In this document: positions 1-64,000 of the stretch, in pieces
How the letters are laid out: every line of letters begins with the position of its first letter
Position numbering within the stretch: the first letter of the stretch is position 1
Source: Dehalogenimonas sp. WBC-2
GTDB taxonomy: Bacteria; Chloroflexota; Dehalococcoidia; Dehalococcoidales; Dehalococcoidaceae
Assembly: GCA_001005265.1 (NCBI GenBank)
Contig: CP011392.1
Coordinates: 434,001-498,000, forward strand
Direction of reading: 5' to 3'
Length of the DNA stretch: 64,000 nt
The notes under the pieces: generated by a model
The model's input: the letters and a program-made list of their open reading frames with translations, nothing else
The model's database searches: none
What the model was told of the DNA's origin: nothing
Program-made: the position numbers and the translations under genes

Positions 1-299
1 GCGGGCATGATATCCTCGAAGCATGAATTCTCAAGGATGATGATCTTGTCTTTGAGTTTATTGCGTTCGTCGGTGCCGACGGTTACGGCGAGACGACTTT
101 TCAAGCCTTCAATATCGTCGGCGAGCTCCGCGTAGTTTGCGGCGACTTGGGTTCTGAATTCAGCGGTTTTGGCCTTAAGTTCATCGTCGGACAGCTTCAA
201 AAATTCTGGTTCAAGGTCATTGGCCATTTTGACCAACGGTTCCAGTTTTTTAATCTCTTTTTCATTGGAATCAACCAGGTTACCAAACCATTTGAACAT
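1..299 (-). CDS. secA: SecA preprotein translocase ATPase, N-terminal part (runs off left edge)
   Basis: SecA is the cytoplasmic ATPase motor that drives unfolded preproteins through SecYEG. Only about the first 99 residues are inside the window. The protein opens with MFKWFGNLVDSNEKEIKKL and continues with the family-typical LEPEFLKLSDDELKAKT segment. Between that segment and the DIMP motif (which precedes the nucleotide-binding fold) there is a charged, probably helical insertion of roughly 30 residues that E. coli SecA lacks. The ATG at 297-299 is preceded by AAAGAGG, about ten bases upstream. The Walker motifs lie outside the window, so integrity cannot be judged. Confidence 0.93.
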   Translation of the reverse strand, partial: MFKWFGNLVDSNEKEIKKLEPLVKMANDLEPEFLKLSDDELKAKTAEFRTQVAANYAELADDIEGLKSRLAVTVGTDERNKLKDKIIILENSCFEDIMP

Positions 300-329
300 T
301 ACTAATCAACCTCTTTTTCAAATATCGAT

Positions 330-358
330 GGTTTCTATAGATTATAACGCTAGAAACC
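330..358 (-). promoter_or_regulatory. Inverted repeat around a possible secA -10 element
   Basis: An 8-bp perfect inverted repeat (GGTTTCTA at 330-337 and TAGAAACC at 351-358) with a 13-base centre encloses a TATAAT (minus strand, 341-346). A good -35 is not apparent. The arrangement resembles an operator placed over a -10 box about 40 bases upstream of the secA start, but it could be a chance palindrome. The protein that would bind it is unknown. Confidence 0.35.
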
Positions 359-559
359 GGATTTAGTATTTTACCATATTCGCCAGTCATTAAGGCAGGC
401 TGGAAGAGGACGCTCCTGCGGCAGGTGCCGTGATAGTCCCTTGTTTATTAGATGGAGTCCGAGATTGCGTCGACGTAGTCCTTCGACAAGCTCCTGATTG
501 GTCGGGACAGGCGGGTAAACGGGTGGAGAGGGTTTTCCGCGTTGTACCTTGATCCGAGC
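359..559. other. Intergenic stretch without a recognisable gene
   Basis: No supported gene is seen. The stretch contains CCTTCGACAAGCTCCTG (near 479-496), which resembles the first half of the widespread CCCTTCGACAAGCTCAGGG intergenic repeat but diverges afterwards, and a GC-rich GCTCCTGCGGCAGG segment near 410-424. It looks like decayed repeat material between secA and the promoter repeat at 687-767. Confidence 0.4.
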
Positions 560-667
560 CTATCGAGTTTCCATAAAAACAATGCCTTGTTCATCCAGAA
601 TATCCGGTCTCTGTAGCCAGAATTTGGTAGCGGCGGAGGTTGTTCCCCCCAAAAATGAAAAATGCAT
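560..667 (-). CDS. Possible 35-residue ORF downstream of the promoter repeat
   Basis: A short open frame starts at ATG 665-667, opens MHFSFLGGTTSAATKFW and ends at the TAG complementary to 560-562. It is preceded by AAAGAGG with six bases to the ATG, and about 40 bases further up by the promoter carried in the repeat (707-735), so it has a full expression signal. The product matches nothing I recognise and has no clear domain. The same MHF opening recurs downstream of the second repeat copy (near 46130), so it may be the start of a degraded mobile or accessory ORF, not a functional gene. Confidence 0.25.
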   Translation of the reverse strand: MHFSFLGGTTSAATKFWLQRPDILDEQGIVFMETR

Positions 668-686
668 AAACAACCTCTTTATAACT

Positions 687-767
687 AACTAATAAACAGA
701 GAACGAATGTTAGCATACGAGTAGATGAGCGTCAATAAGGTTTTTGAACTTTTTGAGGGCTTATTTT
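687..767 (-). repeat. Dispersed promoter-bearing repeat, copy A
   Basis: About 80 bases match 46225-46304 at roughly 80 percent with a 2-base gap. On the minus strand the copy contains TTGACG (730-735), a 17-base spacer and TAACAT (707-712), followed by the shared TCGTTCTCTGTTTATTA tract. The -35/-10 spacing is identical in copy B although the spacer sequence has drifted, which suggests selection for promoter function. The promoter points toward the 35-residue ORF and, beyond it, secA. Confidence 0.65.
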
Positions 768-850
768 GCGGTGGGAGAAGATCCTATTGAATAATCACCG
801 GGAATCACTAATTAATATAAGCATACTACTGCCAAGCGGCTGTTCTTTAG

Positions 851-2761
851 CTATTGTCCGCTAAGATGATCCAACAATTCATTGAGATCAAGGCTGGCTA
901 TACAGACCACCTGGTCGGCACCGCCGTAGGCGACAAAAAGCTTCCCGTTGACGACAGCTGCGCCGCAGGAGAAGACGACGTTTGGCACTTGTCCGTGAAT
1001 CTCGTAGTTTTTTACTGGTTTTAATATAGGATGACGGCAACGGCCAACAACCTTGAAAGGGTCTTCCAGGTCTAGCAAGGCTGCTTTAAGGTAGTAGTAT
1101 CTGTAACCTTCTTGAGCCACTCCATGATAAATGAGCAGCCAGCCGGCATCTGTTCTGATGGGAGGGGCGGCGGTTCCTATCTTCTCGATAAGGGGTCCCT
1201 CATTCCGGTAATCCAGCAGCACTTCACCGGCCAGATTTCGTTCACTGGCAAATTTGAGGTCGTCAAAGTAATCGAGCCAAATATTTCTATCCGAACGGTG
1301 GAGGACGGCGAACCGATTGTTTATCTTTTGGGGGAATAAAGCAGCGTTCTTATCCATATGAGACGCTGGAGAGATCACAGTCGGCCAGTCCCAGTTCCAG
1401 TCTTTGTTGAGAAAATCCTCCCGCTTGATCGACGTGATGGCGACGCGCGGCGGGTCTTTTCCGTCATAAGCTGTGTAGAGCATGTAAATCCGATCTCCAA
1501 TGCGGGTCAGGCGGGGGTCCTCGCAACCTGAATTGCCGCCGGGAGTGAGTTTTTGCTCGAAATCGGCTCGAGGTATATAGACAGGCTCAGATAATCTTTT
1601 GAATTTATGGCCGTCCTGGCTTTCGGCATAGCCCAAAACCGAGGTGTTGTCCTCCGCTTGGGCGCGGTAAACCAGGTGAAATTTGCCGTTATCATGTAAT
1701 AAGGCCGGATTGTAGACCGCTTTAGCCTCCCAGGCTCTCTCAGGAGCCGCCTGAAGTACCGGGTTTCCGGCAAACCGTTTCAGCTTGGGATGAGATGAAC
1801 CGGGGTTGAGCATTTCAGAAATTAGAATTTCCAAAGGGCATGTAGCCACGGCGCAAACAGTATCAGCGGCACCGTAATACAGGTGAAGAATGCCGTCCCG
1901 CAGCAGCACGCCTGAGGGGAATACGACCTCCGGCACCATACCGTATTTCTCATAAGCTTCCCGAGTTATTAGAAGAGGGTCGGCTGACCGGGCCAGCACG
2001 CGGGTGGGATCTTCCAGATCAAGCAGTACCGCCTCCACGGTGAAGGTGGCCGGAGGGTTGCGGTAGTTCTTGATGTGGCTATATATAAGCAGCCAGCCAT
2101 GGTTGGTTTTGAGCGGTGGAGCGCCGATCTCCACCTGGTCATCAGGTTCGCATTGCAGAGATATGGAGTTGGTATCCAGGGTGTCGTACCACTCATCCCA
2201 GTATGTTTGGTTCCAGATATCCTCTTCACTATCGAAAAACGCCACGCCGATATGGGCGGGAGGGCGGTCAGTGTTGGCAGTCAGCACGGCCGCTATTTTG
2301 CCGTTGACACGTTCCGGGAATAAGGCCATCGCCTTGGCGTTGAACGGGGTGACCATGTGCTTTTCGACTATATTATCCAAATCATAGGATATAGCCAGAC
2401 CGACTTTGATACGATCTGCAGTAAAAGGATAATCGGAAAGGGCGGTGTAGAAAATGTAATATTTACCATCAAGATACGTGACTCTCGGGTCTTCGCAGCC
2501 GAAGCGTTCCCACTCCTCATGGGGGCTGATTAGCTGGGATCTATCGTTGAAATGAATGCCGTCGTTGCTAGAAGCACAACCGATAGAAGATACCTGCATC
2601 TCATGGCCATGAAAGACCTTGGAAGCTGATAACGCCCGGTAAAGAAGATTGATCCGGCTGCCGTGGAGTACAGGGCAACCGTTGAAGGTGGCTGTGGCCT
2701 CCCATGGATGTTCTGGTTTGGGTAGGATAATTGGGTTTTCGTCAGAGCGGCGGAAAATCAT
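851..2761 (-). CDS. Two-domain GH130-type beta-propeller glycosidase/phosphorylase-like protein
   Basis: Tandem fusion of two five-bladed beta-propeller domains of the GH130 (DUF377-like) class, whose characterised members phosphorolyse or hydrolyse beta-mannosides. Domain 1 spans about residues 1-325 and domain 2 about 326-636. Each has the invariant CEDPR motif with the catalytic-type Asp (CEDPRVTYLDGKYYIFYT in domain 1, GCEDPRLTRIGDRIYMLYTA in domain 2) and a WLLIY(S/H)G-type blade. No signal peptide is visible, so it is probably cytoplasmic. Usual GH130 proteins are about 300-390 residues with one domain; this one is a duplication. Its start overlaps the end of the upstream GH130 gene by 20 bases, so the two are co-translated. 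The substrate cannot be read from the sequence. Confidence 0.82.
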   Translation of the reverse strand: MIFRRSDENPIILPKPEHPWEATATFNGCPVLHGSRINLLYRALSASKVFHGHEMQVSSIGCASSNDGIHFNDRSQLISPHEEWERFGCEDPRVTYLDGKYYIFYTALSDYPFTADRIKVGLAISYDLDNIVEKHMVTPFNAKAMALFPERVNGKIAAVLTANTDRPPAHIGVAFFDSEEDIWNQTYWDEWYDTLDTNSISLQCEPDDQVEIGAPPLKTNHGWLLIYSHIKNYRNPPATFTVEAVLLDLEDPTRVLARSADPLLITREAYEKYGMVPEVVFPSGVLLRDGILHLYYGAADTVCAVATCPLEILISEMLNPGSSHPKLKRFAGNPVLQAAPERAWEAKAVYNPALLHDNGKFHLVYRAQAEDNTSVLGYAESQDGHKFKRLSEPVYIPRADFEQKLTPGGNSGCEDPRLTRIGDRIYMLYTAYDGKDPPRVAITSIKREDFLNKDWNWDWPTVISPASHMDKNAALFPQKINNRFAVLHRSDRNIWLDYFDDLKFASERNLAGEVLLDYRNEGPLIEKIGTAAPPIRTDAGWLLIYHGVAQEGYRYYYLKAALLDLEDPFKVVGRCRHPILKPVKNYEIHGQVPNVVFSCGAAVVNGKLFVAYGGADQVVCIASLDLNELLDHLSGQ

Positions 2762-3824
2762 ATAACAGGATTCCCTTCTGTAGCGGTACGCTATTGCTCA
2801 TGAGGGCATCTAGTAGCTTTTTTAAGGTAATAGATGCGGCGCAGAGCCAGCGGTCAGCGCCACCGTAATAAACAACGAGTTGGTCTCCCAGCACTACTGC
2901 GCCGCAGGGGTAAACGACGCCTGATTTCCAGCCGACGTTCTCATATTCTGCGTCCGGTTCCAGAATTGGCTTGTTGAAACGGGCAATTATGCGGGTGGGA
3001 TCGTCAAGATCAAGAAGCATCGCCCCAATCTTATAACGTCCTGCGTCTGAATCATCGACTCCGTGGTAAATCAGAAGCCAGCCGAATTCAGTTTTGATTG
3101 GCGGCGGTCCGGTACCGCATTTCCGGCTGTCCCATTTGCCGGGGCGTGAAGACAATCGGTACTCTCCCTTGAGCCAGCTTGAACGGCCGTCAAAATCCAG
3201 ATCATCCACGAAATCAAGCAGAATATCAGGGAAAACCCGATGTAGCAATACGTAGCGTCCTCCGACCTTTTCCGGGAAAAGGGCCGGGTTTTTATCTACT
3301 ATGCCCGGCCGAGAGATGAGCACCGGCCGCTGCCAATTCCATCTCCGCGCCACAAAATCATCCCGGGCGATGGATGAGATGGCCAGACGGGGCGGGTCGG
3401 ACCCGTTATAGGCTACATAAGTGAGATACAATCGGTCATCAATCAGAGTCAGACGGGGATCTTCACAACCCCCGGCGATACCGCCAGAGGCATAGGGGCT
3501 TAATGACACCGAGTGGGGGTGGCGTCGGCTTACTCCTTCAAAGGTCTCCCGCGGCCAGTAGGCCGGGCTTGTTGGCCTAACATCGAACTTAAAGCCATCC
3601 TCGCTTGAGGCATAGCCAAGATAGGATATATCATCATCAGAGGTGGTACGGTAGAGCAGATGCACCCGGCCATCAAGAAAAATTGCTGCCGAATTAAAAA
3701 CGCTTTTAGCTTCCCAGGCGAGTTCGCGGCGGGGTTTTAAAATGGGGTTGCCGGGATATCGTTCCAGCCGACAAACAGGATATGATGCCTTGACGTCTGA
3801 TTTCGCACCCGCATCTTTATCCAC
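2742..3824 (-). CDS. Single-domain GH130-type beta-propeller glycosidase/phosphorylase-like protein
   Basis: 360-residue GH130-type protein with GGCEDPRLTLIDDRLYLTYV carrying the catalytic-type Asp, followed by VDKNPALFPEKVGGRYVLLH and WLLIYHGV blades as in the second domain of the downstream gene. It begins YPGNPILKPRRELAWEAKSV after a short polar leader, the classic GH130 opening. The start is GTG (minus strand, 3822-3824) with no Shine-Dalgarno; a TTGACA-17-TAAATT promoter places the predicted transcription start on the GTG itself, so translation may be leaderless. Together with 851-2761 it gives three related propellers in one two-gene unit, probably acting on one oligosaccharide. Confidence 0.82.
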   Translation of the reverse strand: MDKDAGAKSDVKASYPVCRLERYPGNPILKPRRELAWEAKSVFNSAAIFLDGRVHLLYRTTSDDDISYLGYASSEDGFKFDVRPTSPAYWPRETFEGVSRRHPHSVSLSPYASGGIAGGCEDPRLTLIDDRLYLTYVAYNGSDPPRLAISSIARDDFVARRWNWQRPVLISRPGIVDKNPALFPEKVGGRYVLLHRVFPDILLDFVDDLDFDGRSSWLKGEYRLSSRPGKWDSRKCGTGPPPIKTEFGWLLIYHGVDDSDAGRYKIGAMLLDLDDPTRIIARFNKPILEPDAEYENVGWKSGVVYPCGAVVLGDQLVVYYGGADRWLCAASITLKKLLDALMSNSVPLQKGILLYDFPPL

Positions 3825-3830
3825 AATCTC

Positions 3831-3859
3831 AATTTAATACTGTGCGTGAGTAATGTCAA
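3831..3859 (-). promoter_or_regulatory. Sigma70-type promoter of the GH130 pair, apparently leaderless
   Basis: Minus-strand TTGACA (3854-3859), a 17-base spacer and TAAATT (3831-3836). Seven bases past the -10 lies the G of the GTG start codon at 3824. No ribosome-binding site precedes the GTG. A -10 at TATTAA would leave only a 14-base spacer and is less likely. Confidence 0.55.
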
Positions 3860-3936
3860 TGATTGGTATTGTCTTGGGGGAACCTGCTGTTAGAATTATT
3901 ATGTCGCAGTGACTCGAGTGCGAATAGATAGATACT

Positions 3937-3972
3937 AATACCCGGCCTTGACTGAAAACAAGGCCGGGTATT
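3937..3972 (-). terminator. Hairpin terminator downstream of the SDR gene
   Basis: Perfect 14-bp stem (AATACCCGGCCTTG / CAAGGCCGGGTATT) with an 8-base loop, about 50 bases past the stop of the short-chain dehydrogenase gene. The U-tract is weak on the minus strand and better on the plus strand, so it may act in both directions. It separates the SDR transcript from the GH130 promoter. Confidence 0.7.
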
Positions 3973-4020
3973 TTGAACTGTTTGACGCCAAATTAACAAC
4001 TGAAGATGTGTAACCTTGTA

Positions 4021-4779
4021 TTAGTATGCTGTCCATCCCGCGTCGGCTGTTATAACAGTAGCATTTATCATACTGGCATCATCGCTGGCCAGAAAAAGGG
4101 CTACTTTGGCAATTTCTTCAGGTTCCCCTACCCGTGGATTTAAACTTATTCCTGCCATAGCTCTTTCCATTCCGAACTTATTGGGATCATATATGGTAGT
4201 TCCGATATTGGTGTTAACCGCTCCGGGCGCTATAGCGTTGCAGCGGATACCCAATTTAGCGTACTGGAAGCCTACGTTCTTGGTTAATCCGATAACAGAA
4301 TGTTTTGAAGCGGTGTAGGCTGCTCCGGCCCTGGAACCTAACAGGCCGCCTGCTGAGGCAATATTAACGATAATACCAGAACCTTTTTCGACAAATATTT
4401 TAAGGGCTTTTCGTGTGGCACGCATTGGCCCTGTAGAATTAACAGCAAATACTTTTTCCCAAAGCTCATCAGTGACATCCCCGGCCGGAACAAAATTGTC
4501 CATGATTCCAGCATTGTTGACTAGAATATCCAGAGTGCCGTAGCTGTTAATGGCTGTATCAATCATATTTTGGATATCTTGTTCTTTTGTAACGTTAGCT
4601 GTGACGGCTTTGGCTATTCCGCCAGCTGCAGTAATCTCGGCGACAACTTGATTTGCAGTGTCAAGATTGAAGTCCGAAACGACGACTTTAGCCCCTTCTT
4701 TGGCAAAAAGCAGTGAGATCGCTTTACCCATTCCTGAACCGGCTCCGGTTACTACCGCGACTTTGTTTTGTAGTTTCAT
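4021..4779 (-). CDS. Short-chain dehydrogenase/reductase (SDR family)
   Basis: 252-residue classical SDR that should reduce or oxidise a carbonyl or alcohol with NAD(P)(H). Visible motifs are the TGAGSGMG cofactor loop at residues 11-18, VSDFN at the end of strand beta2, NNAG in the middle, an IASAGG segment with the catalytic Ser and YTASK with the catalytic Tyr and Lys; the C-terminal LFLASDDASMINATVITADAG is typical of FabG-like and glucose-dehydrogenase-like members. Asp in VSDF favours NAD over NADP. Start is the ATG after an AGGAAAGG-type ribosome site. It stands alone with its own promoter and terminator, and the physiological substrate is unknown. Confidence 0.88.
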   Translation of the reverse strand: MKLQNKVAVVTGAGSGMGKAISLLFAKEGAKVVVSDFNLDTANQVVAEITAAGGIAKAVTANVTKEQDIQNMIDTAINSYGTLDILVNNAGIMDNFVPAGDVTDELWEKVFAVNSTGPMRATRKALKIFVEKGSGIIVNIASAGGLLGSRAGAAYTASKHSVIGLTKNVGFQYAKLGIRCNAIAPGAVNTNIGTTIYDPNKFGMERAMAGISLNPRVGEPEEIAKVALFLASDDASMINATVITADAGWTAY

Positions 4780-4832
4780 AAAAAAGTCCTTTCCTTTTTG
4801 CTTAAGGTCTACATAATTATTAGAACCACCGG

Positions 4833-4862
4833 TTTATATCATGATAGTTTTAGTACTGTCAA
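4833..4862 (-). promoter_or_regulatory. Sigma70-type promoter of the SDR gene
   Basis: Minus-strand TTGACA (4857-4862), an 18-base spacer and TATAAA (4833-4838), giving a leader of roughly 45 bases with a ribosome-binding site before the SDR start. Confidence 0.65.
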
Positions 4863-4959
4863 TGCATAGTATTAGGTCTATTATTGAAAAGGAACGGAAT
4901 AAGCAGTGCTATGAATATTTTATTTTGTTATCATCGGGAGGTCCGATCTAAAGGTGGTG

Positions 4960-6150
4960 TTAGGGCAAAACGGACTTCCGGCTGTCTGGAGGTAGCACCA
5001 GCGAGGTGATAATAGCACTGATGCCCAGCGCTCCGGCGAAGATACTGAAAATGAGGAAGGGGCGCAGGGCGCTTTCAACCAAACCGGGCAGCCATAACTG
5101 AAAAGCCGAGGGTACGTTGCCAAAATCAGTATTGACCCCGATAACAGCATTGGCCACCATGATACCGACGAATCCAACCAGGCCGAAGGCAAAAAAGACG
5201 GAACCGCAATATAGAAATATTTCCCTCTTATCGCGCAGCACAAGATACGCCAAACCGATGAGTAAGACGACAAAGAGGATTAAACCATAGAAAACCAGCC
5301 AGTAGTCACCGACGTAACCCTTTAAACGTTCAATTTCCCCTTTGAGATCTACAAGCCCATGGTTAAGAGACTCAGGAGCGCCAGCGAAAAAGCTGGAATC
5401 AATCTCAATGGCGTCCGGCCAGCCAGCAGTCAGTTGGAAGTAAAAGAATTCATTAAAGGCGGCAATCTTCTGATTGGGTGTCAGACCGGACAATTCTGGG
5501 GGAGGGAAAGCGGTATAGACATCAAACAAGGTTACATAAAGTGTGGTAAATGGCTCATCAAGCGGCACATGAATATCCAGAGAATCAGTGGAGCCCAGCA
5601 GGTACTGCTGCAGCGGTGGAACAATGTCCCTCAAGGCGACATTAGCCCAGGCTTCCATTTTTACCGCCGCATCGTCGATATAGTCAATCAGATATATAAA
5701 AACAGGATCAACATTCTGGCCGACATTTTCCTTCATCAATTCTTCGGCCATATCCGGCCAGTCAATTTTCTCTGCCAGCGAGTAAATTAGTTCTGGTGCG
5801 AACACGGTTTCACCAAGGGTGTCTTGCAGGTCCAGAGTATCAGTGCGATCTAGTAAATAATCATAGAAACGATTGACTGCCGCGGCAGCGGCTTCTTTGA
5901 GTTCATTGGAGTATTCCGGCAGGCCGTCTTTGAGAAAATTGCGGATAGCTTGAGGGGCATCGTTAGCAGCGCCATTATCGAGCACGGCCTCTCTTATCAC
6001 ATCCGGTAAATCCAGATTTTTGATTTGGCCATTAATGAAACCAGGATTTAGCACGGTCAGATTAACACTAACGCCGGCGCCCAATGCCGATAGCGATACG
6101 AAAAGAAAAAAGCCGATTACTGCCAGAGCAAGGCCTTTTAAAAAAGCCAT
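4960..6150 (-). CDS. Uncharacterised integral membrane protein with a large extracytoplasmic helical domain
   Basis: About 396 residues that I do not recognise as a named family. It has an N-terminal hydrophobic segment (FLKGLALAVIGFFLFVSLSA), then roughly 240 mostly helical residues probably outside the membrane (with repeated DIL/D-L-Q acidic patches), then three C-terminal membrane segments: WLVFYGLILFVVLLIGLAYL, a segment around VFFAFGLVGFVGIM, and one around LIFSIFAGALGISAIITSLV. An in-frame TTG lies five codons upstream, but the ATG at 6148-6150 is preferred because GGAG sits four bases before it. The gene has its own promoter and lies between the aro operon and the SDR gene. Confidence 0.75.
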   Translation of the reverse strand: MAFLKGLALAVIGFFLFVSLSALGAGVSVNLTVLNPGFINGQIKNLDLPDVIREAVLDNGAANDAPQAIRNFLKDGLPEYSNELKEAAAAAVNRFYDYLLDRTDTLDLQDTLGETVFAPELIYSLAEKIDWPDMAEELMKENVGQNVDPVFIYLIDYIDDAAVKMEAWANVALRDIVPPLQQYLLGSTDSLDIHVPLDEPFTTLYVTLFDVYTAFPPPELSGLTPNQKIAAFNEFFYFQLTAGWPDAIEIDSSFFAGAPESLNHGLVDLKGEIERLKGYVGDYWLVFYGLILFVVLLIGLAYLVLRDKREIFLYCGSVFFAFGLVGFVGIMVANAVIGVNTDFGNVPSAFQLWLPGLVESALRPFLIFSIFAGALGISAIITSLVLPPDSRKSVLP

Positions 6151-6182
6151 GAAACTCCAAAACAAATCAGATGTTAAGAATA

Positions 6183-6211
6183 ATTATCAAGCGGAACGTT
6201 TTGTAAGTCAA
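6183..6211 (-). promoter_or_regulatory. Sigma70-type promoter of the membrane protein gene
   Basis: Minus-strand TTGACT (6206-6211), a 17-base spacer and GATAAT (6183-6188) in the gap between the tyrA stop and the start at 6150. It makes the membrane protein gene independent of the aro operon. Confidence 0.6.
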
Positions 6212-6258
6212 GCAATAATCGTTTCAGTGAAAGTGGCAGGCAGCTATTCAGACAATCC

Positions 6259-7128
6259 TCAGCGGTGGTTAGCCAGGTGGTACAGTTTCTGATATGAAGC
6301 CCCAAAATCCGGGTTAGAGGCCTCAAGTTTGGCCTTGAGATTACTCATCCGGTTAACAAATTCATCGCGGCGGCCTTCCCGCACTAATGTTGCCCAATCA
6401 CGGGCCTTGTCACTGAAAAGACTCTCTGTTTCCGGCAGTGACGGCAAATTAAGTTGAAGGGATGCATAAAGGGCAGGATCCTCAGATAGGACGCTTTCAA
6501 CCAGTGTGAGCAGGGCTTTGTAGGTGATGCCGCCAGCGCCATTCATTTCATCTAACCGGTCAAGGCTGACCAGTGCATCCGCGGTGACGATGGCGATAAA
6601 ATGGGCCAGTCCGAGCGAAATGGACATCAGGCGGTCATGTTCTTCCGGCGTAGTGGTGCGGACGCGGGCGCCGCGGGTGGACAGCCAGTCTGATACCTTG
6701 AAGGCCGTTGCCTTCTCAATATCATCGGTAGGGGTGAGAATGAAGTTCTGACCTTTTAGGCTCTCGGCGCCGGGGCCGAAAACAGGGTGGCTGCCGAGGA
6801 CTTTGATACCGGTAAAATACCGGTGCATGATGTCGACCGGTTTCACTTTCACTGAAGTGAGATCGAATACTGTTTGCCCCGAATTGAGGTGGGGAGCGAG
6901 GTTATGGCAGACAGCCTCGAAACTGTCTACCGGAACGGAGATAACAACCACGTCGGCTTCCCCGGCCTTGCCGGTATTGTCGGATGATGAGACTCCTAGT
7001 TCGACCGAAGCGGCGGCCAGTTTGTCCTTGTCGCGGCCGACGATAGTGACCTGGTGCCCTTCGTTCTTTAGCAAACGGGCGAACCAAGCCCCCATTTTGC
7101 CGTAACCACCGATAATTACAATCTTCAT
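6259..7128 (-). CDS. tyrA: Prephenate dehydrogenase
   Basis: 289-residue TyrA-type enzyme that oxidatively decarboxylates prephenate to 4-hydroxyphenylpyruvate, the tyrosine precursor. The N-terminal Rossmann fold begins IVIIGGYGKMGAWFARLLK; VGRDK suggests NADP can be accommodated, but this is only an inference. The SHPVFGPGAESLKGQNFILT segment is the substrate-site signature and EEHDRLMSISLGLAHF contains the conserved His. No ACT domain follows, so tyrosine feedback on this protein is not evident. It is the last gene of the aro operon and starts one base into the pheA stop codon. Confidence 0.93.
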   Translation of the reverse strand: MKIVIIGGYGKMGAWFARLLKNEGHQVTIVGRDKDKLAAASVELGVSSSDNTGKAGEADVVVISVPVDSFEAVCHNLAPHLNSGQTVFDLTSVKVKPVDIMHRYFTGIKVLGSHPVFGPGAESLKGQNFILTPTDDIEKATAFKVSDWLSTRGARVRTTTPEEHDRLMSISLGLAHFIAIVTADALVSLDRLDEMNGAGGITYKALLTLVESVLSEDPALYASLQLNLPSLPETESLFSDKARDWATLVREGRRDEFVNRMSNLKAKLEASNPDFGASYQKLYHLANHR

Positions 7129-8195
7129 TACCGCACTCTTGGGTAGGAGCCTAAAATCTTGATGAATAATACGTGTTCTTCCAGCGCCGGTATGGCGGCC
7201 CGAAAATTTTCATTTTCCCGATGACCTTCAAAGTCGAGGTAGAAATTATACTCCCAAGCTTTTTTACGCGTCGGACGGCTTTCGATCTTGGTAAGATTGA
7301 TCTGGTGTTCAGCCATGACCCGCAGAAACTCGTAGAGTGCCCCGGGACGGTGTTTCACGGCGAATACTACCGATGTTTTGTCATCACCGGATGGCGGCGC
7401 ATCGCGCCGACCCAAGGCGAAGAAACGGGTGTAATTATTGGGATTGTCCTGGATGTCGCGGGCAAGTATTTTCATGCCGTAAATGCTGGCGGCGCGTTCA
7501 GAGGCGATAGCTGCGCCGTCCATGATGCCCTGCTCTTTAATGAGTTTCACACTGCCGGCAGTATCGTAAGTAGGGAGAAGTTCAAAATTGAGCTGACGCA
7601 AAAAATGGCTGCACTGGCCCAGCGCCTGAGGGTGAGAATAGACGCGCCTGATATTGTCCAGTGCGACGCCAGGGTGGGCGATGAGACAGTGATTGACCTT
7701 TAAATTGAGCTCACCTGATACCATAAGCGCCGAATCCAGCATGAGGTCATAGGAACGAGGAATGCTGCCTTCAATGGAGTTTTCCATGGGGATGATGCCG
7801 AACTGGACGTTTCCGCTCTCGACGGTTTTAAAGACATCTTCGAGCGATTCACAGGGTTTGACTACGGCACGGGCACCAAAGTACTGGTAGGCAGCTTCTT
7901 CAGAATAGGCACCGGTTTCACCTTGAAAGGCGACGCTCCTGGTCTGACGCTGGCGTGACAGCTTGATAATGGAGTTATAGAGTTCACTGATCTCATCTCT
8001 GGTCATTCCGCTGGCGGCGGCGACACCGACTACGTGTTCAATGACCATTTTTTCACGCCCGACATCTTGCGGCGGCACTTCACCGGCGGCTTTCTCGTGA
8101 CCGATAGCCTCGGCGATTGACAGACGCTCAGCTAGGAGTTTGACGATATTATCGTCCAGTTTATCAACACGGCGGCGCAGTTCATCCAAACTCAT
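7128..8195 (-). CDS. pheA: Bifunctional chorismate mutase / prephenate dehydratase
   Basis: 355 residues in three parts. An AroQ-type chorismate mutase helix bundle (about 1-90; [20 protein letters not shown]), a prephenate dehydratase domain (about 92-270; [18 protein letters not shown] and a [10 protein letters not shown] motif) and a C-terminal ACT domain with the [20 protein letters not shown] signature that binds phenylalanine in homologues. It converts chorismate through prephenate to phenylpyruvate. Feedback inhibition by Phe is expected from the ACT domain. The gene overlaps both neighbours by 1-4 bases. Confidence 0.95.
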
Positions 8196-9289
8196 TTTAT
8201 CACCCTGCCGATCTTGCCAGCGCGCAAGGCGAAATCAACTAGTACTACCGCGGTCATCGCTTCAGCCACGGCGACGGCACGCGGGACGATGCAGGTATCA
8301 TGACGGCCGCCGACGGCGACCATTGATGGCTCATTTGTCGCCAAGTCTACGCTGCGCTGAAGTTTAGCGATTGACGGGGTCGGCTTTACCGCAAGCCGGG
8401 CCACCAGTGGCATGCCGTTACTGATGCCGCCGAGAATACCGCCAGCATTGTTGCTGGTCGTTCGAATTTGACCGCTGATCACTGTGTAAGCATCGTTGTC
8501 TTCAGAGCCTTTCAGCCGGGATACATTGAAACCGGCGCCGAACTCAACCCCCTTGACTGCCGGTATGGCGAAATAGGCTTTGGCGAGGCAGCCTTCAAGA
8601 GTGTCAAAAACAGGTTCCCCCAGTCCAACGGGTAGACCTTCAACTCTAGCCTCAATAATGCCGCCGACAGAATCGCTATCGCGGCCGGCTTCTTTTATAG
8701 CATCTATCATTTTAATGGCCGTTGCGGCATCGGCACAAGAAACCTCATTTTTTACCATCTCGGAGCGAATTTCGCCGATTTTTTGCGGCGGGGTAGCCTT
8801 AACTCCCGCAATCTCGATAGTATGCGCCACAATCTCAATGCCGATGGTTGACAGTAACTTTTTTGCGACCGCTCCGGCCATGACAAAACCGGCGGTAATG
8901 CGGCCGGAAAACCTCCCTGAACCACGCCAGTCGTGGAAACTGCCGTACTTTTCAAAAGCGGTGAAGTCGGCATGGCCGGGTCTTATGAGATGTTTGACAC
9001 GCTCATATTCCGAAGAATCAATATTGCGATTCCAGATTGCCATACATATCGGTGCGCCGGTGGTATGGTTGTTAAAGACCCCGGAGAAGATTTCAACACG
9101 ATCGTCTTCTTTCCGGGCGGTAGCCAGCGGTCGGTTATGGCCACTTTTCCGTTTGTCGGCCTCCCGCTGGATGTCTTCGACGAGTAATGGAAGCCCGGCC
9201 GGGCAGCCGTCAATAACGATGCCGACGCAGTCGCCGTGGCTCTCTCCGAAACTGGTAATGCGGAATATCTCACCGAGGGAATTATTCAC
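8192..9289 (-). CDS. aroC: Chorismate synthase
   Basis: 365 residues. Converts 5-enolpyruvylshikimate-3-phosphate to chorismate using reduced FMN. Signatures are [19 protein letters not shown] near the N-terminus, [20 protein letters not shown] around residues 98-117 and [19 protein letters not shown] near the C-terminus. The start is a GTG (minus strand, 9287-9289) inside the last codons of aroA, indicating translational coupling. Length is normal for the family. Confidence 0.96.
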
Positions 9290-10535
9290 CTAAATTCACC
9301 TTTCCGCCAGCCCTGGCGAAATCCTGCCAAAAGCAGGGATAGGTTTTTTCAACACATTCAGCAGCCTCAATGACGGTATGGCCGCAGGTGACCGCCAGCA
9401 TGGCGAAGGCCATAGCGATACGGTGGTCGTTATGACTGTTGATAACCGCGCCGTGCGCCTTACCGCCGGTTATGGTCATTCGGTTTGATTCTTCGATTAT
9501 CTCAATGCCCATGTGTTTTAAATTCTCCGCTACAACCGAAACCCGATCAGATTCCTTGAAGCGGGCCCGTTCCAATCCAGTAATTACGCTTGTACCTTCT
9601 GCCACGGCGGCCAGACAAGCTATGGTGGGCAGTAGATCTATTGCTTCATTAAGATCGATTTCTGACGCCCGTAAAGCAGATGGTTTCACCGTAACAGAAC
9701 TACCAGTAACATCAACTGCGGCGCCCATCCGGCGCAAGCAGTTTAACATAAACCGGTCAGCCTGAAAACTGTCAGGTTTGAGGCCTGCGATAGTCATTGA
9801 ACCTGATATTGCGCCCAAACCTAGAAAATATGAAACGCTGGACCAATCACCTTCTACAATATAGTCTACAGGCTGATAGACCTGATGCCCTGCATGAAAT
9901 TGGGTGAGTCCGGCGTTATTTTTAACACTTATGCCGAATTGCCTCAGGCAATCCACAGTCATGCGCAAATAGTCTTTGGATTCAGCTGGGGTGGTCAGCG
10001 TTATCGTCAAACCTTCAGGTGATAACGGGGCCGCTAGAAGCAAACCCGAAATAAATTGGGAACTGACGTTTCCAGGCAATGACACCTGGCTGGCGCGGAA
10101 CCGCCCGCCTCGGACTGTGAGACCGGTATCAGTCATTTTTGTTCCGATGCCTAATTGAGCAAGCGCATCCAGCAGCGGGGTTAGCGGCCGCCGCGCCAGA
10201 CCGGGGGCAAAAGTAATATTGCTTTCACCTTCAAGGATTGCACAAAGCGGCACCAGGAAGCGCAATGTAGCCGCCGACTGTCGGCAATGCAGCGGATGAC
10301 TTGGTGGTTTCAGGTGACCGCCAGACACAATCCAGTTTCCGGGTTGCCGTATGATCCGTGCTCCGAGTTGGGACAACACATCGGCTGCCGCTTCGGTATC
10401 GTCGGAGATCAACGGATTCAAAACGTGACTGATGCCGTCCGCCAAAGCTGCCGCAAAGAGGGCACGGATGGTGTAACTCTTGGAAGGGGGGGCGGTTAAC
10501 ATTCCGGAAAAAAGGCTCTTATCTATTTTGGCTCT
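9282..10535 (-). CDS. aroA: 3-phosphoshikimate 1-carboxyvinyltransferase (EPSP synthase)
   Basis: About 417 residues. Transfers enolpyruvate from PEP to shikimate-3-phosphate. Visible motifs include [20 protein letters not shown] (shikimate-phosphate Lys/Ser/Arg), [14 protein letters not shown] (the family normally has GNAGTxxR here; the shape resembles class II enzymes), [15 protein letters not shown], and KESDRV with [10 protein letters not shown] near the end. I prefer the ATG at 10533-10535 (MRAKIDKS); a TTG 11 codons upstream is also in frame. Its start lies within the end of aroK. Confidence 0.94.
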
Positions 10536-11043
10536 CATTAATATCCAGCTTGTCGATAATTTCTTCAATAACTTCGTTAAAGGGACGATGCCCGGTCATA
10601 ACCGTGATTTCAGCTGACGATTCATATAATGGCCGTCGCTGAGCGTTCATTTCCTCAATCACCTGGTTGCGGTCAGGGCGTTCAAGCAGCGGCCGGTGTT
10701 TACTAAAGGCTAGCCGGTCTTGCAGGGTGGCGGTATCAGCCTCCAGGTATACGATATGTGATGATTCTTTAAGCCGTTCAATATTGGATGGCCGCAGCAC
10801 TACTCCACCGCCGCAGGAGATAACTGAGTGTTCAACGCTTAGTTCTTTTATTACAGCCTCTTCCATATCCCGGAAATATTCCTCTCCTTTTTCCCGGAAA
10901 ATAGCCGGGATGGTCAGGCCGGTGCGTTGTTCAATAAGCCGGTCAATCTCCTTAAACTCCCAGCCTATGCGGAGAGCCAGACGCTTGCCGGCAGAGGATT
11001 TGCCGCATCCCATAAAACCTATCAGAGCAATATTGCTTTTCAT
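10519..11043 (-). CDS. aroK: Shikimate kinase
   Basis: 174 residues. Phosphorylates shikimate at the 3-hydroxyl with ATP. The P-loop is GFMGCGKSSAGKRLA near the N-terminus, EIDRLIEQRTGLTIPAIFREKGEEYFR carries the shikimate-binding Asp and Arg, CGGGVVLRP is the Walker-B-like loop and RPLLERPD is the LID region. Slightly longer than the usual 160-170 residues. Overlaps aroE by 4 bases and aroA by 17. Confidence 0.95.
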   Translation of the reverse strand: MKSNIALIGFMGCGKSSAGKRLALRIGWEFKEIDRLIEQRTGLTIPAIFREKGEEYFRDMEEAVIKELSVEHSVISCGGGVVLRPSNIERLKESSHIVYLEADTATLQDRLAFSKHRPLLERPDRNQVIEEMNAQRRPLYESSAEITVMTGHRPFNEVIEEIIDKLDINESQNR

Positions 11044-11867
11044 AGCAGCGCTTCATTCACCACCTGCCGCATCACCTGCCGCGGGGCGTTTTGACCGGTC
11101 CATAACTCGAAAGCCAATGCTCCCTGCTCGATGAGCATCTCTAAGCCACCGATTACGGCACAACCTGCGGCCTCCGCCTCTTTTAACAACCGGGTCTGCC
11201 GAGGGTGATACACTGTGTCGAAGACCGTAATTCCAGCCCCCAACATACCCGAAGGCAGCGGACTGGGGTCGTCAGGTGTCATGCCGAGACTGGTGGCGTT
11301 TACCAGCAATGAGGCACCAGCGAGAGCTGCACGGTAACCGTCTTGGGTGCTCTCAAAGGCGGTAGCACCTATCTCTCGGGCCATTACTTCCGCCGTTGAG
11401 AGAGAACGGTTGATGATGGATATAGAGGCTCCGGCTTGATTCAAAGCGAAGGCGACAGCCCGTGCGACACCACCCGCTCCCAGGACAACGGTTTTTTGTC
11501 CTTTGGGTTCAAAGCCGTAATTTCCTAAGGCGGCCAGAAAACCGGTGGCATCGGTGTTATAGCCTTTGAGCTTACCGTCTTCATTTATTATGGTATTGAC
11601 AGCCCCGATGCGCTTTGCCTGTGTATCAACCTCGTCCAGCATCGGCAGTACGGCTTTTTTATGAGGGATGGTGATATTTACGCCGCGCAGTCCCAACCCT
11701 TTTATTCCCTCAATCGCCTTGCTGAGACTAGGGGCACTTACCCGAAACGCCAGGTAGCGATAATTTAATCCGAGGGCATGGAAAGCGGCATTATGCATCA
11801 GCGGCGAAAGAGAGTGTGCCACCGGATCACCGAGCAGACCTACCAGTTTGGTATTGGTGTTTATCAT
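11040..11867 (-). CDS. aroE: Shikimate dehydrogenase
   Basis: 275 residues. Reduces 3-dehydroshikimate to shikimate with NADPH. The substrate half has LLGDPVAHSLSPLMHNAAF and NITIPHKKAVLPMLDEV with the catalytic Lys; the cofactor half has VLGAGGVARAVAFALNQAGA followed by INRSLS. NTDATGF is the invariant Asp-containing loop. Overlaps aroD by 4 bases (ATGA type). Confidence 0.95.
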   Translation of the reverse strand: MINTNTKLVGLLGDPVAHSLSPLMHNAAFHALGLNYRYLAFRVSAPSLSKAIEGIKGLGLRGVNITIPHKKAVLPMLDEVDTQAKRIGAVNTIINEDGKLKGYNTDATGFLAALGNYGFEPKGQKTVVLGAGGVARAVAFALNQAGASISIINRSLSTAEVMAREIGATAFESTQDGYRAALAGASLLVNATSLGMTPDDPSPLPSGMLGAGITVFDTVYHPRQTRLLKEAEAAGCAVIGGLEMLIEQGALAFELWTGQNAPRQVMRQVVNEALL

Positions 11868-12517
11868 TTTGTAATCAGACCTAAGATATCTGATAACTGG
11901 GCAACTGTCATTTGCCCTGAGGCTGATTGGAGGTTGTCCTGGATGGCTGCATAAGTAAACTCCGCCCCGGCTAGCGGTGCCAGCACCCGGCTCAATACTC
12001 CTGTCTCACCCATACAGAAACAAACAAGCCTGTTATCCGGAAATGCTGAGTACAAACGGAGCAACTTGAGATTGTCATCGGTTGATTTGGCGGTGGTCAC
12101 CAACTTACAGATGTCAGCTCCGGCGGCGATTTGCCTTTCAATAATGTCTTTTAACTCATCATATGGCGGTGTCCCGGTGAATTCGTGGTGAGAAATGAGG
12201 CAGCGCGCCTTCTTTTTAACCAGTTCAACCATTTTCCCTAGGTTCGGCGTGTCCAGTTCCAGGTCGATAATGGCTGCTCCCATACCCAGCGCCTTCAGGA
12301 GTTCCTCCTTGCGCCGTGCCTCTGAGCCCTGCCACGCGCCGCCTTCAGCAACCAGGCGATTGCAGGCGACCCATGGTTTTTTGAGACTGTTTGCGACCGC
12401 GACCCAATGATCTCCGATAAGGTCAATCCGGATCTCAAAAAGACTAACCGAAGTCAGAGCCTTTTCAATCGCCTCCTGATCTGATGAGGTGATAACGGCG
12501 CAGATAGGTACATTCAT
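11864..12517 (-). CDS. aroD: 3-dehydroquinate dehydratase, type I
   Basis: 217 residues, type I (Schiff-base) dehydroquinase that forms 3-dehydroshikimate. FEIRIDLI carries the conserved EIRxD entry, CLISHHEFTGTPP the catalytic His region and ICKLVTTAKSTDDNLKLL the Schiff-base Lys. It ends with the typical SASGQMTVAQLSDIL. Type II enzymes are shorter and unrelated. Start is an ATG overlapping the aroB stop. Confidence 0.94.
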   Translation of the reverse strand: MNVPICAVITSSDQEAIEKALTSVSLFEIRIDLIGDHWVAVANSLKKPWVACNRLVAEGGAWQGSEARRKEELLKALGMGAAIIDLELDTPNLGKMVELVKKKARCLISHHEFTGTPPYDELKDIIERQIAAGADICKLVTTAKSTDDNLKLLRLYSAFPDNRLVCFCMGETGVLSRVLAPLAGAEFTYAAIQDNLQSASGQMTVAQLSDILGLITK

Positions 12518-13590
12518 GTCGCTAAGACCTCTGCGACGGCGTGGGGGTCTATATCATTTTTAATAGTAACGCTGCCGATTTCGCTTGGCAGAATAAATTT
12601 AAGTTTACTATCGGTAATTTTCTTGTCGTGTTGCATGGCGCGAGTAATAGCATCCGGGTGTTTAAACGGCATGGAAACCGGCAATCCCGCTGCGGCGATG
12701 AGCCTTAAAATGCGTTCCAAGCTTGTGATGTCGAGAAGTTCAAGCCGGTTAGCCAGTCTGGCGGCTAAGGCCATACCTATGGCCACCGATGTTCCATGGC
12801 TGATCTTGAAACCGGAGACACACTCGATGGCATGGCCGAAGGTATGACCGAAATTAAGAATGTGGCGTATCCCTATGTCGCGTTCGTCTTTTTCAACAAT
12901 CCGGGCTTTGACCTCAGCGGCGCGGTGCGCGGCATAGGTCAAAGCGCCGATGTCCCTGTCCAGTAAGACTGGCATACTGCCTTCAAGGAAGCTGAACAGT
13001 TCCGTATCCTCGATTATGGCACATTTGATAACTTCGGCCAGACCGTTCCGTATCTCTTTCATCGGCAGTGTTTTCAATGCTGCAGTGTCGCTTATCACCA
13101 AGCGCGGCTGATGAAAGGTTCCGGCCATATTCTTGAGTTTTCCGGTATTCACCGCGACCTTGCCACCGATGCTGGAATCAACCTGAGCTAACAGAGTGGT
13201 CGGGATCTGCACAAAAGGTACGCCGCGTTGGAAGGTGGCGGCCACAAAGCCGGCCAGATCTCCCACTACCCCGCCGCCCAGAGCCAGAATAGGGGTGTTC
13301 CGCTCGGCACGCCGGTTGGCTAGACCTTCATAGAGCTTTCCGGCGACAACCAGGGATTTGCTGGCTTCGCCATCGGAAACGACCATCATGCTGGCTTCAA
13401 TATCCGCCGCTTTGAGAGTTTGCATCAGGCAATCGCCGTAGAGCCGGGCGACAGTCTGATTGGTGATTACCATCAACCGCCTGCTGATGCCATGGTGTCC
13501 CAGGAGGCCGGGTACCTGTGTCAGCAGTCCTTCACCCATGTAGATGGGATAACTGCGTTCCCCGAGGTTAATATGTATCTGGTAAGTCAC
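12514..13590 (-). CDS. aroB: 3-dehydroquinate synthase
   Basis: 358 residues. Cyclises DAHP to 3-dehydroquinate using NAD and a divalent metal. ALGGGVVGDLAGFVAATFQRG is the NAD loop, PTTLLAQVDSSIGGKVAVN holds the substrate-binding Asp and Lys, and the metal ligands lie in NGLAEVIK, LNFGHTFGHAIE and HGTSVAIGM. It lies 4 bases after aroF and overlaps aroD by 4. Confidence 0.96.
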   Translation of the reverse strand: MTYQIHINLGERSYPIYMGEGLLTQVPGLLGHHGISRRLMVITNQTVARLYGDCLMQTLKAADIEASMMVVSDGEASKSLVVAGKLYEGLANRRAERNTPILALGGGVVGDLAGFVAATFQRGVPFVQIPTTLLAQVDSSIGGKVAVNTGKLKNMAGTFHQPRLVISDTAALKTLPMKEIRNGLAEVIKCAIIEDTELFSFLEGSMPVLLDRDIGALTYAAHRAAEVKARIVEKDERDIGIRHILNFGHTFGHAIECVSGFKISHGTSVAIGMALAARLANRLELLDITSLERILRLIAAAGLPVSMPFKHPDAITRAMQHDKKITDSKLKFILPSEIGSVTIKNDIDPHAVAEVLAT

Positions 13591-13594
13591 GGCC

Positions 13595-14644
13595 TTATTT
13601 TACGGCAATCCGGCGTAACTGTCTTGCTACGCCGATGATCTCTTTGAGTTCAGCAGGGCTAATCATCTGAGAGGCATCGACGAGGGCTTCTTCCGGACGG
13701 TCATGGACCTCAATCATCAGACCGGAAGCGCCTGCAGCGATTGAAGCCAGACTCATCGAGCGGATGAGGTCACGGCGTCCGGTGGCGTGGCTGGGGTCAA
13801 CAATAATAGGAAGGAAAGTTTCCTTTTGCACCACCGGCACTGCCGCCAGATCAAGCATATACCGGGTGAAGTTTTTGCCTTTACCAACCGGCACGATACC
13901 GCGTTCGCAAAGGATGATATCCTTGTTGCCCTCAGCGGCGATGTATTCAGCGAAACACAGGAACTCCTCGATCGAAGCACCGAAATGTCGTTTGAACATT
14001 ATAGGTAACTTCTTCCGCGCGGCTGCCTGAAGTAAATCCTGATCATACATATTACGGGAACCGATCTGGATGATATCAACGTATTGGCTGACCAGTTCTA
14101 CTTGAGCTTCGCCGCGGACCTCGGTTACCACCGGCATACCGAAGGCCTGGCCGGCTTCTTTGAGCCATGTTAAAGCTTCAATGGCTTCTTCATTTCCAGC
14201 AGAGCCGAGACCTTGAAAGGAATGGACACTGGAGCGCGGTTTGAAGACTCCGCCGCGGAGGACATGAGCGCCAGCCTTCTTTACCTGTTCGGCGATGCGA
14301 AACAGAGACTCGCGGCTTTCCACGGCGCAGGGGCCGGCGATGAACACCGGCTCTTCAACACCGAGTTCGACCGGTCCGATCTTGACGATATGCGTGCTGG
14401 TCTCGCCATATGCGTTGGAATACTCCCTGTTGATCAGCTTGTAGGGCGCCTCAATCATTCTAGCCTCCTTTACTCCGGGAAGGGCTGCCAGGTGGGCAAA
14501 ATCCACTTTGCGTTCATCACCGACGAGACCGATAACGGTGAGGTACTGGCCGTGCGATACATCAGTTCGCAGACCAACTCTGCTCACTTCATCGATGACG
14601 TGCTGGACCTGCTCCGGTGTGGCGTCCTTTTTCATGATGATCAT
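13595..14644 (-). CDS. aroF: 3-deoxy-7-phosphoheptulonate (DAHP) synthase with N-terminal regulatory domain
   Basis: 349 residues, type I-beta DAHP synthase that condenses PEP and erythrose-4-phosphate, the entry step of aromatic synthesis. Residues 1-70 form a ferredoxin-like/ACT-like domain (VIDEVSRVGLRTDVSHGQYL) like that of the Thermotoga enzyme, where it mediates feedback by aromatic amino acids. The barrel follows with FIAGPCAVESRE, LRGGVFKPRSSVHSFQG, MFKRHFG and IVDPSHATGRR. It is the first gene of the operon and lies about 95 bases downstream of an aromatic-codon leader peptide, so control is probably both allosteric and transcriptional. Confidence 0.95.
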   Translation of the reverse strand: MIIMKKDATPEQVQHVIDEVSRVGLRTDVSHGQYLTVIGLVGDERKVDFAHLAALPGVKEARMIEAPYKLINREYSNAYGETSTHIVKIGPVELGVEEPVFIAGPCAVESRESLFRIAEQVKKAGAHVLRGGVFKPRSSVHSFQGLGSAGNEEAIEALTWLKEAGQAFGMPVVTEVRGEAQVELVSQYVDIIQIGSRNMYDQDLLQAAARKKLPIMFKRHFGASIEEFLCFAEYIAAEGNKDIILCERGIVPVGKGKNFTRYMLDLAAVPVVQKETFLPIIVDPSHATGRRDLIRSMSLASIAAGASGLMIEVHDRPEEALVDASQMISPAELKEIIGVARQLRRIAVK

Positions 14645-14679
14645 TGTGGTTATTTTTCCTTTCTAAATGTGCTTAAATG

Positions 14680-14704
14680 AAAAAATCCTCCGTCTGGGAG
14701 GATT
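14680..14704 (-). terminator. Intrinsic terminator of the aro operon attenuator
   Basis: On the minus strand AATCCTCC, loop CAGAC, GGAGGATT and a run of six Ts. It sits between the leader peptide stop (14739) and aroF (14644). The leader codons GGG AGG (14757-14762) can pair with CCTCCC (14696-14701), the 5' arm of this hairpin, giving a mutually exclusive antiterminator; a GTGCC-TGCAA-GGCAC hairpin (14767-14781) upstream would be the pause or protector structure. Confidence 0.8.
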
Positions 14705-14738
14705 ACTGCCTGCTTGTTGCTATGTGATCTAGGTGCTC

Positions 14739-14822
14739 TTACGCAATAACGCCGTACCTCCCTGACGTGCCTTGCAGGCACCAGGTAAAGTAATAATAGG
14801 CGTAAAAGCTTTGAGCTACCAT
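14739..14822 (-). CDS. Aromatic amino acid leader peptide of the aro operon
   Basis: A 27-codon ORF beginning MVAQSFYAYYYFTW and ending GRYGVIA. Between codons 6 and 14 there are two Phe, four Tyr and one Trp codons, with one more Tyr at codon 23, far above chance. It precedes a terminator and then aroF, the standard layout of ribosome-mediated attenuation. Starved of charged Phe, Tyr or Trp tRNA, the ribosome would stall over the GTGCC hairpin and free GGGAGG to break the terminator. No good ribosome-binding site is in the predicted transcript: the promoter's predicted start point is 0-1 bases before the ATG, so initiation may be leaderless. Confidence 0.85.
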   Translation of the reverse strand: MVAQSFYAYYYFTWCLQGTSGRYGVIA

Positions 14823-14829
14823 TACCGGA

Positions 14830-14858
14830 AGAATATCACCTAGCTCTGGGGTTGTCAA
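14830..14858 (-). promoter_or_regulatory. Promoter of the aro operon
   Basis: Minus-strand TTGACA (14853-14858), a 17-base spacer and TATTCT (14830-14835). Counting seven bases past the -10 gives a start point at about 14823, one base before the ATG of the leader peptide. The AGGTGA that might have served as a ribosome site lies inside the promoter spacer. Confidence 0.7.
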
Positions 14859-14885
14859 GGAGTTTCCAGTCATCGCCGGAAATTG

Positions 14886-14919
14886 ACAGAGGTGACGTTA
14901 AGACTAACGTCACCTCTGT
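14886..14919 (-). terminator. Hairpin terminator after bacterioferritin
   Basis: Perfect 15-bp inverted repeat (ACAGAGGTGACGTTA on the plus strand at 14886-14900, its complement at 14905-14919) with a 4-base loop, 36 bases past the stop of the bacterioferritin gene. The U-tract is poor on both strands, but the stem strength and position between bfr and the aro promoter fit a terminator. Confidence 0.65.
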
Positions 14920-14954
14920 GAAGTTTTAAGTGGAGCGGAATAGATGACTGCCTG

Positions 14955-15422
14955 TTATTCCACTTTAGTAGACAGGAAAACCTGGATACCCATCTGGGAA
15001 ATCTGGTCCTGAATACCCTCGATCTCATCGATATGAGAATCTTCATCATCCAGAATAGCTTGCAGAATATCCCTGGTGGCGTAGTCCACCGCCTGAGCGC
15101 ACAGGACGATAGCTGCGTTGTAGTTCTTGATGGCACCGGCTTCAGCGATACGATCATTTTCAAACATCTTGGGAACATCAGCGCCGATGAAGATCTTATT
15201 GTAGTTGCTGACGACAGGGATGCCTTCCAAGAAAAGGATCCGCCCGATTAGTTTTTCGGCGTGCTTCATTTCGGTGATGGCGCGTTTTTCGATGGCTTTG
15301 TGGAGTTTGTCGTAGTTCCAGTTGTCGCACATCTCAGAGTGGACCATGTACTGGTTGATGGCAGTCAGTTCATCGGCCAGCAAGGAGTTCAAGACTTCAA
15401 TTACCTTGGGATCGCCTTTCAT
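14955..15422 (-). CDS. bfr: Bacterioferritin
   Basis: 155 residues, four-helix ferritin that oxidises Fe(II) and stores it as a mineral in a 24-mer; heme sits between subunit pairs. The diiron ligands are visible: Glu18 (ADELT), Glu51 and His54 (EMKHAEKL), Glu95, and Glu128 with His131 (DDEDSHIDE). Met52, the axial heme ligand that separates bacterioferritin from plain ferritin, is present. The start ATG follows AGGAGG with two bases between. It is monocistronic, with its own promoter and terminator. Confidence 0.93.
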   Translation of the reverse strand: MKGDPKVIEVLNSLLADELTAINQYMVHSEMCDNWNYDKLHKAIEKRAITEMKHAEKLIGRILFLEGIPVVSNYNKIFIGADVPKMFENDRIAEAGAIKNYNAAIVLCAQAVDYATRDILQAILDDEDSHIDEIEGIQDQISQMGIQVFLSTKVE

Positions 15423-15448
15423 TCATTACCTCCTGAGTTGTTAATTTG

Positions 15449-15478
15449 ATTATATATCATCAGAGATGTTATTCCCAA
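15449..15478 (-). promoter_or_regulatory. Probable promoter of bacterioferritin
   Basis: Minus-strand TTGGGA (15473-15478), an 18-base spacer and a perfect TATAAT (15449-15454). The leader would be about 20 bases and contain the AGGAGG before the bfr start. I see no recognisable Fur or DtxR box. Confidence 0.5.
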
Positions 15479-15534
15479 GCCTGTGTTTATGACAGAACCT
15501 GCATCGCATGTATCTGAATAGCATAGAACTTATG

Positions 15535-15886
15535 CTAGTACTGCGGATGCTAGTTGTCAATGGCCAATTCACCTTGGCCGGATAACGGTCCAACACGGGC
15601 GGCTGTAGGCTCATTATCAAAACTAAACGCTCTGGCGAGATGATGCGCATAAGCTTCAGTAATGACGGCACTAGCATACCACCGGAATATCTTCGCTCGT
15701 TCTTTCTTTGCCACCAAGCCCGAAAGCTCTGGCATCGGCCGGGACTGACCATCTGCCATGGTATTGTGGAGCAGTATGGCGGATACATCAGGGTAGGAGT
15801 TGCCCAGGCGAGGTGGTGCCTTCATCATCGAGTTGCCATGGGCGGAAGCTGTGGTTGGCATCGATGCCCCAGCAGCTTCCGCCTGA
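15535..15886 (+). pseudogene. C-terminal remnant of a sensor histidine kinase
   Basis: Pieces of a HATPase domain can be followed across broken frames. LVVNGQFTLAG (degenerate N-box) is followed by an in-frame TAA at 15583, then SGEMMRISFSNDGTSIPPEYL (G1 region; N, D, G and IPPE recognisable). Near 15700 the frame must shift by one to read FFATKPESSGIGR, then shift back near 15740 for GLTICHGIVEQYGGYIRVG (G2), then shift again to read GGAFIIELPWAEAVVGIDA up to a TGA at 15884. No N-terminal sensor or H-box is present. A 136-codon frame through the middle is only a by-product of these shifts. The kinase was of the FFTTK/GLGLSICHGIVEQHGG type. Confidence 0.8.
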
Positions 15887-15969
15887 CGGTCATTATTTTC
15901 TGTGAATCTAGGACCAGCACAGTATACAAACCCGTTTATCAGCCTGTTGGTAGCTACAGGATTGATATG

Positions 15970-15998
15970 TTGACAGTCCCTGAGGGAAGTGATACACT
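15970..15998 (+). promoter_or_regulatory. Promoter of the rpsL-to-rpsI super-operon
   Basis: TTGACA (15970-15975), a 17-base spacer and TACACT (15993-15998). The transcript would start near 16005 and have a leader of about 125 bases before rpsL. Confidence 0.7.
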
Positions 15999-16071
15999 AA
16001 CCGATTGTTTGTGGTTTGACCACCGCAAACGGCAGATGATGCGCATTTAAGGCAGTCTGCCGCGGGCTTGA

Positions 16072-16096
16072 AAAGGGTGAGCTCGTCTCATCCTTT
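16072..16096 (+). promoter_or_regulatory. Leader hairpin upstream of rpsL
   Basis: AAGGGTGAG and CTCATCCTT pair over nine positions (one G-U), extendable by an A-T pair, with loop CTCGT, and are followed by TATATTTG. It could be an attenuator or a protein-binding site for autogenous control of the S12/S7 cluster. I see no specific S7- or L4-binding mimic. Confidence 0.4.
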
Positions 16097-16129
16097 ATAT
16101 TTGTCCGAAAATAATAAGGAGCACAGCAC

Positions 16130-16564
16130 ATGCCGACGGTTAACCAGTTGATTAGGAAAGGGCGCCGCAGTCTGAGCAAGAAGGCCAAGACTCCGGCGTT
16201 GCATTACAGTTTCAACGCGCTTAAAAATCGTAACACTTATGGCGCCGGTTCACCCCAAAAACGCGGCGTGTGTCTTCAGGTGAAGACTACAACTCCGAAA
16301 AAACCCAACTCGGCGCTTCGGAAGATCGCCCGGGTGCGGCTGTCCAATCATATGGAAGTTACGGCTTATATTCCTGGCGAAGGTCATAACCTGCAGGAGC
16401 ACTCGGTAGTATTGATCCGTGGCGGCCGCGTACCGGATCTACCGGGCGTACGCTATCATATCGTTCGCGGCACTCTTGATACGGCTGGCGTGGCTAACCG
16501 CAAACAAGGACGCTCCAAGTATGGCACCAAAGTGGCCAAAGCAACCCCGGCAAAAAAGAAATAA
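16130..16564 (+). CDS. rpsL: Small ribosomal subunit protein S12
   Basis: 144 residues. S12 sits at the decoding centre. The invariant [19 protein letters not shown] and [19 protein letters not shown] segments are intact, including the Lys (57) whose equivalent is mutated in streptomycin-resistant strains of other bacteria. Relative to E. coli the N-terminal part is about 15 residues longer (around [17 protein letters not shown]). The start follows AAGGAG. First gene of the super-operon. Confidence 0.97.
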
Positions 16565-16599
16565 AAAGCTCCCGGTAATTGAGAGGCATATAGACTATT

Positions 16600-17070
16600 A
16601 TGGGAAGACGCAGTTCCGGCATCAAACACCCGACGGTACCTGACGCTAAATATAACAGTGTTATCGTTGCCAAGCTTATTAATCGTCTGATGTATTCAGG
16701 TAAACAGAATACTGCAGAACGGGTGGTATATGATGCCATGGAACTCATGACCGCTCAGGAGGGTAAGGATGCCGTCACCCTGGTGGAGCAAGCGGTCAAA
16801 AATGTTACGCCATTAATTGAAGTCAAAGCGCGGCGGGTGGGTGGCGCTAACTACCAGGTACCGGTTGAAGTCCGCCCGGAACGTGCCTTTTCTCTGGCTT
16901 TACGCTGGCTGGCTAAATCATCCCGAGCCCGTTCCGGCAAATCCATGGCGGAGAAACTTTCAGCTGAACTTAATGATGCCGCCAAGGGATTGGGTTCTGC
17001 AGTCAAGAAGCGGGAAGAAACCCATAAAATGGCTGAGGCTAACCGCGCCTTTGCCCACTACCGCTGGTAA
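16600..17070 (+). CDS. rpsG: Small ribosomal subunit protein S7
   Basis: 156 residues; nucleates assembly of the 30S head. It opens MGRRSSGIKHPTVPDAKYNS, and VEVRPERAFSLALRWLAKSS and ETHKMAEANRAFAHYRW are family-typical. Follows rpsL by 35 bases. In E. coli S7 represses this operon, but no matching site was identified here. Confidence 0.97.
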   Translation: MGRRSSGIKHPTVPDAKYNSVIVAKLINRLMYSGKQNTAERVVYDAMELMTAQEGKDAVTLVEQAVKNVTPLIEVKARRVGGANYQVPVEVRPERAFSLALRWLAKSSRARSGKSMAEKLSAELNDAAKGLGSAVKKREETHKMAEANRAFAHYRW

Positions 17071-17117
17071 TTTAGTAACGGAGTCAGCAGAACCAAGGAA
17101 CTATTGAAGCTAATAAC

Positions 17118-19208
17118 ATGAATCAAGATAGAACTTTCGAATTAGATAAGATCCGCAATATCGGTATCATTGCCCATATTGATGCCGGTAAAACGACAAC
17201 GACGGAACGTATCCTCTATTACACCGGGCGTACCTATAAAATCGGTAACGTTGATGACGGTAATACAGTGATGGACTGGATGCAACAGGAACGTGAGCGA
17301 GGCATTACCATTACCTCCGCGGCAACCGCCTGTCATTGGCGTGATTATCGCATTAACATTATAGATACTCCCGGGCATGTGGACTTTACCGCTGAGGTGG
17401 AACGCTCATTGCGAGTACTTGACGGTGGCGTCGTTGTTTTTGACGGTGTCGCTGGTGTGGAAGCACAGTCGGAAACGGTGTGGCGTCAGGCCAATCGTTA
17501 CGGCGTGCCCCGCATTTGTTTTATCAATAAAATGGATCGCACCGGGGCCGATTTCCCCCGCTGTATCAGGATGATTGAAGAGCGGCTCAAAGCTCACCAT
17601 ATAGTTGTAGCCATTCCTATCGGCAGCGGCGAATGTTTTGGCGGTATTATTGACCTTATTCAGGGTAAGGCTTATAGCCAGGATGGTGATCAGAACACCC
17701 CTGAATCAGTAGAGATACCGATGCCTGAATGTGAGCGGGAGCGGTTTGAGTTGGCCAGGCATCAAATGATTGAGAAATTGGCTGAGGCCGATGATGAGAT
17801 CATGTGCGCTTATCTTGACGGTCAAACACTGACCGCAGAACAGATCATTAAAGGATTGCGGCGCGTAACCTTAAGTAATAAAGCCATTCCCGTTCTCTGC
17901 GGTAGTTCATTCCGTCAAAAGGGTGTGAAAATTCTGCTGGATGCCGTGGTTAATTATCTGCCATCACCGCTGGATACGCCTCCGGTGGTTGGTATTGATC
18001 CCCGGACTCAAGAAGAAAGTCCCAGGGCGGTGAACGATGACGCGCCATTCTCCGCCCTGGCGTTCAAAGTGGTTTCCGACCCCTTTGTTGGCCGGTTGGT
18101 ATATTTCCGGGTCTATTCCGGAGTCATTAATGCCAGCGCCGGGGTATTGAACAGCACTCGCGGTGAAAAAGAACGTATTGGCCGTCTGCTGGTGATGCAT
18201 GCCAACGCGCGGGAAGAAGTGGATAAAGCCGATACCGGATCTATTATTGCCAGCCTGGGACTTAAGAATACCTTCACCGGCGATACATTATGTGATCCCA
18301 GTCATCCGGTATTGCTTGAGAATATCACCTTTCCCGAGCCGGTAATCTCTATCTCTATCGAACCCAAGACGCGTGCCGATCAGGAAAAAATGGTAGATGC
18401 GCTGCAAAAACTGGCCGACGAAGACCCGACATTTAAAGTATCTTACAACGAGGAGACCGGACAAAATATCATCGCAGGCATGGGTGAACTCCATCTGGAT
18501 GTGCTGGTCAGCCGGATGTTGACCGAGTACAAAGTGGCGGCCAAGGTGGGACAACCCAGGGTAGCCTACCGTGAAACGATTACCGTTCCGGCTGATGCCG
18601 AGGGACGTTTTGTCCGCCAGTCCGGTGGACGTGGCCAATATGGCCATGTCAAGATCAAGGTTGAACCGCTGCTGGATTCCACGGCGATTGAAGTAACCGA
18701 TGATGTCCGGGGCGGTACGGTGCCCAAGAACTTTATTAACGCGGCGGCAAATGGCATTAAGGAAGCGGCTACCACCGGTGCTTACGCTGGTTATCCTATG
18801 GTCGGCGTTAAGGTCAGCATTTATGACGGCAGTTACCACGATGTTGATTCCAATGAAATGGCCTTTAAAACCGCAGGGTCTATGGCTCTTAAGGCGGCGG
18901 TGATTAAAGCTAAACCAGTACTTCTTGAGCCAATCATGAAGATGGAAGTTGTGACACCGGAAGAATACATGGGTGATATTATCGGCGATCTTAACTCGCG
19001 CCGCGGTCATATATCATCCATCGAACCCCGCGGCGACACGACTGTTATTCATGCTTTTGTGCCGCTGGCCGAGACTTTCGGTTACGCAACCACCATACGC
19101 AGCATATCCAAGGGGCGGGCTACCTCTTCAATGGAGTTCCATAAGTACCAGGAACTGCCGGCCAATATTGCCAAGACGGTCATGGAGACCGAGGCAGTGA
19201 CGAAATAG
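17118..19208 (+). CDS. fusA: Elongation factor G
   Basis: 696 residues. The translational GTPase that moves tRNAs and mRNA after peptide transfer and helps split ribosomes. The G domain has [19 protein letters not shown] (G1), [10 protein letters not shown] (G2), DTPGHVDF (G3), NKMDRTGAD (G4) and CGSSF (G5), followed by domains II-V of normal length. tuf, often the next gene in other bacteria, is absent; rpsJ follows after 15 bases. Confidence 0.97.
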
Positions 19209-19223
19209 GGGATAAGTAAAAAC

Positions 19224-19532
19224 ATGGGAAAACAAAAAATCCGGATCAAACTTAAAGGGTTCGATCATAAGGTGCTCGACCAGTCAGCAGTGCAGATTGT
19301 CGAAGCGCTGGAACGCACCGGGGCGATCATTTCAGGGCCGGTGCCGTTGCCGACCCATATTAAAAAGTTTAGCGTTATTCGGGCTTCCTTTATAGACAAG
19401 GACTCTCAAGAACAGTTTGAAATACGCACTCACAAGCGTCTGATAGACATCGTGGAAACAACATCTAAAACGATCGATGCCCTTACGAGCCTTAATATGC
19501 CTGCGGGCGTCGATATTGATATTAAGCTTTAG
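19224..19532 (+). CDS. rpsJ: Small ribosomal subunit protein S10
   Basis: 102 residues. 30S head protein, also the NusE antitermination factor. [17 protein letters not shown] at the start, then [20 protein letters not shown] and [12 protein letters not shown] are intact. Heads the S10 cluster with no new promoter visible in the 15-base gap after fusA. Confidence 0.97.
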
Positions 19533-19543
19533 GAAGTCACGAT

Positions 19544-20167
19544 ATGATTAATGGTATTATAGGCAAGAAACTGGGTATGACCCAGATCTATAGCGCCGCG
19601 GGCAAAGTGGAACCGGTAACGGTGCTACAGGTGGGTCCCTGCACGGTGGTGCAGGTCAAAACCGAAAAGAATGACGGCTATTGCGCCGCCCAACTCGGCT
19701 TTGGCCAGGCCAAGAAGTTGCCCAAAGCAGAAAAAGGCCACCTGAAGGACCTTGGCGATTTTCGCCATCTGCGCGAATTTCGACTTGATGATGTATCCGA
19801 TGTAGAAGTTGGCACCAAAGTGGATGCCAGTTTGTTTACCGATGGTGAACTTATTGATGTCACGGGTTTTAGCAAAGGCCGGGGGTTTGCGGGTGTCGTA
19901 AAACGGCATGGTTTTGCCGGCGGACCCAAAACTCATGGCCAGAGTGACCGGCATCGGGCACCGGGGTCAATTGGCTCTACCACCACACCTGGTCGTGTTT
20001 ATAAAGGTACCCGTATGGCCGGCCACATGGGAAACGAACAAGTGACGGTCAGCGGCCTCAAAGTGGTGAAAACAGATGTTGAAAAGAACCTGCTATTAGT
20101 ACTGGGAGCCGTACCTGGTGCCAAGAATGGCCTGATATTGATTAAAAAATCGAAGAAGAATAAGTAA
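19544..20167 (+). CDS. rplC: Large ribosomal subunit protein L3
   Basis: 207 residues. Early-assembling 50S protein whose loop reaches the peptidyl transferase centre. GIIGKKLGMTQIY opens the protein; GFAGGPKTHGQSDRHRAPGS is the long loop with the Gln methylated in some bacteria, and PGRVYKGTRMAGHMG follows. Normal length. Confidence 0.97.
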   Translation: MINGIIGKKLGMTQIYSAAGKVEPVTVLQVGPCTVVQVKTEKNDGYCAAQLGFGQAKKLPKAEKGHLKDLGDFRHLREFRLDDVSDVEVGTKVDASLFTDGELIDVTGFSKGRGFAGVVKRHGFAGGPKTHGQSDRHRAPGSIGSTTTPGRVYKGTRMAGHMGNEQVTVSGLKVVKTDVEKNLLLVLGAVPGAKNGLILIKKSKKNK

Positions 20168-20168
20168 A

Positions 20169-20801
20169 ATGGAAATACCTGTCTATAACAAAAGCGGCCA
20201 AATGGTCAAAAACGTTACCGTGAGTGATGAACTCTTCGGCGTTCCAATGAACGACGCCGTAGTGCATCAGGCGCTGGTGGCTCAACAGGCTAATGCCCGT
20301 CAAGGTACATCCAGCACCAAGACACGTTCTGAGGTTGCGGGTTCCACTAAGAAGATGTTCCGCCAAAAAGGGACCGGTGAGGCCCGTGCCGGTTCCAAAA
20401 AGAGCGGTCTACGTCCCGGCGGCGGTATAATTTTTGGCCCCAAGCCGCGCGATTATTCCAAAGGACTACCCAAGAAGATGCGGCAGCTGGCAATTCGCTG
20501 TTTGTTGTCCGACAAGGTTTCCAGCGGCGGTTTGAAGGTTGTTGAAGCGTTTGATATTGATACTCCACGAACTAAAGAGATGTCGGCCATACTAAACACG
20601 CTTGAGATGGCACCTTCAACTATTATTGCCACCGCAGGCGCTGATGCCAAGGTAATTATGGCGGCGCGCAATCTGCCGCAGGTCAAAACCACCCCGGCCA
20701 ATCAGCTCAATGTGGTTGATCTATTAAAATACGACAAGCTCCTGTTGACGGAGCAAGCCCTCGAAGTGATCCAAAAGCTTTGGGGCGCCGAGGCCGCTTA
20801 A
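20169..20801 (+). CDS. rplD: Large ribosomal subunit protein L4
   Basis: 210 residues. Lines the nascent-chain exit tunnel. GTSSTKTRSEVAGSTKKMF followed by RQKGTGEARAGSKKSGLRPG is the tunnel loop and GPKPRDYSKGLPKKMRQLA is invariant. In E. coli L4 also attenuates the S10 operon; whether it does so here is unknown. Starts one base after the rplC stop. Confidence 0.97.
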   Translation: MEIPVYNKSGQMVKNVTVSDELFGVPMNDAVVHQALVAQQANARQGTSSTKTRSEVAGSTKKMFRQKGTGEARAGSKKSGLRPGGGIIFGPKPRDYSKGLPKKMRQLAIRCLLSDKVSSGGLKVVEAFDIDTPRTKEMSAILNTLEMAPSTIIATAGADAKVIMAARNLPQVKTTPANQLNVVDLLKYDKLLLTEQALEVIQKLWGAEAA

Positions 20802-20811
20802 GGAGATACAG

Positions 20812-21096
20812 ATGAAATTATTAGATGTTTTACGCCGACCGCTGATCACTGAAAAGAATGCCCGTTTGCAGGATGCAGGGAAATATGTATTCGAGGTATC
20901 GGATACGGCAACCAAGCCGCAAATAAAGGCAGCAGTGGAAGCGGCGTTCAAAGTAACGGTGACCGCGGTTAATATCATCCGGGTCAAGGGTAAGATGCGC
21001 CGTATGGGCCGGGGGCTGTTTTTGACTCCAGACTGGAAAAAAGCCCTGGTCACTTTGAAGTCCGGCGACAAGATTGAATTGTTCGAAGGGGTCTAA
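20812..21096 (+). CDS. rplW: Large ribosomal subunit protein L23
   Basis: 94 residues. Sits at the tunnel exit and docks SRP and trigger factor. [19 protein letters not shown] and [19 protein letters not shown] (tip loop) are recognisable. An AAGGAG site precedes the ATG. Confidence 0.97.
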
Positions 21097-21098
21097 GT

Positions 21099-21923
21099 AT
21101 GGCACTTAAAACATATAAACCGACATCGGCGGGGCGGCGACACCAGACGGGGTATGATTTTTCGGAGATTACCAAGACCACTCCGGAAAAATCTCTCACG
21201 AAAAGCGTAAAGAACAACGCCGGGCGTAACTCCCAAGGTAAAATGACGGTGCGCCATCAAGGCGGTGGCGGCAAGAAGCTTATCCGTGTTATTGATTTTA
21301 AAAGGGATAAACTGGGTATACCCGGCAAAGTGGCGGCCATAGAGTATGACCCGCATCGTTCGGCACGTATTGCTTTGATTTTCTACGTGGATGGTGAAAA
21401 ACGGTATATCTTGGTGCCTCAGGGACTTAAAGTAGGCGATACCATCATGTCAGCGCCGGATGCGGAACTGAAGGCGGGTAACTCCCTGCCTCTTAGCGCC
21501 ATGCCGAGCGGTACATTGATACACAATATTGAGCTTGATCCAGGTCGCGGCGGTAAGCTGGTGCGTTCAGCTGGCGAAGCCGCCCAACTAATGGCCAAGG
21601 AAGGCGATTATGCTTTAATCCGTCTGCCTTCAGGTGAGGTTCGGCGGATCCGCATTGAAGCCTATGCTACAGTGGGACAGATCGGCAATGAGGAGCACCA
21701 GACAATTTCTATTGGTAAAGCTGGTCGAAAGCGGAACATGGGTTGGAGGCCTCAGGTTAGAGGCTCGGCTATGAATCCGCGTGATCATCCGCATGGCGGC
21801 GGCGAAGGTCGCACACCCATTGGTATGCCAGGTCCCAAGACACCATGGGGTAAACCGGCGCTGGGTTATAAAACGCGCCCGACCAAGGCTTCAGATAAGC
21901 TCATTGTCAAAAGGCGGAGGTAA
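21099..21923 (+). CDS. rplB: Large ribosomal subunit protein L2
   Basis: 274 residues. 23S rRNA-binding protein close to the peptidyl transferase centre. The SH3-like core and the C-terminal [17 protein letters not shown] with the conserved His are intact. Follows rplW after two bases. Confidence 0.98.
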
Positions 21924-21931
21924 GCAGATAG

Positions 21932-22213
21932 ATGTCTCGTTCAGTTAAAAAAGGGCCGGCAGTACAGGCCAAGCTAATGAAAAAAGTGGAAGAAGCCAAT
22001 CGCGCAGGTAAAAAGGTGCTCATTAAAACATGGGCGCGATGGTCGACTATTCTCCCGGAAATGGTGGGTCTCAACTTCGGGGTGCATGACGGACGGCGCC
22101 ACATTACGGTCTTTGTGACTGAAAATATGGTCGGCCATAAACTGGGCGAATTTGCCCCGACGCGCACCTTCCGCGGCCATGGCGGTAAGTCTGAAGTCAA
22201 GGCCAAGAAATAA
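21932..22213 (+). CDS. rpsS: Small ribosomal subunit protein S19
   Basis: 93 residues, 30S head. [19 protein letters not shown] and the [19 protein letters not shown] and [17 protein letters not shown] segments are typical. Confidence 0.97.
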
Positions 22214-22227
22214 GGGGTCTTTGAAAA

Positions 22228-22566
22228 ATGCAAGTTAAGGCAATATCAAAAAATACCGGGGTTTCAGCCAGAAAGGTTCGGCTGTACGTGGATCTGGTGC
22301 GAGGCAAGGGAGTGGCTGAGGCTCTGACCATTCTTAAGTTTGCTCCGTCGCCGACTGCTGTACTGGTAGCTAAAACGGTGAAATCAGCGGCCTCCAGCGC
22401 CGAGAATAATTACCAACTGGAGCCAGCCGATCTTAAAATAGTCCAAATTTACGCTGACGGGGCGCCGATGATGAAACGACACAAACCGCGGTCACGCGGC
22501 CGGGTGTCGCCGATTCTAAAACGCTCAAGCCATATTACCGTCATCGTATCGGACCAGGAGGGTTAA
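22228..22566 (+). CDS. rplV: Large ribosomal subunit protein L22
   Basis: 112 residues. Its beta-hairpin lines the exit tunnel opposite L4 (DGAPMMKRHKPRSRGRVSPI). GVSARKVRLYVDLVRGKGV is the core signature. Its stop overlaps the rpsC start by one base. Confidence 0.97.
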   Translation: MQVKAISKNTGVSARKVRLYVDLVRGKGVAEALTILKFAPSPTAVLVAKTVKSAASSAENNYQLEPADLKIVQIYADGAPMMKRHKPRSRGRVSPILKRSSHITVIVSDQEG

Positions 22567-23456
22567 TGGGACGCAAGGTTCATCCGGTCGCTTTCCGCAT
22601 CGGCGCTATTAGAGGCTGGAACTCTAAATGGTATGCTGATAAGAACTTTTCAGAGAATCTTCTTGAGGATCTGAAACTGAGACAGTCAATTAAGCAGAAA
22701 TACAGCGATGCTGGTATTTCCAATATAGAGATTGAACGTCAGGCTGCCAAAGTTACCGTTACCGTTGCTACTTCAAGGCCGGGTATCGTTATCGGCCGCG
22801 GCGGTCAACGCGTTGATGAGATGCGGCGCTTTTTAGAAGGTGTGGCGGGCAAGCGCATCCAGCTGAATATCCATGAGATCGGCCAACCGGAAATGGATGC
22901 CTATCTGGTAGCCAGGTCGGTAGCTGATCAGATGGAACGCCGTATTGCCTACCGGCGCGCCATGAAACAAGCGATGTTCCGCACCAGGCAAGCCGGTGCT
23001 CAGGGCATTAAGATTAAGTGCGCAGGCAGACTGGGTGGGGTGGAAATTGCCCGTCGCGAAGAAATGCATAATGGCCGGGTGCCGCTGCATACGATACGCG
23101 CTGATATTGACTATGGCTTTGCTGAGGCCAAAACGGCACTGGGACGAATAGGTGTTAAGGTATGGATCTACCGTGGCGATATTTTACCTGAGGCTAAGGC
23201 TGTAGTAGAGGAAGATTTTATCACTGAAGTCCAGGCGGCGGCAGCAGAAGCTGAGGCGCTGGAAAAGGAAACCGAAGCGGTTGATGAAGTGATAACGGAG
23301 ACTACGCCGGTAGCGATATCCAAACCACGAGTTCGCAAGAAAACAGTGGCGGAAGAACCTGCCGTGGTGGCGTCTGAGACAATTGCTGAAGAAGTGGTTA
23401 AGCCCAAACGCCGCGTCCGCAAAACAGAAGAGAATACAGAAGAGGCCAGTGAATAG
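22566..23456 (+). CDS. rpsC: Small ribosomal subunit protein S3 with a long C-terminal extension
   Basis: 296 residues. mRNA-entry protein of the 30S head with helicase role. The KH domain has VIGRGGQRVDEMRRFLEGVA, and the C-terminal domain has GRLGGVEIARREEMHNGRVP. Most bacterial S3 proteins end around residue 210-240; here about 75 further residues follow, first acidic and Ala/Glu-rich, then with KPRVRKKT and KPKRRVRKTEE basic clusters. The extension looks unstructured. Confidence 0.97.
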   Translation: MGRKVHPVAFRIGAIRGWNSKWYADKNFSENLLEDLKLRQSIKQKYSDAGISNIEIERQAAKVTVTVATSRPGIVIGRGGQRVDEMRRFLEGVAGKRIQLNIHEIGQPEMDAYLVARSVADQMERRIAYRRAMKQAMFRTRQAGAQGIKIKCAGRLGGVEIARREEMHNGRVPLHTIRADIDYGFAEAKTALGRIGVKVWIYRGDILPEAKAVVEEDFITEVQAAAAEAEALEKETEAVDEVITETTPVAISKPRVRKKTVAEEPAVVASETIAEEVVKPKRRVRKTEENTEEASE

Positions 23457-23487
23457 TTGGGGTCTCACTAACTAATAGAGGAAAACC

Positions 23488-23925
23488 ATGCAGCAACCAA
23501 AACGCGTTAAATACCGAAAGAGTCATAAAGGTCATCGCCACGGCGAAGCGCAGTCCGGCACTAATGTGGACTTCGGGGATTTTGGTTTACAAGCCACTTC
23601 CACTGCCTGGGTAACATCCCGGCAGATAGAGGCCGCCCGTCGTGCTATGACCCGCTATATTAAGCGCGGCGGCAAGGTGTGGATACGAATATTTCCAGAC
23701 CACCCGGTGACCAAAAAGCCCGCTGAAACCAGAATGGGTTCCGGTAAGGGTTCGCCTGACCATTGGATAGCTGTGGTTAAACGGGGACGGATGATGTTTG
23801 AAATGGGCGGTGTAGCTGAAGAAGTGGCTCGTGAAGCCATGCGCCTGGCGGCTTATAAACTACCACTTCAGACAAAATTTGTGATTAAAGAGGTTGAGAC
23901 TGTAACCGCTGGAGAGGTGGCCTAA
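23488..23925 (+). CDS. rplP: Large ribosomal subunit protein L16
   Basis: 145 residues; helps position the A-site t[20 protein letters not shown] opens it, and [20 protein letters not shown] and [20 protein letters not shown] are invariant regions. Preceded by GAGGAAA. Confidence 0.97.
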
Positions 23926-24123
23926 ATGAAAGTCGAAGAAATTAGGAATCTCTCCATAGAAGAGATAAAGAAACAACTGGATGCGGCACACCGTGAAGCC
24001 ATGGAATTGCGTTTTAAGCTGGCAACAAAACAGCTTCAGAATCATCGTGAATTGCCACAGGTTCGAAGGAATATCGCGCGCTTTGAAACGGTGCTTCGCG
24101 AACGTGGTTTGGGTATAAGGTAG
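23926..24123 (+). CDS. rpmC: Large ribosomal subunit protein L29
   Basis: 65 residues; small helical hairpin near the tunnel exit. EIRNLSIEEIKKQLDAAHRE and RELPQVRRNIARFETVLRER are typical. Starts immediately after the rplP stop. Confidence 0.96.
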   Translation: MKVEEIRNLSIEEIKKQLDAAHREAMELRFKLATKQLQNHRELPQVRRNIARFETVLRERGLGIR

Positions 24124-24129
24124 GATAAG

Positions 24130-24420
24130 ATGGACAAAGAAAGCAAGGCTAAAACGATGATCGGCCGAGTGGTTTCCGATAAAATGAATAAGACCGTAGT
24201 GGTGGCGGTGGAAACCAGAAGGCAGCATCCTCTTTATAAAAAATCATATAAAGTTGTAAAAAAGTACAAAGTGCATGACGAGAGTGAAACTGCTCACTAC
24301 GGTGATATGGTGGAAATGGTAGCCTGTCGTCCGCTGTCACGCACCAAGCACTGGCGTCTGGGGCAAGTGCTGACCAAGGGTGAGGTGGCCGAGTCCGCCG
24401 AACTTAAGGAGATTAGCTAA
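24130..24420 (+). CDS. rpsQ: Small ribosomal subunit protein S17
   Basis: 96 residues, OB-fold primary 16S-binding protein. GRVVSDKMNKTVVVAVETR, HPLYKKSYKVVKKYKVHDE and CRPLSRTKHWRLGQVL match the family. Confidence 0.97.
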   Translation: MDKESKAKTMIGRVVSDKMNKTVVVAVETRRQHPLYKKSYKVVKKYKVHDESETAHYGDMVEMVACRPLSRTKHWRLGQVLTKGEVAESAELKEIS

Positions 24421-24789
24421 ATGATACAGCCTTATACACGTTTAAAAGCGGCTGATAATACCGGCGTCAAGTCTCTCATGTGCATTAATGTACTTGGTGG
24501 CTCACGGAAAAGGCGGGCTCGTATCGGCGACGTTATTGTCTGCTCTGTCAAACGGACTGCACCGGATTCTGCGGTCAAGCAAGGCACGGTGGTGAAAGCA
24601 GTGGTAGTGCGTCAGGTGGCGCCATTACGCCGAACCGATGGGTCCTATATCAAATTTGATGAAAATGCAGCCGTACTTCTCAATGATAAGAATGAGCCGC
24701 GCGGTACACGTATTTTCGGGCCGGTAGCCCGTGAACTTCGCGACAAGAAGTTTTTGAAGATAGTGTCTCTGGCGCCTGAGGTATTGTGA
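24421..24789 (+). CDS. rplN: Large ribosomal subunit protein L14
   Basis: 122 residues; forms an intersubunit bridge. [20 protein letters not shown] and the ending [18 protein letters not shown] are conserved. Starts directly after the rpsQ stop. Confidence 0.98.
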
Positions 24790-24796
24790 GGCTGAT

Positions 24797-25108
24797 ATGA
24801 AGATTAAAAAAGATGATAATGTGCTGGTGATTGCTGGCAAGGACCGCGGCAAGAGTGGTAAGGTGCGTCAGGTTTATAATGATGCCAACCGGCTGCTGGT
24901 TGATGGGGTCAATATGGCTAAGAAGCATTCCCGCGCCCGCGGTCAGGTAAAACAGGCAGGTATAATTGAACGTGAGGCACCCATACAAGCCTCTAATGTA
25001 ATGCTGCTATGCGCCAAGTGCAATAAGCCTTCCAGACTGGGTAAACGTATTCTGGCTGATGGTAAAAAAGTGCGGTTCTGTAAATCCTGTGGCGAGGTAA
25101 TTGATTAA
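24797..25108 (+). CDS. rplX: Large ribosomal subunit protein L24, zinc-ribbon form
   Basis: 103 residues. The KOW motif is [20 protein letters not shown]. The C-terminal part has CAKC and CKSC pairs ([13 protein letters not shown], then [11 protein letters not shown]), a zinc-binding tail that the E. coli protein lacks. Initiates 50S assembly at the 23S 5' domain. Confidence 0.97.
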
Positions 25109-25110
25109 TT

Positions 25111-25656
25111 ATGGCTGGACTGAAAGAAAAATATCAGAAGGACGCGGTATCAAAGCTGCAAGAAGCTTATGGCTACCGCAATGTCATGGAAGTGCCTCGT
25201 CTGGAAAAAGTAGTGCTTAACGTTGGTGTTGGCAAAGAAGCCTCTTCAAACCCCAAGGTGGTAGAAGTGGTTCAAGCTGATTTAGCGGCCATTGTTGGTC
25301 AGCATCCGGTAGTAACCCGTTCAAAGTACAGTATCGCTAATTTTAAACTGCGCGCCGGCATGCCGGTGGGCGTCAAAGTGACGCTGCGTGGTAAAAATAT
25401 GTATAATTTTCTGGACAAGCTCATCAGTGTCGTCTTGCCGCGCCTGCGTGATTTTCAGGGAGTATCCGCTGACGCTTTTGATGGCCGGGGTAACTACGCG
25501 TTAGGTCTCAAGGAACAAACCGTATTTCCGGAGATTGATTTTAGCAAGATCGATAAATTGCGTGGGCTGGAGGTCATTATTGTGACTTCAGCTAAAACGG
25601 ACGCCGAAAGCCGTACCTTATTAGAGGGCATCGGCATGCCGTTCGCTAAGGAATAG
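25111..25656 (+). CDS. rplE: Large ribosomal subunit protein L5
   Basis: 181 residues, 5S rRNA-binding protein of the central protuberance. [34 protein letters not shown] and [16 protein letters not shown] are diagnostic. Confidence 0.98.
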
Positions 25657-25664
25657 AGGAGAAC

Positions 25665-25850
25665 ATGGCAAAGACATCTAAGATCGCAAAGTCTCGTCAG
25701 ACGCCGAAATACCCGGTACAACAGCATAGCCGTTGTTTGAAATGCGGACGGCCACGCGGTTACATGCGTCAATTCGGCATCTGCCGTATTTGTTTTCGCG
25801 AATTGGCGCTTCAGGGTAATATCCCCGGAGTCAGGAAGTCGAGCTGGTAA
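25665..25850 (+). CDS. rpsN: Small ribosomal subunit protein S14, zinc-binding (type Z)
   Basis: 61 residues, the short zinc form. The two CxxC pairs are [20 protein letters not shown], and the chain ends IPGVRKSSW. Preceded by GAGGAGA. Confidence 0.98.
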
Positions 25851-25892
25851 AATGATGACAAAATATACGTGTATAATTTCAGGGGGCTTGGG

Positions 25893-26288
25893 ATGATGAC
25901 TGACCCGATCGCCGATATGTTAACCCGCATCCGCAATGCCGTTATGGCGGGGCATGAAACCACGCTGATGCCGGCTTCACGCATCAAACAAAATATCGCT
26001 AAGCTCTTAAAGCAGGAGGGGTTTATATCCGGCTTTGAGCTTACTGGTGATAAACCGAAACAGAGCATCAAGGTTTATTTGCGTTATGATGAAAAAGGGG
26101 TGCCGATGGTAAACGGTCTGGAAAGGATATCCAAACCTGGTCTGCGGGTCTATGTACAACGTGGCGAAGTGCCTCGTGTATACGGTGGGTTAGGTGTTGC
26201 CGTGCTGTCCACATCCCAGGGGCTTATGACCGGATACCAGGCTTGGCGTCAGGGTGTCGGTGGGGAACTGCTTCTAAAAGTTTGGTAA
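25893..26288 (+). CDS. rpsH: Small ribosomal subunit protein S8
   Basis: 131 residues. Binds 16S helix 21 and in E. coli also represses the spc operon. [20 protein letters not shown] opens it; [20 protein letters not shown] is the conserved C-terminal site. A GTG further upstream (25869) keeps the frame open, but AGGGGG lies six bases before the first ATG at 25893, so that start (or the adjacent ATG at 25896) is preferred. Confidence 0.96.
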
Positions 26289-26305
26289 GATTAGAGGGTT
26301 ATACA

Positions 26306-26854
26306 ATGTCACGAATTGGAAAATTACCGGTGGCGCTGCCCAAAGGGGTGAAAGTGTTCATCGATGGGAGCGAGGTTACAGTCACCGGGCCTAAAGGTGA
26401 ACTGAAGCGAACCTTTAATCCCGAGATGGTGATTAAGCAGGAAGACGGTTTTCTTCGGGTGGAGAGACCCTCCGACGGCCAGGCACATCGGGCTTTACAC
26501 GGCTTGTCCCGGTCGCTTCTTTTCAATATGGTAAAGGGTGTTAATGAAGGCTATGCCAAAGGGCTGGAGATTGTCGGCGTCGGTTATCGCGCTGAAATAA
26601 ACGGCGAAAAGCTGGTGTTACGCGTGGGTTATTCCCACCTTGTTGAAATTCCTCCGGTAAGTGGTGTGTCCTTTACCTTGGAAACACCGACCAAGCTTAA
26701 GGTTGTGGGCATAGACAAAGAGAAAGTCGGACAAATGGCGGCGGAGATCCGGGCTGTCCGGAAGCCTGATTCCTATAAGGGTAAGGGTATCCGTTACAGC
26801 GGTGAGGTCATCAAACTTAAGCCTGGTAAAGCCGTTGGAAAGGCGGGTAAGTAA
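26306..26854 (+). CDS. rplF: Large ribosomal subunit protein L6
   Basis: 182 residues, two repeated domains near the factor-binding site. [17 protein letters not shown] is the family start, placed at the ATG 26306 behind GAGGG; the open frame extends 21 codons further up but that part overlaps rpsH and is unlike L6. It ends [20 protein letters not shown]. Overlaps rplR by one base. Confidence 0.97.
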
Positions 26855-27219
26855 TGGTTAAAGTAACTTCGCAATATGCCCGCAAATTACGTCATCAAAG
26901 GTTGCGTAAAAAAGTTGACGGCACCCCTGGGCGTCCCCGGCTGTGTGTGTTCCGGTCATTGGAGCATATTTATGTTCAGGTTATCGACGACAGCAGGGGC
27001 GCTACTCTAGTCCAGGCTTCTACACTGGACACTGAACTTAAGGAAAAATCATCAACGGCAGCTAAAATGGCTCAGGCAGAGCTGGTAGGTCAGGCTATTG
27101 CCCGCCGTGCTCAGGATGCCGGTATTAAAGAAGTGGTGTTTGACCGCGGCGGGTACAAGTATCATGGCCGGGTCAAAGCGCTGGCGGATGCCGCTCGTGC
27201 GGCCGGATTGTCGTTCTAG
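26854..27219 (+). CDS. rplR: Large ribosomal subunit protein L18
   Basis: 121 residues, 5S rRNA-binding. [20 protein letters not shown], and [20 protein letters not shown] near the end, are typical. Confidence 0.97.
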
Positions 27220-27227
27220 GAGGCTAT

Positions 27228-27752
27228 GTGGCAAAAGAAGTAATTTCCAAGATAGACCCGCAGGAGCTGTCCTTAAATGACAAGCTCATTTATATCAACC
27301 GGGTAACTAAAGTGGTCAAGGGCGGCAAGCGCATGGCTTTCTCGGCTTTGGTCGTTACCGGTGATGGTGCCGGCCATGTCGGTGTCGGTATGGGGAAGGC
27401 CAAGGAAGTGCCGGTGGCTATCGCTAAGGCCAGCGCCAGTGCCAAGAAAAATTTGATCAAGGTTGACATGGACGGTTCAACTATTCACCATGAAATCCGG
27501 GTACGCTATGGAGCAGCTGAGGTGTTTTTAAAGCCGGCTTCTCCAGGTACCGGAATTATTGCCGGTGGCAGTGTCCGCGCTGTAATGGAGACTGCCGGCA
27601 TTAAGGATATCCTTACCAAGTCGCTGGGCAGTCCCAATAAGGTAAATGTGGCGCGCGCGACCGTAGCCGCTCTGGCTCAAATTAAAAATCCCAAAGAAAT
27701 GGTTGCCAGGCGCCGCGCCGGTGTCCGCAATGAGGAGGCCAGCGGTGGCTAA
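27228..27752 (+). CDS. rpsE: Small ribosomal subunit protein S5
   Basis: 174 residues; decoding accuracy and mRNA helicase role. Start is a GTG (27228) behind AGGAGG; an ATG two bases earlier is out of frame. [20 protein letters not shown] and [20 protein letters not shown] are invariant. Overlaps rpmD by 8 bases. Confidence 0.97.
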
Positions 27753-27927
27753 ACTGGCTATTACACTGATCAAAAGCGGTATTGGTTACAAAGCTGACCA
27801 GAAGGCGACACTTGAGTCGTTGGGGCTCAAGAAAATGCATCAAACGGTGCTACAGGAAGACACCCAGTCCATCCGGGGTATGATTATGAAAGTCAGACAC
27901 CTCGTTGAAGTGGCGGAGGCAAAATAA
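27745..27927 (+). CDS. rpmD: Large ribosomal subunit protein L30
   Basis: 60 residues. The frame is open further upstream, but the GTG at 27745 ([20 protein letters not shown]) has GGAGG five to six bases before it and gives the normal length. It ends [16 protein letters not shown], typical of L30. Overlaps both rpsE and rplO. Confidence 0.95.
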
Positions 27928-28370
27928 TGAAAGAACATGAACTTTTTCCATCACCCGGAGCTACCAAGGAACGCAAGCGGGTGGGGCGCGGCGACGGCAG
28001 CGGCCATGGCACCTATTCCGGCCGTGGTTGTAAAGGACAAAAAGCCCGAGCTGGTGGACGGGTCCGTCCCGGTTTTGAGGGCGGCCAGAATCCGTTGATT
28101 AAGAAATTGCCCCAGAAGCGTGGATTTGTTAATCCGTTCCGTATTGAATACAATATTATTAATATCAGTACTCTCAATCGATTTGAGGCCGGAACCGTGG
28201 TTACGCCTGAACTTCTGGTGGAAGAGCGATTGATTAAAAATCTCGAGAGACCGGTTAAGGTGTTGGCCAGCGGTGAATTAGACCGCGCTCTAACGGTACA
28301 GGCGGCTCGATTTACCGGGGCTGCCAAAACTAAGATTGAAGCCGTCGGCGGCAAGGCAGAGCAAATCTAA
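27927..28370 (+). CDS. rplO: Large ribosomal subunit protein L15
   Basis: 147 residues. [19 protein letters not shown] followed by [13 protein letters not shown] is the Gly-rich rRNA-binding tail, and the C-terminal [19 protein letters not shown] is typical. Overlaps secY by one base. Confidence 0.97.
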
Positions 28371-29686
28371 TGGCGGAAAAATCGAGTCGCCCCAAACTGT
28401 TACAGGCGATGCTGGATGCTTTCAGCTTGCCGGATCTGCGGCGGCGTATCCTTATCACCCTCGGTATTTTGGTAGCCTTCCGTTTGATTGCTCATGTGCC
28501 CATGCCCGGTGTTGATTCTGAGGCGCTTGGTGAACTGATGCAGTCCAACGCAGTACTGGGAATGCTTGATATATTTTCCGGCGGCGCTTTACGTAATTTT
28601 AGCCTGGTGGCTCTTGGTGTCTACCCATATATCACCGCCAGTATCGTGATGACGTTGATGACCCCCGTTTTACCGGCTCTACAAAGGTTATCCCAGGAGG
28701 GTGAGGGCGGGCGCAACAAAATCAATATGATTACTCACTGGATGACGGTGCCGCTGGCCGCTATGGGCGGTTGGGGACAACTGGTGCTTCTACAGCGTGA
28801 AGGGGTGGTGGCAGCTTCAGAACCACTGGTTACCGCGGCCATTATCATCTCGCTCACTGCCGGCACGCTGTTTCTGGTCTGGCTGGGCGAACAGATCACT
28901 CAATACGGCATCGGTAACGGAGTATCAATTATTATTTTTGCCGGTATCGTCGCCGGTTTACCGCAGCTTATTGGTCAGGGGTTCCTCGCCAAGCAGCAAT
29001 TCTTAGGTCTGGCAGCCTATTTACTGATCGCCCTTGCGACAACGGTGTTGATCGTTATTTTTACCGAAGCCCATCGACGTATCCCGGTACAATACGCCAA
29101 AACAGTTATCAAGAGCGGGCGAATGTACCGCCAGAGCGGAGCCAGCCATATTCCGTTGCGTGTCAACACCGCGGGTATGATTCCGTTAATCTTTGCCTCG
29201 GCGCTGGTAATTTTCCCAGGTACGGTGGCCAGTTATTTTGCCAACCCCACAGGTACCGACCCCAATTTTGCCAATACTCTTGTCAACTGGTTTAATCCCA
29301 GCGCTGCTTTACCGGTTGGATTGTTCTATTGGGTTCTATTCTTTTTGTTGACGGTCGCATTTGCTTTTTTCTATACCATGGTGGTTTTTCAACAGCAGGA
29401 TCTGCCGGGCACGCTTCAGAAGCAAGGCGGCTTCATTCCTGGTATCAGGCCGGGCAAGCAGACTGCAACCTACCTGAATGCCGTTATCAGCCACATCACC
29501 TGGGCTGGAGCCTTGTTTCTAGCGGTGGTGGCGGTGATGCCTTTTATAGCACGGGAGATAACCACTGTTCAGACGTTGCAACTTTCCAGCTTTGGTATGC
29601 TTATCGTGGTTGGTGTTGTGCTTGATACTATGAAGCAATTAGAAGCCCAGTTGGTAATGCGGCGCTATGAAGGCTTTATCAAGTAG
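28370..29686 (+). CDS. secY: Protein translocase subunit SecY
   Basis: 438 residues with ten membrane segments; forms the protein-conducting channel with SecE and SecG. RRRILITLGILVAFRLIAHV is segment 1, MLDIFSGGALRNFSLVALGV the plug region, and the cytoplasmic loops EAHRRIPVQYAKTV and GKQTATYLNAVISHITWAGA are conserved. A partial secA sits at the other end of the window, well away from it. Confidence 0.97.
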   Translation: MAEKSSRPKLLQAMLDAFSLPDLRRRILITLGILVAFRLIAHVPMPGVDSEALGELMQSNAVLGMLDIFSGGALRNFSLVALGVYPYITASIVMTLMTPVLPALQRLSQEGEGGRNKINMITHWMTVPLAAMGGWGQLVLLQREGVVAASEPLVTAAIIISLTAGTLFLVWLGEQITQYGIGNGVSIIIFAGIVAGLPQLIGQGFLAKQQFLGLAAYLLIALATTVLIVIFTEAHRRIPVQYAKTVIKSGRMYRQSGASHIPLRVNTAGMIPLIFASALVIFPGTVASYFANPTGTDPNFANTLVNWFNPSAALPVGLFYWVLFFLLTVAFAFFYTMVVFQQQDLPGTLQKQGGFIPGIRPGKQTATYLNAVISHITWAGALFLAVVAVMPFIAREITTVQTLQLSSFGMLIVVGVVLDTMKQLEAQLVMRRYEGFIK

Positions 29687-29695
29687 GGCGGAATC

Positions 29696-30340
29696 ATGTA
29701 TAATGTAGTTTTTCTGGGAGCTCCCGGCGCGGGTAAAGGCACCCAGGCTGCTGTTGTAGCTGAAAAAATGAATATGGCGCATCTGGCTTCTGGAGACCTG
29801 TTCCGTAAGGCAATTGAGCGGAATGATAGTTTGGGCCGTAAGGTAAAATCGTACCTTGAAAAAGGGCAACTGGTACCCGACTCGGTTACTGTTGATATGG
29901 TGCTTAAACGTGTCGCTGAGCTGACCGGCGTATCGGGGGTTATTTTGGATGGTTTTCCCCGGACTCTGTCACAGGCTGAAGCACTGAGTGAAGCGCTCGG
30001 CGCCCAAAACGAAAAGGTGGGGTGCGTGGTTTACATAGCCGTGCCCGAGGCTGAATTGGAACGGCGCTTGTCAGACCGCTGGGTTTGCCGCAACTGTCAG
30101 GCGACTTATGCCGGTGCTGATAGAGAAGCATCGGAGAGTTGCAGGAAGTGCGATGGAGAGCTCTATCAACGCGCTGATGATAGCCCAGAGACAGTAAAAA
30201 AGCGGCTTGAGGTTTATTTCAAGGAGACAGCACCGTTGATTGATTATTATAAAAAGTGTGGAACGCTGATAGAAATCAATGGACAGGGTGACGTGGCCGA
30301 GGTTACAGCCAGGATCGCCGGAGTACTCAAAAACGGTTAA
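29696..30340 (+). CDS. adk: Adenylate kinase
   Basis: 214 residues. Interconverts ATP + AMP and 2 ADP. P-loop GAPGAGKGTQAAVVAEKM, AMP site LASGDLFRKAI and DGFPRTLSQAEAL. The long LID carries a zinc site, CRNC and CRKC (residues about 127-148), as in many Gram-positive and Chloroflexota enzymes. Overlaps map by one base. Confidence 0.97.
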   Translation: MYNVVFLGAPGAGKGTQAAVVAEKMNMAHLASGDLFRKAIERNDSLGRKVKSYLEKGQLVPDSVTVDMVLKRVAELTGVSGVILDGFPRTLSQAEALSEALGAQNEKVGCVVYIAVPEAELERRLSDRWVCRNCQATYAGADREASESCRKCDGELYQRADDSPETVKKRLEVYFKETAPLIDYYKKCGTLIEINGQGDVAEVTARIAGVLKNG

Positions 30341-31116
30341 TGGGAATTATTATAAAATCGGAACGCGAGATAGCGATAATGCGCCGGGCTGGACGGATAG
30401 TCGGCACGGTGCTTGAAGAGTTGAAACATAATCTTAAACCGGGCATGAAAACTATAGAATTAGATAAAATGGCGGAGAAGATGGTGCGGGCCATGGGCGG
30501 GATTCCCTCGTTCAAAGGCTACCATGGTTTTCCAGGCAGTCTGTGTGTCTCAGTGAATGAAGAGATCGTTCACGGCATACCCGGTGAGCGTGTGCTTTGC
30601 GAAGGCGATTTGGTGTCGCTTGACCTGGGGGTTATACTTGATGGCTTTCAGGGGGATGCAGCGATAAGTGCTGGCGTTGGTCGGTTGTCTGATGAAGCAG
30701 CGGCTCTGATTGTTGCTACTGAGGAATCACTTAAAATTGGAATCGTTGCCGCCAGGGCAGGCAAGCATCTTGGCGATATAGGTGCGGCCATACAGAATTA
30801 TGCCGAAGGTAAAGGTTACGGCATTGTAAGGGAGTATGCCGGTCATGGCATCGGCCGTGAAATGCATGAGGATCCGTCGGTACCCAATTACGGACGGACG
30901 GGCAGCGGCGCTTTGTTAAAAAAGGGGATGGCTTTGGCTATCGAGCCGATGCTGAATATAGGAACCTGGCGTACAAAGGTAGGCGGTGACGCTTGGACGG
31001 TATCAACCGGCGATGGGAAACTATCAGCTCACTATGAACATACCATTGCCATTACCGATGGCGAAGCGGAGGTACTGACGGTCGCGCCCGGTAAAGCGTC
31101 CGTAAATTATGCCTAA
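30340..31116 (+). CDS. map: Methionine aminopeptidase, type I
   Basis: 258 residues. Removes the initiator Met from nascent proteins. The dimetal site is visible: Asp in [14 protein letters not shown] (two), His in [12 protein letters not shown], Glu in LAIEPML and Glu in [13 protein letters not shown] carries the substrate-binding His. The N-terminal zinc-finger extension found in eukaryotes is absent. Confidence 0.97.
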
Positions 31117-31330
31117 GAAGGATGCTATAGAGGTTGAGGGAACGGTTTTGGAAGCCTTGCCCAATACTACTTTCAGAGTGGAACTGGCTAATAGTCACGA
31201 GGTGTTGGCGCATATCTCCGGAAAAATGAGGGTGCATTATATCCGCATCTTGCCCGGAGATAGGGTGCTGGTGGAGCTATCACCCTACGACCTGACCCGT
31301 GGCCGGGTCACTTACCGCTTCAAGTCGTAA
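31109..31330 (+). CDS. infA: Translation initiation factor IF-1
   Basis: 73 residues, S1-type OB fold that blocks the A site during initiation. [39 protein letters not shown] and [16 protein letters not shown] are diagnostic. Overlaps map by 8 bases. Confidence 0.97.
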
Positions 31331-31346
31331 CGAGTCAAAGGAGATA

Positions 31347-31463
31347 ATGGTGAAAGTCAGAGCTTCGGTTAAACCTAGATGTGAAAAATGTAAAATTGTG
31401 AGACGCAAGGGTGTGGTTAGAAATATCTGCCCCAATGTCAAACACAAACAGCGACAGGGTTAG
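31347..31463 (+). CDS. rpmJ: Large ribosomal subunit protein L36, zinc-binding
   Basis: 38 codons before the stop: [20 protein letters not shown] and then a second half ending VKHKQRQG. The C-x2-C...C...H zinc site of the Zn-plus form is present. AAAGGAG precedes it; initiation at the ATG 31347 or the next codon GTG 31350 (giving the usual 37 residues) cannot be separated. Confidence 0.96.
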
Positions 31464-31472
31464 GAGGCCTAA

Positions 31473-31862
31473 ATGGCGCGTATTGCCGGTGTTGATATCC
31501 CTCAGAATAAACAGGTAGCGTATTCCTTGCCGTATATTTACGGTATTGGACCGACGCTGGCACTCAAGATACTTGAGCGCTTGAATATTGATCCTACTGC
31601 CAAGGTTAATGCTCTTACTGAAGAAGAGCTTAACAGGTTGCGGGAGGTCGTTGACAAAGAATACCGGGTTGAAGGTGATCTTCGCAAGGAAATAACCCTG
31701 AATGTTAAGCGGCTGACTGATATTGGCTCTTACCGGGGCATGCGCCACCGTCGCGGATTGCCGGCGCATGGTCAGCGTACAAGGACAAACGCGCGCACCC
31801 GCCGTGGTCCAAGGAAGACAGTAGCCGGACGCGGTCAGAAACGCGGCGCGGCCAAGAAGTAG
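31473..31862 (+). CDS. rpsM: Small ribosomal subunit protein S13
   Basis: 129 residues, top of the 30S head. [20 protein letters not shown] opens it, and the basic tail has [20 protein letters not shown], which contacts the P-site tRNA. Confidence 0.97.
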
Positions 31863-31892
31863 TAAGTCATTGACACCAATTAGGAGGCTTTA

Positions 31893-32285
31893 ATGGCAAC
31901 CAAGAAACGCGTGGGCGTGAAGAAAAAGGAAAAGAAGAATATTCCGGTAGGCAAGGCCTATATACAGGCGACTTTCAACAATACCATTATCACGTTGACT
32001 GATCTGCAAGGCAATGCTCTGGCCACTACCAGTTCTGGTAATGCCGGGTTCAAAGGCTCACGCAAGAGCACCCCCTATGCGGCCCAGATGGCGGCTCAAA
32101 ATTGCGCTAAGAAGGCAATGGAGAGTGGTCTGCGCCAAATAGAGGTTTATGTGAAAGGACCGGGTTCCGGCCGTGAGGCGGCGATAAGGTCCTTGCAGAC
32201 TTCGGGTTTGGTGGTAACCGGTATTCGGGATGTAACGCCCATACCTCATAATGGTTGTCGGCCACCCAAGAGAAGGCGGGTTTAA
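31893..32285 (+). CDS. rpsK: Small ribosomal subunit protein S11
   Basis: 130 residues, 30S platform. [20 protein letters not shown] and [19 protein letters not shown] with [18 protein letters not shown] at the end are invariant features. Confidence 0.97.
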
Positions 32286-32291
32286 AGGAAT

Positions 32292-32915
32292 ATGGCAAGA
32301 TACTATCTGGCAGTTTGTCGTCAATGCCGCCGAAGCGGTGAAAAACTTATGCTTAAGGGTAATAAGTGCCTGGCTAATTGTACCTTTGACAAACGTCCCA
32401 AGCCTCCCGGCCCGCAGCCTAACAGGCCGAGGCGAATGTCTGACCGCGGGACTCAGCTTAGGGAAAAACAGAAGATACGTTACACTTACGGTATGCTGGA
32501 GCGGCAGTTCAAACGCTTTTTTGCAGAGGCTGAGAATCAACCTGGGGTCACTGGTGACTCGTTTATGTTGCTGCTGGAACGCAGATTAGATAATGTGGTC
32601 TACCGGCTGGGTTTAGCTGATTCCCGCGCTCAAGCGCGGCAACTGGTGAGGCATGGACATATCCTTGTTGGTGGCAAGAAACTGGATATTCCGTCCTACC
32701 TGGTCAGGGAAGCAGACGTAATTTCGTTCCGGGAGCAAAGTACTAAAACCGCTTATTACAAGCGGGTACTTGAGGTCATTGATTCCAAAGCAGTACCCGG
32801 TTGGCTCACTATTGACAAAAAGACTCTTGCCTGTAAGGTATCATCCTTACCCACGTCCGGCGACCTGGATCAGAAATTGAATGTTCAGGCGGCGGTGGAA
32901 TACTATTCACGGTAG
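32292..32915 (+). CDS. rpsD: Small ribosomal subunit protein S4, zinc-containing
   Basis: 207 residues; primary 16S-binding and accuracy protein. The N-terminal Cys cluster CRQCRRSG...NKCLANC binds zinc in homologues. [20 protein letters not shown] followed by [13 protein letters not shown] is the S4 RNA-binding domain. Confidence 0.97.
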
Positions 32916-32936
32916 CTTTTGGTAAGGAGGTAGGCT

Positions 32937-33950
32937 GTGTCAGATATCGCTCAGCCCATAATAGAAACTAAAGAGGCTCGGGACAGTTATGCCCATTTTA
33001 CGGTCGAGCCGCTTGAAAAAGGATACGGCGCCACACTGGGTAATGCCCTGCGGCGAGTGCTGTTAAGTTCCCTTAACGGTGCTGCGGTCGCCCAGGTGCG
33101 CATTGAAGGTGTACAGCATGAGTTTTCGCCTTTGCCGAATGCCAAAGAAGACACAATGGATTTCTTGCTTAATTTGAAATCTTTGCGGCTTCGCTCCCTT
33201 TCCGGAAGGCCAGGGCGGCTGATCCTTGATGTAAAAGGTAAACGCCGTGTTTCCGCGGCGGACATTGAGTTGTCAAGCGATTTCCAGGTGGCTAATCCTG
33301 ATTTATATCTTTTTACTCTGGACGATAAAGATGCCCATATTTACGTGGAAATGGATGTGGAGATAGGGCGCGGTTTTCTGATGGCTGACTCTAATGATAA
33401 CCCGATTATCGGGACGATTCCTCAAGATGCAATTTTTAGTCCGGTGGAAAAAGTTAATTACACTATCGAACCAGTTCATATGGGCCAAGAGATGAGTTAT
33501 GAACGCCTGCACATGCACATTTGGACCGATAGTACGATTAGCCCGAGTGACGCCCTTTCCCAATCAGCGTCAATTCTAGCGTCACAACTGCAACCTTTTA
33601 CTGCCATTGGTGGTGCTCCAATTGTGATTCATGAAAGACGGGTGGAGAAGCTATCCATACCTGATGAAAAGTTTAATATGCCGATTGAGCAACTTGACCT
33701 GTCTGTGCGTTCTTTGAATTGTCTGCGACATGCAGGGTTAACTACCGTCGGCGAGCTGCTGACCAAAGGGATCGATGAATTAATGGGCTTGAGAAACTTT
33801 GGCCTTAAGAGTCTGAATGAGTTGGAAGAACGTCTGCAGGTTTTTGGTATGTCAATTAACCAACCCGAGGGTATGTGTTTGCCTGAGAAACTGCCGGACG
33901 AAGAAGAAAAGAAACCGAAGCGTAAACGCGCTGAGGCAACTGCGGAATAA
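32937..33950 (+). CDS. rpoA: DNA-directed RNA polymerase subunit alpha
   Basis: 337 residues. N-terminal assembly domain (EPLEKGYGATLGNALRRVLL, about 1-230) and C-terminal domain (about 250-310; LSVRSLNCLRHAGLTTVGEL) that contacts UP elements and activators, followed by a Lys/Glu-rich tail. Start is GTG 32937 behind AAGGAGG. Confidence 0.97.
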   Translation: MSDIAQPIIETKEARDSYAHFTVEPLEKGYGATLGNALRRVLLSSLNGAAVAQVRIEGVQHEFSPLPNAKEDTMDFLLNLKSLRLRSLSGRPGRLILDVKGKRRVSAADIELSSDFQVANPDLYLFTLDDKDAHIYVEMDVEIGRGFLMADSNDNPIIGTIPQDAIFSPVEKVNYTIEPVHMGQEMSYERLHMHIWTDSTISPSDALSQSASILASQLQPFTAIGGAPIVIHERRVEKLSIPDEKFNMPIEQLDLSVRSLNCLRHAGLTTVGELLTKGIDELMGLRNFGLKSLNELEERLQVFGMSINQPEGMCLPEKLPDEEEKKPKRKRAEATAE

Positions 33951-33963
33951 GGTGAGATAAAAA

Positions 33964-34317
33964 ATGCGACACGGATTAAGAAGTAAACGTTTTGATCGCG
34001 ATTCAGGCCAGCGCAAGGCACTTTTCCGCGGTCTGGTAACTGATCTGTTAGGCTATGAAAAAGTGACTACTACCGAGTCACGGGCAAAAGAGATTCGCCG
34101 GGTTGCCGAAAAGATGGTAACTCTGGGTAAAAAGGGCGATTTGAATGCCCGCCGCCGGGCTTTGGCCTTTATTTATGATGAAAAGGTAGTATCCAAAGTG
34201 TTTGATGATCTGGCAAAGCGCTACGCTGAGCGTCGTGGCGGCTATACCAGAGTGACCAAGTTGGTGCCGCGCCTTGGAGACGCTGCTCCAATGGCCGTAG
34301 TTGAGCTGTTGAAGTAG
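33964..34317 (+). CDS. rplQ: Large ribosomal subunit protein L17
   Basis: 117 residues. [20 protein letters not shown] followed by [20 protein letters not shown] is the diagnostic N-terminus; [20 protein letters not shown] lies near the end. Confidence 0.97.
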
Positions 34318-34321
34318 CAAA

Positions 34322-35104
34322 TTGATTGGTATTTGTAATACCAAACTGGCTTTAATAATTGAATATGATGGTACAAGGTACTGCGGTTCACAAAAGCAAG
34401 GGCGCGGATTAACGGTGCAAGCTGAATTGGAGCGGGCACTGGAAAAACTTACCGGTGAGCGCCTCGGAGTGGATCTGTCCAGCCGAACCGATGCGGGTGT
34501 TTCAGCAATGGGGCAGGTAGCCAGTTTTTACACCTCCAAGGTGCCGCAGGAAAAGATGCTGAAGGGCATTAATCACTTTCTGCCGGAAGACATCGCAGTT
34601 CAGGCAGTCTACCGCATAGCGGATAGACTGGATGTGCGCCACGATGCGATCAGCAGGGAATACTGTTACCGTATCTGGAATAGCCCGACACCCTCGCCGT
34701 TGATGGAAAGACACCATCTTCGTGTCAGCGGCTTGATGGACGAACAGTTGATGAACCAGGCGGCCATGATGCTCATCGGCACTAGGGACATGGTTTCTTT
34801 TGCCAGCCGGATGGGTAAGTTTAAGGAGAGTACCGTACGTACTGTTCAGGATGCAAGGGTAACCCGGCAGGGCAAAGAGGTGATCTTTAGGATTATTGCC
34901 CGTTCATTTTTACCGCATCAGGTTAGGAATACCGTGGGTGCGCTTATCAAAGTAGGGCACGGCAAGATGAACCTAGAAGAGTTCAAGGCGCTTTTTGATA
35001 TGAAAAAGCCAGGATTGGCTGGCCCGGCGGTATCGGGCAAGGGCTTATGCCTGGTCAGAATAAATTATCTTAGGGACTTGGGGGATTATGATGAAAACCT
35101 ATAA
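34322..35104 (+). CDS. truA: tRNA pseudouridine(38-40) synthase
   Basis: 260 residues. Isomerises uridines 38-40 of tRNA anticodon stems. The catalytic Asp is in SSRTDAGVSAMGQVASF; ALIIEYDGTRYCGSQKQ opens the fold and FLPHQVRNTVGALIKVG is the C-terminal signature. The only start consistent with the fold is a TTG at 34322, four bases after the rplQ stop and without a clear ribosome site, so it probably depends on coupling. Overlaps rplM by 17 bases. Confidence 0.94.
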   Translation: MIGICNTKLALIIEYDGTRYCGSQKQGRGLTVQAELERALEKLTGERLGVDLSSRTDAGVSAMGQVASFYTSKVPQEKMLKGINHFLPEDIAVQAVYRIADRLDVRHDAISREYCYRIWNSPTPSPLMERHHLRVSGLMDEQLMNQAAMMLIGTRDMVSFASRMGKFKESTVRTVQDARVTRQGKEVIFRIIARSFLPHQVRNTVGALIKVGHGKMNLEEFKALFDMKKPGLAGPAVSGKGLCLVRINYLRDLGDYDENL

Positions 35105-35519
35105 TGTTAAAGCGGGTGAGATTACCCGTGAGTGGCATGTCATAGATGCTGATGGCAAGGTGATGGGCCAGGTGGCGGTCAAGGCTGCCCATTTGTTGAT
35201 GGGAAAACACAAACCTATTTTTAGCCGCCATTTGGATACCGGCGATGGTGTTATCATCGTTAATGCTGCCAAGCTGGTGTTTACCGGAAAAAAAGGCACT
35301 GATAAGTTTTATTATAGACACTCCGGTTATCCAGGTGGTTTCCGGAAGGCTAGTCTGAACGAAATGATGCAGAAGAAGCCGACCTTTGCCCTTGAACGGG
35401 CGGTACGTGGAATGCTGCCTAGGAATCGGTTGGGGACAGCGATGCATAAAAAGTTACGTATATATGCTGGCGCAGAGCATCCGCATCTGGGTCAGGTTTC
35501 AGCCAAAACTGAAGCCTAA
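35088..35519 (+). CDS. rplM: Large ribosomal subunit protein L13
   Basis: 143 residues. WHVIDADGKVMGQVAVKAAH, then KPIFSRHLDTGDGVIIVNA, HSGYPGGFRKASLNEMM and AVRGMLPRNRLG are typical. Its start lies inside the end of truA. Confidence 0.97.
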   Translation: MMKTYNVKAGEITREWHVIDADGKVMGQVAVKAAHLLMGKHKPIFSRHLDTGDGVIIVNAAKLVFTGKKGTDKFYYRHSGYPGGFRKASLNEMMQKKPTFALERAVRGMLPRNRLGTAMHKKLRIYAGAEHPHLGQVSAKTEA

Positions 35520-35539
35520 ATTAAGAGTGAGGATTGAAG

Positions 35540-35935
35540 ATGGAAAAGAAAAATTACTTTCAGGGTACCGGTCGCCGCAAATCGGCTATAGCTCAGGTGC
35601 GTCTCATGCCGGGCAAGGGCGCCATTGTTGTTGACGGCAAGCCATTTGAAGAACGGTTTAACCGGCCGGAATATATGCGCACCGTGATGAAACCATTTGA
35701 GGTTACTGAGACGGTGGGTAAATTCAGCGTTATGGTTAAATGCTCAGGCGGCGGCATTTCCGGCCAGTCTGATGCCATTGCCATGGGTTTGTCACGGGCA
35801 TTGGTTGCTGCGGATGAAACATTTAAAACAACTTTGCGCCAGAATGGGCTGTTGACTCGCGATCCCCGCACCAAGGAACGTAAAAAACCAGGACTCAAAC
35901 GCGCCCGTAAGGCACCTCAGTACACCAAGCGTTAG
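35540..35935 (+). CDS. rpsI: Small ribosomal subunit protein S9
   Basis: 131 residues. Its C-terminal tail reaches the P-site tRNA (RKKPGLKRARKAPQYTKR). YFQGTGRRKSAIAQVRLMPG opens the fold. ATG 35540 is preferred over an in-frame TTG two codons up because GAGG is placed correctly for it. Last gene of the super-operon. Confidence 0.97.
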   Translation: MEKKNYFQGTGRRKSAIAQVRLMPGKGAIVVDGKPFEERFNRPEYMRTVMKPFEVTETVGKFSVMVKCSGGGISGQSDAIAMGLSRALVAADETFKTTLRQNGLLTRDPRTKERKKPGLKRARKAPQYTKR

Positions 35936-35960
35936 CAGTAAAAACTAAAGGTTCCTATAA

Positions 35961-36008
35961 AAAGCCAGGCTCTGTATTTTCACAGAGCCTGGCTTTAAGT
36001 TTTTTGAG
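35961..36008 (+). terminator. Terminator of the ribosomal super-operon
   Basis: Perfect 15-bp stem (AAAGCCAGGCTCTGT / ACAGAGCCTGGCTTT) with a 6-base loop, then AAGTTTTTTG. It is the first convincing intrinsic terminator after rpsL. Confidence 0.85.
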
Positions 36009-36151
36009 TAAATAGTTTCGGGTAAATTCGCTAATAATTTAACCAAGTGGTGACAGGGTGACAGATCATCGGCAGCGCTGATGATTAATGCTAGTCAGGA
36101 ACAAGGGGAGAGCTGTTATATCGTGAAGACAATTCTTTTAATAGAAACTGC

Positions 36152-37237
36152 CTATGTTTCAAGCCGACTTTGATATGTATCTGCCAGACGTTGTTTCAGG
36201 AAATCGATATTGTCCACCGGTGTGGGATCAGTTTTGTTTAATGCGGCAAGGTAGTAGCTGACATAATCACCCAAAAGCACCAGACTCATCATCTGAGCTA
36301 GAGGACTGATGCCACGTCCATCCGCGAAGGTCACCCTTGCGCCAGCCTGTGTCAACAGTTCTGTGGTTATTTTGTAACGCTCAATAATTCGTTCTGATAA
36401 ATGGTTGGAACGCAGTATCACCACCGACAAACGGGATGTTAGTTCATTTGGGAACTCATAACCGACGATGGCGTTGTGGTTCAGTTCAGGCAAAATCTGG
36501 CTAAAGGCCCACTGTTTGGAGTTTTCGTTAAGCTGCGTTTGCCAGCGGTAGGCCGCTTCAGCGGTGATTCCTGCGCCATAAATTACTGGTATGTCCCTAA
36601 ACAACTTATAGGCCATCTCCTTGGCTTGGTTATGACTCAAGGGCTTTGCAGGCTCTATCTTACGGGCAAACTGCTCTGTTACCAGAGCTGCCTCGGAAAC
36701 CTCGGCTGCCTTGTCAGTTGCCAGACCCAACCTGGTTAAGAAATTCAGTAATGGGAAAATGCCCCACGCCACTGCTGCCCGGGGCTGGGCATCGTAACTA
36801 TATACGAAAGCGGGTATCTTTTCTGATTGCGCTATTTCAAGCAACCTGCCGCCGGTGGTGATCACCAGTTTGCTGGCTACGGTTTTCAGAGCCTGCTTAA
36901 AGGCGGAAAGGGTTTCTTCAGTGTTCCCGGAGTAACTGGAAGCTACAATGAGCGTGCGTGAGTCTACCCAGGCGGGTAAATCATAATCTCGTAATACGGT
37001 GATCTGGGCTTTGGATTCAGATAGAAGTAATCGCTTTACAAGGTCACCACCTATAGCCGAGCCGCCCATGCCCAGTACCAAGACTTTGTCAATGCCCCGG
37101 TAATCCGGTAATTTAAACTCACAGGCCGCTTGCCAGGCGTCAAGGATGATTTGAGGCAGTTCACGGATACGCTGATGCATCCCGGAGGGATCAAATTTCT
37201 CATAGGTTGAGATTTCATCAAGTATTATTTCTTTCAT
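36152..37237 (-). CDS. Bifunctional phosphoglucose/phosphomannose isomerase-type SIS protein
   Basis: About 361 residues, SIS-domain sugar-phosphate isomerase of the archaeal/Chloroflexota PGI/PMI family, expected to interconvert fructose-6-phosphate with glucose-6- or mannose-6-phosphate. Motifs are VLGMGGSAIGGDLVKRLLL and ASSYSGNTEETLSAFKQAL (phosphate binding), with PELNHNAIVGYEFP carrying the catalytic Glu/His. The start is the ATG at 37235-37237, behind AGGGG, one base after the stop of the mutase gene. Together the pair links hexose-6-phosphates and hexose-1-phosphates. Confidence 0.88.
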   Translation of the reverse strand: MKEIILDEISTYEKFDPSGMHQRIRELPQIILDAWQAACEFKLPDYRGIDKVLVLGMGGSAIGGDLVKRLLLSESKAQITVLRDYDLPAWVDSRTLIVASSYSGNTEETLSAFKQALKTVASKLVITTGGRLLEIAQSEKIPAFVYSYDAQPRAAVAWGIFPLLNFLTRLGLATDKAAEVSEAALVTEQFARKIEPAKPLSHNQAKEMAYKLFRDIPVIYGAGITAEAAYRWQTQLNENSKQWAFSQILPELNHNAIVGYEFPNELTSRLSVVILRSNHLSERIIERYKITTELLTQAGARVTFADGRGISPLAQMMSLVLLGDYVSYYLAALNKTDPTPVDNIDFLKQRLADTYQSRLET

Positions 37238-37238
37238 C

Positions 37239-38669
37239 TCAAACCCCTGCCATCTTGCATCCGGCATCAAGCAGACGCTTCACTCTTTCCATGGAATCAC
37301 TTTCAGCATATATGCGCAACAGTGGTTCAGTACCGGACGCACGGACCAACAGCCATGAGCTATCTTCAAAGGTGAAACGGAAGCCGTCCAATGTATCTTT
37401 CTTGACCTTGCTGCCATCAATAACTCCCGGGTCGGCGGCCTTCAATAAACCGATGACCTTTTTGCGATCCGCCTCGTTGAAAGAAACATCGATACGGTGA
37501 TAGTGATGGGGGCCCACTTTATCATAGAGTAAAGTCACCAATTCTGAGGGTTTTTTATTAGTGCGGGCGATAAAATCCAGCAAGTAAAGACCTGCCAGCA
37601 TGGCATCCCGTTCCAGTACGTGGTCCCTAAAACCGTATCCACCACTTTCTTCACCGCCTATAATGGCGTTTTCCCGCTCCATAATAGGAGCTACGTACTT
37701 GAAGCCAACCGGTGTTTCATATACAGGCACATTGTAGAGTTCCCCCAATTTATAAAGCATACTGGATGAGGTAATTGTTTTGACGATAGCCCCGCGCTGG
37801 CCACGGACTTCAAGCAGATATAAAGCCAGAAGTGAGATCACCTGCAACTGGGTTAAAAAATTGCCCTGTTCGTCAACAACTCCCAACCGGTCAGCATCAC
37901 CATCGGTGGCTAAGCCGACGGCGGCAGCCTCAGCGGTCACTCTTGCTTTGAGTTCTTCTAGATTAATATCAATGGGTTCTGGTTGATGCATGCCAGGGAA
38001 AGCCGGATTGGGCTCACGCTTGATTTCAATTAGAGGGTAATTATCGCCGAGCAAACGCCGGAATAACCCGGCACCTGCGCCGTGCATGGAATCCACAATA
38101 ATTTTGGTTTTACTTCTCTTCAAATTTTCAATATCAACCAGTTTGCCCAATTGTTTAATGTAAGGTGGCATCAGGTCTGTATATTCAAACAAACCTTTGC
38201 TGGCAGCTTGTTCCAGACTGAGTTTTTCCGGTTTGGTCCCAGCGTGGACTATATCCTTAACATGTTTTTCAATATTGGTCACAACTTCTTCTGAAGCACT
38301 GGAACCGGTGGGTGATTTCACTTTGAAACCATTCCATTGAGCAGGATTATGACTGGCAGTGATTACAACAGCGCCACCGGATTTACGATTCAATGTGCCG
38401 TAACTCACTACTGGTGTGGCTACGGCTGTATTGGACAAAGTGACATGGATACCGGCGCCGGTCAGGATTTCTGCCGTTTCCCGTGCGAACTCATAAGACA
38501 AAAAGCGGGTATCATAGCCGATGACGACGCCTTTTTGCGCCAGATTAGTTTGTTTTAAATAAAGGGAATAGGCGGCAGCGCAAATCGCCAAATTATCGAA
38601 AGTAAAGTCACGGGCAATTAAACCGCGCCAGCCATCGGTGCCGAATTTGATCGGGCTTATATTATCCAT
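37239..38669 (-). CDS. Phosphoglucomutase/phosphomannomutase family protein
   Basis: 476-residue alpha-D-phosphohexomutase. FGTDGWRGLIARDFTFDNLA opens it, the phosphorylated Ser is Ser106 in VVITASHNPAQWNGFK, the metal loop is TDGDADRLG (about residue 255), the sugar loop is GGEESGGYG, and VRASGTEPLLRIYAES is the phosphate-binding domain 4. It could act on glucose-, mannose- or glucosamine-phosphates; the partner gene favours mannose or glucose. Such enzymes supply precursors for mannosylglycerate-type solutes and glycoconjugates. Confidence 0.9.
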   Translation of the reverse strand: MDNISPIKFGTDGWRGLIARDFTFDNLAICAAAYSLYLKQTNLAQKGVVIGYDTRFLSYEFARETAEILTGAGIHVTLSNTAVATPVVSYGTLNRKSGGAVVITASHNPAQWNGFKVKSPTGSSASEEVVTNIEKHVKDIVHAGTKPEKLSLEQAASKGLFEYTDLMPPYIKQLGKLVDIENLKRSKTKIIVDSMHGAGAGLFRRLLGDNYPLIEIKREPNPAFPGMHQPEPIDINLEELKARVTAEAAAVGLATDGDADRLGVVDEQGNFLTQLQVISLLALYLLEVRGQRGAIVKTITSSSMLYKLGELYNVPVYETPVGFKYVAPIMERENAIIGGEESGGYGFRDHVLERDAMLAGLYLLDFIARTNKKPSELVTLLYDKVGPHHYHRIDVSFNEADRKKVIGLLKAADPGVIDGSKVKKDTLDGFRFTFEDSSWLLVRASGTEPLLRIYAESDSMERVKRLLDAGCKMAGV

Positions 38670-38767
38670 TTGTTTTACCTTTACCGGTCATGCAGATGAA
38701 GAATAAGTAGAGCGGCATGACCAAATAGTCCCGCCAGCAGGGCGGCAGATAAAATTATAAATTACCA

Positions 38768-38799
38768 GCCGAGGCTATAAAATCTGAAATAGCCTCGGC
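38768..38799 (-). terminator. Hairpin terminator downstream of metK
   Basis: 11-bp stem (GCCGAGGCTAT / ATAGCCTCGGC on either strand) with a 10-base loop, 12 bases past the metK stop. On the minus strand it is followed by TGGTAATTTATAATTTTA, a moderate U-rich tract. Confidence 0.65.
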
Positions 38800-38810
38800 G
38801 TTTTCAAGAT

Positions 38811-40025
38811 TTATCGGCTTGGAGCACATTGAGCCAATTCGGCTTCAAGGGCTGCTACTTTATCCAAACTTTCCCAAGGTAATTCTATATCGGTGCGGCC
38901 GAAGTGGCCGTAAGACGCTGTTTGACGGTAAATCGGCCTTCGCAAATTAAGGTGTTTGATAATGGCCGCTGGTCGCAGGTCGAAATGTTTGGTAACGGTT
39001 TCCATGAGTTGTTCTTCACTGACACGTGCGGTGCCGAAGGTTTCCAGTGAGACCGACAATGGTTTAGCGCGACCTATAGCATAAGCGATCTGCATTTCAA
39101 TCTGATCAGCAAAACCTGCCGCCACCAGATTCTTGGAGACATAACGGGCCATATATGCCGCTGAGCGGTCTACTTTGGTGGGGTCCTTGCCTGAGAAGGC
39201 GCCGCCACCGTGACGGGCGATACCACCATAGGTGTCTACCAGTATCTTGCGTCCGGTAAACCCGGTATCTGAGGCTGGTCCGCCGATAATGAAGCGTCCG
39301 GTTGTATTGACATAAAAATTGGTATTATCATCAAGGAGTTCCGGGGGGATTATCGGCTTGATAACATGCTGCACAATATCTTTGAATATTACACTGTAAG
39401 GCACATCGTCGTGCTGAGCACCGATAACTACCGTCTCAATCCGGGCCGGCTTGCCATGATGATACTCCACTGTCACCTGGCTTTTACCGTCAGGGCGCAG
39501 GTAGGGGATGATGCCCTGTTTGCGTACGCTTGCCAACTGCCGCGTCAAACGGTGAGACAAGGCTATCGGCAGCGGCATCAATTCGGGAGTTTCATTGCAG
39601 GCATAACCAACCATCATCCCCTGATCGCCAGCACCAACGGCATCCATTGGGTCGGTCGAACCAGCCTTAGCTTCGGCAGATTGTCCGACACCCAGGTCAA
39701 TGTCCGCTGATTGCTTGTTGATGGAAACCATGACACCACAGGTCTGGGAATCAAAGCCATAATCTGGTTTTGTGTATCCGATATCACTTACCACCCGGCG
39801 GACGAGTTCGGGAATTTCAACGTAAGTTTGGGTGGATATCTCGCCAAGAACGAAAACAAGACCGTTGGTCACTGCAGTCTCACATGCAACTCTGGCGAAA
39901 GGGTCTTTGGTCAGGATGGCATCCAGAACGGCGTCTGATACCTGATCACATAATTTATCCGGATGACCTTCAGTGACTGATTCGGAAGTAAAAAGATATT
40001 TTTCAGAGTCCTTGCAACTTAACAT
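38811..40025 (-). CDS. metK: S-adenosylmethionine synthetase
   Basis: 404 residues. Makes SAM from methionine and [23 protein letters not shown] holds the ATP-site His, [16 protein letters not shown] is the hexapeptide-type motif and [20 protein letters not shown] is the second signature. The ATG at 40023-40025 follows AGGAGG by five bases; the open frame extends 21 codons further but overlaps the end of ahcY and is not SAM-synthetase-like. Last gene of the methionine/SAM cluster. Confidence 0.97.
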
Positions 40026-40033
40026 AATTCCTC

Positions 40034-41311
<1,278 letters not shown>

Positions 41312-42886
41312 TTAAATTACCGTGTTCGACAAATAGCCAATGATTTTTTGCAAGCTATCAGCAACCGCTTGCCGCGTGTCAATTATAACATGATTCCGTC
41401 CCGCTGGAAGCTCTGTGACGGGTTGGTAACGGCTTTTCTGTTGGCGATAAACCTCCCAACAGCCGTCGGACGTCGTTGTTTCAGTGAGACGCTGTTCGAG
41501 ACGCTCCCTAATCTCTTCATCCGAAAGTTGGCAGTCAATGACCATGAAATCGGCGTTTAAACGCCGCGCCAATTCAACTGCCTGTTCCCGATCGGCCTGT
41601 CGCAGGAAGGTGGCATCAATGATAACCGAGTTTCCTTGTTTTATATTCTCTTCAGCACCCAAGAGTAAAGCTGAGTATGTCATTTCAGTCATATTATTTG
41701 AATAAAGACCCTTAGCGAACTGTTCTTTGACCCTTTCGGTCGGCACTATGCCAGCCATGGTTTTTCGGGCGACGTCGGAAGACAGGTGCACCAGCCCCAA
41801 ATGGCAGGATAATGCTTTGGCCAGCGTTGATTTACCGCAGCCGGTGAAGCCCACTGTGATGAAAAGCTGGGGACGCGGCAAACTGTAAGCCAACGCCAAA
41901 TCAAAATAACCCTTAGCCCGGTCTAACTCCTGAGCCTTCTCAGTGTCTGGTACGAAAGGATCATCCAGTTTAAAGCAGGCGACTTTTGCCCGGATATGGG
42001 CACGGTAAGCCTGGTAGAAATGTAACAACGGATACAGCCCGGTGTCACCGCTTTTTTTGACATATTCGTCAACGAAAACCTGACGTAGAGCGGCATGCCC
42101 GTAGTGATCTATGTCCATGGCCAGGAAGGCCACTTCTGAAGCAGTGTCACCGTAGCGGAAACGGTCATTGAACTCAATGCAATCATAGATGCAAATACCA
42201 TTGTCTGAAAAGTTGATATGAGCCGAATGCAGGTCACCGTGGCAATCACGGATGCGGCCTTCGTTAACACGGCAGGTGAAGTCAACCTCGTGAGCTTTGA
42301 GAAACGAATCGAAATACTTTCTCAAAGAGTCAAAATGAGACTGACTTAGAGCACGGTCAATATACGGGCGGCTTTGCTCAAAGTTCTCGGTCACATTGCT
42401 AGTGATCGCTGCCACGTCACCGAAGTGATTGATCTCAATTGAAGTCTCAGCCTTTTTATGGAAATCGGCAATTTTGACGGCAACTGCTGAAATCATGTCT
42501 TTAGTTAGACTGCCGCTCACCAGAAGACTGTCTGCCATTCCTGCGGCAGACAGCAGCTTCATTTTAACGGCATAGTCCACGACCTCTCCGGCACCGCCAA
42601 GGAATGTCTCCCCATGACGATTTACTACCGGGATGACTCCGATGTAAGTGTCGGGGCAGAGGCGCTGATTAAGGACAACTTCTTTGTTACTAAAAAATCG
42701 GCGCTTTTCCAGTGTTGTATAGTCGACATAGCCTAAATTGACAGGTTTTCTGATCTTATAGGCGAATTTAGCGGTAAGCAGCACGAAGGACATCTGGGTT
42801 TGGATGACCTTCACCTCATCCGGATTTTCATCAGGATAGCGTACCGGATCAAGCAGAGCGACTATTAACGCTGGTAACTGGCTCAT
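41312..42886 (-). CDS. APH-like phosphotransferase fused to a P-loop kinase (COG2187/COG0645 type)
   Basis: 524 residues in two parts. Residues about 1-330 resemble aminoglycoside-phosphotransferase-fold kinases, with FAYKIRKPVNLGYVDYTTLE and the catalytic-loop-like RDCHGDLHSAHINF followed by YDCIEFNDRFRYGD. Residues about 345-524 are a P-loop kinase (TVGFTGCGKSTLAKALSCHL, then LSSDVARK). The fusion is widespread and commonly annotated as hypothetical; the small-molecule substrates are not known. It lies in the methionine/SAM cluster between ahcY and the Lys/Ala-rich protein, with 12-19-base gaps, so it is probably co-transcribed. Confidence 0.8.
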   Translation of the reverse strand: MSQLPALIVALLDPVRYPDENPDEVKVIQTQMSFVLLTAKFAYKIRKPVNLGYVDYTTLEKRRFFSNKEVVLNQRLCPDTYIGVIPVVNRHGETFLGGAGEVVDYAVKMKLLSAAGMADSLLVSGSLTKDMISAVAVKIADFHKKAETSIEINHFGDVAAITSNVTENFEQSRPYIDRALSQSHFDSLRKYFDSFLKAHEVDFTCRVNEGRIRDCHGDLHSAHINFSDNGICIYDCIEFNDRFRYGDTASEVAFLAMDIDHYGHAALRQVFVDEYVKKSGDTGLYPLLHFYQAYRAHIRAKVACFKLDDPFVPDTEKAQELDRAKGYFDLALAYSLPRPQLFITVGFTGCGKSTLAKALSCHLGLVHLSSDVARKTMAGIVPTERVKEQFAKGLYSNNMTEMTYSALLLGAEENIKQGNSVIIDATFLRQADREQAVELARRLNADFMVIDCQLSDEEIRERLEQRLTETTTSDGCWEVYRQQKSRYQPVTELPAGRNHVIIDTRQAVADSLQKIIGYLSNTVI

Positions 42887-42897
42887 GCGTGTTGGAT

Positions 42898-43239
42898 TTA
42901 CTCGGTTTTAGGCTTTTTAGCTGTTTTGGGTTTTGATTCTGCGTTAGCAGCCGGTTTAGCCTCGGCTTTAGGTTTTACTGCCTTGACCTTTTCCTCTGAT
43001 TTAACTGTGGTGGCGGGAGTCTCTGTAACGACGTCTGCCTTTGGTTTTGGCGCTACCTTTACCTTAGGCTCTTTGACCGGCTTTGCGGCAACAGTTTCTT
43101 CAAATTCATATCGGGTGCGAGTTGGTTTGGGTGCCAGATGAACGCCACCTTCACTGGCTCTTTCCGCCTTGGCCCGCTCTTTAAGGGTGTTTTTTCGTTT
43201 GGTGTGCTTCAATTGGGCGACACGGCTTTTTTTGTTCAT
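42898..43239 (-). CDS. Lys/Ala/Pro-rich basic protein of unknown function
   Basis: 113 residues. The first 32 (MNKKSRVAQLKHTKRKNTLK and onward) form a strongly basic, probably helical segment; residues about 45-113 are low-complexity, alternating K, P, A, E and V (KVAPKPKADVV, VKPKAEAKPAANAESKPK), reminiscent of disordered histone-H1-like tails. No known domain. It could bind nucleic acid, but that is inferred only from composition. The ATG has a GAGAGGA-type ribosome site. Confidence 0.7.
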   Translation of the reverse strand: MNKKSRVAQLKHTKRKNTLKERAKAERASEGGVHLAPKPTRTRYEFEETVAAKPVKEPKVKVAPKPKADVVTETPATTVKSEEKVKAVKPKAEAKPAANAESKPKTAKKPKTE

Positions 43240-43274
43240 GATGTCCTCTCCAGTCTTTTTATTGATACTTCAGA

Positions 43275-44300
43275 TTATAGGTAGCGGCTTCTCATTCTGG
43301 CTGTCAGTTCTGCCATGAGTTCCAGCGTCCGTTCAGCACCGTCCTCGCTCATATAGGCCATACCGCAACTGGGGGTAATCAGCCCCTGGCGCAACAGCTG
43401 TCGAAAGTTGACTCCATGGCGGGTGAAGGGGGCCATGGCCTCTTCCAAACGATCTTGAAGACTGGCGGCTGTTTCTGATTGGGCCAATTTATCGGTATTA
43501 GGCGCTATGCCCCAAGCCACGGCACCGCCGCGGGCTAAAAAGCGGCTGACCTCATCCGGATACAGTGATAACGAACCGCCGTAGTTATAGGCGTCAAAAC
43601 TGATGATATCAAGTGCAAGACCAGTCAAAATGGTCCAGTCGGTATTGCCACAACAATGAATCCCTTTCAGGCCTTTTATCTCTCCCAGCACTTCCGTGAG
43701 CATCTGTTGGATGCGTTCCTTGGACAAAGGCAGATAGGCCGAACCGTAAGCTGTGAGTGCTGGCTCGTCTAGAAATATAACAGTACGTGGTGAAATATTC
43801 CGGAGCTGATTTTCCTGCCATGCTATCTTTAATCCTAATAGTTTTGCGGCGGCTTCTGCCATTACATCATCGTAAATGAGTAAGCCGCCACTTTCATCTT
43901 TGACCGATAAACCCCAGCTGATGGGGCCTGCTACTTGGCCTTTAACACCGCGTGGTGATGACGGATGGGTGCCGAGGAAAGCGTAAAAACCGGCTGCGAC
44001 CTCCGGGCTGATGCCGTATTTTTCGGTGTCGCCGTTAATATAGGCACCGTACAGAGCCTCAAGTTCATGCTCCCAGCCGATCTGCCGATCCACTTCAACA
44101 TTCTCATCGGAGATTTTGATACCAGGGAATCCTTCTGCAAACTGGGCGGTCATCAACTCCCTGTTGGTGCGTTGGGGCAGTTGCGGCCAAGCCGGAAGTT
44201 CAGTCAAATAGCGGGAAATAAGCTTGCAGGCCGCTACAGGATCACGATGCGGCATGCTGCCAATAATGGTCGGTGTCAGGTTGAATTCAGTATCAGCCAT
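43275..44300 (-). CDS. Core-type cobalamin-independent methionine synthase (MetE C-terminal fold)
   Basis: 341 residues, the UROD/MetE-like barrel alone without the N-terminal half of classical MetE (about 750 residues). Zinc-ligand-type residues are visible in GIHCCGNTDWTILTG and in LITPSCGMAYMSEDGAER; GSMPHRDP opens the protein and AGPISWGLSVKDE and FLDEPALTAYGSAYL line the barrel. Short 'core' MetE proteins of this length have been characterised from Dehalococcoides, where the methyl donor is methylcobalamin. Placement with ahcY, metK and MTA phosphorylase supports homocysteine methylation here too. Confidence 0.82.
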   Translation of the reverse strand: MADTEFNLTPTIIGSMPHRDPVAACKLISRYLTELPAWPQLPQRTNRELMTAQFAEGFPGIKISDENVEVDRQIGWEHELEALYGAYINGDTEKYGISPEVAAGFYAFLGTHPSSPRGVKGQVAGPISWGLSVKDESGGLLIYDDVMAEAAAKLLGLKIAWQENQLRNISPRTVIFLDEPALTAYGSAYLPLSKERIQQMLTEVLGEIKGLKGIHCCGNTDWTILTGLALDIISFDAYNYGGSLSLYPDEVSRFLARGGAVAWGIAPNTDKLAQSETAASLQDRLEEAMAPFTRHGVNFRQLLRQGLITPSCGMAYMSEDGAERTLELMAELTARMRSRYL

Positions 44301-44366
44301 GTATTCTCCACATAAAACTTAACTATTAAATCACAAAAGAGGCGACCGAGGAAATATGGCGGCCTT

Positions 44367-45236
44367 TCAGGCGATATATTTGCCGATAATGAGTTTGAGA
44401 TTGGCCTGTCGCTCCGGGGAAATAGCCCCGAGGCTGGTGACGATGGCATTCTTGAGAGCATCAGTACAACCACAGACGCGGGTCTCCGGCAAGTGCGCAA
44501 CCGCCAATTTAACGATATGTTTGGAGAGTTCCATATTGGCTCTAAGGGTGGCGACGATCATATCTACGGTGACCGGAGCTTCATCTTCATGCCACGAATC
44601 ATAATCTGTTGAGCAGGCGATAACGGCATAACAAATTTCCGCCTCGCGGGCTAACTTTGCCTCCGGCAGTGCCGTCATGCCGATAACATCGGCGCCCCAG
44701 CTTTTGTGCAGACGCGACTCCGCCCGGGTGGAGAAGGCAGGTCCTTCCATGACCACATAAGTGCCGCCATCATGGACTGTGGCACCGGCGTCTCTGGAGC
44801 AGTTGAACAGCAGTTTTCTCATCTCAGGGCAGAAAGGTTCAGCAAAAGCGATATGGGCGACCACACCGTCGCCGAAGAAGGTATTGACGCGCTGGCTGGT
44901 TCGGTCGATCAACTGGTCTGGAATCAACAGGTGTCCCGGCGCTATTTCTTTTTTGAAGCTGCCGACGGAATTGATGGCGATAATGTGTTCCACACCCAGA
45001 CTTTTTAATGCCCAGATGTTGGCGCGTACTGGAATCTCTGTAGGCATCAAGCGATGACCGCGGCCGTGCCGCGGCAAAAAAGCTACCCTCACACCATCCA
45101 GGGTACCGACAGTGATGCTGTCGCTCGGCGGGCCGTAGGGAGTATTGACATTGACCTCAGTGACACCGGTAAGGCCTTCGATATCATAGAGACCGGTACC
45201 GCCGATGACGGCGATTTTAACTTTTTGGTCGGTCAT
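44367..45236 (-). CDS. mtnP: S-methyl-5'-thioadenosine phosphorylase
   Basis: 289 residues. Phosphorolyses MTA, a by-product of polyamine and other SAM-using reactions, to adenine and methylthioribose-1-phosphate. AVIGGTGLYDIEGLTGV, FLPRHGRGHRLMPTEIPVRA, INSVGSFKKEIAPGHLLIPD and GMTALPEAKLAREAEICYAV are the purine-nucleoside-phosphorylase family 2 signatures; His in the RHGRGH loop is as in MTAP. First gene of the methionine/SAM cluster; no SAM or SAH riboswitch was recognised upstream. Confidence 0.92.
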   Translation of the reverse strand: MTDQKVKIAVIGGTGLYDIEGLTGVTEVNVNTPYGPPSDSITVGTLDGVRVAFLPRHGRGHRLMPTEIPVRANIWALKSLGVEHIIAINSVGSFKKEIAPGHLLIPDQLIDRTSQRVNTFFGDGVVAHIAFAEPFCPEMRKLLFNCSRDAGATVHDGGTYVVMEGPAFSTRAESRLHKSWGADVIGMTALPEAKLAREAEICYAVIACSTDYDSWHEDEAPVTVDMIVATLRANMELSKHIVKLAVAHLPETRVCGCTDALKNAIVTSLGAISPERQANLKLIIGKYIA

Positions 45237-45335
45237 ATATTTTTGGTGTCCTTGTATTGATCAGTGTTTGCCAGAAGTGCCCGGTGTCGCGTCCCCATTG
45301 GGTGAGGGACTGCTTATGGTAAAAATATCAACAAA

Positions 45336-45665
45336 TTATTTGCAAAAAATATGATCATGCATGTCGGTGATACCGCCGATTGCTTCTATTATAATATCGC
45401 TGGTAGCGGCAAAGTCAGCCAGAGGTTGGACGGAAAACTTGGTCAGATGGCTCAGGGGGAAAGACATAAGGATGCTTGTCAATTCTTCATGCGAAGCCGC
45501 GTCAATAATGAAAAGGCCGCCGCCATCAGTGAAGCTGTAGGCGCTCTCCAATTTTGCATTTTTTTTCAATGTTTGCACCCACTCTTTGGATGATTCAAGG
45601 TAGTTTGACTGCGATCTGTGTTCGGTGGCGGCTTTAGTTTGGTGGCCTATTACCAAGAATTTCAT
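45336..45665 (-). CDS. Small dimeric alpha/beta-barrel-type protein
   Basis: 109 residues. MKFLVIGHQTKAATEHRSQS, a helix with EWVQTLKKNAKLESAYSFTD and GGGLFIIDAASHEELTSILM, then FPLSHLTKFSVQPLADF, follow the ferredoxin-like pattern of muconolactone-isomerase-like/YCII-like proteins. No catalytic residue can be named. It has its own promoter and a GAGAGG ribosome site eight bases before the ATG. Confidence 0.72.
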   Translation of the reverse strand: MKFLVIGHQTKAATEHRSQSNYLESSKEWVQTLKKNAKLESAYSFTDGGGLFIIDAASHEELTSILMSFPLSHLTKFSVQPLADFAATSDIIIEAIGGITDMHDHIFCK

Positions 45666-45709
45666 TTTTGTGACCTCTCTGTGTTAAAGGTAACACCGAC
45701 TTCATAAGC

Positions 45710-45738
45710 ATTTTAGGTGTGGGATATGGGTATGTCAA
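45710..45738 (-). promoter_or_regulatory. Promoter of the small alpha/beta-barrel gene
   Basis: Minus-strand TTGACA (45733-45738), a 17-base spacer and TAAAAT (45710-45715); the leader is about 38 bases. Confidence 0.7.
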
Positions 45739-45982
45739 GGTTGTGTAAGCGCCCAACCACATTGGATTGACAAGGTTATCGAACTGACCTTGGTAGCAGT
45801 GAATTGTTTTGACACAAATACCTGTTTTTTTGCACCTAGAGTTTTGATTCAAAGCAACAATTCAGCGTTTTAACTCCTGAAGTGGCAAATCACGGATTAT
45901 TGTAGTTTTCAATTTATAATTCACGGTTATAGGTTCCAGTTAGATAAATACTTTTCTACAAATAAAAGACGAAAAAGGAAAA

Positions 45983-46008
45983 CCCTTCGACTTCGCTCAG
46001 GGCGAACG
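45983..46008. repeat. CTTCGAC...CAGGGCGAACG-type short intergenic repeat
   Basis: The plus strand reads CCCTTCGACTTCGCTCAGGG followed by CGAACG. This is a variant of a short imperfect palindrome found between genes in many bacteria (often read as PFDKLRANG when translated). A diverged relative of its left half is near 479-496. Confidence 0.55.
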
Positions 46009-46035
46009 TATTATTAAAGGCTCTCCGATAAGCTC

Positions 46036-46053
46036 CCCGAGTGCAAACTCGGG
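46036..46053. repeat. Short perfect palindrome
   Basis: CCCGAGT-GCAA-ACTCGGG, a 7-bp stem with a 4-base loop within the same gene-poor stretch. There is no U-tract on either side, so it reads as a repeat remnant and not as a terminator. Confidence 0.45.
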
Positions 46054-46224
46054 ATAAACAGGGCTAACGTTGATTGGATAGTTTTCCAAGAAGTAGCGAC
46101 GAGGTATTTGTTTTCTCATAAAATGCATAAAACAACCAAAACAACACCCTCTTTTACGATTGAAACCGGCAACAACAACCGGTTGTGTTAGAATAAACAA
46201 ATAAATCAAATACCCTTTTTAACA

Positions 46225-46304
46225 AATTAATAAACAGAGAACAAATGATAGCACGAGGGTGGTGGGGTGTCAATGGGGTTTTGGACTTTTTGAGGGTTTA
46301 TTTT
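46225..46304 (-). repeat. Dispersed promoter-bearing repeat, copy B
   Basis: About 80 bases related to 687-767. The minus strand carries TTGACA (46268-46273), a 17-base spacer and TATCAT (46245-46250), then the shared TTGTTCTCTGTTTATTA tract. It lies about 100 bases from the left end of the rdhA fragment and reads away from it. Confidence 0.65.
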
Positions 46305-46406
46305 ATTGGACGTACGATTAACCGATCGGAATAGAGTTAATAAACTTCTTAAGTTTGGTCTAATATCGAGAGGTTTAATTTCATAGACTTATGCTTAGCC
46401 AATTCT

Positions 46407-47000
46407 TTGGGAATTGTACGTGGGCTTCATATCAGGATAGATACAATGTGTGGCATGACTGAACTTGGCTGGGTAAGCAATCATGGTATCAGCCCAACTG
46501 CTGGTGTCGCTTTCACACCAACTTCATTAACCACTGATTTACCCTTAGTACCCAATAATCCAATTGATGCCGGTATTCTTCGCTTTTGTGAAGATTGCGC
46601 AAAATGTGCTGACGTTTGTCCAAGTGGAGCTTTAACTCAAGAGGCCCAAAGTTGGGAACCTCTGGGCGGATGGACGAATCCAGGTAAAAAACAATTCCAG
46701 AATAATATGATGGATTGCCAGAATTACCGGACGATGATTGGTCAGTGCAGCACTTGTGAAGCAGCTTGTGTATTCACTAAACATGGTTCAGCCATGGTGC
46801 ATGAGGTGGTGAAGTCTGCAATTTCAACTACCGGTATATTCAATAGTTTCTTCAAGACAATGGATGATCAATTTAAATACGGACCTCAAGGTGGAGGAAC
46901 CGGTCCTGACAACGGCTACTTCAATCCATTAAATAACGATTGGTGGAATCTAGAGTTACCCGCTTGGGGCTACGAATTGGGGGCTTCATACCTCCAATAG
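46407..47000 (+). pseudogene. rdhA: C-terminal fragment of a reductive dehalogenase catalytic subunit
   Basis: About 197 residues equal to the C-terminal part of RdhA, the corrinoid/iron-sulfur enzyme of organohalide respiration. Both cluster motifs are present: CEDCAKCADVCPSGA (C-x2-C-x2-C-x3-CP) and a second set C...CSTCEAACVF. MCGMTELGWVSNHGISPTAG and TDLPLVPNNPIDAGILRFCE are typical of Dehalogenimonas/Dehalococcoides enzymes. The Tat signal peptide and most of the corrinoid-binding domain (normally about 250-300 residues) are missing; the frame opens only with a TTG and no ribosome site. It cannot make a working dehalogenase. The reading frame itself is still intact, so the truncation is probably recent. 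Confidence 0.85.
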
Positions 47001-47035
47001 CCACGGTAATACCACAAGATAGATAATTTTTAATA

Positions 47036-47081
47036 CTTCCTAGTAAAAGATGGTGGTAATTCGCTATCTTTTTCTAGGAAG
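47036..47081 (+). terminator. Long imperfect hairpin after the rdhA fragment
   Basis: CTTCCTAG-T-AAAAGAT pairs with ATCTTTT-T-CTAGGAAG (8 + 7 bp around a T-T mismatch, 14-base loop), 35 bases past the rdhA stop. The descending arm is T-rich. It may be a terminator or a leftover inverted repeat. Confidence 0.5.
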
Positions 47082-47368
47082 TTTGGCTTACTCGATTAAA
47101 TGGCAGATGCAGTGGAATTGACTTTGGATGTCTGGGGAATGGTTTCTATATTGTGTCGCTGGCTTATCAGTGCCTAGTTAGAGCGTCGTTACCCACTACG
47201 CGTAACACTACTTGGTACGATTAATTCCATTTTGGTGTCTCTGAGATGGGTACCGGTATGTTCGGTGATGATTTGCAAGTGGTCCTCTGTGGAATACCCA
47301 GTAGTAGCATTCTGGTTTCCATCATTCCTCTCATTGGCCGTATATGTAATGTGCTGCCATTAGTATAA
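47081..47368 (+). pseudogene. Possible rdhB (membrane anchor) remnant
   Basis: A 95-codon frame interrupted once by TAA (47222-47224). Conceptual pieces are GFYIVSLAYQCLVRASLPTT followed by RNTTWYD, stop, then GVSEMGTGMFG and LQVVLCGIPSSSILVSIIPL. RdhB anchors are about 90-100 residues with three membrane segments, a TWYEW-like motif and an LFG(I/L)P segment, and lie directly after rdhA; size, position and these weak motifs fit. There is no start codon or ribosome site. Recognition is tentative. Confidence 0.4.
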
Positions 47369-47428
47369 TTTAGCCGCTGGTACATAACAGTTACTGCTGG
47401 TTATCGGACTAAAATATAAGTTCTTTAA

Positions 47429-47458
47429 TTGATGTTTGGCTATTTGCGGCAGTACAAT
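47429..47458 (+). promoter_or_regulatory. Promoter of the double-cubane reductase operon
   Basis: TTGATG (47429-47434), an 18-base spacer and TACAAT (47453-47458). Transcription would begin near 47465, leaving a leader of about 295 bases before the reductase start. Confidence 0.55.
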
Positions 47459-47484
47459 ACAATTGTTATCTAACATTTTCCCTC

Positions 47485-47618
47485 AGAAGGAGGTGATGAG
47501 CATGTCCAGAACGCCCTTCCACCGCCGAACCTGACGGGTTGATCTGAAAGGCGCGGGTTCCGCGCCCGGGACTGCTTTTACCTTCGTCTATAAAGTGAAC
47601 TTCGATCTATTGGTCTGA
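47485..47618 (+). promoter_or_regulatory. Leader mini-ORF with very strong ribosome site and SECIS-like hairpin
   Basis: AGAAGGAGGTGAT (47485-47497) matches the 16S anti-Shine-Dalgarno over 12-13 bases and stands eight bases (from GGAGG) before ATG 47502. The ORF reads MSRTPFHRRT then TGA (47532-47534). A GGCGCGG-GTT-CCGCGCC hairpin (47550-47566) follows. If the TGA were read through, the frame would continue 27 codons to a TGA at 47616-47618. Either a 10-residue leader peptide or, speculatively, a small selenoprotein; the hairpin loop starts with G and lies about 22 bases after the TGA, which satisfies general bacterial SECIS spacing. Confidence 0.45.
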
Positions 47619-47662
47619 TGACGCGAAGTTCATTTATTTCAACGGGCGGAGGTGATCCGCCC
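47590..47662 (+). promoter_or_regulatory. Tandem hairpins in the leader of the double-cubane reductase gene
   Basis: Hairpin 1: ATAAAgTGAACTTCG (47590-47604) with CGAAGTTCATTTAT (47624-47637), 14 pairs with one bulged G. Hairpin 2: GGGCGGA-GGTGA-TCCGCCC (47644-47662), whose loop repeats the GGAGGTGAT seen in the ribosome site upstream, followed by ACTTTATTTG. CCGCC in the mini-ORF (47522-47526) could compete for GGCGG of hairpin 2. I match this to no known riboswitch class. Confidence 0.5.
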
Positions 47663-47758
47663 ACTTTATTTGACTCTTTATGTGACTCAAAAAGCCGGCG
47701 ACAGTTCCCCTCGGGAATAATGCTTCATGATCAAATAATGTCGAGAGGATTTTTCATA

Positions 47759-49033
47759 ATGACTTTAACCGCTAATGAACAGATGTGGTCTGACCTTGGT
47801 ATGGACCTGAAACCCCACAACCAGCTGATGAATGCTTTGGGGCCTATCTACGGAGAGATATATCTCAGCCAGAAGAATCGTCCCCAAGGCATGGGTTTTT
47901 ATGATTTTGTTGTTGGAGACATCCACGGCGTCCGCGTCAATGAACTCAGGGAACATGCCAAAAACGGCGGCAAAGTAGTGGCCACCTATTGCGTCTTCGT
48001 TCCGGAAGAATTTTGCTGGGCAACAGGTGCAATCCCGGTCAGCCTGTGCGCAGGTACGCAATTTTCCATCCCCGTGGCCGAAGAAGTTCTGCCCCGTAAT
48101 ACCTGCGCTCTGATTAAATCTTCTTACGGTTTCAAACTGGGCAGATTGTGTCCTTACGTCCAGGTGAGCCATCTCATAGTCGGCGAGACCACCTGTGACG
48201 GTAAAAAGAAGATGTTTGAGCTTATGGCCGAGCAGCATCCGATGTACGTGATGGAAGTGCCAAACAAGCGGGGACCGGCGGGACGGGCGCTGTGGCAACA
48301 GGAAGTCCGGGATTTTATGGCCAGGATTGAAGAATTGACCGGCAACAAGATCACCGCCGAAAACCTCGGCGAGGCGATAAAGAAGGTCAATGACCGCCGC
48401 CGTGAATTCAAACGCCTGTCCAGTCTTCGCGCTGCCGACCCTGCCCCGATTTCCGGTAAAGACGCACTGCTGGCTACTCAGGTTTCGATGTACGACGATG
48501 TCGAACGGGAGATCCAGATGATGAAAGCACTCAACGATGAACTTGAAGAACGGATTAACAAAGGCCAAGGCGTAGCACCCAAAGGCACCAAGCGCATACT
48601 AATATCCGGTTCCCCGATGGCTCTTCCCAACTGGAAGTTGCACCACATCGTGGAGAGTTCCGGGGCGGTCATTGTAGGAGAGGAATCCTGTACAGGTTCG
48701 CGATTCTATGACGAACTGGTACCTGAAGGTATTGATAACCTGGATGATATGGTGACCGCTCTGGCTGACCGGTACCTCAAGACTAATTGCGCCTGTTTTA
48801 CTCCGAATTGTGAACGACTTGAAGATATCATCCGCATGGCGCGGGATCTTAAGGCCGACGGTGTTATACACTACAATCTCCAGTTTTGCCACACCTACGC
48901 CAATGAGGCTGTTCAAGTTGATAAAGCACTGGATGAAGCGGGGATACCGCTTCTCAGGGTTGAGACTGATTACTCTGATGAGGACGCCGGTCAGTTGAAA
49001 ACTCGCATCGACGCATTTCTGGAGACCCTTTAA
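47759..49033 (+). CDS. Double-cubane-cluster-type reductase (HgdB/2-hydroxyacyl-CoA dehydratase beta-like)
   Basis: 424 residues of the HgdB/FldC superfamily. Characterised single-subunit relatives carry an [8Fe-9S] double-cubane cluster and reduce small molecules with ATP-driven electron transfer; dehydratase relatives act on 2-hydroxyacyl-CoA. Cys-rich regions are visible: VATYCVFVPEEFCWATGAIP, VLPRNTCALIKSSYGFKLG with RLCPYVQVSHLIVGETTCDG, and C-terminal TNCACFTPNCERLEDI with YNLQFCHTYA. With no second dehydratase subunit nearby, the double-cubane reductase type is favoured. The frame is open back to 47618, but ATG 47759 behind GAGAGG gives the usual length. The substrate is unknown. Confidence 0.85.
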   Translation: MTLTANEQMWSDLGMDLKPHNQLMNALGPIYGEIYLSQKNRPQGMGFYDFVVGDIHGVRVNELREHAKNGGKVVATYCVFVPEEFCWATGAIPVSLCAGTQFSIPVAEEVLPRNTCALIKSSYGFKLGRLCPYVQVSHLIVGETTCDGKKKMFELMAEQHPMYVMEVPNKRGPAGRALWQQEVRDFMARIEELTGNKITAENLGEAIKKVNDRRREFKRLSSLRAADPAPISGKDALLATQVSMYDDVEREIQMMKALNDELEERINKGQGVAPKGTKRILISGSPMALPNWKLHHIVESSGAVIVGEESCTGSRFYDELVPEGIDNLDDMVTALADRYLKTNCACFTPNCERLEDIIRMARDLKADGVIHYNLQFCHTYANEAVQVDKALDEAGIPLLRVETDYSDEDAGQLKTRIDAFLETL

Positions 49034-49792
49034 ATGATCTCTGCCGGGCTGGACGTCGGTTCGCGCACCATCAAACTGGTGCTCCTTAACGCGGGTGCGG
49101 TATGCCACCATGACATTGTGGACAGCGGTCTGAAACCGCTGGAACGCTGCCGCAGGCTGCTTGACGGGCGAAAGTTTGATAAACTGGTGGTGACCGGCTA
49201 CGGCCGTGACCTGGTAGCGCCGGATCTTTCAGGGGCTACCATCTCTGAGATATCCGCTCAGGCTGTGGCGGCACGGTATCTCTATCCTGACGCGGGGAGC
49301 GTGATAGATATCGGTGGGCAGGATTCAAAAGTAATCCGTATGAACGACGTTGGCGGGGTGCAGAAGTTTGAGATGAACGACCGCTGCGCCGCAGGTACGG
49401 GAAAATTTCTTGAGATTATGGCCCGGGCACTGGAACTGACCATCGATGAGTTTGCCCGGACTGCGCTCCATGCGGAGCGTTCGGTGACGTTGAATTCTCT
49501 TTGTACTGTCTTTGCCGAGAGCGAGGTGGTTTCATTGATCAACAAGGGCGAAGACGCTCAAGCCATTGCCCTGGGGTTACACCAGTCCGTAGTCACCCGC
49601 GTTGGCGGTATGGCCAAGCGGGTAGGTACGACCGGCCGTTTGATATTTTCCGGCGGCGGAGCGCGAAACCCGTGTCTGGTAAAATTACTGGAAGAAAAGC
49701 TCGAAACCCGGATAACCGTGCCGGATGAACCGCAGATCACGGCGGCGCTGGGGGCTGCTATTATCGCGGCCAATGGCCGGAAAAAGGAGTAA
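49034..49792 (+). CDS. ATP-dependent activator of the double-cubane reductase (HgdC/BadF-like)
   Basis: 252 residues, ASKHA-fold homodimeric ATPase with one bridging [4Fe-4S] cluster that injects low-potential electrons into the partner. AGLDVGSRTIKLVLLNAG is the phosphate-1 loop, SVIDIGGQDSKVI the phosphate-2 loop, NDRCAAGTGKFLEIMA and NSLCTVFAESEVVSLI provide the cluster Cys, and FSGGGARNPCLVKLL the adenosine motif. It starts immediately after the reductase stop, with GGAG in the end of that gene. Confidence 0.9.
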   Translation: MISAGLDVGSRTIKLVLLNAGAVCHHDIVDSGLKPLERCRRLLDGRKFDKLVVTGYGRDLVAPDLSGATISEISAQAVAARYLYPDAGSVIDIGGQDSKVIRMNDVGGVQKFEMNDRCAAGTGKFLEIMARALELTIDEFARTALHAERSVTLNSLCTVFAESEVVSLINKGEDAQAIALGLHQSVVTRVGGMAKRVGTTGRLIFSGGGARNPCLVKLLEEKLETRITVPDEPQITAALGAAIIAANGRKKE

Positions 49793-49795
49793 TAA

Positions 49796-50377
49796 ATGCC
49801 TGAAATTATTGATGCCCGCAATAGACCATGTCCACAACCGGTTTTATTGGCCGGAGAAGCCCTGAAATCTTCAGATGACGTTGTTATCATGGTTGATAAC
49901 GCGACGGCGAAGCAGAATGTGACTAAGTTCGCTAAGTCCCGGGGCTGCGGTGTTACCGTTGAGGAAAAAGACGATGGGATTTACCTCCACTTGAAGCGGG
50001 AAGCGGCGGTGTGCCAACCGATGCTGGACGCGCCCGCGGGTGGAATAGTAGTACTTATTGGTTCCGACATCATCGGCCGCGGCGAGAATATCGAACTCGG
50101 CAAGCTTCTGATGCAAAGTTTTCTGAATACTCTCCAATCGCTATCCAACAAGGCTGAATCGGTTATCTTTATGAACAACGGCGTTAAGCTGGTGGTTGAA
50201 GAGTCGCCTGTATTAGGAGAGCTCAAGCAATTGGCAGAGACCGGGGTGGAACTTCTGGCCTGCGGTACCTGTCTATCAAGGCTGGGGTTATCGGACAAGG
50301 TGGAGGTGGGCCAGGTATCCAATATGTTTACCATCGCTGACACGATGATGCGGGCAAGCAAGGTCATCAGTTTGTAG
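49796..50377 (+). CDS. yedF: YedF-like protein: TusA domain plus DsrE-like domain
   Basis: 193 residues. Residues 1-70 are TusA/SirA-like with Cys12 in RPCPQPVLLAGEAL, the persulfide-carrying motif; residues about 78-193 are DsrE-like with VELLACGTCLSRLGL and VGQVSNMFTIADTM. This architecture is the 'selenium metabolism protein YedF' family, which tracks with selenium use in many genomes without a proven reaction. Cys12 is encoded by TGT, not TGA. AAAAAGGAG precedes it and the gap from the activator is three bases, so it belongs to the same operon and may deliver sulfur or selenium to the system. Confidence 0.85.
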   Translation: MPEIIDARNRPCPQPVLLAGEALKSSDDVVIMVDNATAKQNVTKFAKSRGCGVTVEEKDDGIYLHLKREAAVCQPMLDAPAGGIVVLIGSDIIGRGENIELGKLLMQSFLNTLQSLSNKAESVIFMNNGVKLVVEESPVLGELKQLAETGVELLACGTCLSRLGLSDKVEVGQVSNMFTIADTMMRASKVISL

Positions 50378-50478
50378 TCTCCCCTGCGCCAAAGGCAGCC
50401 ACCACTAGTCAAATCCTCTGGCTGGATTTATACTGTTGCCATGTTTTTTGTTAAGGATGAACTGGCAAGAACGGGACT

Positions 50479-51264
50479 ATGGGCGCATCTGTAATCAATG
50501 GAGGCTGGGTTCTTCCTTTAGTGTTGGTTGGCCTGGGTGTTCTGACCGGCACCTACGGCACTCTTATCGGCGTCGGCGGAGCCCTGATACTTGTTCCGGC
50601 GTTATTCTGGCTTTATCCTGACGCTGTCCCTCAAGTAATTACCGCTATTTCGTTGCTAATAGTGCTGGTCAATGCCCTCGGCGGTACCTACGCCTATGCC
50701 CGCCAGCGGCGGATTGATTATGTTACCGGAACATTATTCGCTGCGGCGACGATCCCTGGAGTTATACTGGGTGTTCTTACACTTCAGTTTATCCCCCGCG
50801 CTACTTTCGCTTTAATCTTTGCGCTGATGCTTGTGGCGGTGGGCATCTTCCTTTTCTTGCGGTCGGAACGCCAAAGCCCATTTTTAACTCCGGATGATTC
50901 CCGCCAGCACAGGTTGGAAGGTTTTATTTTAAGCCTCGGTGTTGGCTACATTGCCGGACTTCTAGGCATCGGCGGTGGCATATTGCACGTACCGATATTG
51001 ATTTTCATCATGGGGTTTTCAGCACATAAAGCCACCGCGACGTCCATTTATATTTTGTCTTTTACTGCCCTGGCCGGGAGTCTGACACACCTGATCCAGG
51101 GTAGTTACGATCACGACTGGAGTATTGTATTGTGGCTGGCTGTGGGGGTTATGGCTGGTTCGCAACTTGGTGCCCGGTTATCCCAGCGGTTGCATGGCAA
51201 GATATTGGTCCGTCTGCTGGCTATTGCCCTGGTGGTAACCGGACTGCGGTTGGCACTGGGTTAG
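50479..51264 (+). CDS. TauE/SafE family membrane permease
   Basis: 261 residues with about eight membrane segments. The duplicated GVGGALILVPALFWLYPD and LGIGGGILHVPILIFIMGFS motifs are the TauE/SafE hallmark (probable export or import of sulfite, sulfoacetate, thiosulfate or similar anions). HKATATSIYILSFTALAGSL is the second conserved loop. It follows yedF by 100 bases on the same strand; a sulfur-oxyanion role next to a TusA-like protein is suggestive only. The ribosome site before ATG 50479 is weak. Confidence 0.85.
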   Translation: MGASVINGGWVLPLVLVGLGVLTGTYGTLIGVGGALILVPALFWLYPDAVPQVITAISLLIVLVNALGGTYAYARQRRIDYVTGTLFAAATIPGVILGVLTLQFIPRATFALIFALMLVAVGIFLFLRSERQSPFLTPDDSRQHRLEGFILSLGVGYIAGLLGIGGGILHVPILIFIMGFSAHKATATSIYILSFTALAGSLTHLIQGSYDHDWSIVLWLAVGVMAGSQLGARLSQRLHGKILVRLLAIALVVTGLRLALG

Positions 51265-51376
51265 TTCAACTAAGCAATTAATATTTGATATTTTATAGCT
51301 GTTTTTTCGTGTCATCGCCATCAAGTTGTGTTAAAATTAACCTGCTTTTAAATTACCGCTGGACGGGGCATTTGAA

Positions 51377-52345
51377 ATGGCCATCATTCCGATATCTAAG
51401 ACTGTAAAAACAATAGCCAAAACACCCGAAGCGACCATGGAGAGAATTACTCTTGGTAATTTGACATGGGTCAACATTGAAAAACCCAGTGGTTTGGAAA
51501 TGGAGCATCTGGCTAATAATTATCCTTTTCACCCGCTTGACCTTGACGATGTGCTTTCCAAGCGCCAGCGCCCTAAAATAGACGAATACAAAGACTATCT
51601 GTTTTTTGTTTTCCATTTCCCGGTCTATAACAAGATAGAAAAACTGCTAGTTCCTTCACAGCTTTCTGTTTTTGTTGGCACTGACTACATCATCACTATA
51701 CACGCCGGCAATCTAAAACCATTATCCAAGCTGTTCCGTGAGTGCGAGATCGACCAGGAATCACGGAAAGAATATCTCAGCCACGGTCCGGGTTATCTGC
51801 TGTACAGAATTATTGACCGGCTGGTGGACTATTGCCAGCCTATTGTCAGCAAGATATTGGATAACATGGACACTATCGAAGATGAGATATTCACCACGCG
51901 CCGCAGCGGAACAGTGCGTGAGATATCAATTCTGCGCCGCGACATAATCACTTTCCGCCGCACTATCTGGCCGATGCGCGCCGTTATCGCGGGTCTTGAA
52001 CCCAAACTTAAACGTTATACCGATCAGGACATGAATGTTTATTTTGGTGACTTGACCGACCATGTAGACAAGATTTGGGACGGACTGGATGAAACCAAAG
52101 AAGTTATCGAAGGTCTTTCTTCTACTTTCGATTCGATGTCCTATAATAACTATAACTCCGGTATCCGCACGTTGACCATTTTTGCTACCATCACTCTGCC
52201 AGCTCTTATAGTTGCCAGCGTCTACGGCATGAATGTCACGCTGCCTTTTCAGGAATCGGAACACCAGTTTATCATTGTTATGCTTATAACCCTGGGTTTA
52301 AGCCTGCTAACAGCGGCCATCCTGCGGCGTCTTAAAATAATCTAG
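51377..52345 (+). CDS. corA: CorA-type magnesium/cobalt transporter
   Basis: 322 residues. Cytoplasmic N-terminal funnel domain (to about residue 255), long stalk helix, then two membrane helices at the C-terminus with the selectivity motif YGMN (ASVYGMNVTLPF) between them and a short basic tail. Pentameric channel that lets Mg2+ (also Co2+/Ni2+) in. HPLDLDDVLSKRQRPKIDEY is a typical N-terminal signature. Confidence 0.93.
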   Translation: MAIIPISKTVKTIAKTPEATMERITLGNLTWVNIEKPSGLEMEHLANNYPFHPLDLDDVLSKRQRPKIDEYKDYLFFVFHFPVYNKIEKLLVPSQLSVFVGTDYIITIHAGNLKPLSKLFRECEIDQESRKEYLSHGPGYLLYRIIDRLVDYCQPIVSKILDNMDTIEDEIFTTRRSGTVREISILRRDIITFRRTIWPMRAVIAGLEPKLKRYTDQDMNVYFGDLTDHVDKIWDGLDETKEVIEGLSSTFDSMSYNNYNSGIRTLTIFATITLPALIVASVYGMNVTLPFQESEHQFIIVMLITLGLSLLTAAILRRLKII

Positions 52346-52368
52346 TTCCTGGAAAGGATCCCGATTCA

Positions 52369-53046
52369 TTGAATATTTCCTATCGCCTGATTGTGGTAGC
52401 CGCTCTGTTTATTACTGCGCTTATTACGGCCAACATTATGGCGGTAAAACTTATCGCCGTTGGTTCTGATATCGTTTTGCCCGCTGCTATTCTGGTTTTT
52501 CCTTTAAACTACATCATCGGTGATATCCTGACCGAAGTCTACGGTTTTGCCTGGGCCCGCCGTGTCATCTGGCTAGGGTTTTTATGCAACCTCATTTTTG
52601 TCTTTTTTGTCTGGCTTGGTGGAATGTTACCCGGGGCATCCTTCTGGGAGGGACAATCAGCGTATGAAATGATCCTGGGTTATACTCCCAGGATTTTGCT
52701 GGCTTCTTTTTGCGGTTATCTTATCGGCGGTTTCGCCAATGCCGCCGTTATGTCCCGCATGAAGCTGCTCACCCGCGGCCGTTACCTGTGGAGCCGTACT
52801 ATCGGCTCCACAATAGTCGGTGAAGGCCTGGATTCAGCTGTCTTCATAACTATTGCTTTTATTGGTACGCCAGCCTTTGCTCCAATATTCATCATCTATC
52901 ACTGGGTGGCTAAAACACTTATAGAAGTAGTGGCCACACCGGTGACCTATGCCGTGGTGAATTACCTCAAAAGGGTGGAAAAAGTTGATACCTACGACGC
53001 TGAAGTCAGCTTGAACCCCTTTAAATTGGTTGAAATCAAAGGATGA
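52369..53046 (+). CDS. Queuosine precursor transporter (VUT/YhhQ family)
   Basis: 225 residues, about six membrane segments. ANIMAVKLIAVGSDIVLPAA, FPLNYIIGDILTEVYGFAWA and GGFANAAVMSRMKLLTRGRY are the DUF165/YhhQ signatures; members import 7-deazaguanine queuosine precursors. Start is TTG 52369. The last four bases overlap the next gene (ATGA). No preQ1 riboswitch fits in the 23-base gap after corA. Confidence 0.88.
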   Translation: MNISYRLIVVAALFITALITANIMAVKLIAVGSDIVLPAAILVFPLNYIIGDILTEVYGFAWARRVIWLGFLCNLIFVFFVWLGGMLPGASFWEGQSAYEMILGYTPRILLASFCGYLIGGFANAAVMSRMKLLTRGRYLWSRTIGSTIVGEGLDSAVFITIAFIGTPAFAPIFIIYHWVAKTLIEVVATPVTYAVVNYLKRVEKVDTYDAEVSLNPFKLVEIKG

Positions 53047-53819
53047 AACTGCGTTTCCTGGGTGCCCATAACGTAGAGACGGCCTCGACCGGCCTTAGTT
53101 GCCTGCTGGTTGACGATGTTGTGGCACTTGACGCGGGGGCTTTGACCCGGCATCTATCTCCATCCGCGATGTTCAACCTGCAGGGCGTATTATTGACCCA
53201 CGGGCATTACGACCACATCCGGGACGTTCCCGCCCTGGGGATGAACCTGTACCTGAATGGAAAAACTCTTGACCTGTATGGCAATTCAAGTACCAAAGAA
53301 AATCTGGCAGGCTGCCTGATGAATGGCACGATATACTCCAAATTCCTTGAAAAACCGCCCGAAAACCCGACTTTTTGTTTCAACATCATTGAGCCGGACA
53401 TGGCTTTCCAATTGGGAAAATACGAAGTGCTGGCAGTAGAACTGCCTCATTCACTGCCAGCACTGGGTTATCAGATGACTGACGCAGGCGGCAAAAGAAT
53501 TTTCTATACGGGCGACACTGGTCCCGGACTTTCCCGATGCTTCAAGTCTATCGCGCCTGATCTGATGATCGTTGAAGTAACGGCTTCTAACCGCTTCACA
53601 GATTTCTTCTCAAGCGCGGAGGGGCAGCACCTGACACCGGAACTGCTGCGCCGGGAACTTAAGACCTTTCAGCGCCTCAGGGGCTATCTGCCCAAGATCG
53701 CCTGCGTGCATATGAGCCCGGGGAATGAATCAGAGATAGAAGCCGAGATCAATGACATCGCCGCCGAACTGAACTCTCAGATATATCTTGCCCGTGAGGG
53801 CATGACGGTCACAATTTAA
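53043..53819 (+). CDS. Metallo-beta-lactamase-fold hydrolase
   Basis: 258 residues. The metal motif THGHYDHIRDVP gives His53, His55, Asp57 and His58; a downstream HSLPALGYQM supplies the next His, GDTG a bridging Asp and CVHMSPG the last His. The arrangement resembles cyclic-nucleotide phosphodiesterase (class II)-like and RNase-Z-like members. The actual substrate is unknown. Translationally coupled to the transporter gene. Confidence 0.85.
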   Translation: MKLRFLGAHNVETASTGLSCLLVDDVVALDAGALTRHLSPSAMFNLQGVLLTHGHYDHIRDVPALGMNLYLNGKTLDLYGNSSTKENLAGCLMNGTIYSKFLEKPPENPTFCFNIIEPDMAFQLGKYEVLAVELPHSLPALGYQMTDAGGKRIFYTGDTGPGLSRCFKSIAPDLMIVEVTASNRFTDFFSSAEGQHLTPELLRRELKTFQRLRGYLPKIACVHMSPGNESEIEAEINDIAAELNSQIYLAREGMTVTI

Positions 53820-53852
53820 CTGATATTATCCCCTGAGCCGGTTGCTACCGCA

Positions 53853-53881
53853 TTGACCGTCACCCGGCCCACTGCTACACT
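53853..53881 (+). promoter_or_regulatory. Promoter of the nnr-coaX genes, apparently leaderless
   Basis: TTGACC (53853-53858), a 17-base spacer and TACACT (53876-53881), then TCAACT and the ATG at 53888. The seventh base after the -10 is the A of the ATG, and no Shine-Dalgarno is present. Confidence 0.65.
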
Positions 53882-53887
53882 TCAACT

Positions 53888-55459
53888 ATGAAGCTGGTGA
53901 CTGCCGCAGAGATGCGACTATTAGAACAACGCGCTATCGCAAAAGGCATGAGCATGATGGATCTGATGCGCAATGCCGGCAGGGCAGTAGCCGCTGAAAT
54001 AGCGGATAACCTGGAAACAGTTGAAAACAAACGCATTCTAGTTCTTGCCGGACCGGGTAACAACGGTGGTGATGGGCTTGTGGCGGCGCGCCACCTGAAG
54101 GACGCCGGGGCTCAGGTTGATGTCTATCTTCTGGCATCAAGAGAATCAGATGACATAATATACCGGGAAGTCGTTATCTCAGGTTTGACGCCGATCGAAG
54201 TCCATCTTGATGCCGGTTTTGAACGCTTGCGGGACATTCTAAAAAGTGCCGACATTGTCCTTGATGCCGTGTTTGGCACCGGTGTTACCCGTCCCTTATC
54301 AGGTGCCATTGCTGCGGCGCTGGCTCTGGTCAGCCAGGAAAAGAAGGGGCGACAGGACCTCCTTATCATTGCTCTTGATCTGCCGTCCGGCGTCAATGCC
54401 GATAGCGGTGCTGCCGATCCGGCTGGTCTTCAAGCTGATTTAACAGTCACCTTGGGTTATCCCAAACGGGGTCTTTTTGTCTATCCGGGAGCCGGATATT
54501 CGGGTGAGGTTATCATAACGGATATCGGTATTCCGGCGGGTGTTGATGACGAAATTGTTACAGCGCTGCTAACCGATGAGTCTGTCCGTTCCCTGCTGCC
54601 TCAGCGTCATGCTGGCGCCCATAAAGGAAGTTCCGGCAAAACGCTGGTGGTTGCCGGTTCTGCGGAATACAGCGGTGCGGCGGTTTTAACCTGCCTGGGA
54701 GCCTACCGCGCCGGTGCTGGACTGGTGACTCTGGGCGCTCCCAGAAGCCTTAATACTATCTATGGGATTAAACTTACTGAAACCACACATCTTCTTTTGC
54801 CTGAATCCGGTGACGGGTATCTTTCGACCGAAGCCGCTGCTTTCATTATTGATCATCTTGGAGACTATCAAGCGCTTGCTCTTGGTCCGGGCCTGGGGCA
54901 GCGGCCAGGAACTCTGGAAACGGTCCGTCTAGTGTTATCAGGCCTTCCGCTGAGGCTTAAAGTGGTTCTTGATGCGGATGCCTTAAATGCCCTGTCGGTA
55001 ACGCCTGAATGGTGGCGTATCTATGACCATGTTGCGGTACTGACTCCTCATCCGGCAGAAATGTCCAGACTTACCGGTTTATCTGTTGAGCAGATACAGA
55101 GCGACCGGATAAACGTCACCCGGCGTTATGCTGAACTATGGCAACAAACTGTCGTTCTTAAAGGCGCCCATACCGTGATTGCCTCACCCGATGGTTCGGT
55201 TGCGGTTTCCCCGTTTGCCACCCCTGGTTTAGCTACGGCTGGTACGGGTGATGTTCTCACCGGTATTATCGCCGGACTGATGGCACAGGGACTTGGTGGC
55301 TACCATGCCGCCTGTGCTGGCGTGTATGTTCATGCTCAGGCGGCCACATTGGTGAGTTCATATCTGGGTGATTGCGGTATGATAGCATCGGATATTTTAC
55401 CGCAGATACCACGCGCAATAAACTCTCTCAAGGAGCAATATCATGCTGCTTGTCATTGA
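53888..55459 (+). CDS. nnr: Bifunctional NAD(P)H-hydrate epimerase / ADP-dependent dehydratase
   Basis: 523 residues. Repairs hydrated NAD(P)H. The N-terminal YjeF domain (about 1-215) epimerises R- and S-forms (LAGPGNNGGDGLVAARHLKD and VFGTGVTRPLSG); the C-terminal ribokinase-like domain (about 230-520) dehydrates the S-form with ADP (HKGSSGKTLVVAGSAEYSGA, ALGPGLGQRPGT, LTPHPAEMSRLTGL and TAGTGDVLTGIIAGLMAQG). The ATG appears to coincide with the transcript start. It overlaps coaX by 17 bases. Confidence 0.94.
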   Translation: MKLVTAAEMRLLEQRAIAKGMSMMDLMRNAGRAVAAEIADNLETVENKRILVLAGPGNNGGDGLVAARHLKDAGAQVDVYLLASRESDDIIYREVVISGLTPIEVHLDAGFERLRDILKSADIVLDAVFGTGVTRPLSGAIAAALALVSQEKKGRQDLLIIALDLPSGVNADSGAADPAGLQADLTVTLGYPKRGLFVYPGAGYSGEVIITDIGIPAGVDDEIVTALLTDESVRSLLPQRHAGAHKGSSGKTLVVAGSAEYSGAAVLTCLGAYRAGAGLVTLGAPRSLNTIYGIKLTETTHLLLPESGDGYLSTEAAAFIIDHLGDYQALALGPGLGQRPGTLETVRLVLSGLPLRLKVVLDADALNALSVTPEWWRIYDHVAVLTPHPAEMSRLTGLSVEQIQSDRINVTRRYAELWQQTVVLKGAHTVIASPDGSVAVSPFATPGLATAGTGDVLTGIIAGLMAQGLGGYHAACAGVYVHAQAATLVSSYLGDCGMIASDILPQIPRAINSLKEQYHAACH

Positions 55460-56210
55460 CATAGGTAATACCACTATATCAATCGGCGTTTATGATGACG
55501 AAAAACTTAAAGTAAGTTTACGGGTAGCCACGGTAATACAGCGGCTAACGGATGAATATGCGTCACTGTTGTTGCATCTGTTGGAGATCAACGGAATTCA
55601 TCCAAAATCTATCGATAAGGTAGCTCTTTGCTCCGTAGTACCGCCTTTGACCGGCACTTTTGAGGATATGTGCCGCCGTTATTTTAAGGCCGACCCGCTT
55701 ACTATTGGCGCCGGAGTCAAAACCGGGGTCAGGATCCGCATGGATAATCCGCTGGAGGTTGGCGCTGACCGTATTGTGAATGCTGCCGCTGCTTTCCATC
55801 TGTACAAGACGTCTTGTATCGTAGTTGACCTGGGTACGGCTACCACCTTTGATACAGTATCGGCCACAGGGGATTACCTGGGGGGTGCTATCGCTCCGGG
55901 GCTGGCTATGGCCGCTGAAGCTCTTACCTCCAGAACCTCGATGCTTCCCCGGATTGAACTTCACAGACCGGAAAAAGCCATCGGCACCAGCACAGTCAAG
56001 GCGATGCAGTCGGGTCTGGTTTTTGGCTATGTCAGCCTGGTAGAGGGTATCGTCTCCCGTATTCAGACCGAACTTCCTTTGCCAGCCAAAGTTATCGCAA
56101 CCGGCGGATATGCTGAATTACTGGCTGCCGAGACACAGATATTCAGTGTCATTGACCCGGAGCTTACCTTGTATGGTCTGCGCCTGATATACTTAATGAA
56201 CCGGGTTTAA
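55443..56210 (+). CDS. coaX: Type III pantothenate kinase
   Basis: 255 residues. Phosphorylates pantothenate, the first step to coenzyme A. LVIDIGNTTISIGVYDDEKL is the ASKHA phosphate-1 loop, VGADRIVNAAAAFHLY and VVDLGTATTFDTVS the phosphate-2 region, and GGAIAPGLAMAAEALTSRTS the substrate site. The later pathway gene coaBC follows after one small gene, so the segment is a coenzyme-supply cluster. Confidence 0.94.
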   Translation: MLLVIDIGNTTISIGVYDDEKLKVSLRVATVIQRLTDEYASLLLHLLEINGIHPKSIDKVALCSVVPPLTGTFEDMCRRYFKADPLTIGAGVKTGVRIRMDNPLEVGADRIVNAAAAFHLYKTSCIVVDLGTATTFDTVSATGDYLGGAIAPGLAMAAEALTSRTSMLPRIELHRPEKAIGTSTVKAMQSGLVFGYVSLVEGIVSRIQTELPLPAKVIATGGYAELLAAETQIFSVIDPELTLYGLRLIYLMNRV

Positions 56211-56326
56211 GCAGCAGGGCATTACAGTTGAAGGGCAGGTCAACGACTGAAATGCTCATTATCTGCCGTCGAATCTATCCTTTTTCCCAAGCGAAAGGAT
56301 TCAGCTTTGGAAGAATCGACAAATAA

Positions 56327-56701
56327 ATGATTCACATTATAGATGACTACTTCTTACTGGCAGGTTCAATTACCGCTGTTATTTTGGGGGGTATAGCCTT
56401 TTTTCTTACTCCCTATATGACCCGGCGTGCCGGTAATGCTAAAAAAGTGTTTCTTCCAATTTGGATCAGCCGCAGTGCGCTGGTGCTGATTACCGGGGTG
56501 GTGGTTTTAGGTGCGATAGCCTCTGTGGGTACAGAGAATGAGGCTGTCAGGTCGTTAACCCTTATCTCCGGTTTGGCGCTTCTTGCGGTTATGCTTACCA
56601 CCGGGCCTCGTGTTTACGCCTTTGCGCCCAAGTTGGGCAGGGTGGGCATGCCTCTGGAAATTATCGCCGCCTTGCTGATGCTGATAGGGAGTATCGTATG
56701 A
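56327..56701 (+). CDS. Small membrane protein of unknown function
   Basis: 124 residues with three or four hydrophobic segments (LLAGSITAVILGGIAFFLTP, ALVLITGVVVLGAIASV, LISGLALLAVMLTTG and LEIIAALLMLIGSIV). No known family recognised. It overlaps the coaBC start by four bases (ATGA), so it is translated together with it. Confidence 0.7.
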   Translation: MIHIIDDYFLLAGSITAVILGGIAFFLTPYMTRRAGNAKKVFLPIWISRSALVLITGVVVLGAIASVGTENEAVRSLTLISGLALLAVMLTTGPRVYAFAPKLGRVGMPLEIIAALLMLIGSIV

Positions 56702-57894
56702 TTTTTAAGGGTAAAAACGTCATTATAGGGATTACGGGATCAATTGCCGCTTATAAAGCCGCTGATATTGCCTCCAAGCTGGTTCAGGCTGGGGCGAATG
56801 TTGATGTCATCATGACGGAGTCGGCACAGAGGTTCATCACGCCTTTGACACTGGGTGCCATAATAAAACGGCAACCTGTAATATCAATGTGGGAGCAAGC
56901 AGGCGAATTTTCTATCGGGCACATAGCACTTGCCGGGAAAGCTGATGTGATCATCATCGCACCGGCGACAGCTAACACTATTGCTAAACTGGCTCATGGT
57001 TTGGCTGATGACGTGTTGGCAGCGGCGGTACTGGCGACCAAAGCCCCTGTGATTATAGCCCCGGCTATGAACGTTAATATGTATGAGAACGAGATTACTC
57101 AGGAAAATATCAAGAAACTGAAACAACGAGGAATTGTTTTTGTGGAGCCGGAAACCGGTCATCTGGCCTGCGGTACGACAGCCAAGGGACGTCTTGCGGC
57201 TACAGAAACGATATTAGCCACGGCGCGCACGGTGCTTGGATGTGGGGGTGAGCTGGCTGGAAAGACGGTGGTAGTCACCGCTGGCGGAACCCGTGAACCG
57301 ATTGACCCGGTACGTTATCTTGGTAATCGGTCATCCGGCAAGATGGGCTATGCCTTGGCTATGGCCGCCCGTGACCGTGGCGCATCGGTCAAACTTGTTT
57401 CCACGGTTGACTTGCCGGACACTACTGGGATTGAGGTATTCCGGGTCGAGACAGCTTCAGAGATGCTGGCTGTGGTGAAAGAGTCGGTCAAAGGAGCCCA
57501 TGCCCTCATCATGGCCGCTGCCGTGGCAGATTATCGGCCTGCGGATGCGGCCGCGGCCAAGATTAAGAAGGGCCGCGACGGGTTTGATTTAAAGCTGGAG
57601 TCGACGGAGGATATCCTCTCTGTGGTTGAAGGTGATTTTGTCCGGGTCGGCTTTGCCGCTGAGACTGGGGATTTGATTGCCAATGCTAAAAAGAAACTTG
57701 CCGCCAAGAACCTTGACCTCATCGTCGCTAATGATGTCACCGCTCCTGGCGCCGGTTTCGGTGCCGATACCAACAAGGTTACTCTGCTGCATAAGGATGG
57801 GCGGGTTGAAGACCTGCCGTTGATGAGTAAGAGTGAGGTAGCGGAAAGGATATACGATAACGTAGTAAGCCTGTTGAAGAGGCAGAGTGTCTAG
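56698..57894 (+). CDS. coaBC: Bifunctional phosphopantothenoylcysteine decarboxylase / phosphopantothenate-cysteine ligase
   Basis: 398 residues. CoaC flavoprotein domain (about 1-185): GSIAAYKAADIASKLVQAGA, catalytic His in SIGHIALAG, PAMNVNMYEN and the Cys loop ACGTTAKGRLA. CoaB domain (about 190-398): VTAGGTREPIDPVRYLGNRS followed by SGKMGYALA, and AAAVADYRP. Together they convert 4'-phosphopantothenate plus cysteine to 4'-phosphopantetheine. Confidence 0.95.
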   Translation: MIFKGKNVIIGITGSIAAYKAADIASKLVQAGANVDVIMTESAQRFITPLTLGAIIKRQPVISMWEQAGEFSIGHIALAGKADVIIIAPATANTIAKLAHGLADDVLAAAVLATKAPVIIAPAMNVNMYENEITQENIKKLKQRGIVFVEPETGHLACGTTAKGRLAATETILATARTVLGCGGELAGKTVVVTAGGTREPIDPVRYLGNRSSGKMGYALAMAARDRGASVKLVSTVDLPDTTGIEVFRVETASEMLAVVKESVKGAHALIMAAAVADYRPADAAAAKIKKGRDGFDLKLESTEDILSVVEGDFVRVGFAAETGDLIANAKKKLAAKNLDLIVANDVTAPGAGFGADTNKVTLLHKDGRVEDLPLMSKSEVAERIYDNVVSLLKRQSV

Positions 57895-57960
57895 GCACGA
57901 TTTAAATTTCACCCCAAAAAGCGGGAGTTGCATTTTTGGATGTTTTAGCAGGAGGATAAA

Positions 57961-58302
57961 ATGACTGAACAGGATAGTTTAATGGCTGAATCGCTGACAC
58001 TATCCAAACTTATAGCTTATCAAAAAGGCGCCGTGGTGAGCCGCACATTATCGGACAAGCCGTCAGGAACGATCACCATTTTTGCCTTTGATGCCGGACA
58101 AGGGCTATCGGAGCACTCAGCACCGTACGATGCTTTTGCCTATGCTGTTGATGGCGAAGCCAGCGTCACCATTTCCGGGAAGGCCCATCGGTTGATCGAA
58201 GGGCAGATGATAATTATGCCAGCAAATGAACCGCATTCATTGAAGGCGGTAACCGCGTTCAAAATGCTCTTGGTGATGATCCAATCAAAAACTGAAGCTT
58301 AG
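57961..58302 (+). CDS. Cupin-domain protein
   Basis: 113 residues, one small cupin barrel: GQGLSEHSAPYDAFAYAVDG and IEGQMIIMPANEPHSLKAVT give the two cupin motifs (metal-binding His candidates in EHSAP and EPHSL). The ligand is unknown. ATG follows AGGAGG with five bases between. Its 3' end overlaps that of the convergent sensor-kinase gene by four bases. Confidence 0.85.
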   Translation: MTEQDSLMAESLTLSKLIAYQKGAVVSRTLSDKPSGTITIFAFDAGQGLSEHSAPYDAFAYAVDGEASVTISGKAHRLIEGQMIIMPANEPHSLKAVTAFKMLLVMIQSKTEA

Positions 58303-59702
58303 CCCTTTTCCTGACTGGCAGGCAGAGTAATGATAAAGGTGGTACCCTGGCCTGGCTGGCTTTGAACATTTATTTGACCACCGTGAGCGATAACCATTTG
58401 TTTTACGATGGCCAGGCCTAGTCCGGCGCCGCCCTCAATTCGGGAGCGGGAATCCTCGACCCGGTAAAAGCGGTCAAAGATATGGGCAAGGTCGTCAGCA
58501 GCGATGCCCTCTCCTGTATCGGCTACGGCGGCGGTAACTGCCAGCTTACCACCAAGCTCATCCGTACTCAGTGAAACAATGATATTGCCGCCTTCCGGGG
58601 TATGACGGAGTGCGTTAGATAACAGATTGGTCAAAATCTGTTCCAGTCTCACCCAATCAGCGGATACCGGCGGCAGGTTGACTTGGGCATCCAGTGATAA
58701 GGTGACCCCCTTGGCATCGGCCAACGGTCTGAACTGGTCAAGTTTGCGCCGGGTGAGGTCGGCCAAGTCTATTGATGATACATCAAGCTTAAGTTTACCG
58801 GCTTCAGCCAATGACAAATCCCGAAGATCGGAAATCAACCGGGTCAGCAGCACACTTTCTTCTTTGATGATACTTAATTGACGCTCGTCGGCAGGCAGCA
58901 CGCCTTCTTTCATGGCATCGATAGTACCGCTGATAATAGTCAATGGCGTGCGCAGCTCGTGGGCCACGTCGGCTAACAGGCGTTTGCGTGCCTGTTCACT
59001 ATTTTCAAGACTGACCGCCATGGTATTGAACGACTCAGCCAGCCGCCCAGTCTCGTCATGAGATTTAACATTAACCCGGTAGCCAAGATTACCCGATGCG
59101 ATCTCACGGGCGCCAGCCCCGAGTGCTTTTAACGGGCGGCTCAATTGATAGGCCAAGAATACAGCCACGATTAGTGCTATGGCTGCGGCAATGCCTCCCG
59201 AAATCCACAACCACTGGTTAGTCTGATCCAGAAAGCTTGCCTCGGCGTTATCTGCAAACTGCCCACCCATTCCCATGCCATTGCCCATCATGCCTGTTCC
59301 TGACGTTAGGCTCAAAGAGAAGAACTGGCCGATAACCGTACGGGGGCGAACCAGTTGGATATTACGTCCGCCACTCAATTCGGATTGAGCTACCGGTGTG
59401 CCTACCAACTGACCGCCTGTATCGGCGACAATGGTGCCGGTGCTATTTGCCAGAACCAACCGATCGCCATTGAAGGCCAACAACTCTTTTAAAGTATTGG
59501 CGACACCATTCCAACTATTCTGGTTCTGCAAATAATATACCGCAAGGGAATTACTTATTGATTCCATATAGACCGGATTGGCAGAGACGTAATTCTTGAA
59601 TTCCCGGTTAGTATTGACGTTAGTGAGTAGTGCCATCACTGATACGGAGATGATAGCTACCAGCAGTAGCGCGCCTCCGAGTTTTAATGTCAGGCTTCTC
59701 AT
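58299..59702 (-). CDS. Sensor histidine kinase with HAMP domain
   Basis: 467 residues. Membrane segment 1 (LGGALLLVAIISVSVMALL), an extracytoplasmic sensor region of about 135 residues, segment 2 (WLWISGGIAAAIALIVAVFL), HAMP (SRPLKALGAGAREIASGNLG), the H-box ADVAHELRTPLTIISG with the phosphorylated His, N-box NLLSNALRHTPEGG, and VADTGEGIAADDLAHIFDRF with GGAGLGLAIVKQM. The sensor region ends with a Gly/Met-rich run, GTGMMGNGMGMGGQF, that may bind a soft metal. It overlaps the response regulator stop by one base. Confidence 0.93.
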   Translation of the reverse strand: MRSLTLKLGGALLLVAIISVSVMALLTNVNTNREFKNYVSANPVYMESISNSLAVYYLQNQNSWNGVANTLKELLAFNGDRLVLANSTGTIVADTGGQLVGTPVAQSELSGGRNIQLVRPRTVIGQFFSLSLTSGTGMMGNGMGMGGQFADNAEASFLDQTNQWLWISGGIAAAIALIVAVFLAYQLSRPLKALGAGAREIASGNLGYRVNVKSHDETGRLAESFNTMAVSLENSEQARKRLLADVAHELRTPLTIISGTIDAMKEGVLPADERQLSIIKEESVLLTRLISDLRDLSLAEAGKLKLDVSSIDLADLTRRKLDQFRPLADAKGVTLSLDAQVNLPPVSADWVRLEQILTNLLSNALRHTPEGGNIIVSLSTDELGGKLAVTAAVADTGEGIAADDLAHIFDRFYRVEDSRSRIEGGAGLGLAIVKQMVIAHGGQINVQSQPGQGTTFIITLPASQEKG

Positions 59703-60391
59703 CAGGGCGTCTCAATCTTGTAACCGGCACCATAAATAGTGTGGATAAATGATGGCTTATCCGGGTCAGGTTCAATTTTACGGCGCAGGTTTTTGATATG
59801 GCTGTCAATGGTTCGTTCGTAGCCCTCATAACTGTCACCCTGTAGTCTATCCAGTAGTTCAGCACGGCTGAAAACTCGACCCGGGTGAGCTGCCAACAGG
59901 CTGAGCAAATCAAATTCGGTTGTGGTTAATTCTATCGTTTGCTCACCTATCATTGCCTGCCGCCGTTCATGGTCAACAGTAAGCGCTCCTACCGTGACTA
60001 TCTTGATGGCTGATTTAGGGTGAGCGCGCCTTAGGATCGCCTTGATACGGGCTACCAGTTCGCGTCCTTCAAATGGTTTGGTCAGATAATCATCTGCGCC
60101 TAGTCCCAAACCGACGATTTTGTCGGTTAGTTCATCGCGGGCGGTGAGCATGATGATCGGTACAATCGATTCTTTACGTATAATCCGGCAGACCTCATCA
60201 CCTGAAATTTTTGGCAACATCAAATCCAACACAATTAAATCTGGGTTTTCCTGATGGAATAATTTTATTGCAGTATCTCCATCATAGGCGCAAATTACAC
60301 GGAAATTTTCCCGCTCAAGATAGGCTCGAACGATATCGGTTATTTTTTGTTCGTCATCAACCACTAGTATCTTTTTGTTGGTCACATTCAT
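59702..60391 (-). CDS. OmpR/PhoB-family response regulator
   Basis: 229 residues. Receiver domain with Asp12 and Asp13 (VVDDEQKI), phospho-acceptor Asp56 (VLDLMLPKISGDE), Thr in IIMLTAR and Lys in LTKPFEGREL; C-terminal winged helix (ELTTTEFDLLSLLAAHPGRV, YEGYERTIDSHIKNLRRKI). DNA-binding partner of the kinase translated behind it. Confidence 0.95.
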   Translation of the reverse strand: MNVTNKKILVVDDEQKITDIVRAYLERENFRVICAYDGDTAIKLFHQENPDLIVLDLMLPKISGDEVCRIIRKESIVPIIMLTARDELTDKIVGLGLGADDYLTKPFEGRELVARIKAILRRAHPKSAIKIVTVGALTVDHERRQAMIGEQTIELTTTEFDLLSLLAAHPGRVFSRAELLDRLQGDSYEGYERTIDSHIKNLRRKIEPDPDKPSFIHTIYGAGYKIETP

Positions 60392-60455
60392 AATATAAAC
60401 CTGCCGAGCAGAAGGTGCAATTCTGAAAAATCATTTAGAAGAATGTTACAGTATT

Positions 60456-60490
60456 ACTAAGAGGCAGGATGCTAATTCCTGCCTCTTAGT
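60456..60490 (-). terminator. Hairpin terminator after the secreted Gly/Met-rich protein
   Basis: Perfect 14-bp stem (ACTAAGAGGCAGGA / TCCTGCCTCTTAGT) with a 7-base loop, 27 bases past the stop at 60517 and upstream of the response regulator. The U-tract is weak, so read-through into the two-component genes is possible. Confidence 0.65.
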
Positions 60491-60516
60491 GATAAATGAT
60501 GGGTGTCCACTTTTAT

Positions 60517-61020
60517 CTAGCGATGCATTCCCATACCACCGTTGCCGATACGCAGACCGGCTTGAGCGGTTTGAATACCATCACCTGCTATACCAAGACA
60601 ACCACCAAAGTCTCTGGGGCCGATGTTGGATGTTATCCTCAATTGAATATTATCTTTCATGGTTTGGATTATGAGATTGGCCTGTTCTTGGGTGATCCGG
60701 CCTGCTACAACGGCTGCCTGGAGAGTTGCCTGTCGTGATTCCACAATGGCTGCAACGAGGGCTTCTTCGGTTATGCCTTTAGTTGCGGCAATCTCAGCAA
60801 GAGTTAGACCGTCAACACGAAGATCGCAGAGCTCTCCCTGTGTCAGACCTAAAAGGTCGGTTATAACGGCCGAATTGCCGCCAAAACCACCCCCGAATCC
60901 TATTCTGCCACACGTACCTTGAACTGCCGGCTCATCGGCTGCGAAGGCCACTGTTCCGAAACCAACGCTGAGGGCAACCATGGTCAGGACTACTGCCGCA
61001 ATTTTCCAATGTCGTTTCAT
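60517..61020 (-). CDS. Secreted protein with Gly/Met-rich C-terminus
   Basis: 167 residues. Sec signal peptide (MKRHWKIAAVVLTMVALSVG, then a TVAFA cleavage region at about residue 27), a Gly-rich linker, and a helical part with LLGLTQGELCDLRVDGLTLA and ITEEALVAAIVESRQATLQA, similar in style to DUF2680-like secreted proteins. It ends GNGGMGMHR, echoing the GNGMGMGG run in the sensor domain of the kinase encoded next door. It lies upstream of the regulator and kinase on the same strand. Its function is unknown; metal binding is only a guess. Confidence 0.75.
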   Translation of the reverse strand: MKRHWKIAAVVLTMVALSVGFGTVAFAADEPAVQGTCGRIGFGGGFGGNSAVITDLLGLTQGELCDLRVDGLTLAEIAATKGITEEALVAAIVESRQATLQAAVVAGRITQEQANLIIQTMKDNIQLRITSNIGPRDFGGCLGIAGDGIQTAQAGLRIGNGGMGMHR

Positions 61021-61242
61021 TTCTTGTTTACCACCTTCCGTTTCTTCTTAGTTTAATAATAGCAGCCAAATATGGAGGCAATATGGACTAAGTTTGCTGA
61101 TATTAAGGAGTTTAGGTCTTAACTAGTGACCATCTGCTGAAATGATTTCCAACAAGCCAGGTGACATAAGTTACTTACAGTGGTGGCGGATAGTATTAAA
61201 ATTGGCGTTGCCAGCGTTGGCGAGACACAGTGGAGGAATAAT

Positions 61243-61440
61243 ATGTACAAAACAAAGGGTTGCCCCCGCTGCCATCATGGTGATGTTTATGGTGACAGTG
61301 ACCAATATGGCCGCTATGAGCAGTGTTTTCAGTGCGGCTGGGTGAATTATCCTGACAGGATGCTGTCTCAGGAGGAGGCTCAGGCAGAGAAAGGGGTACC
61401 GGTTGGCGCAGGCGTAAAAGATGGCCGTCGGCGAAGATAA
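61243..61440 (+). CDS. Small zinc-ribbon protein
   Basis: 65 residues. Two CxxC knuckles, KGCPRCHHGDVYGDSDQYGR and then EQCFQCGWVNYP, form a zinc ribbon like those of small regulatory or ribosome-associated proteins. The frame is open 21 codons further up, but ATG 61243 follows GGAGG with six bases between and starts right before the ribbon. The tail is Arg-rich (DGRRRR). Confidence 0.78.
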   Translation: MYKTKGCPRCHHGDVYGDSDQYGRYEQCFQCGWVNYPDRMLSQEEAQAEKGVPVGAGVKDGRRRR

Positions 61441-61456
61441 AGATTAGGTTCAAGAG

Positions 61457-61496
61457 TATACCAAAAAACCTCTCAATTGAGAGGCTTTTTGGTATA
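61457..61496. terminator. Bidirectional terminator between convergent genes
   Basis: TATACCAAAAA-A-CCTCTC and GAGAGG-C-TTTTTGGTATA with loop AATT (17 pairs around one A-C mismatch). A run of five Ts on the plus strand and six on the minus strand serve as U-tracts, so it can end both the zinc-ribbon and aminopeptidase transcripts. Confidence 0.85.
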
Positions 61497-61511
61497 TTGC
61501 TTCAAGAAGAG

Positions 61512-62618
61512 TTAGAAGTCTATGACGAATTTACCATCTTTATAAAGGATATCACCGTCAACACGAATCTCTCCGCCATTTCTGAGATCACATATCATAT
61601 CCCAATGAATGGCAGATTCATTTAGAGAGCCGGTTTCCGGGTAACCGGCCCCGAGTGCCAGGTGAAAGCTGCCGCCGATCTTCTCGTCGAACAATATTTC
61701 ACCGGTGAATTTGGTAATGCCCTCATTTGTACCGATGGCGAACTCTCCCAGACGCCGGGATCCTTCATCGGTGTCCAGAGTCTTCAAGAGGAACTCCTGA
61801 TTCTTTTCGGCAGTAGCCTTAACCACCTTGCCATTTTCGAACCAGAGGTGTACACCGGTGACCTCCCGCCCGCCTTCGATTGCCGGGTATGAAAAATAAA
61901 CATAGCCGTTGGCGGAGTTCTCCACCGGTCCGGTGAAAACCTCACCATCTGGCATATTGAATTGGCCGTCGCATTTCACGAAATTCCGCCCGGTTATCGA
62001 GAGTTTAAGATCAGTCTCAGGCGCGGTAATGTGTACTTCCCTACGGTCCTTGAGCCAATCAACAACTTTTTGAAGGCGAACGCTTTGTTTGGTCCAATAA
62101 CCAATCGGGTCGGCAATATCCGGCATACAGGCGGAATAGACGAAATCCTCATACTCTTCAAGGCTCATTTCGGCGTCCTGAGCCATTGCCGGAGTTGGGA
62201 AAGGAGCAATCACCCATTTGAGATCCCCCGAAGCTGAACGAGTCATCGAGGTTTTCATTAAATCCGTGCGAGCCCTGTCAAAAGCCACCATCTTTTCAGG
62301 AGCAATAGTGGAGAGTTTTTTGGTGTTATCTTCAGCTAAGATGGCAAAACGGGCGTCGTAATTTTCAATGACATAACGCGTTGGTTGATGAACAAACTGG
62401 AGTTGTTCCATAGAGCCGTGACGGAAGAGCAGATCATCGAAGTCGCCACGTGGCAGTACGATCGGGTGAGCCCCGGCATTTATTAGTTCAAGATAGATAG
62501 CACGGGCGAGAGGGATACCCATGCTGGGGGTGTTAATTACCGCTTTATCACCGGGTTTGATGCGTGTGGAATACTTAACCAAGAGTTCGGCTAATTTTTG
62601 AATTCTGATGTCTGCCAT
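61512..62618 (-). CDS. Aminopeptidase, M29 (thermophilic aminopeptidase T) family
   Basis: 368 residues. Metal-dependent exopeptidase. NMPDGEVFTGPVENSANGYV, the Glu in GEFAIGTNEGITKF, His in KIGGSFHLALGAGYPETG and SAIHWDMICDL with His and Asp are the M29 metal ligands and surroundings. The N-terminal half (RIKPGDKAVINTPSMGIPLA) is the usual substrate-access domain. Monocistronic between terminator and intergenic gap. Confidence 0.92.
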   Translation of the reverse strand: MADIRIQKLAELLVKYSTRIKPGDKAVINTPSMGIPLARAIYLELINAGAHPIVLPRGDFDDLLFRHGSMEQLQFVHQPTRYVIENYDARFAILAEDNTKKLSTIAPEKMVAFDRARTDLMKTSMTRSASGDLKWVIAPFPTPAMAQDAEMSLEEYEDFVYSACMPDIADPIGYWTKQSVRLQKVVDWLKDRREVHITAPETDLKLSITGRNFVKCDGQFNMPDGEVFTGPVENSANGYVYFSYPAIEGGREVTGVHLWFENGKVVKATAEKNQEFLLKTLDTDEGSRRLGEFAIGTNEGITKFTGEILFDEKIGGSFHLALGAGYPETGSLNESAIHWDMICDLRNGGEIRVDGDILYKDGKFVIDF

Positions 62619-62699
62619 AATAATCTCCTCAAAGCAAATAGTTAATATATTTTATCCTTCAAATGTTTTCGGGGCAAGGCACTCAATGACAAGTAATCC

Positions 62700-62728
62700 T
62701 TGATGAATTGCCGGGTCTTATATAATAT
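62700..62728 (+). promoter_or_regulatory. Promoter before the 62804 gene
   Basis: TTGATG (62700-62705), a 17-base spacer and TAATAT (62723-62728); a perfect TATAAT overlaps it at 62721-62726 with a 15-base spacer. Confidence 0.5.
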
Positions 62729-62803
62729 TACCGGTGGGCATCGTCCGATGACAGGAGTCTCATACGATGCTGAAAATTCCTGGTCATAGCTATGGGAGGT
62801 AAT

Positions 62804-63394
62804 ATGTTATCCAAAGCGCGTCGGATTCTATCCATCGAACTCAGAATGGGCCAGTACCTGTTAAAATGGGCCTTTCAGCGTATTCATCACCAGGATAATG
62901 AATACACCTATCATAAAAAGTCGGCTGCGATGGCGCTAACGTTCATTTTAATATTTGTTATTCCGCCTTCAATCCTGCTTCTGGGATTTATTTTGCCATG
63001 GCAGTGGTTAACATGGGTTTTAGGAGTTGCGGGGATATATGCGTTGTATTGGGTGGTAGGTTTGTATGCGTCAATGGTAGCTTTGCCACACAGATTCGAT
63101 ACGACGGCGCTGGTTATACATTACGGGGTTTTGGCTTGCGGTGAAATTCCATACACTATTATTGAGTCTTTAGCACTAAGCCAAGAAGGTCTTAATCAAA
63201 GTGGTGACGGATTAACCTTTGATGTTAATGAACCAATTGCTTATTTCAAGGTTGGGAGCATTACAACTATAAAGATTGAACTTAAAGAACCGGTTACTCT
63301 GCAATTATGGGGTAAGTCAACACAGGCTGTAAGTACTATTTTCATAAATGCTGACCGCCCTGACCAACTGGTAGAAAGGTTCAATGCCATTTAA
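62804..63394 (+). CDS. Membrane protein with possible PH-like C-terminal domain
   Basis: 196 residues, not assigned to a named family. A basic amphipathic N-terminus (MLSKARRILSIELRMGQYLL) is followed by two adjoining membrane helices (AAMALTFILIFVIPPSILLL and TWVLGVAGIYALYWVVGLYA) and a C-terminal beta-rich part beginning GEIPYTIIESLALSQEG and ending FINADRPDQLVERFNAI, a pattern seen in bacterial PH-like (YdbS/YdbT-style) domains. ATG 62804 follows GGGAGG; an ATG at 62792 is in frame but overlaps that ribosome site. Confidence 0.65.
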   Translation: MLSKARRILSIELRMGQYLLKWAFQRIHHQDNEYTYHKKSAAMALTFILIFVIPPSILLLGFILPWQWLTWVLGVAGIYALYWVVGLYASMVALPHRFDTTALVIHYGVLACGEIPYTIIESLALSQEGLNQSGDGLTFDVNEPIAYFKVGSITTIKIELKEPVTLQLWGKSTQAVSTIFINADRPDQLVERFNAI

Positions 63395-63666
63395 CGACAA
63401 GCAAAGGCGCATAAGTTTAATGGTGCGGCAGTCTTGGCAGGCAGCGATGTGCTATTTTGATTTTGTAGTAGTCTGGCAATGCAAGAGAGTTCTGGTAAAA
63501 TTAATTAGGAAATCACCTGATAAGTGCAAAAACCCGAAAGACTTAGATTCTGCCTACTCTTATTGGATTTTATGCAGTGCCGTTTAAAAGATCAATTGCA
63601 TGCTGTTTGATAGCATGTTAATATCATCCTAAGACTTTTGTAATTAAAACTCCCACGCGAGGGCCT

Positions 63667-64000
63667 GTGGATATTTTTAACATAAACGACCAATTGTCGA
63701 TGGAAACTAAAGCTCTTAGTTCTAAGCGTATCAATGTCACGATTTTTACGATTGATGCTCAGTTCAACGGGTATATTGAATGCCAGCAACAACAACGTTT
63801 GCTTGATGTGCTTAATGCTATAACAGACAGGAATAACATATTAGGGGATGATTTCTTAGTCATCAATGATGTGGATGTATATTATCTCCAACCCAAGAAT
63901 TCAATTATTAGGCATCTTAGTGTCGGCTATATCCGGCGAAACAATATTGTCTTTGTCGGTGAAAACAAATGTGCTAACGATTGCAAGTTAGAGATGCCCT
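63667..64000 (+). CDS. Uncharacterised protein, 5' part (runs off right edge)
   Basis: A 111-codon open frame continues past the window. From the GTG at 63667 it reads MDIFNINDQLSMETKALSSK; an internal ATG at 63700 is the alternative start but lacks a ribosome site, whereas GAGGG sits three bases before the GTG. Segments VTIFTIDAQFNGYIECQQQQ and RLLDVLNAITDR, then FLVINDVDVYYLQPKN, have the rhythm of DUF6812-like proteins (sensing or regulatory beta-barrel-like). This resemblance is weak. Confidence 0.6.
   Translation, partial: MDIFNINDQLSMETKALSSKRINVTIFTIDAQFNGYIECQQQQRLLDVLNAITDRNNILGDDFLVINDVDVYYLQPKNSIIRHLSVGYIRRNNIVFVGENKCANDCKLEMP

Follow-up and report, generated by a model that had tools for sequence, protein, structure and literature searches.

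A probable Phe/Tyr-sensing leader-peptide attenuator of the shikimate operon and related leaders in Dehalococcoidia

The window analysed here, a stretch of 64 kb (64,000 nucleotides) from Dehalogenimonas sp. WBC-2, carries on its minus strand a nine-gene operon for the synthesis of aromatic amino acids, whose genes are contiguous or overlapping from position 14644 down to 6259. Pfam and NCBIfam profile matches identify them in order of transcription as aroF, DAHP synthase with a ferredoxin-like regulatory domain (13595–14644; PF00793, PF18152), aroB, 3-dehydroquinate synthase (12514–13590; TIGR01357), aroD, type I 3-dehydroquinase (11864–12517; PF01487), aroE, shikimate dehydrogenase (11040–11867; TIGR00507), aroK, shikimate kinase (10519–11043; PF01202), aroA, EPSP synthase (9282–10568; TIGR01356), aroC, chorismate synthase (8192–9289; TIGR00033), pheA, chorismate mutase-prephenate dehydratase with an ACT domain (7128–8195; PF01817, PF00800, PF01842), and tyrA, prephenate dehydrogenase (6259–7128; NF006409). 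The original prediction had described an operon leading from DAHP to prephenate. The common pathway is indeed complete, but by its gene content the operon continues through pheA and tyrA and extends to the committed Phe and Tyr steps. The trp genes lie outside the aro operon. In the same genome trpE (G000:C1:538462) is located behind a T-box recognised by an Rfam search (RF00230, 103.8 bits), an arrangement already known for Dehalococcoides (PMC2494555).

The region in front of aroF, also read on the minus strand, contains a promoter-like site with a −35 hexamer TTGACA (14853–14858), a spacer of 17 nt and a −10 hexamer TATTCT (14830–14835) preceded by TG. The −10 box ends 7 nt 5′ of the ATG (14822) of a small open reading frame, and this strong site, recognised from the sequence only, is kept within the family. 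Since the distance from the −10 box to the ATG is 7–9 nt and a Shine-Dalgarno sequence is absent in 11/11 genomes of the family, the mRNA of the leader probably has no or hardly any 5′ untranslated region. Across all leaders scored, a promoter-like site was found 5′ of the leader ORF in 82 of 82. The ORF itself, MVAQSFYAYYYFTWCLQGTSGRYGVIA, comprises 27 codons (14739–14822) with the TAA ending at 14739. Its regulatory codons 6–14 (F Y A Y Y Y F T W; 14781–14807) include seven aromatic ones at positions 6, 7, 9, 10, 11, 12 and 14, namely 2 Phe, 4 Tyr and 1 Trp. Among the 824 ATG ORFs of 12–45 codons in the window it is the sole case with at least six aromatic codons in nine, represented by two nested starts. 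With homologues the result is similar: 62 of 83 real upstream regions reach six aromatic codons in nine, compared to 4 of 1660 shuffled ones.

Within and behind the ORF three alternative helices can be assigned. Hairpin 1:2 (14767–14781 in total), supported by folding and covariation, is formed by GTGCC (14781–14777) and GGCAC (14771–14767) and sequesters region 2. Region 2, GTCAGGGAGG (14757–14766), is the 5′ arm of an antiterminator and holds the motif GGGAGG at 14762–14757; it pairs with 14701–14692, as indicated by covariation. Its partner, region 3 (CCTCCCAGAC, 14692–14701), was assigned by pairing and covariation and is at the same time the antiterminator 3′ arm and the 5′ arm plus loop of an intrinsic terminator. 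This terminator, AATCCTCC-CAGAC-GGAGGATT followed by a T-run (region 3:4; 14680–14704, from sequence reading), sits between the leader ORF and aroF as the first gene. Its arms lie at 14704–14697 and 14691–14684 and show the pattern CCTCC..GGAGG, then T6. The leader RNA folds better than its dinucleotide shuffles (z −2.8). Promoter, ORF, hairpin, GGGAGG, terminator and aroF were all encountered on the minus strand where the original prediction had placed them, and its count of the aromatic codons was right. Beyond the promoter a near-perfect palindrome, AGAGGTGACGTTA..TAACGTCACCTCT, occupies window positions 14880–14925 directly after the bacterioferritin gene (14955–15422); it is an ordinary bidirectional terminator-like repeat.

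To follow the leader in other organisms, aroF relatives were drawn from 100 related genomes. At 65 of 65 operon-type aroF loci in Dehalococcoidales with readable upstream DNA, this DNA contains a leader ORF with aromatic codons together with a G-run and a terminator of the CCTCCC..GGGAGG type; the terminators of two loci (L020 and L035) were assigned by eye. In the class outside this order, aromatic leader and terminator were present at 18/18 loci from 14 genomes. The conservation in close relatives on which the prediction had been staked is therefore observed throughout. DAHP synthase paralogues that do not head the operon (L068–L072) lack an aromatic leader. The aroF upstream regions contain 5–8 aromatic codons in nine in 16/16 named Dehalococcoidia records vs 0–5 in 62 homologues of other groups, and among the homologues outside Dehalococcoidia no such combination of leader and terminator was found, with the exception of three weaker unrelated ORFs. 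Upstream ORFs with WWWW (deltaproteobacterial) and FSFGRFFFGF (Desulfobacteraceae) precede two DAHP synthase homologues from outside the class (L351 and L357) and are possibly independently arisen leaders. Across the Dehalococcoidia leaders the aromatic codons are maintained in number but differ in identity and position, and the spacer is divergent. The G-run is found in differing reading frames between clades, which argues that it is maintained as RNA.

Covariation of the helices was tested on an alignment of 56 leaders. Hairpin 1:2 is paired to 92% and exhibits 28 double-change cells compared to 7.8 in shuffled alignments. For the antiterminator, the leader strand GC(T/C)(T/C)GGGAGG and the terminator arm plus loop, CCTCCC(A/G)(A/G)GC, are paired to 87% overall. 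Four of these pairs involve the loop and are unconstrained by the terminator; they show 31 double-change cells vs 13 shuffled and a score of 0.386 vs 0.213 shuffled, with slid controls at or below 0.166. Within one family the loop pairings GCTTGG/CCAAGC, GCCTGG/CCAGGC and GTCTGG/CCAGAC occur side by side. The mean duplex energy between leader and terminator is −18.8 kcal/mol for native combinations and −15.4 kcal/mol for swapped ones (0/5000 permutations); if swaps are made within families only, −18.3 is obtained for native vs −17.4 for swapped combinations (0/5000 permutations). This within-family permutation was used in place of a tree-based independent-pair sign test of the loop covariation, which with only 5 supported pairs is underpowered. 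Because the loop occurs in two registers, the terminator pair counts on alignment A1 are indistinct, and the argument rests on the leader:terminator pairing. Judged by this covariation, a mutually exclusive antiterminator is supported. The proposed pairing of GGG AGG with the terminator 5′ arm is supported, and the antiterminator uses the terminator loop in addition.

Folding in silico of the RNA up to the terminator loop gives the window leader an antiterminator probability of 0.99 with a ribosome stalled in the aromatic run and of 0.006 without a ribosome. With the ribosome at the stop codon, the terminator reaches a probability of 0.94. The same calculations predict an early antiterminator for 77–82 of 82 leaders with a stalled ribosome and the terminator for 82 of 82 with the ribosome at the stop. 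In 60/82 leaders the early antiterminator is favoured even if no ribosome is present, so that the basal, untranslated state probably differs between species; in the window leader region 2 is well sequestered by hairpin 1:2. In silico, the full-length terminator usually prevails at equilibrium, except when the stall occurs late in the run, which means that kinetics must matter.

Taken together, these data make it very probable that a ribosome-mediated transcription attenuator sensing Phe and Tyr controls the aro-pheA-tyrA operon. Conservation and covariation across Dehalococcoidia lend strong support to the original proposal of leader-peptide attenuation for the complete aro operon. From anatomy, gene content, conservation, helix covariation and in silico folding we infer the actual stalling, the termination and the relevant charged tRNAs as follows. 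RNA polymerase would start at about 14823, followed by a ribosome translating the leader peptide. With poorly charged Phe- or Tyr-tRNA the ribosome would stall in codons 6–14 and open hairpin 1:2. The freed GTC-GGGAGG (14766–14757) could then pair with CCTCCC-GAC (14701–14692), that is, with the terminator 5′ arm and loop, before the terminator 3′ arm is synthesised, and transcription would proceed into aroF-B-D-E-K-A-C-pheA-tyrA. With ample charging the ribosome would reach the stop codon, which lies 15 nt beyond GGGAGG, and mask the GGGAGG strand; the terminator would form and transcription would halt.

A conserved hairpin and terminator would also be expected if a metabolite or protein bound the leader RNA directly, in the manner of a riboswitch or of TRAP, the small ORF being incidental, and translation of the leader is itself a prediction. 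However, the number of aromatic codons is kept although codons and positions shift and the spacer diverges, and outside the ORF and the stems no conserved aptamer-like core is present. An Rfam search of the whole 64 kb window returned no match at the gathering threshold, a permissive search only chance matches, and Rfam matches were likewise absent at the other leaders tested. Direct binding is therefore rejected as very unlikely. Even less credit, practically none, can be given to a chance ORF ahead of the ordinary terminator of an upstream gene without any regulation. A terminator is present, and the upstream bacterioferritin gene ends in a separate palindromic one, but the leader promoter is located after the latter; together with the class-wide conservation and the covariation this led us to reject it as well.

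With attenuation as the preferred reading, the question is which amino acids are sensed. Phe and Tyr codons are present in 83/83 leaders (means of 2.6 Phe and 3.8 Tyr) and match pheA and tyrA, the end branches of the operon. The original prediction held that all three aromatic amino acids are sensed, and the Phe and Tyr part of it is likely. For an equal role of Trp, one can point to the Trp codon in the run of the window leader, to its occurrence in 65 of 83 leaders and to DAHP synthase, which feeds Trp as well. However, Trp lies inside the core run in only 48/83, is absent from 18/83 and is missing in the leaders of three Dehalococcoides-type genomes (e.g. MLNVKSFKNYYYFTKTSLLGR). Where FTW is usual, some leaders have a Gly or Glu codon instead of Trp and still retain the GCGC stem behind it, so TGG may partly be kept as RNA. 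The 18 leaders free of Trp codons, together with the separate T-box in front of trpE, make Trp sensing doubtful, and we consider equal sensing of all three unlikely. Slightly less probable again is a switch that in practice responds to Phe only, with Tyr codons near-silent. For this speak some almost purely Phe-containing ligase leaders (family f46; L215) and the AroR leader of Corynebacterium glutamicum, which contains Phe-Tyr-Phe and is described as responding to Phe and not to Tyr (PMC11802643, citing Neshat 2014). Against it, Tyr codons are universal and commoner than Phe in aroF leaders (mean 3.8 vs 2.6), and the hisC leaders of family f32 are mainly Tyr. Phe and Tyr are thus likely the conserved signals, with Trp being optional and at most auxiliary.

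The leaders trpL, pheL and pheST of E. coli each sense one amino acid and control terminal branches. They share with the Dehalococcoidia leader the end-product codons, the exclusive helices 1:2, 2:3 and 3:4 and the T-run terminator. In contrast, the Dehalococcoidia leader controls the whole common pathway, its antiterminator includes the terminator loop, and its stop codon follows region 2. Multivalent attenuators are known from enterobacteria with thr (Thr, Ile) and ilvGMEDA (Ile, Val, Leu); these likewise sense several end products by one leader, but in different pathways. The Rfam model Phe_leader (RF01859), with a threshold of 55 bits, gives the aro leader 15.4 bits, which is chance level, and the T-box covariance model (RF00230) gives no match at the aro leader. 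The T-box on trpE of the same genome also senses charged tRNA for an aromatic branch, but binds the tRNA directly. One genome would then divide the labour between a T-box for Trp and a translated leader for Phe/Tyr.

Leader control of a DAHP synthase gene is already known. For C. glutamicum, two reports describe aroR as a Phe-Tyr-Phe leader of the DAHP synthase gene aroF acting by ribosome-mediated attenuation (PMC4046766; PMC11802643 citing Neshat 2014). Compared to the Dehalococcoidia leader, it has three aromatic codons, is reported to respond to Phe but not Tyr and belongs to another phylum. The uORFC-13-1 motif 5′ of aroF in Acholeplasma is a predicted uORF with Phe codon(s) followed by a terminator; at least one Phe codon derives from a U-run, and the motif is confined to Acholeplasma and environmental sequences and occurs only 5′ of aroF (PMC8632094). 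The open-access literature searched yielded no prior description in Chloroflexi and no leader-peptide attenuator of aromatic synthesis for this phylum. The Dehalococcoidia leader family appears to be undescribed, as do its mixed Phe/Tyr sensing at the head of a complete aro-pheA-tyrA operon, an antiterminator that includes the terminator loop and the regulon of several operons discussed below. The leader would represent a deeply conserved and testable case in which a single leader peptide senses two or three amino acids and controls an entire pathway.

Among 294 genomes of Dehalococcoidia, a covariance model built from the aro leaders (R1) matched in 60, many with more than one match. A sample of 400 phylum genomes gave matches inside this class only. 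Where the automatic assignment of leader or terminator failed at secondary loci, e.g. at L179, L188, L191, L198 and L201, it was replaced by inspection by eye. The genome studied here contains a second match outside the window (G000:C1:927389-927519:-; L177/L217; leader MYLGRFSYTFAFTKRTRVRLGGSKIN). The operon behind it encodes an AMP-dependent (acyl-CoA) ligase, LivH, a LivM-like protein, a substrate-binding protein (LivK), LivF, a PaaK-like ligase and a LivG-like protein, and is a candidate for aryl-acid uptake and activation. This combination of leader and operon type recurs in other members of the genus, in genomes of the Dehalococcoides type and across numerous other families. From 40 first genes fetched behind leaders, 26 fall into one AMP-ligase cluster, two of them being of the Ior-linked type. 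At L231 (G048) the leader heads a ligase with IorA (801 bits) and IorB (209 bits), at L247 (G068) a ligase with a TRAP transporter and IorA; by their gene arrangement these two loci tie the leader genetically to aryl-acid/2-oxo-acid interconversion. IorA also adjoins ligase leaders divergently at less than 0.4 kb (G008–G010) or within about 3 kb (G025, G026, G031). Further leader-headed operons combine a TRAP transporter and ligase (G045) or a symporter and ligase (G081), or contain an aminotransferase (G161), an opine-type dehydrogenase with a PF04392 ABC transporter (G015) or other DAHP synthase types.

If the attenuator is opened by Phe/Tyr starvation, its operons should supply Phe/Tyr. Ligase, transporter and Ior would fit uptake of putative aryl-acid substrates, their activation and reductive carboxylation. 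For Methanococcus maripaludis, a reductive carboxylation route to aromatic 2-oxo acids has been described (Porat et al., cited in PMC4162585). The rival reading is that IorAB runs oxidatively, as in amino-acid fermentation (PMC5817080). An attenuator regulon for aromatic amino acids is likely, with aryl-acid salvage as a candidate arm of it. We give roughly even chances to a class-wide Dehalococcoidia regulon that unites the shikimate/Phe/Tyr operon, hisC and an aryl-acid route with transport, acyl-CoA ligase/PaaK and reductive carboxylation by indolepyruvate:ferredoxin oxidoreductase. The R1 model serves as a genome-wide functional label. It would connect Phe/Tyr supply with ligase/transporter operons that lack annotation, among them one in the genome studied here and those of organohalide respirers of the Dehalococcoides type, and a hidden aryl-acid salvage route becomes directly testable.

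Tyr-rich leaders (e.g. YYYYYYYYAFTGR) were found ahead of hisC or hisC-holding operons (L194, L195, L204, L208, L197/L260), in some cases with hisB, which suggests that HisC doubles as aromatic aminotransferase at these loci. Ligase leaders of several families (L206, L193, L202, L205) show only an FxFT motif with 2–3 Phe after a conserved ERTK-like stretch and may sense differently from the aroF leaders. In family f32 the leaders L236, L253 and L254 precede genes for a CoA-transferase, a 2-hydroxyacyl-CoA dehydratase, BadFG-type activators and a GlcD/GlcF-like oxidase, and the CoA-transferase/dehydratase operon resembles, from its gene content, a phenyllactate-type pathway that could run in either direction.
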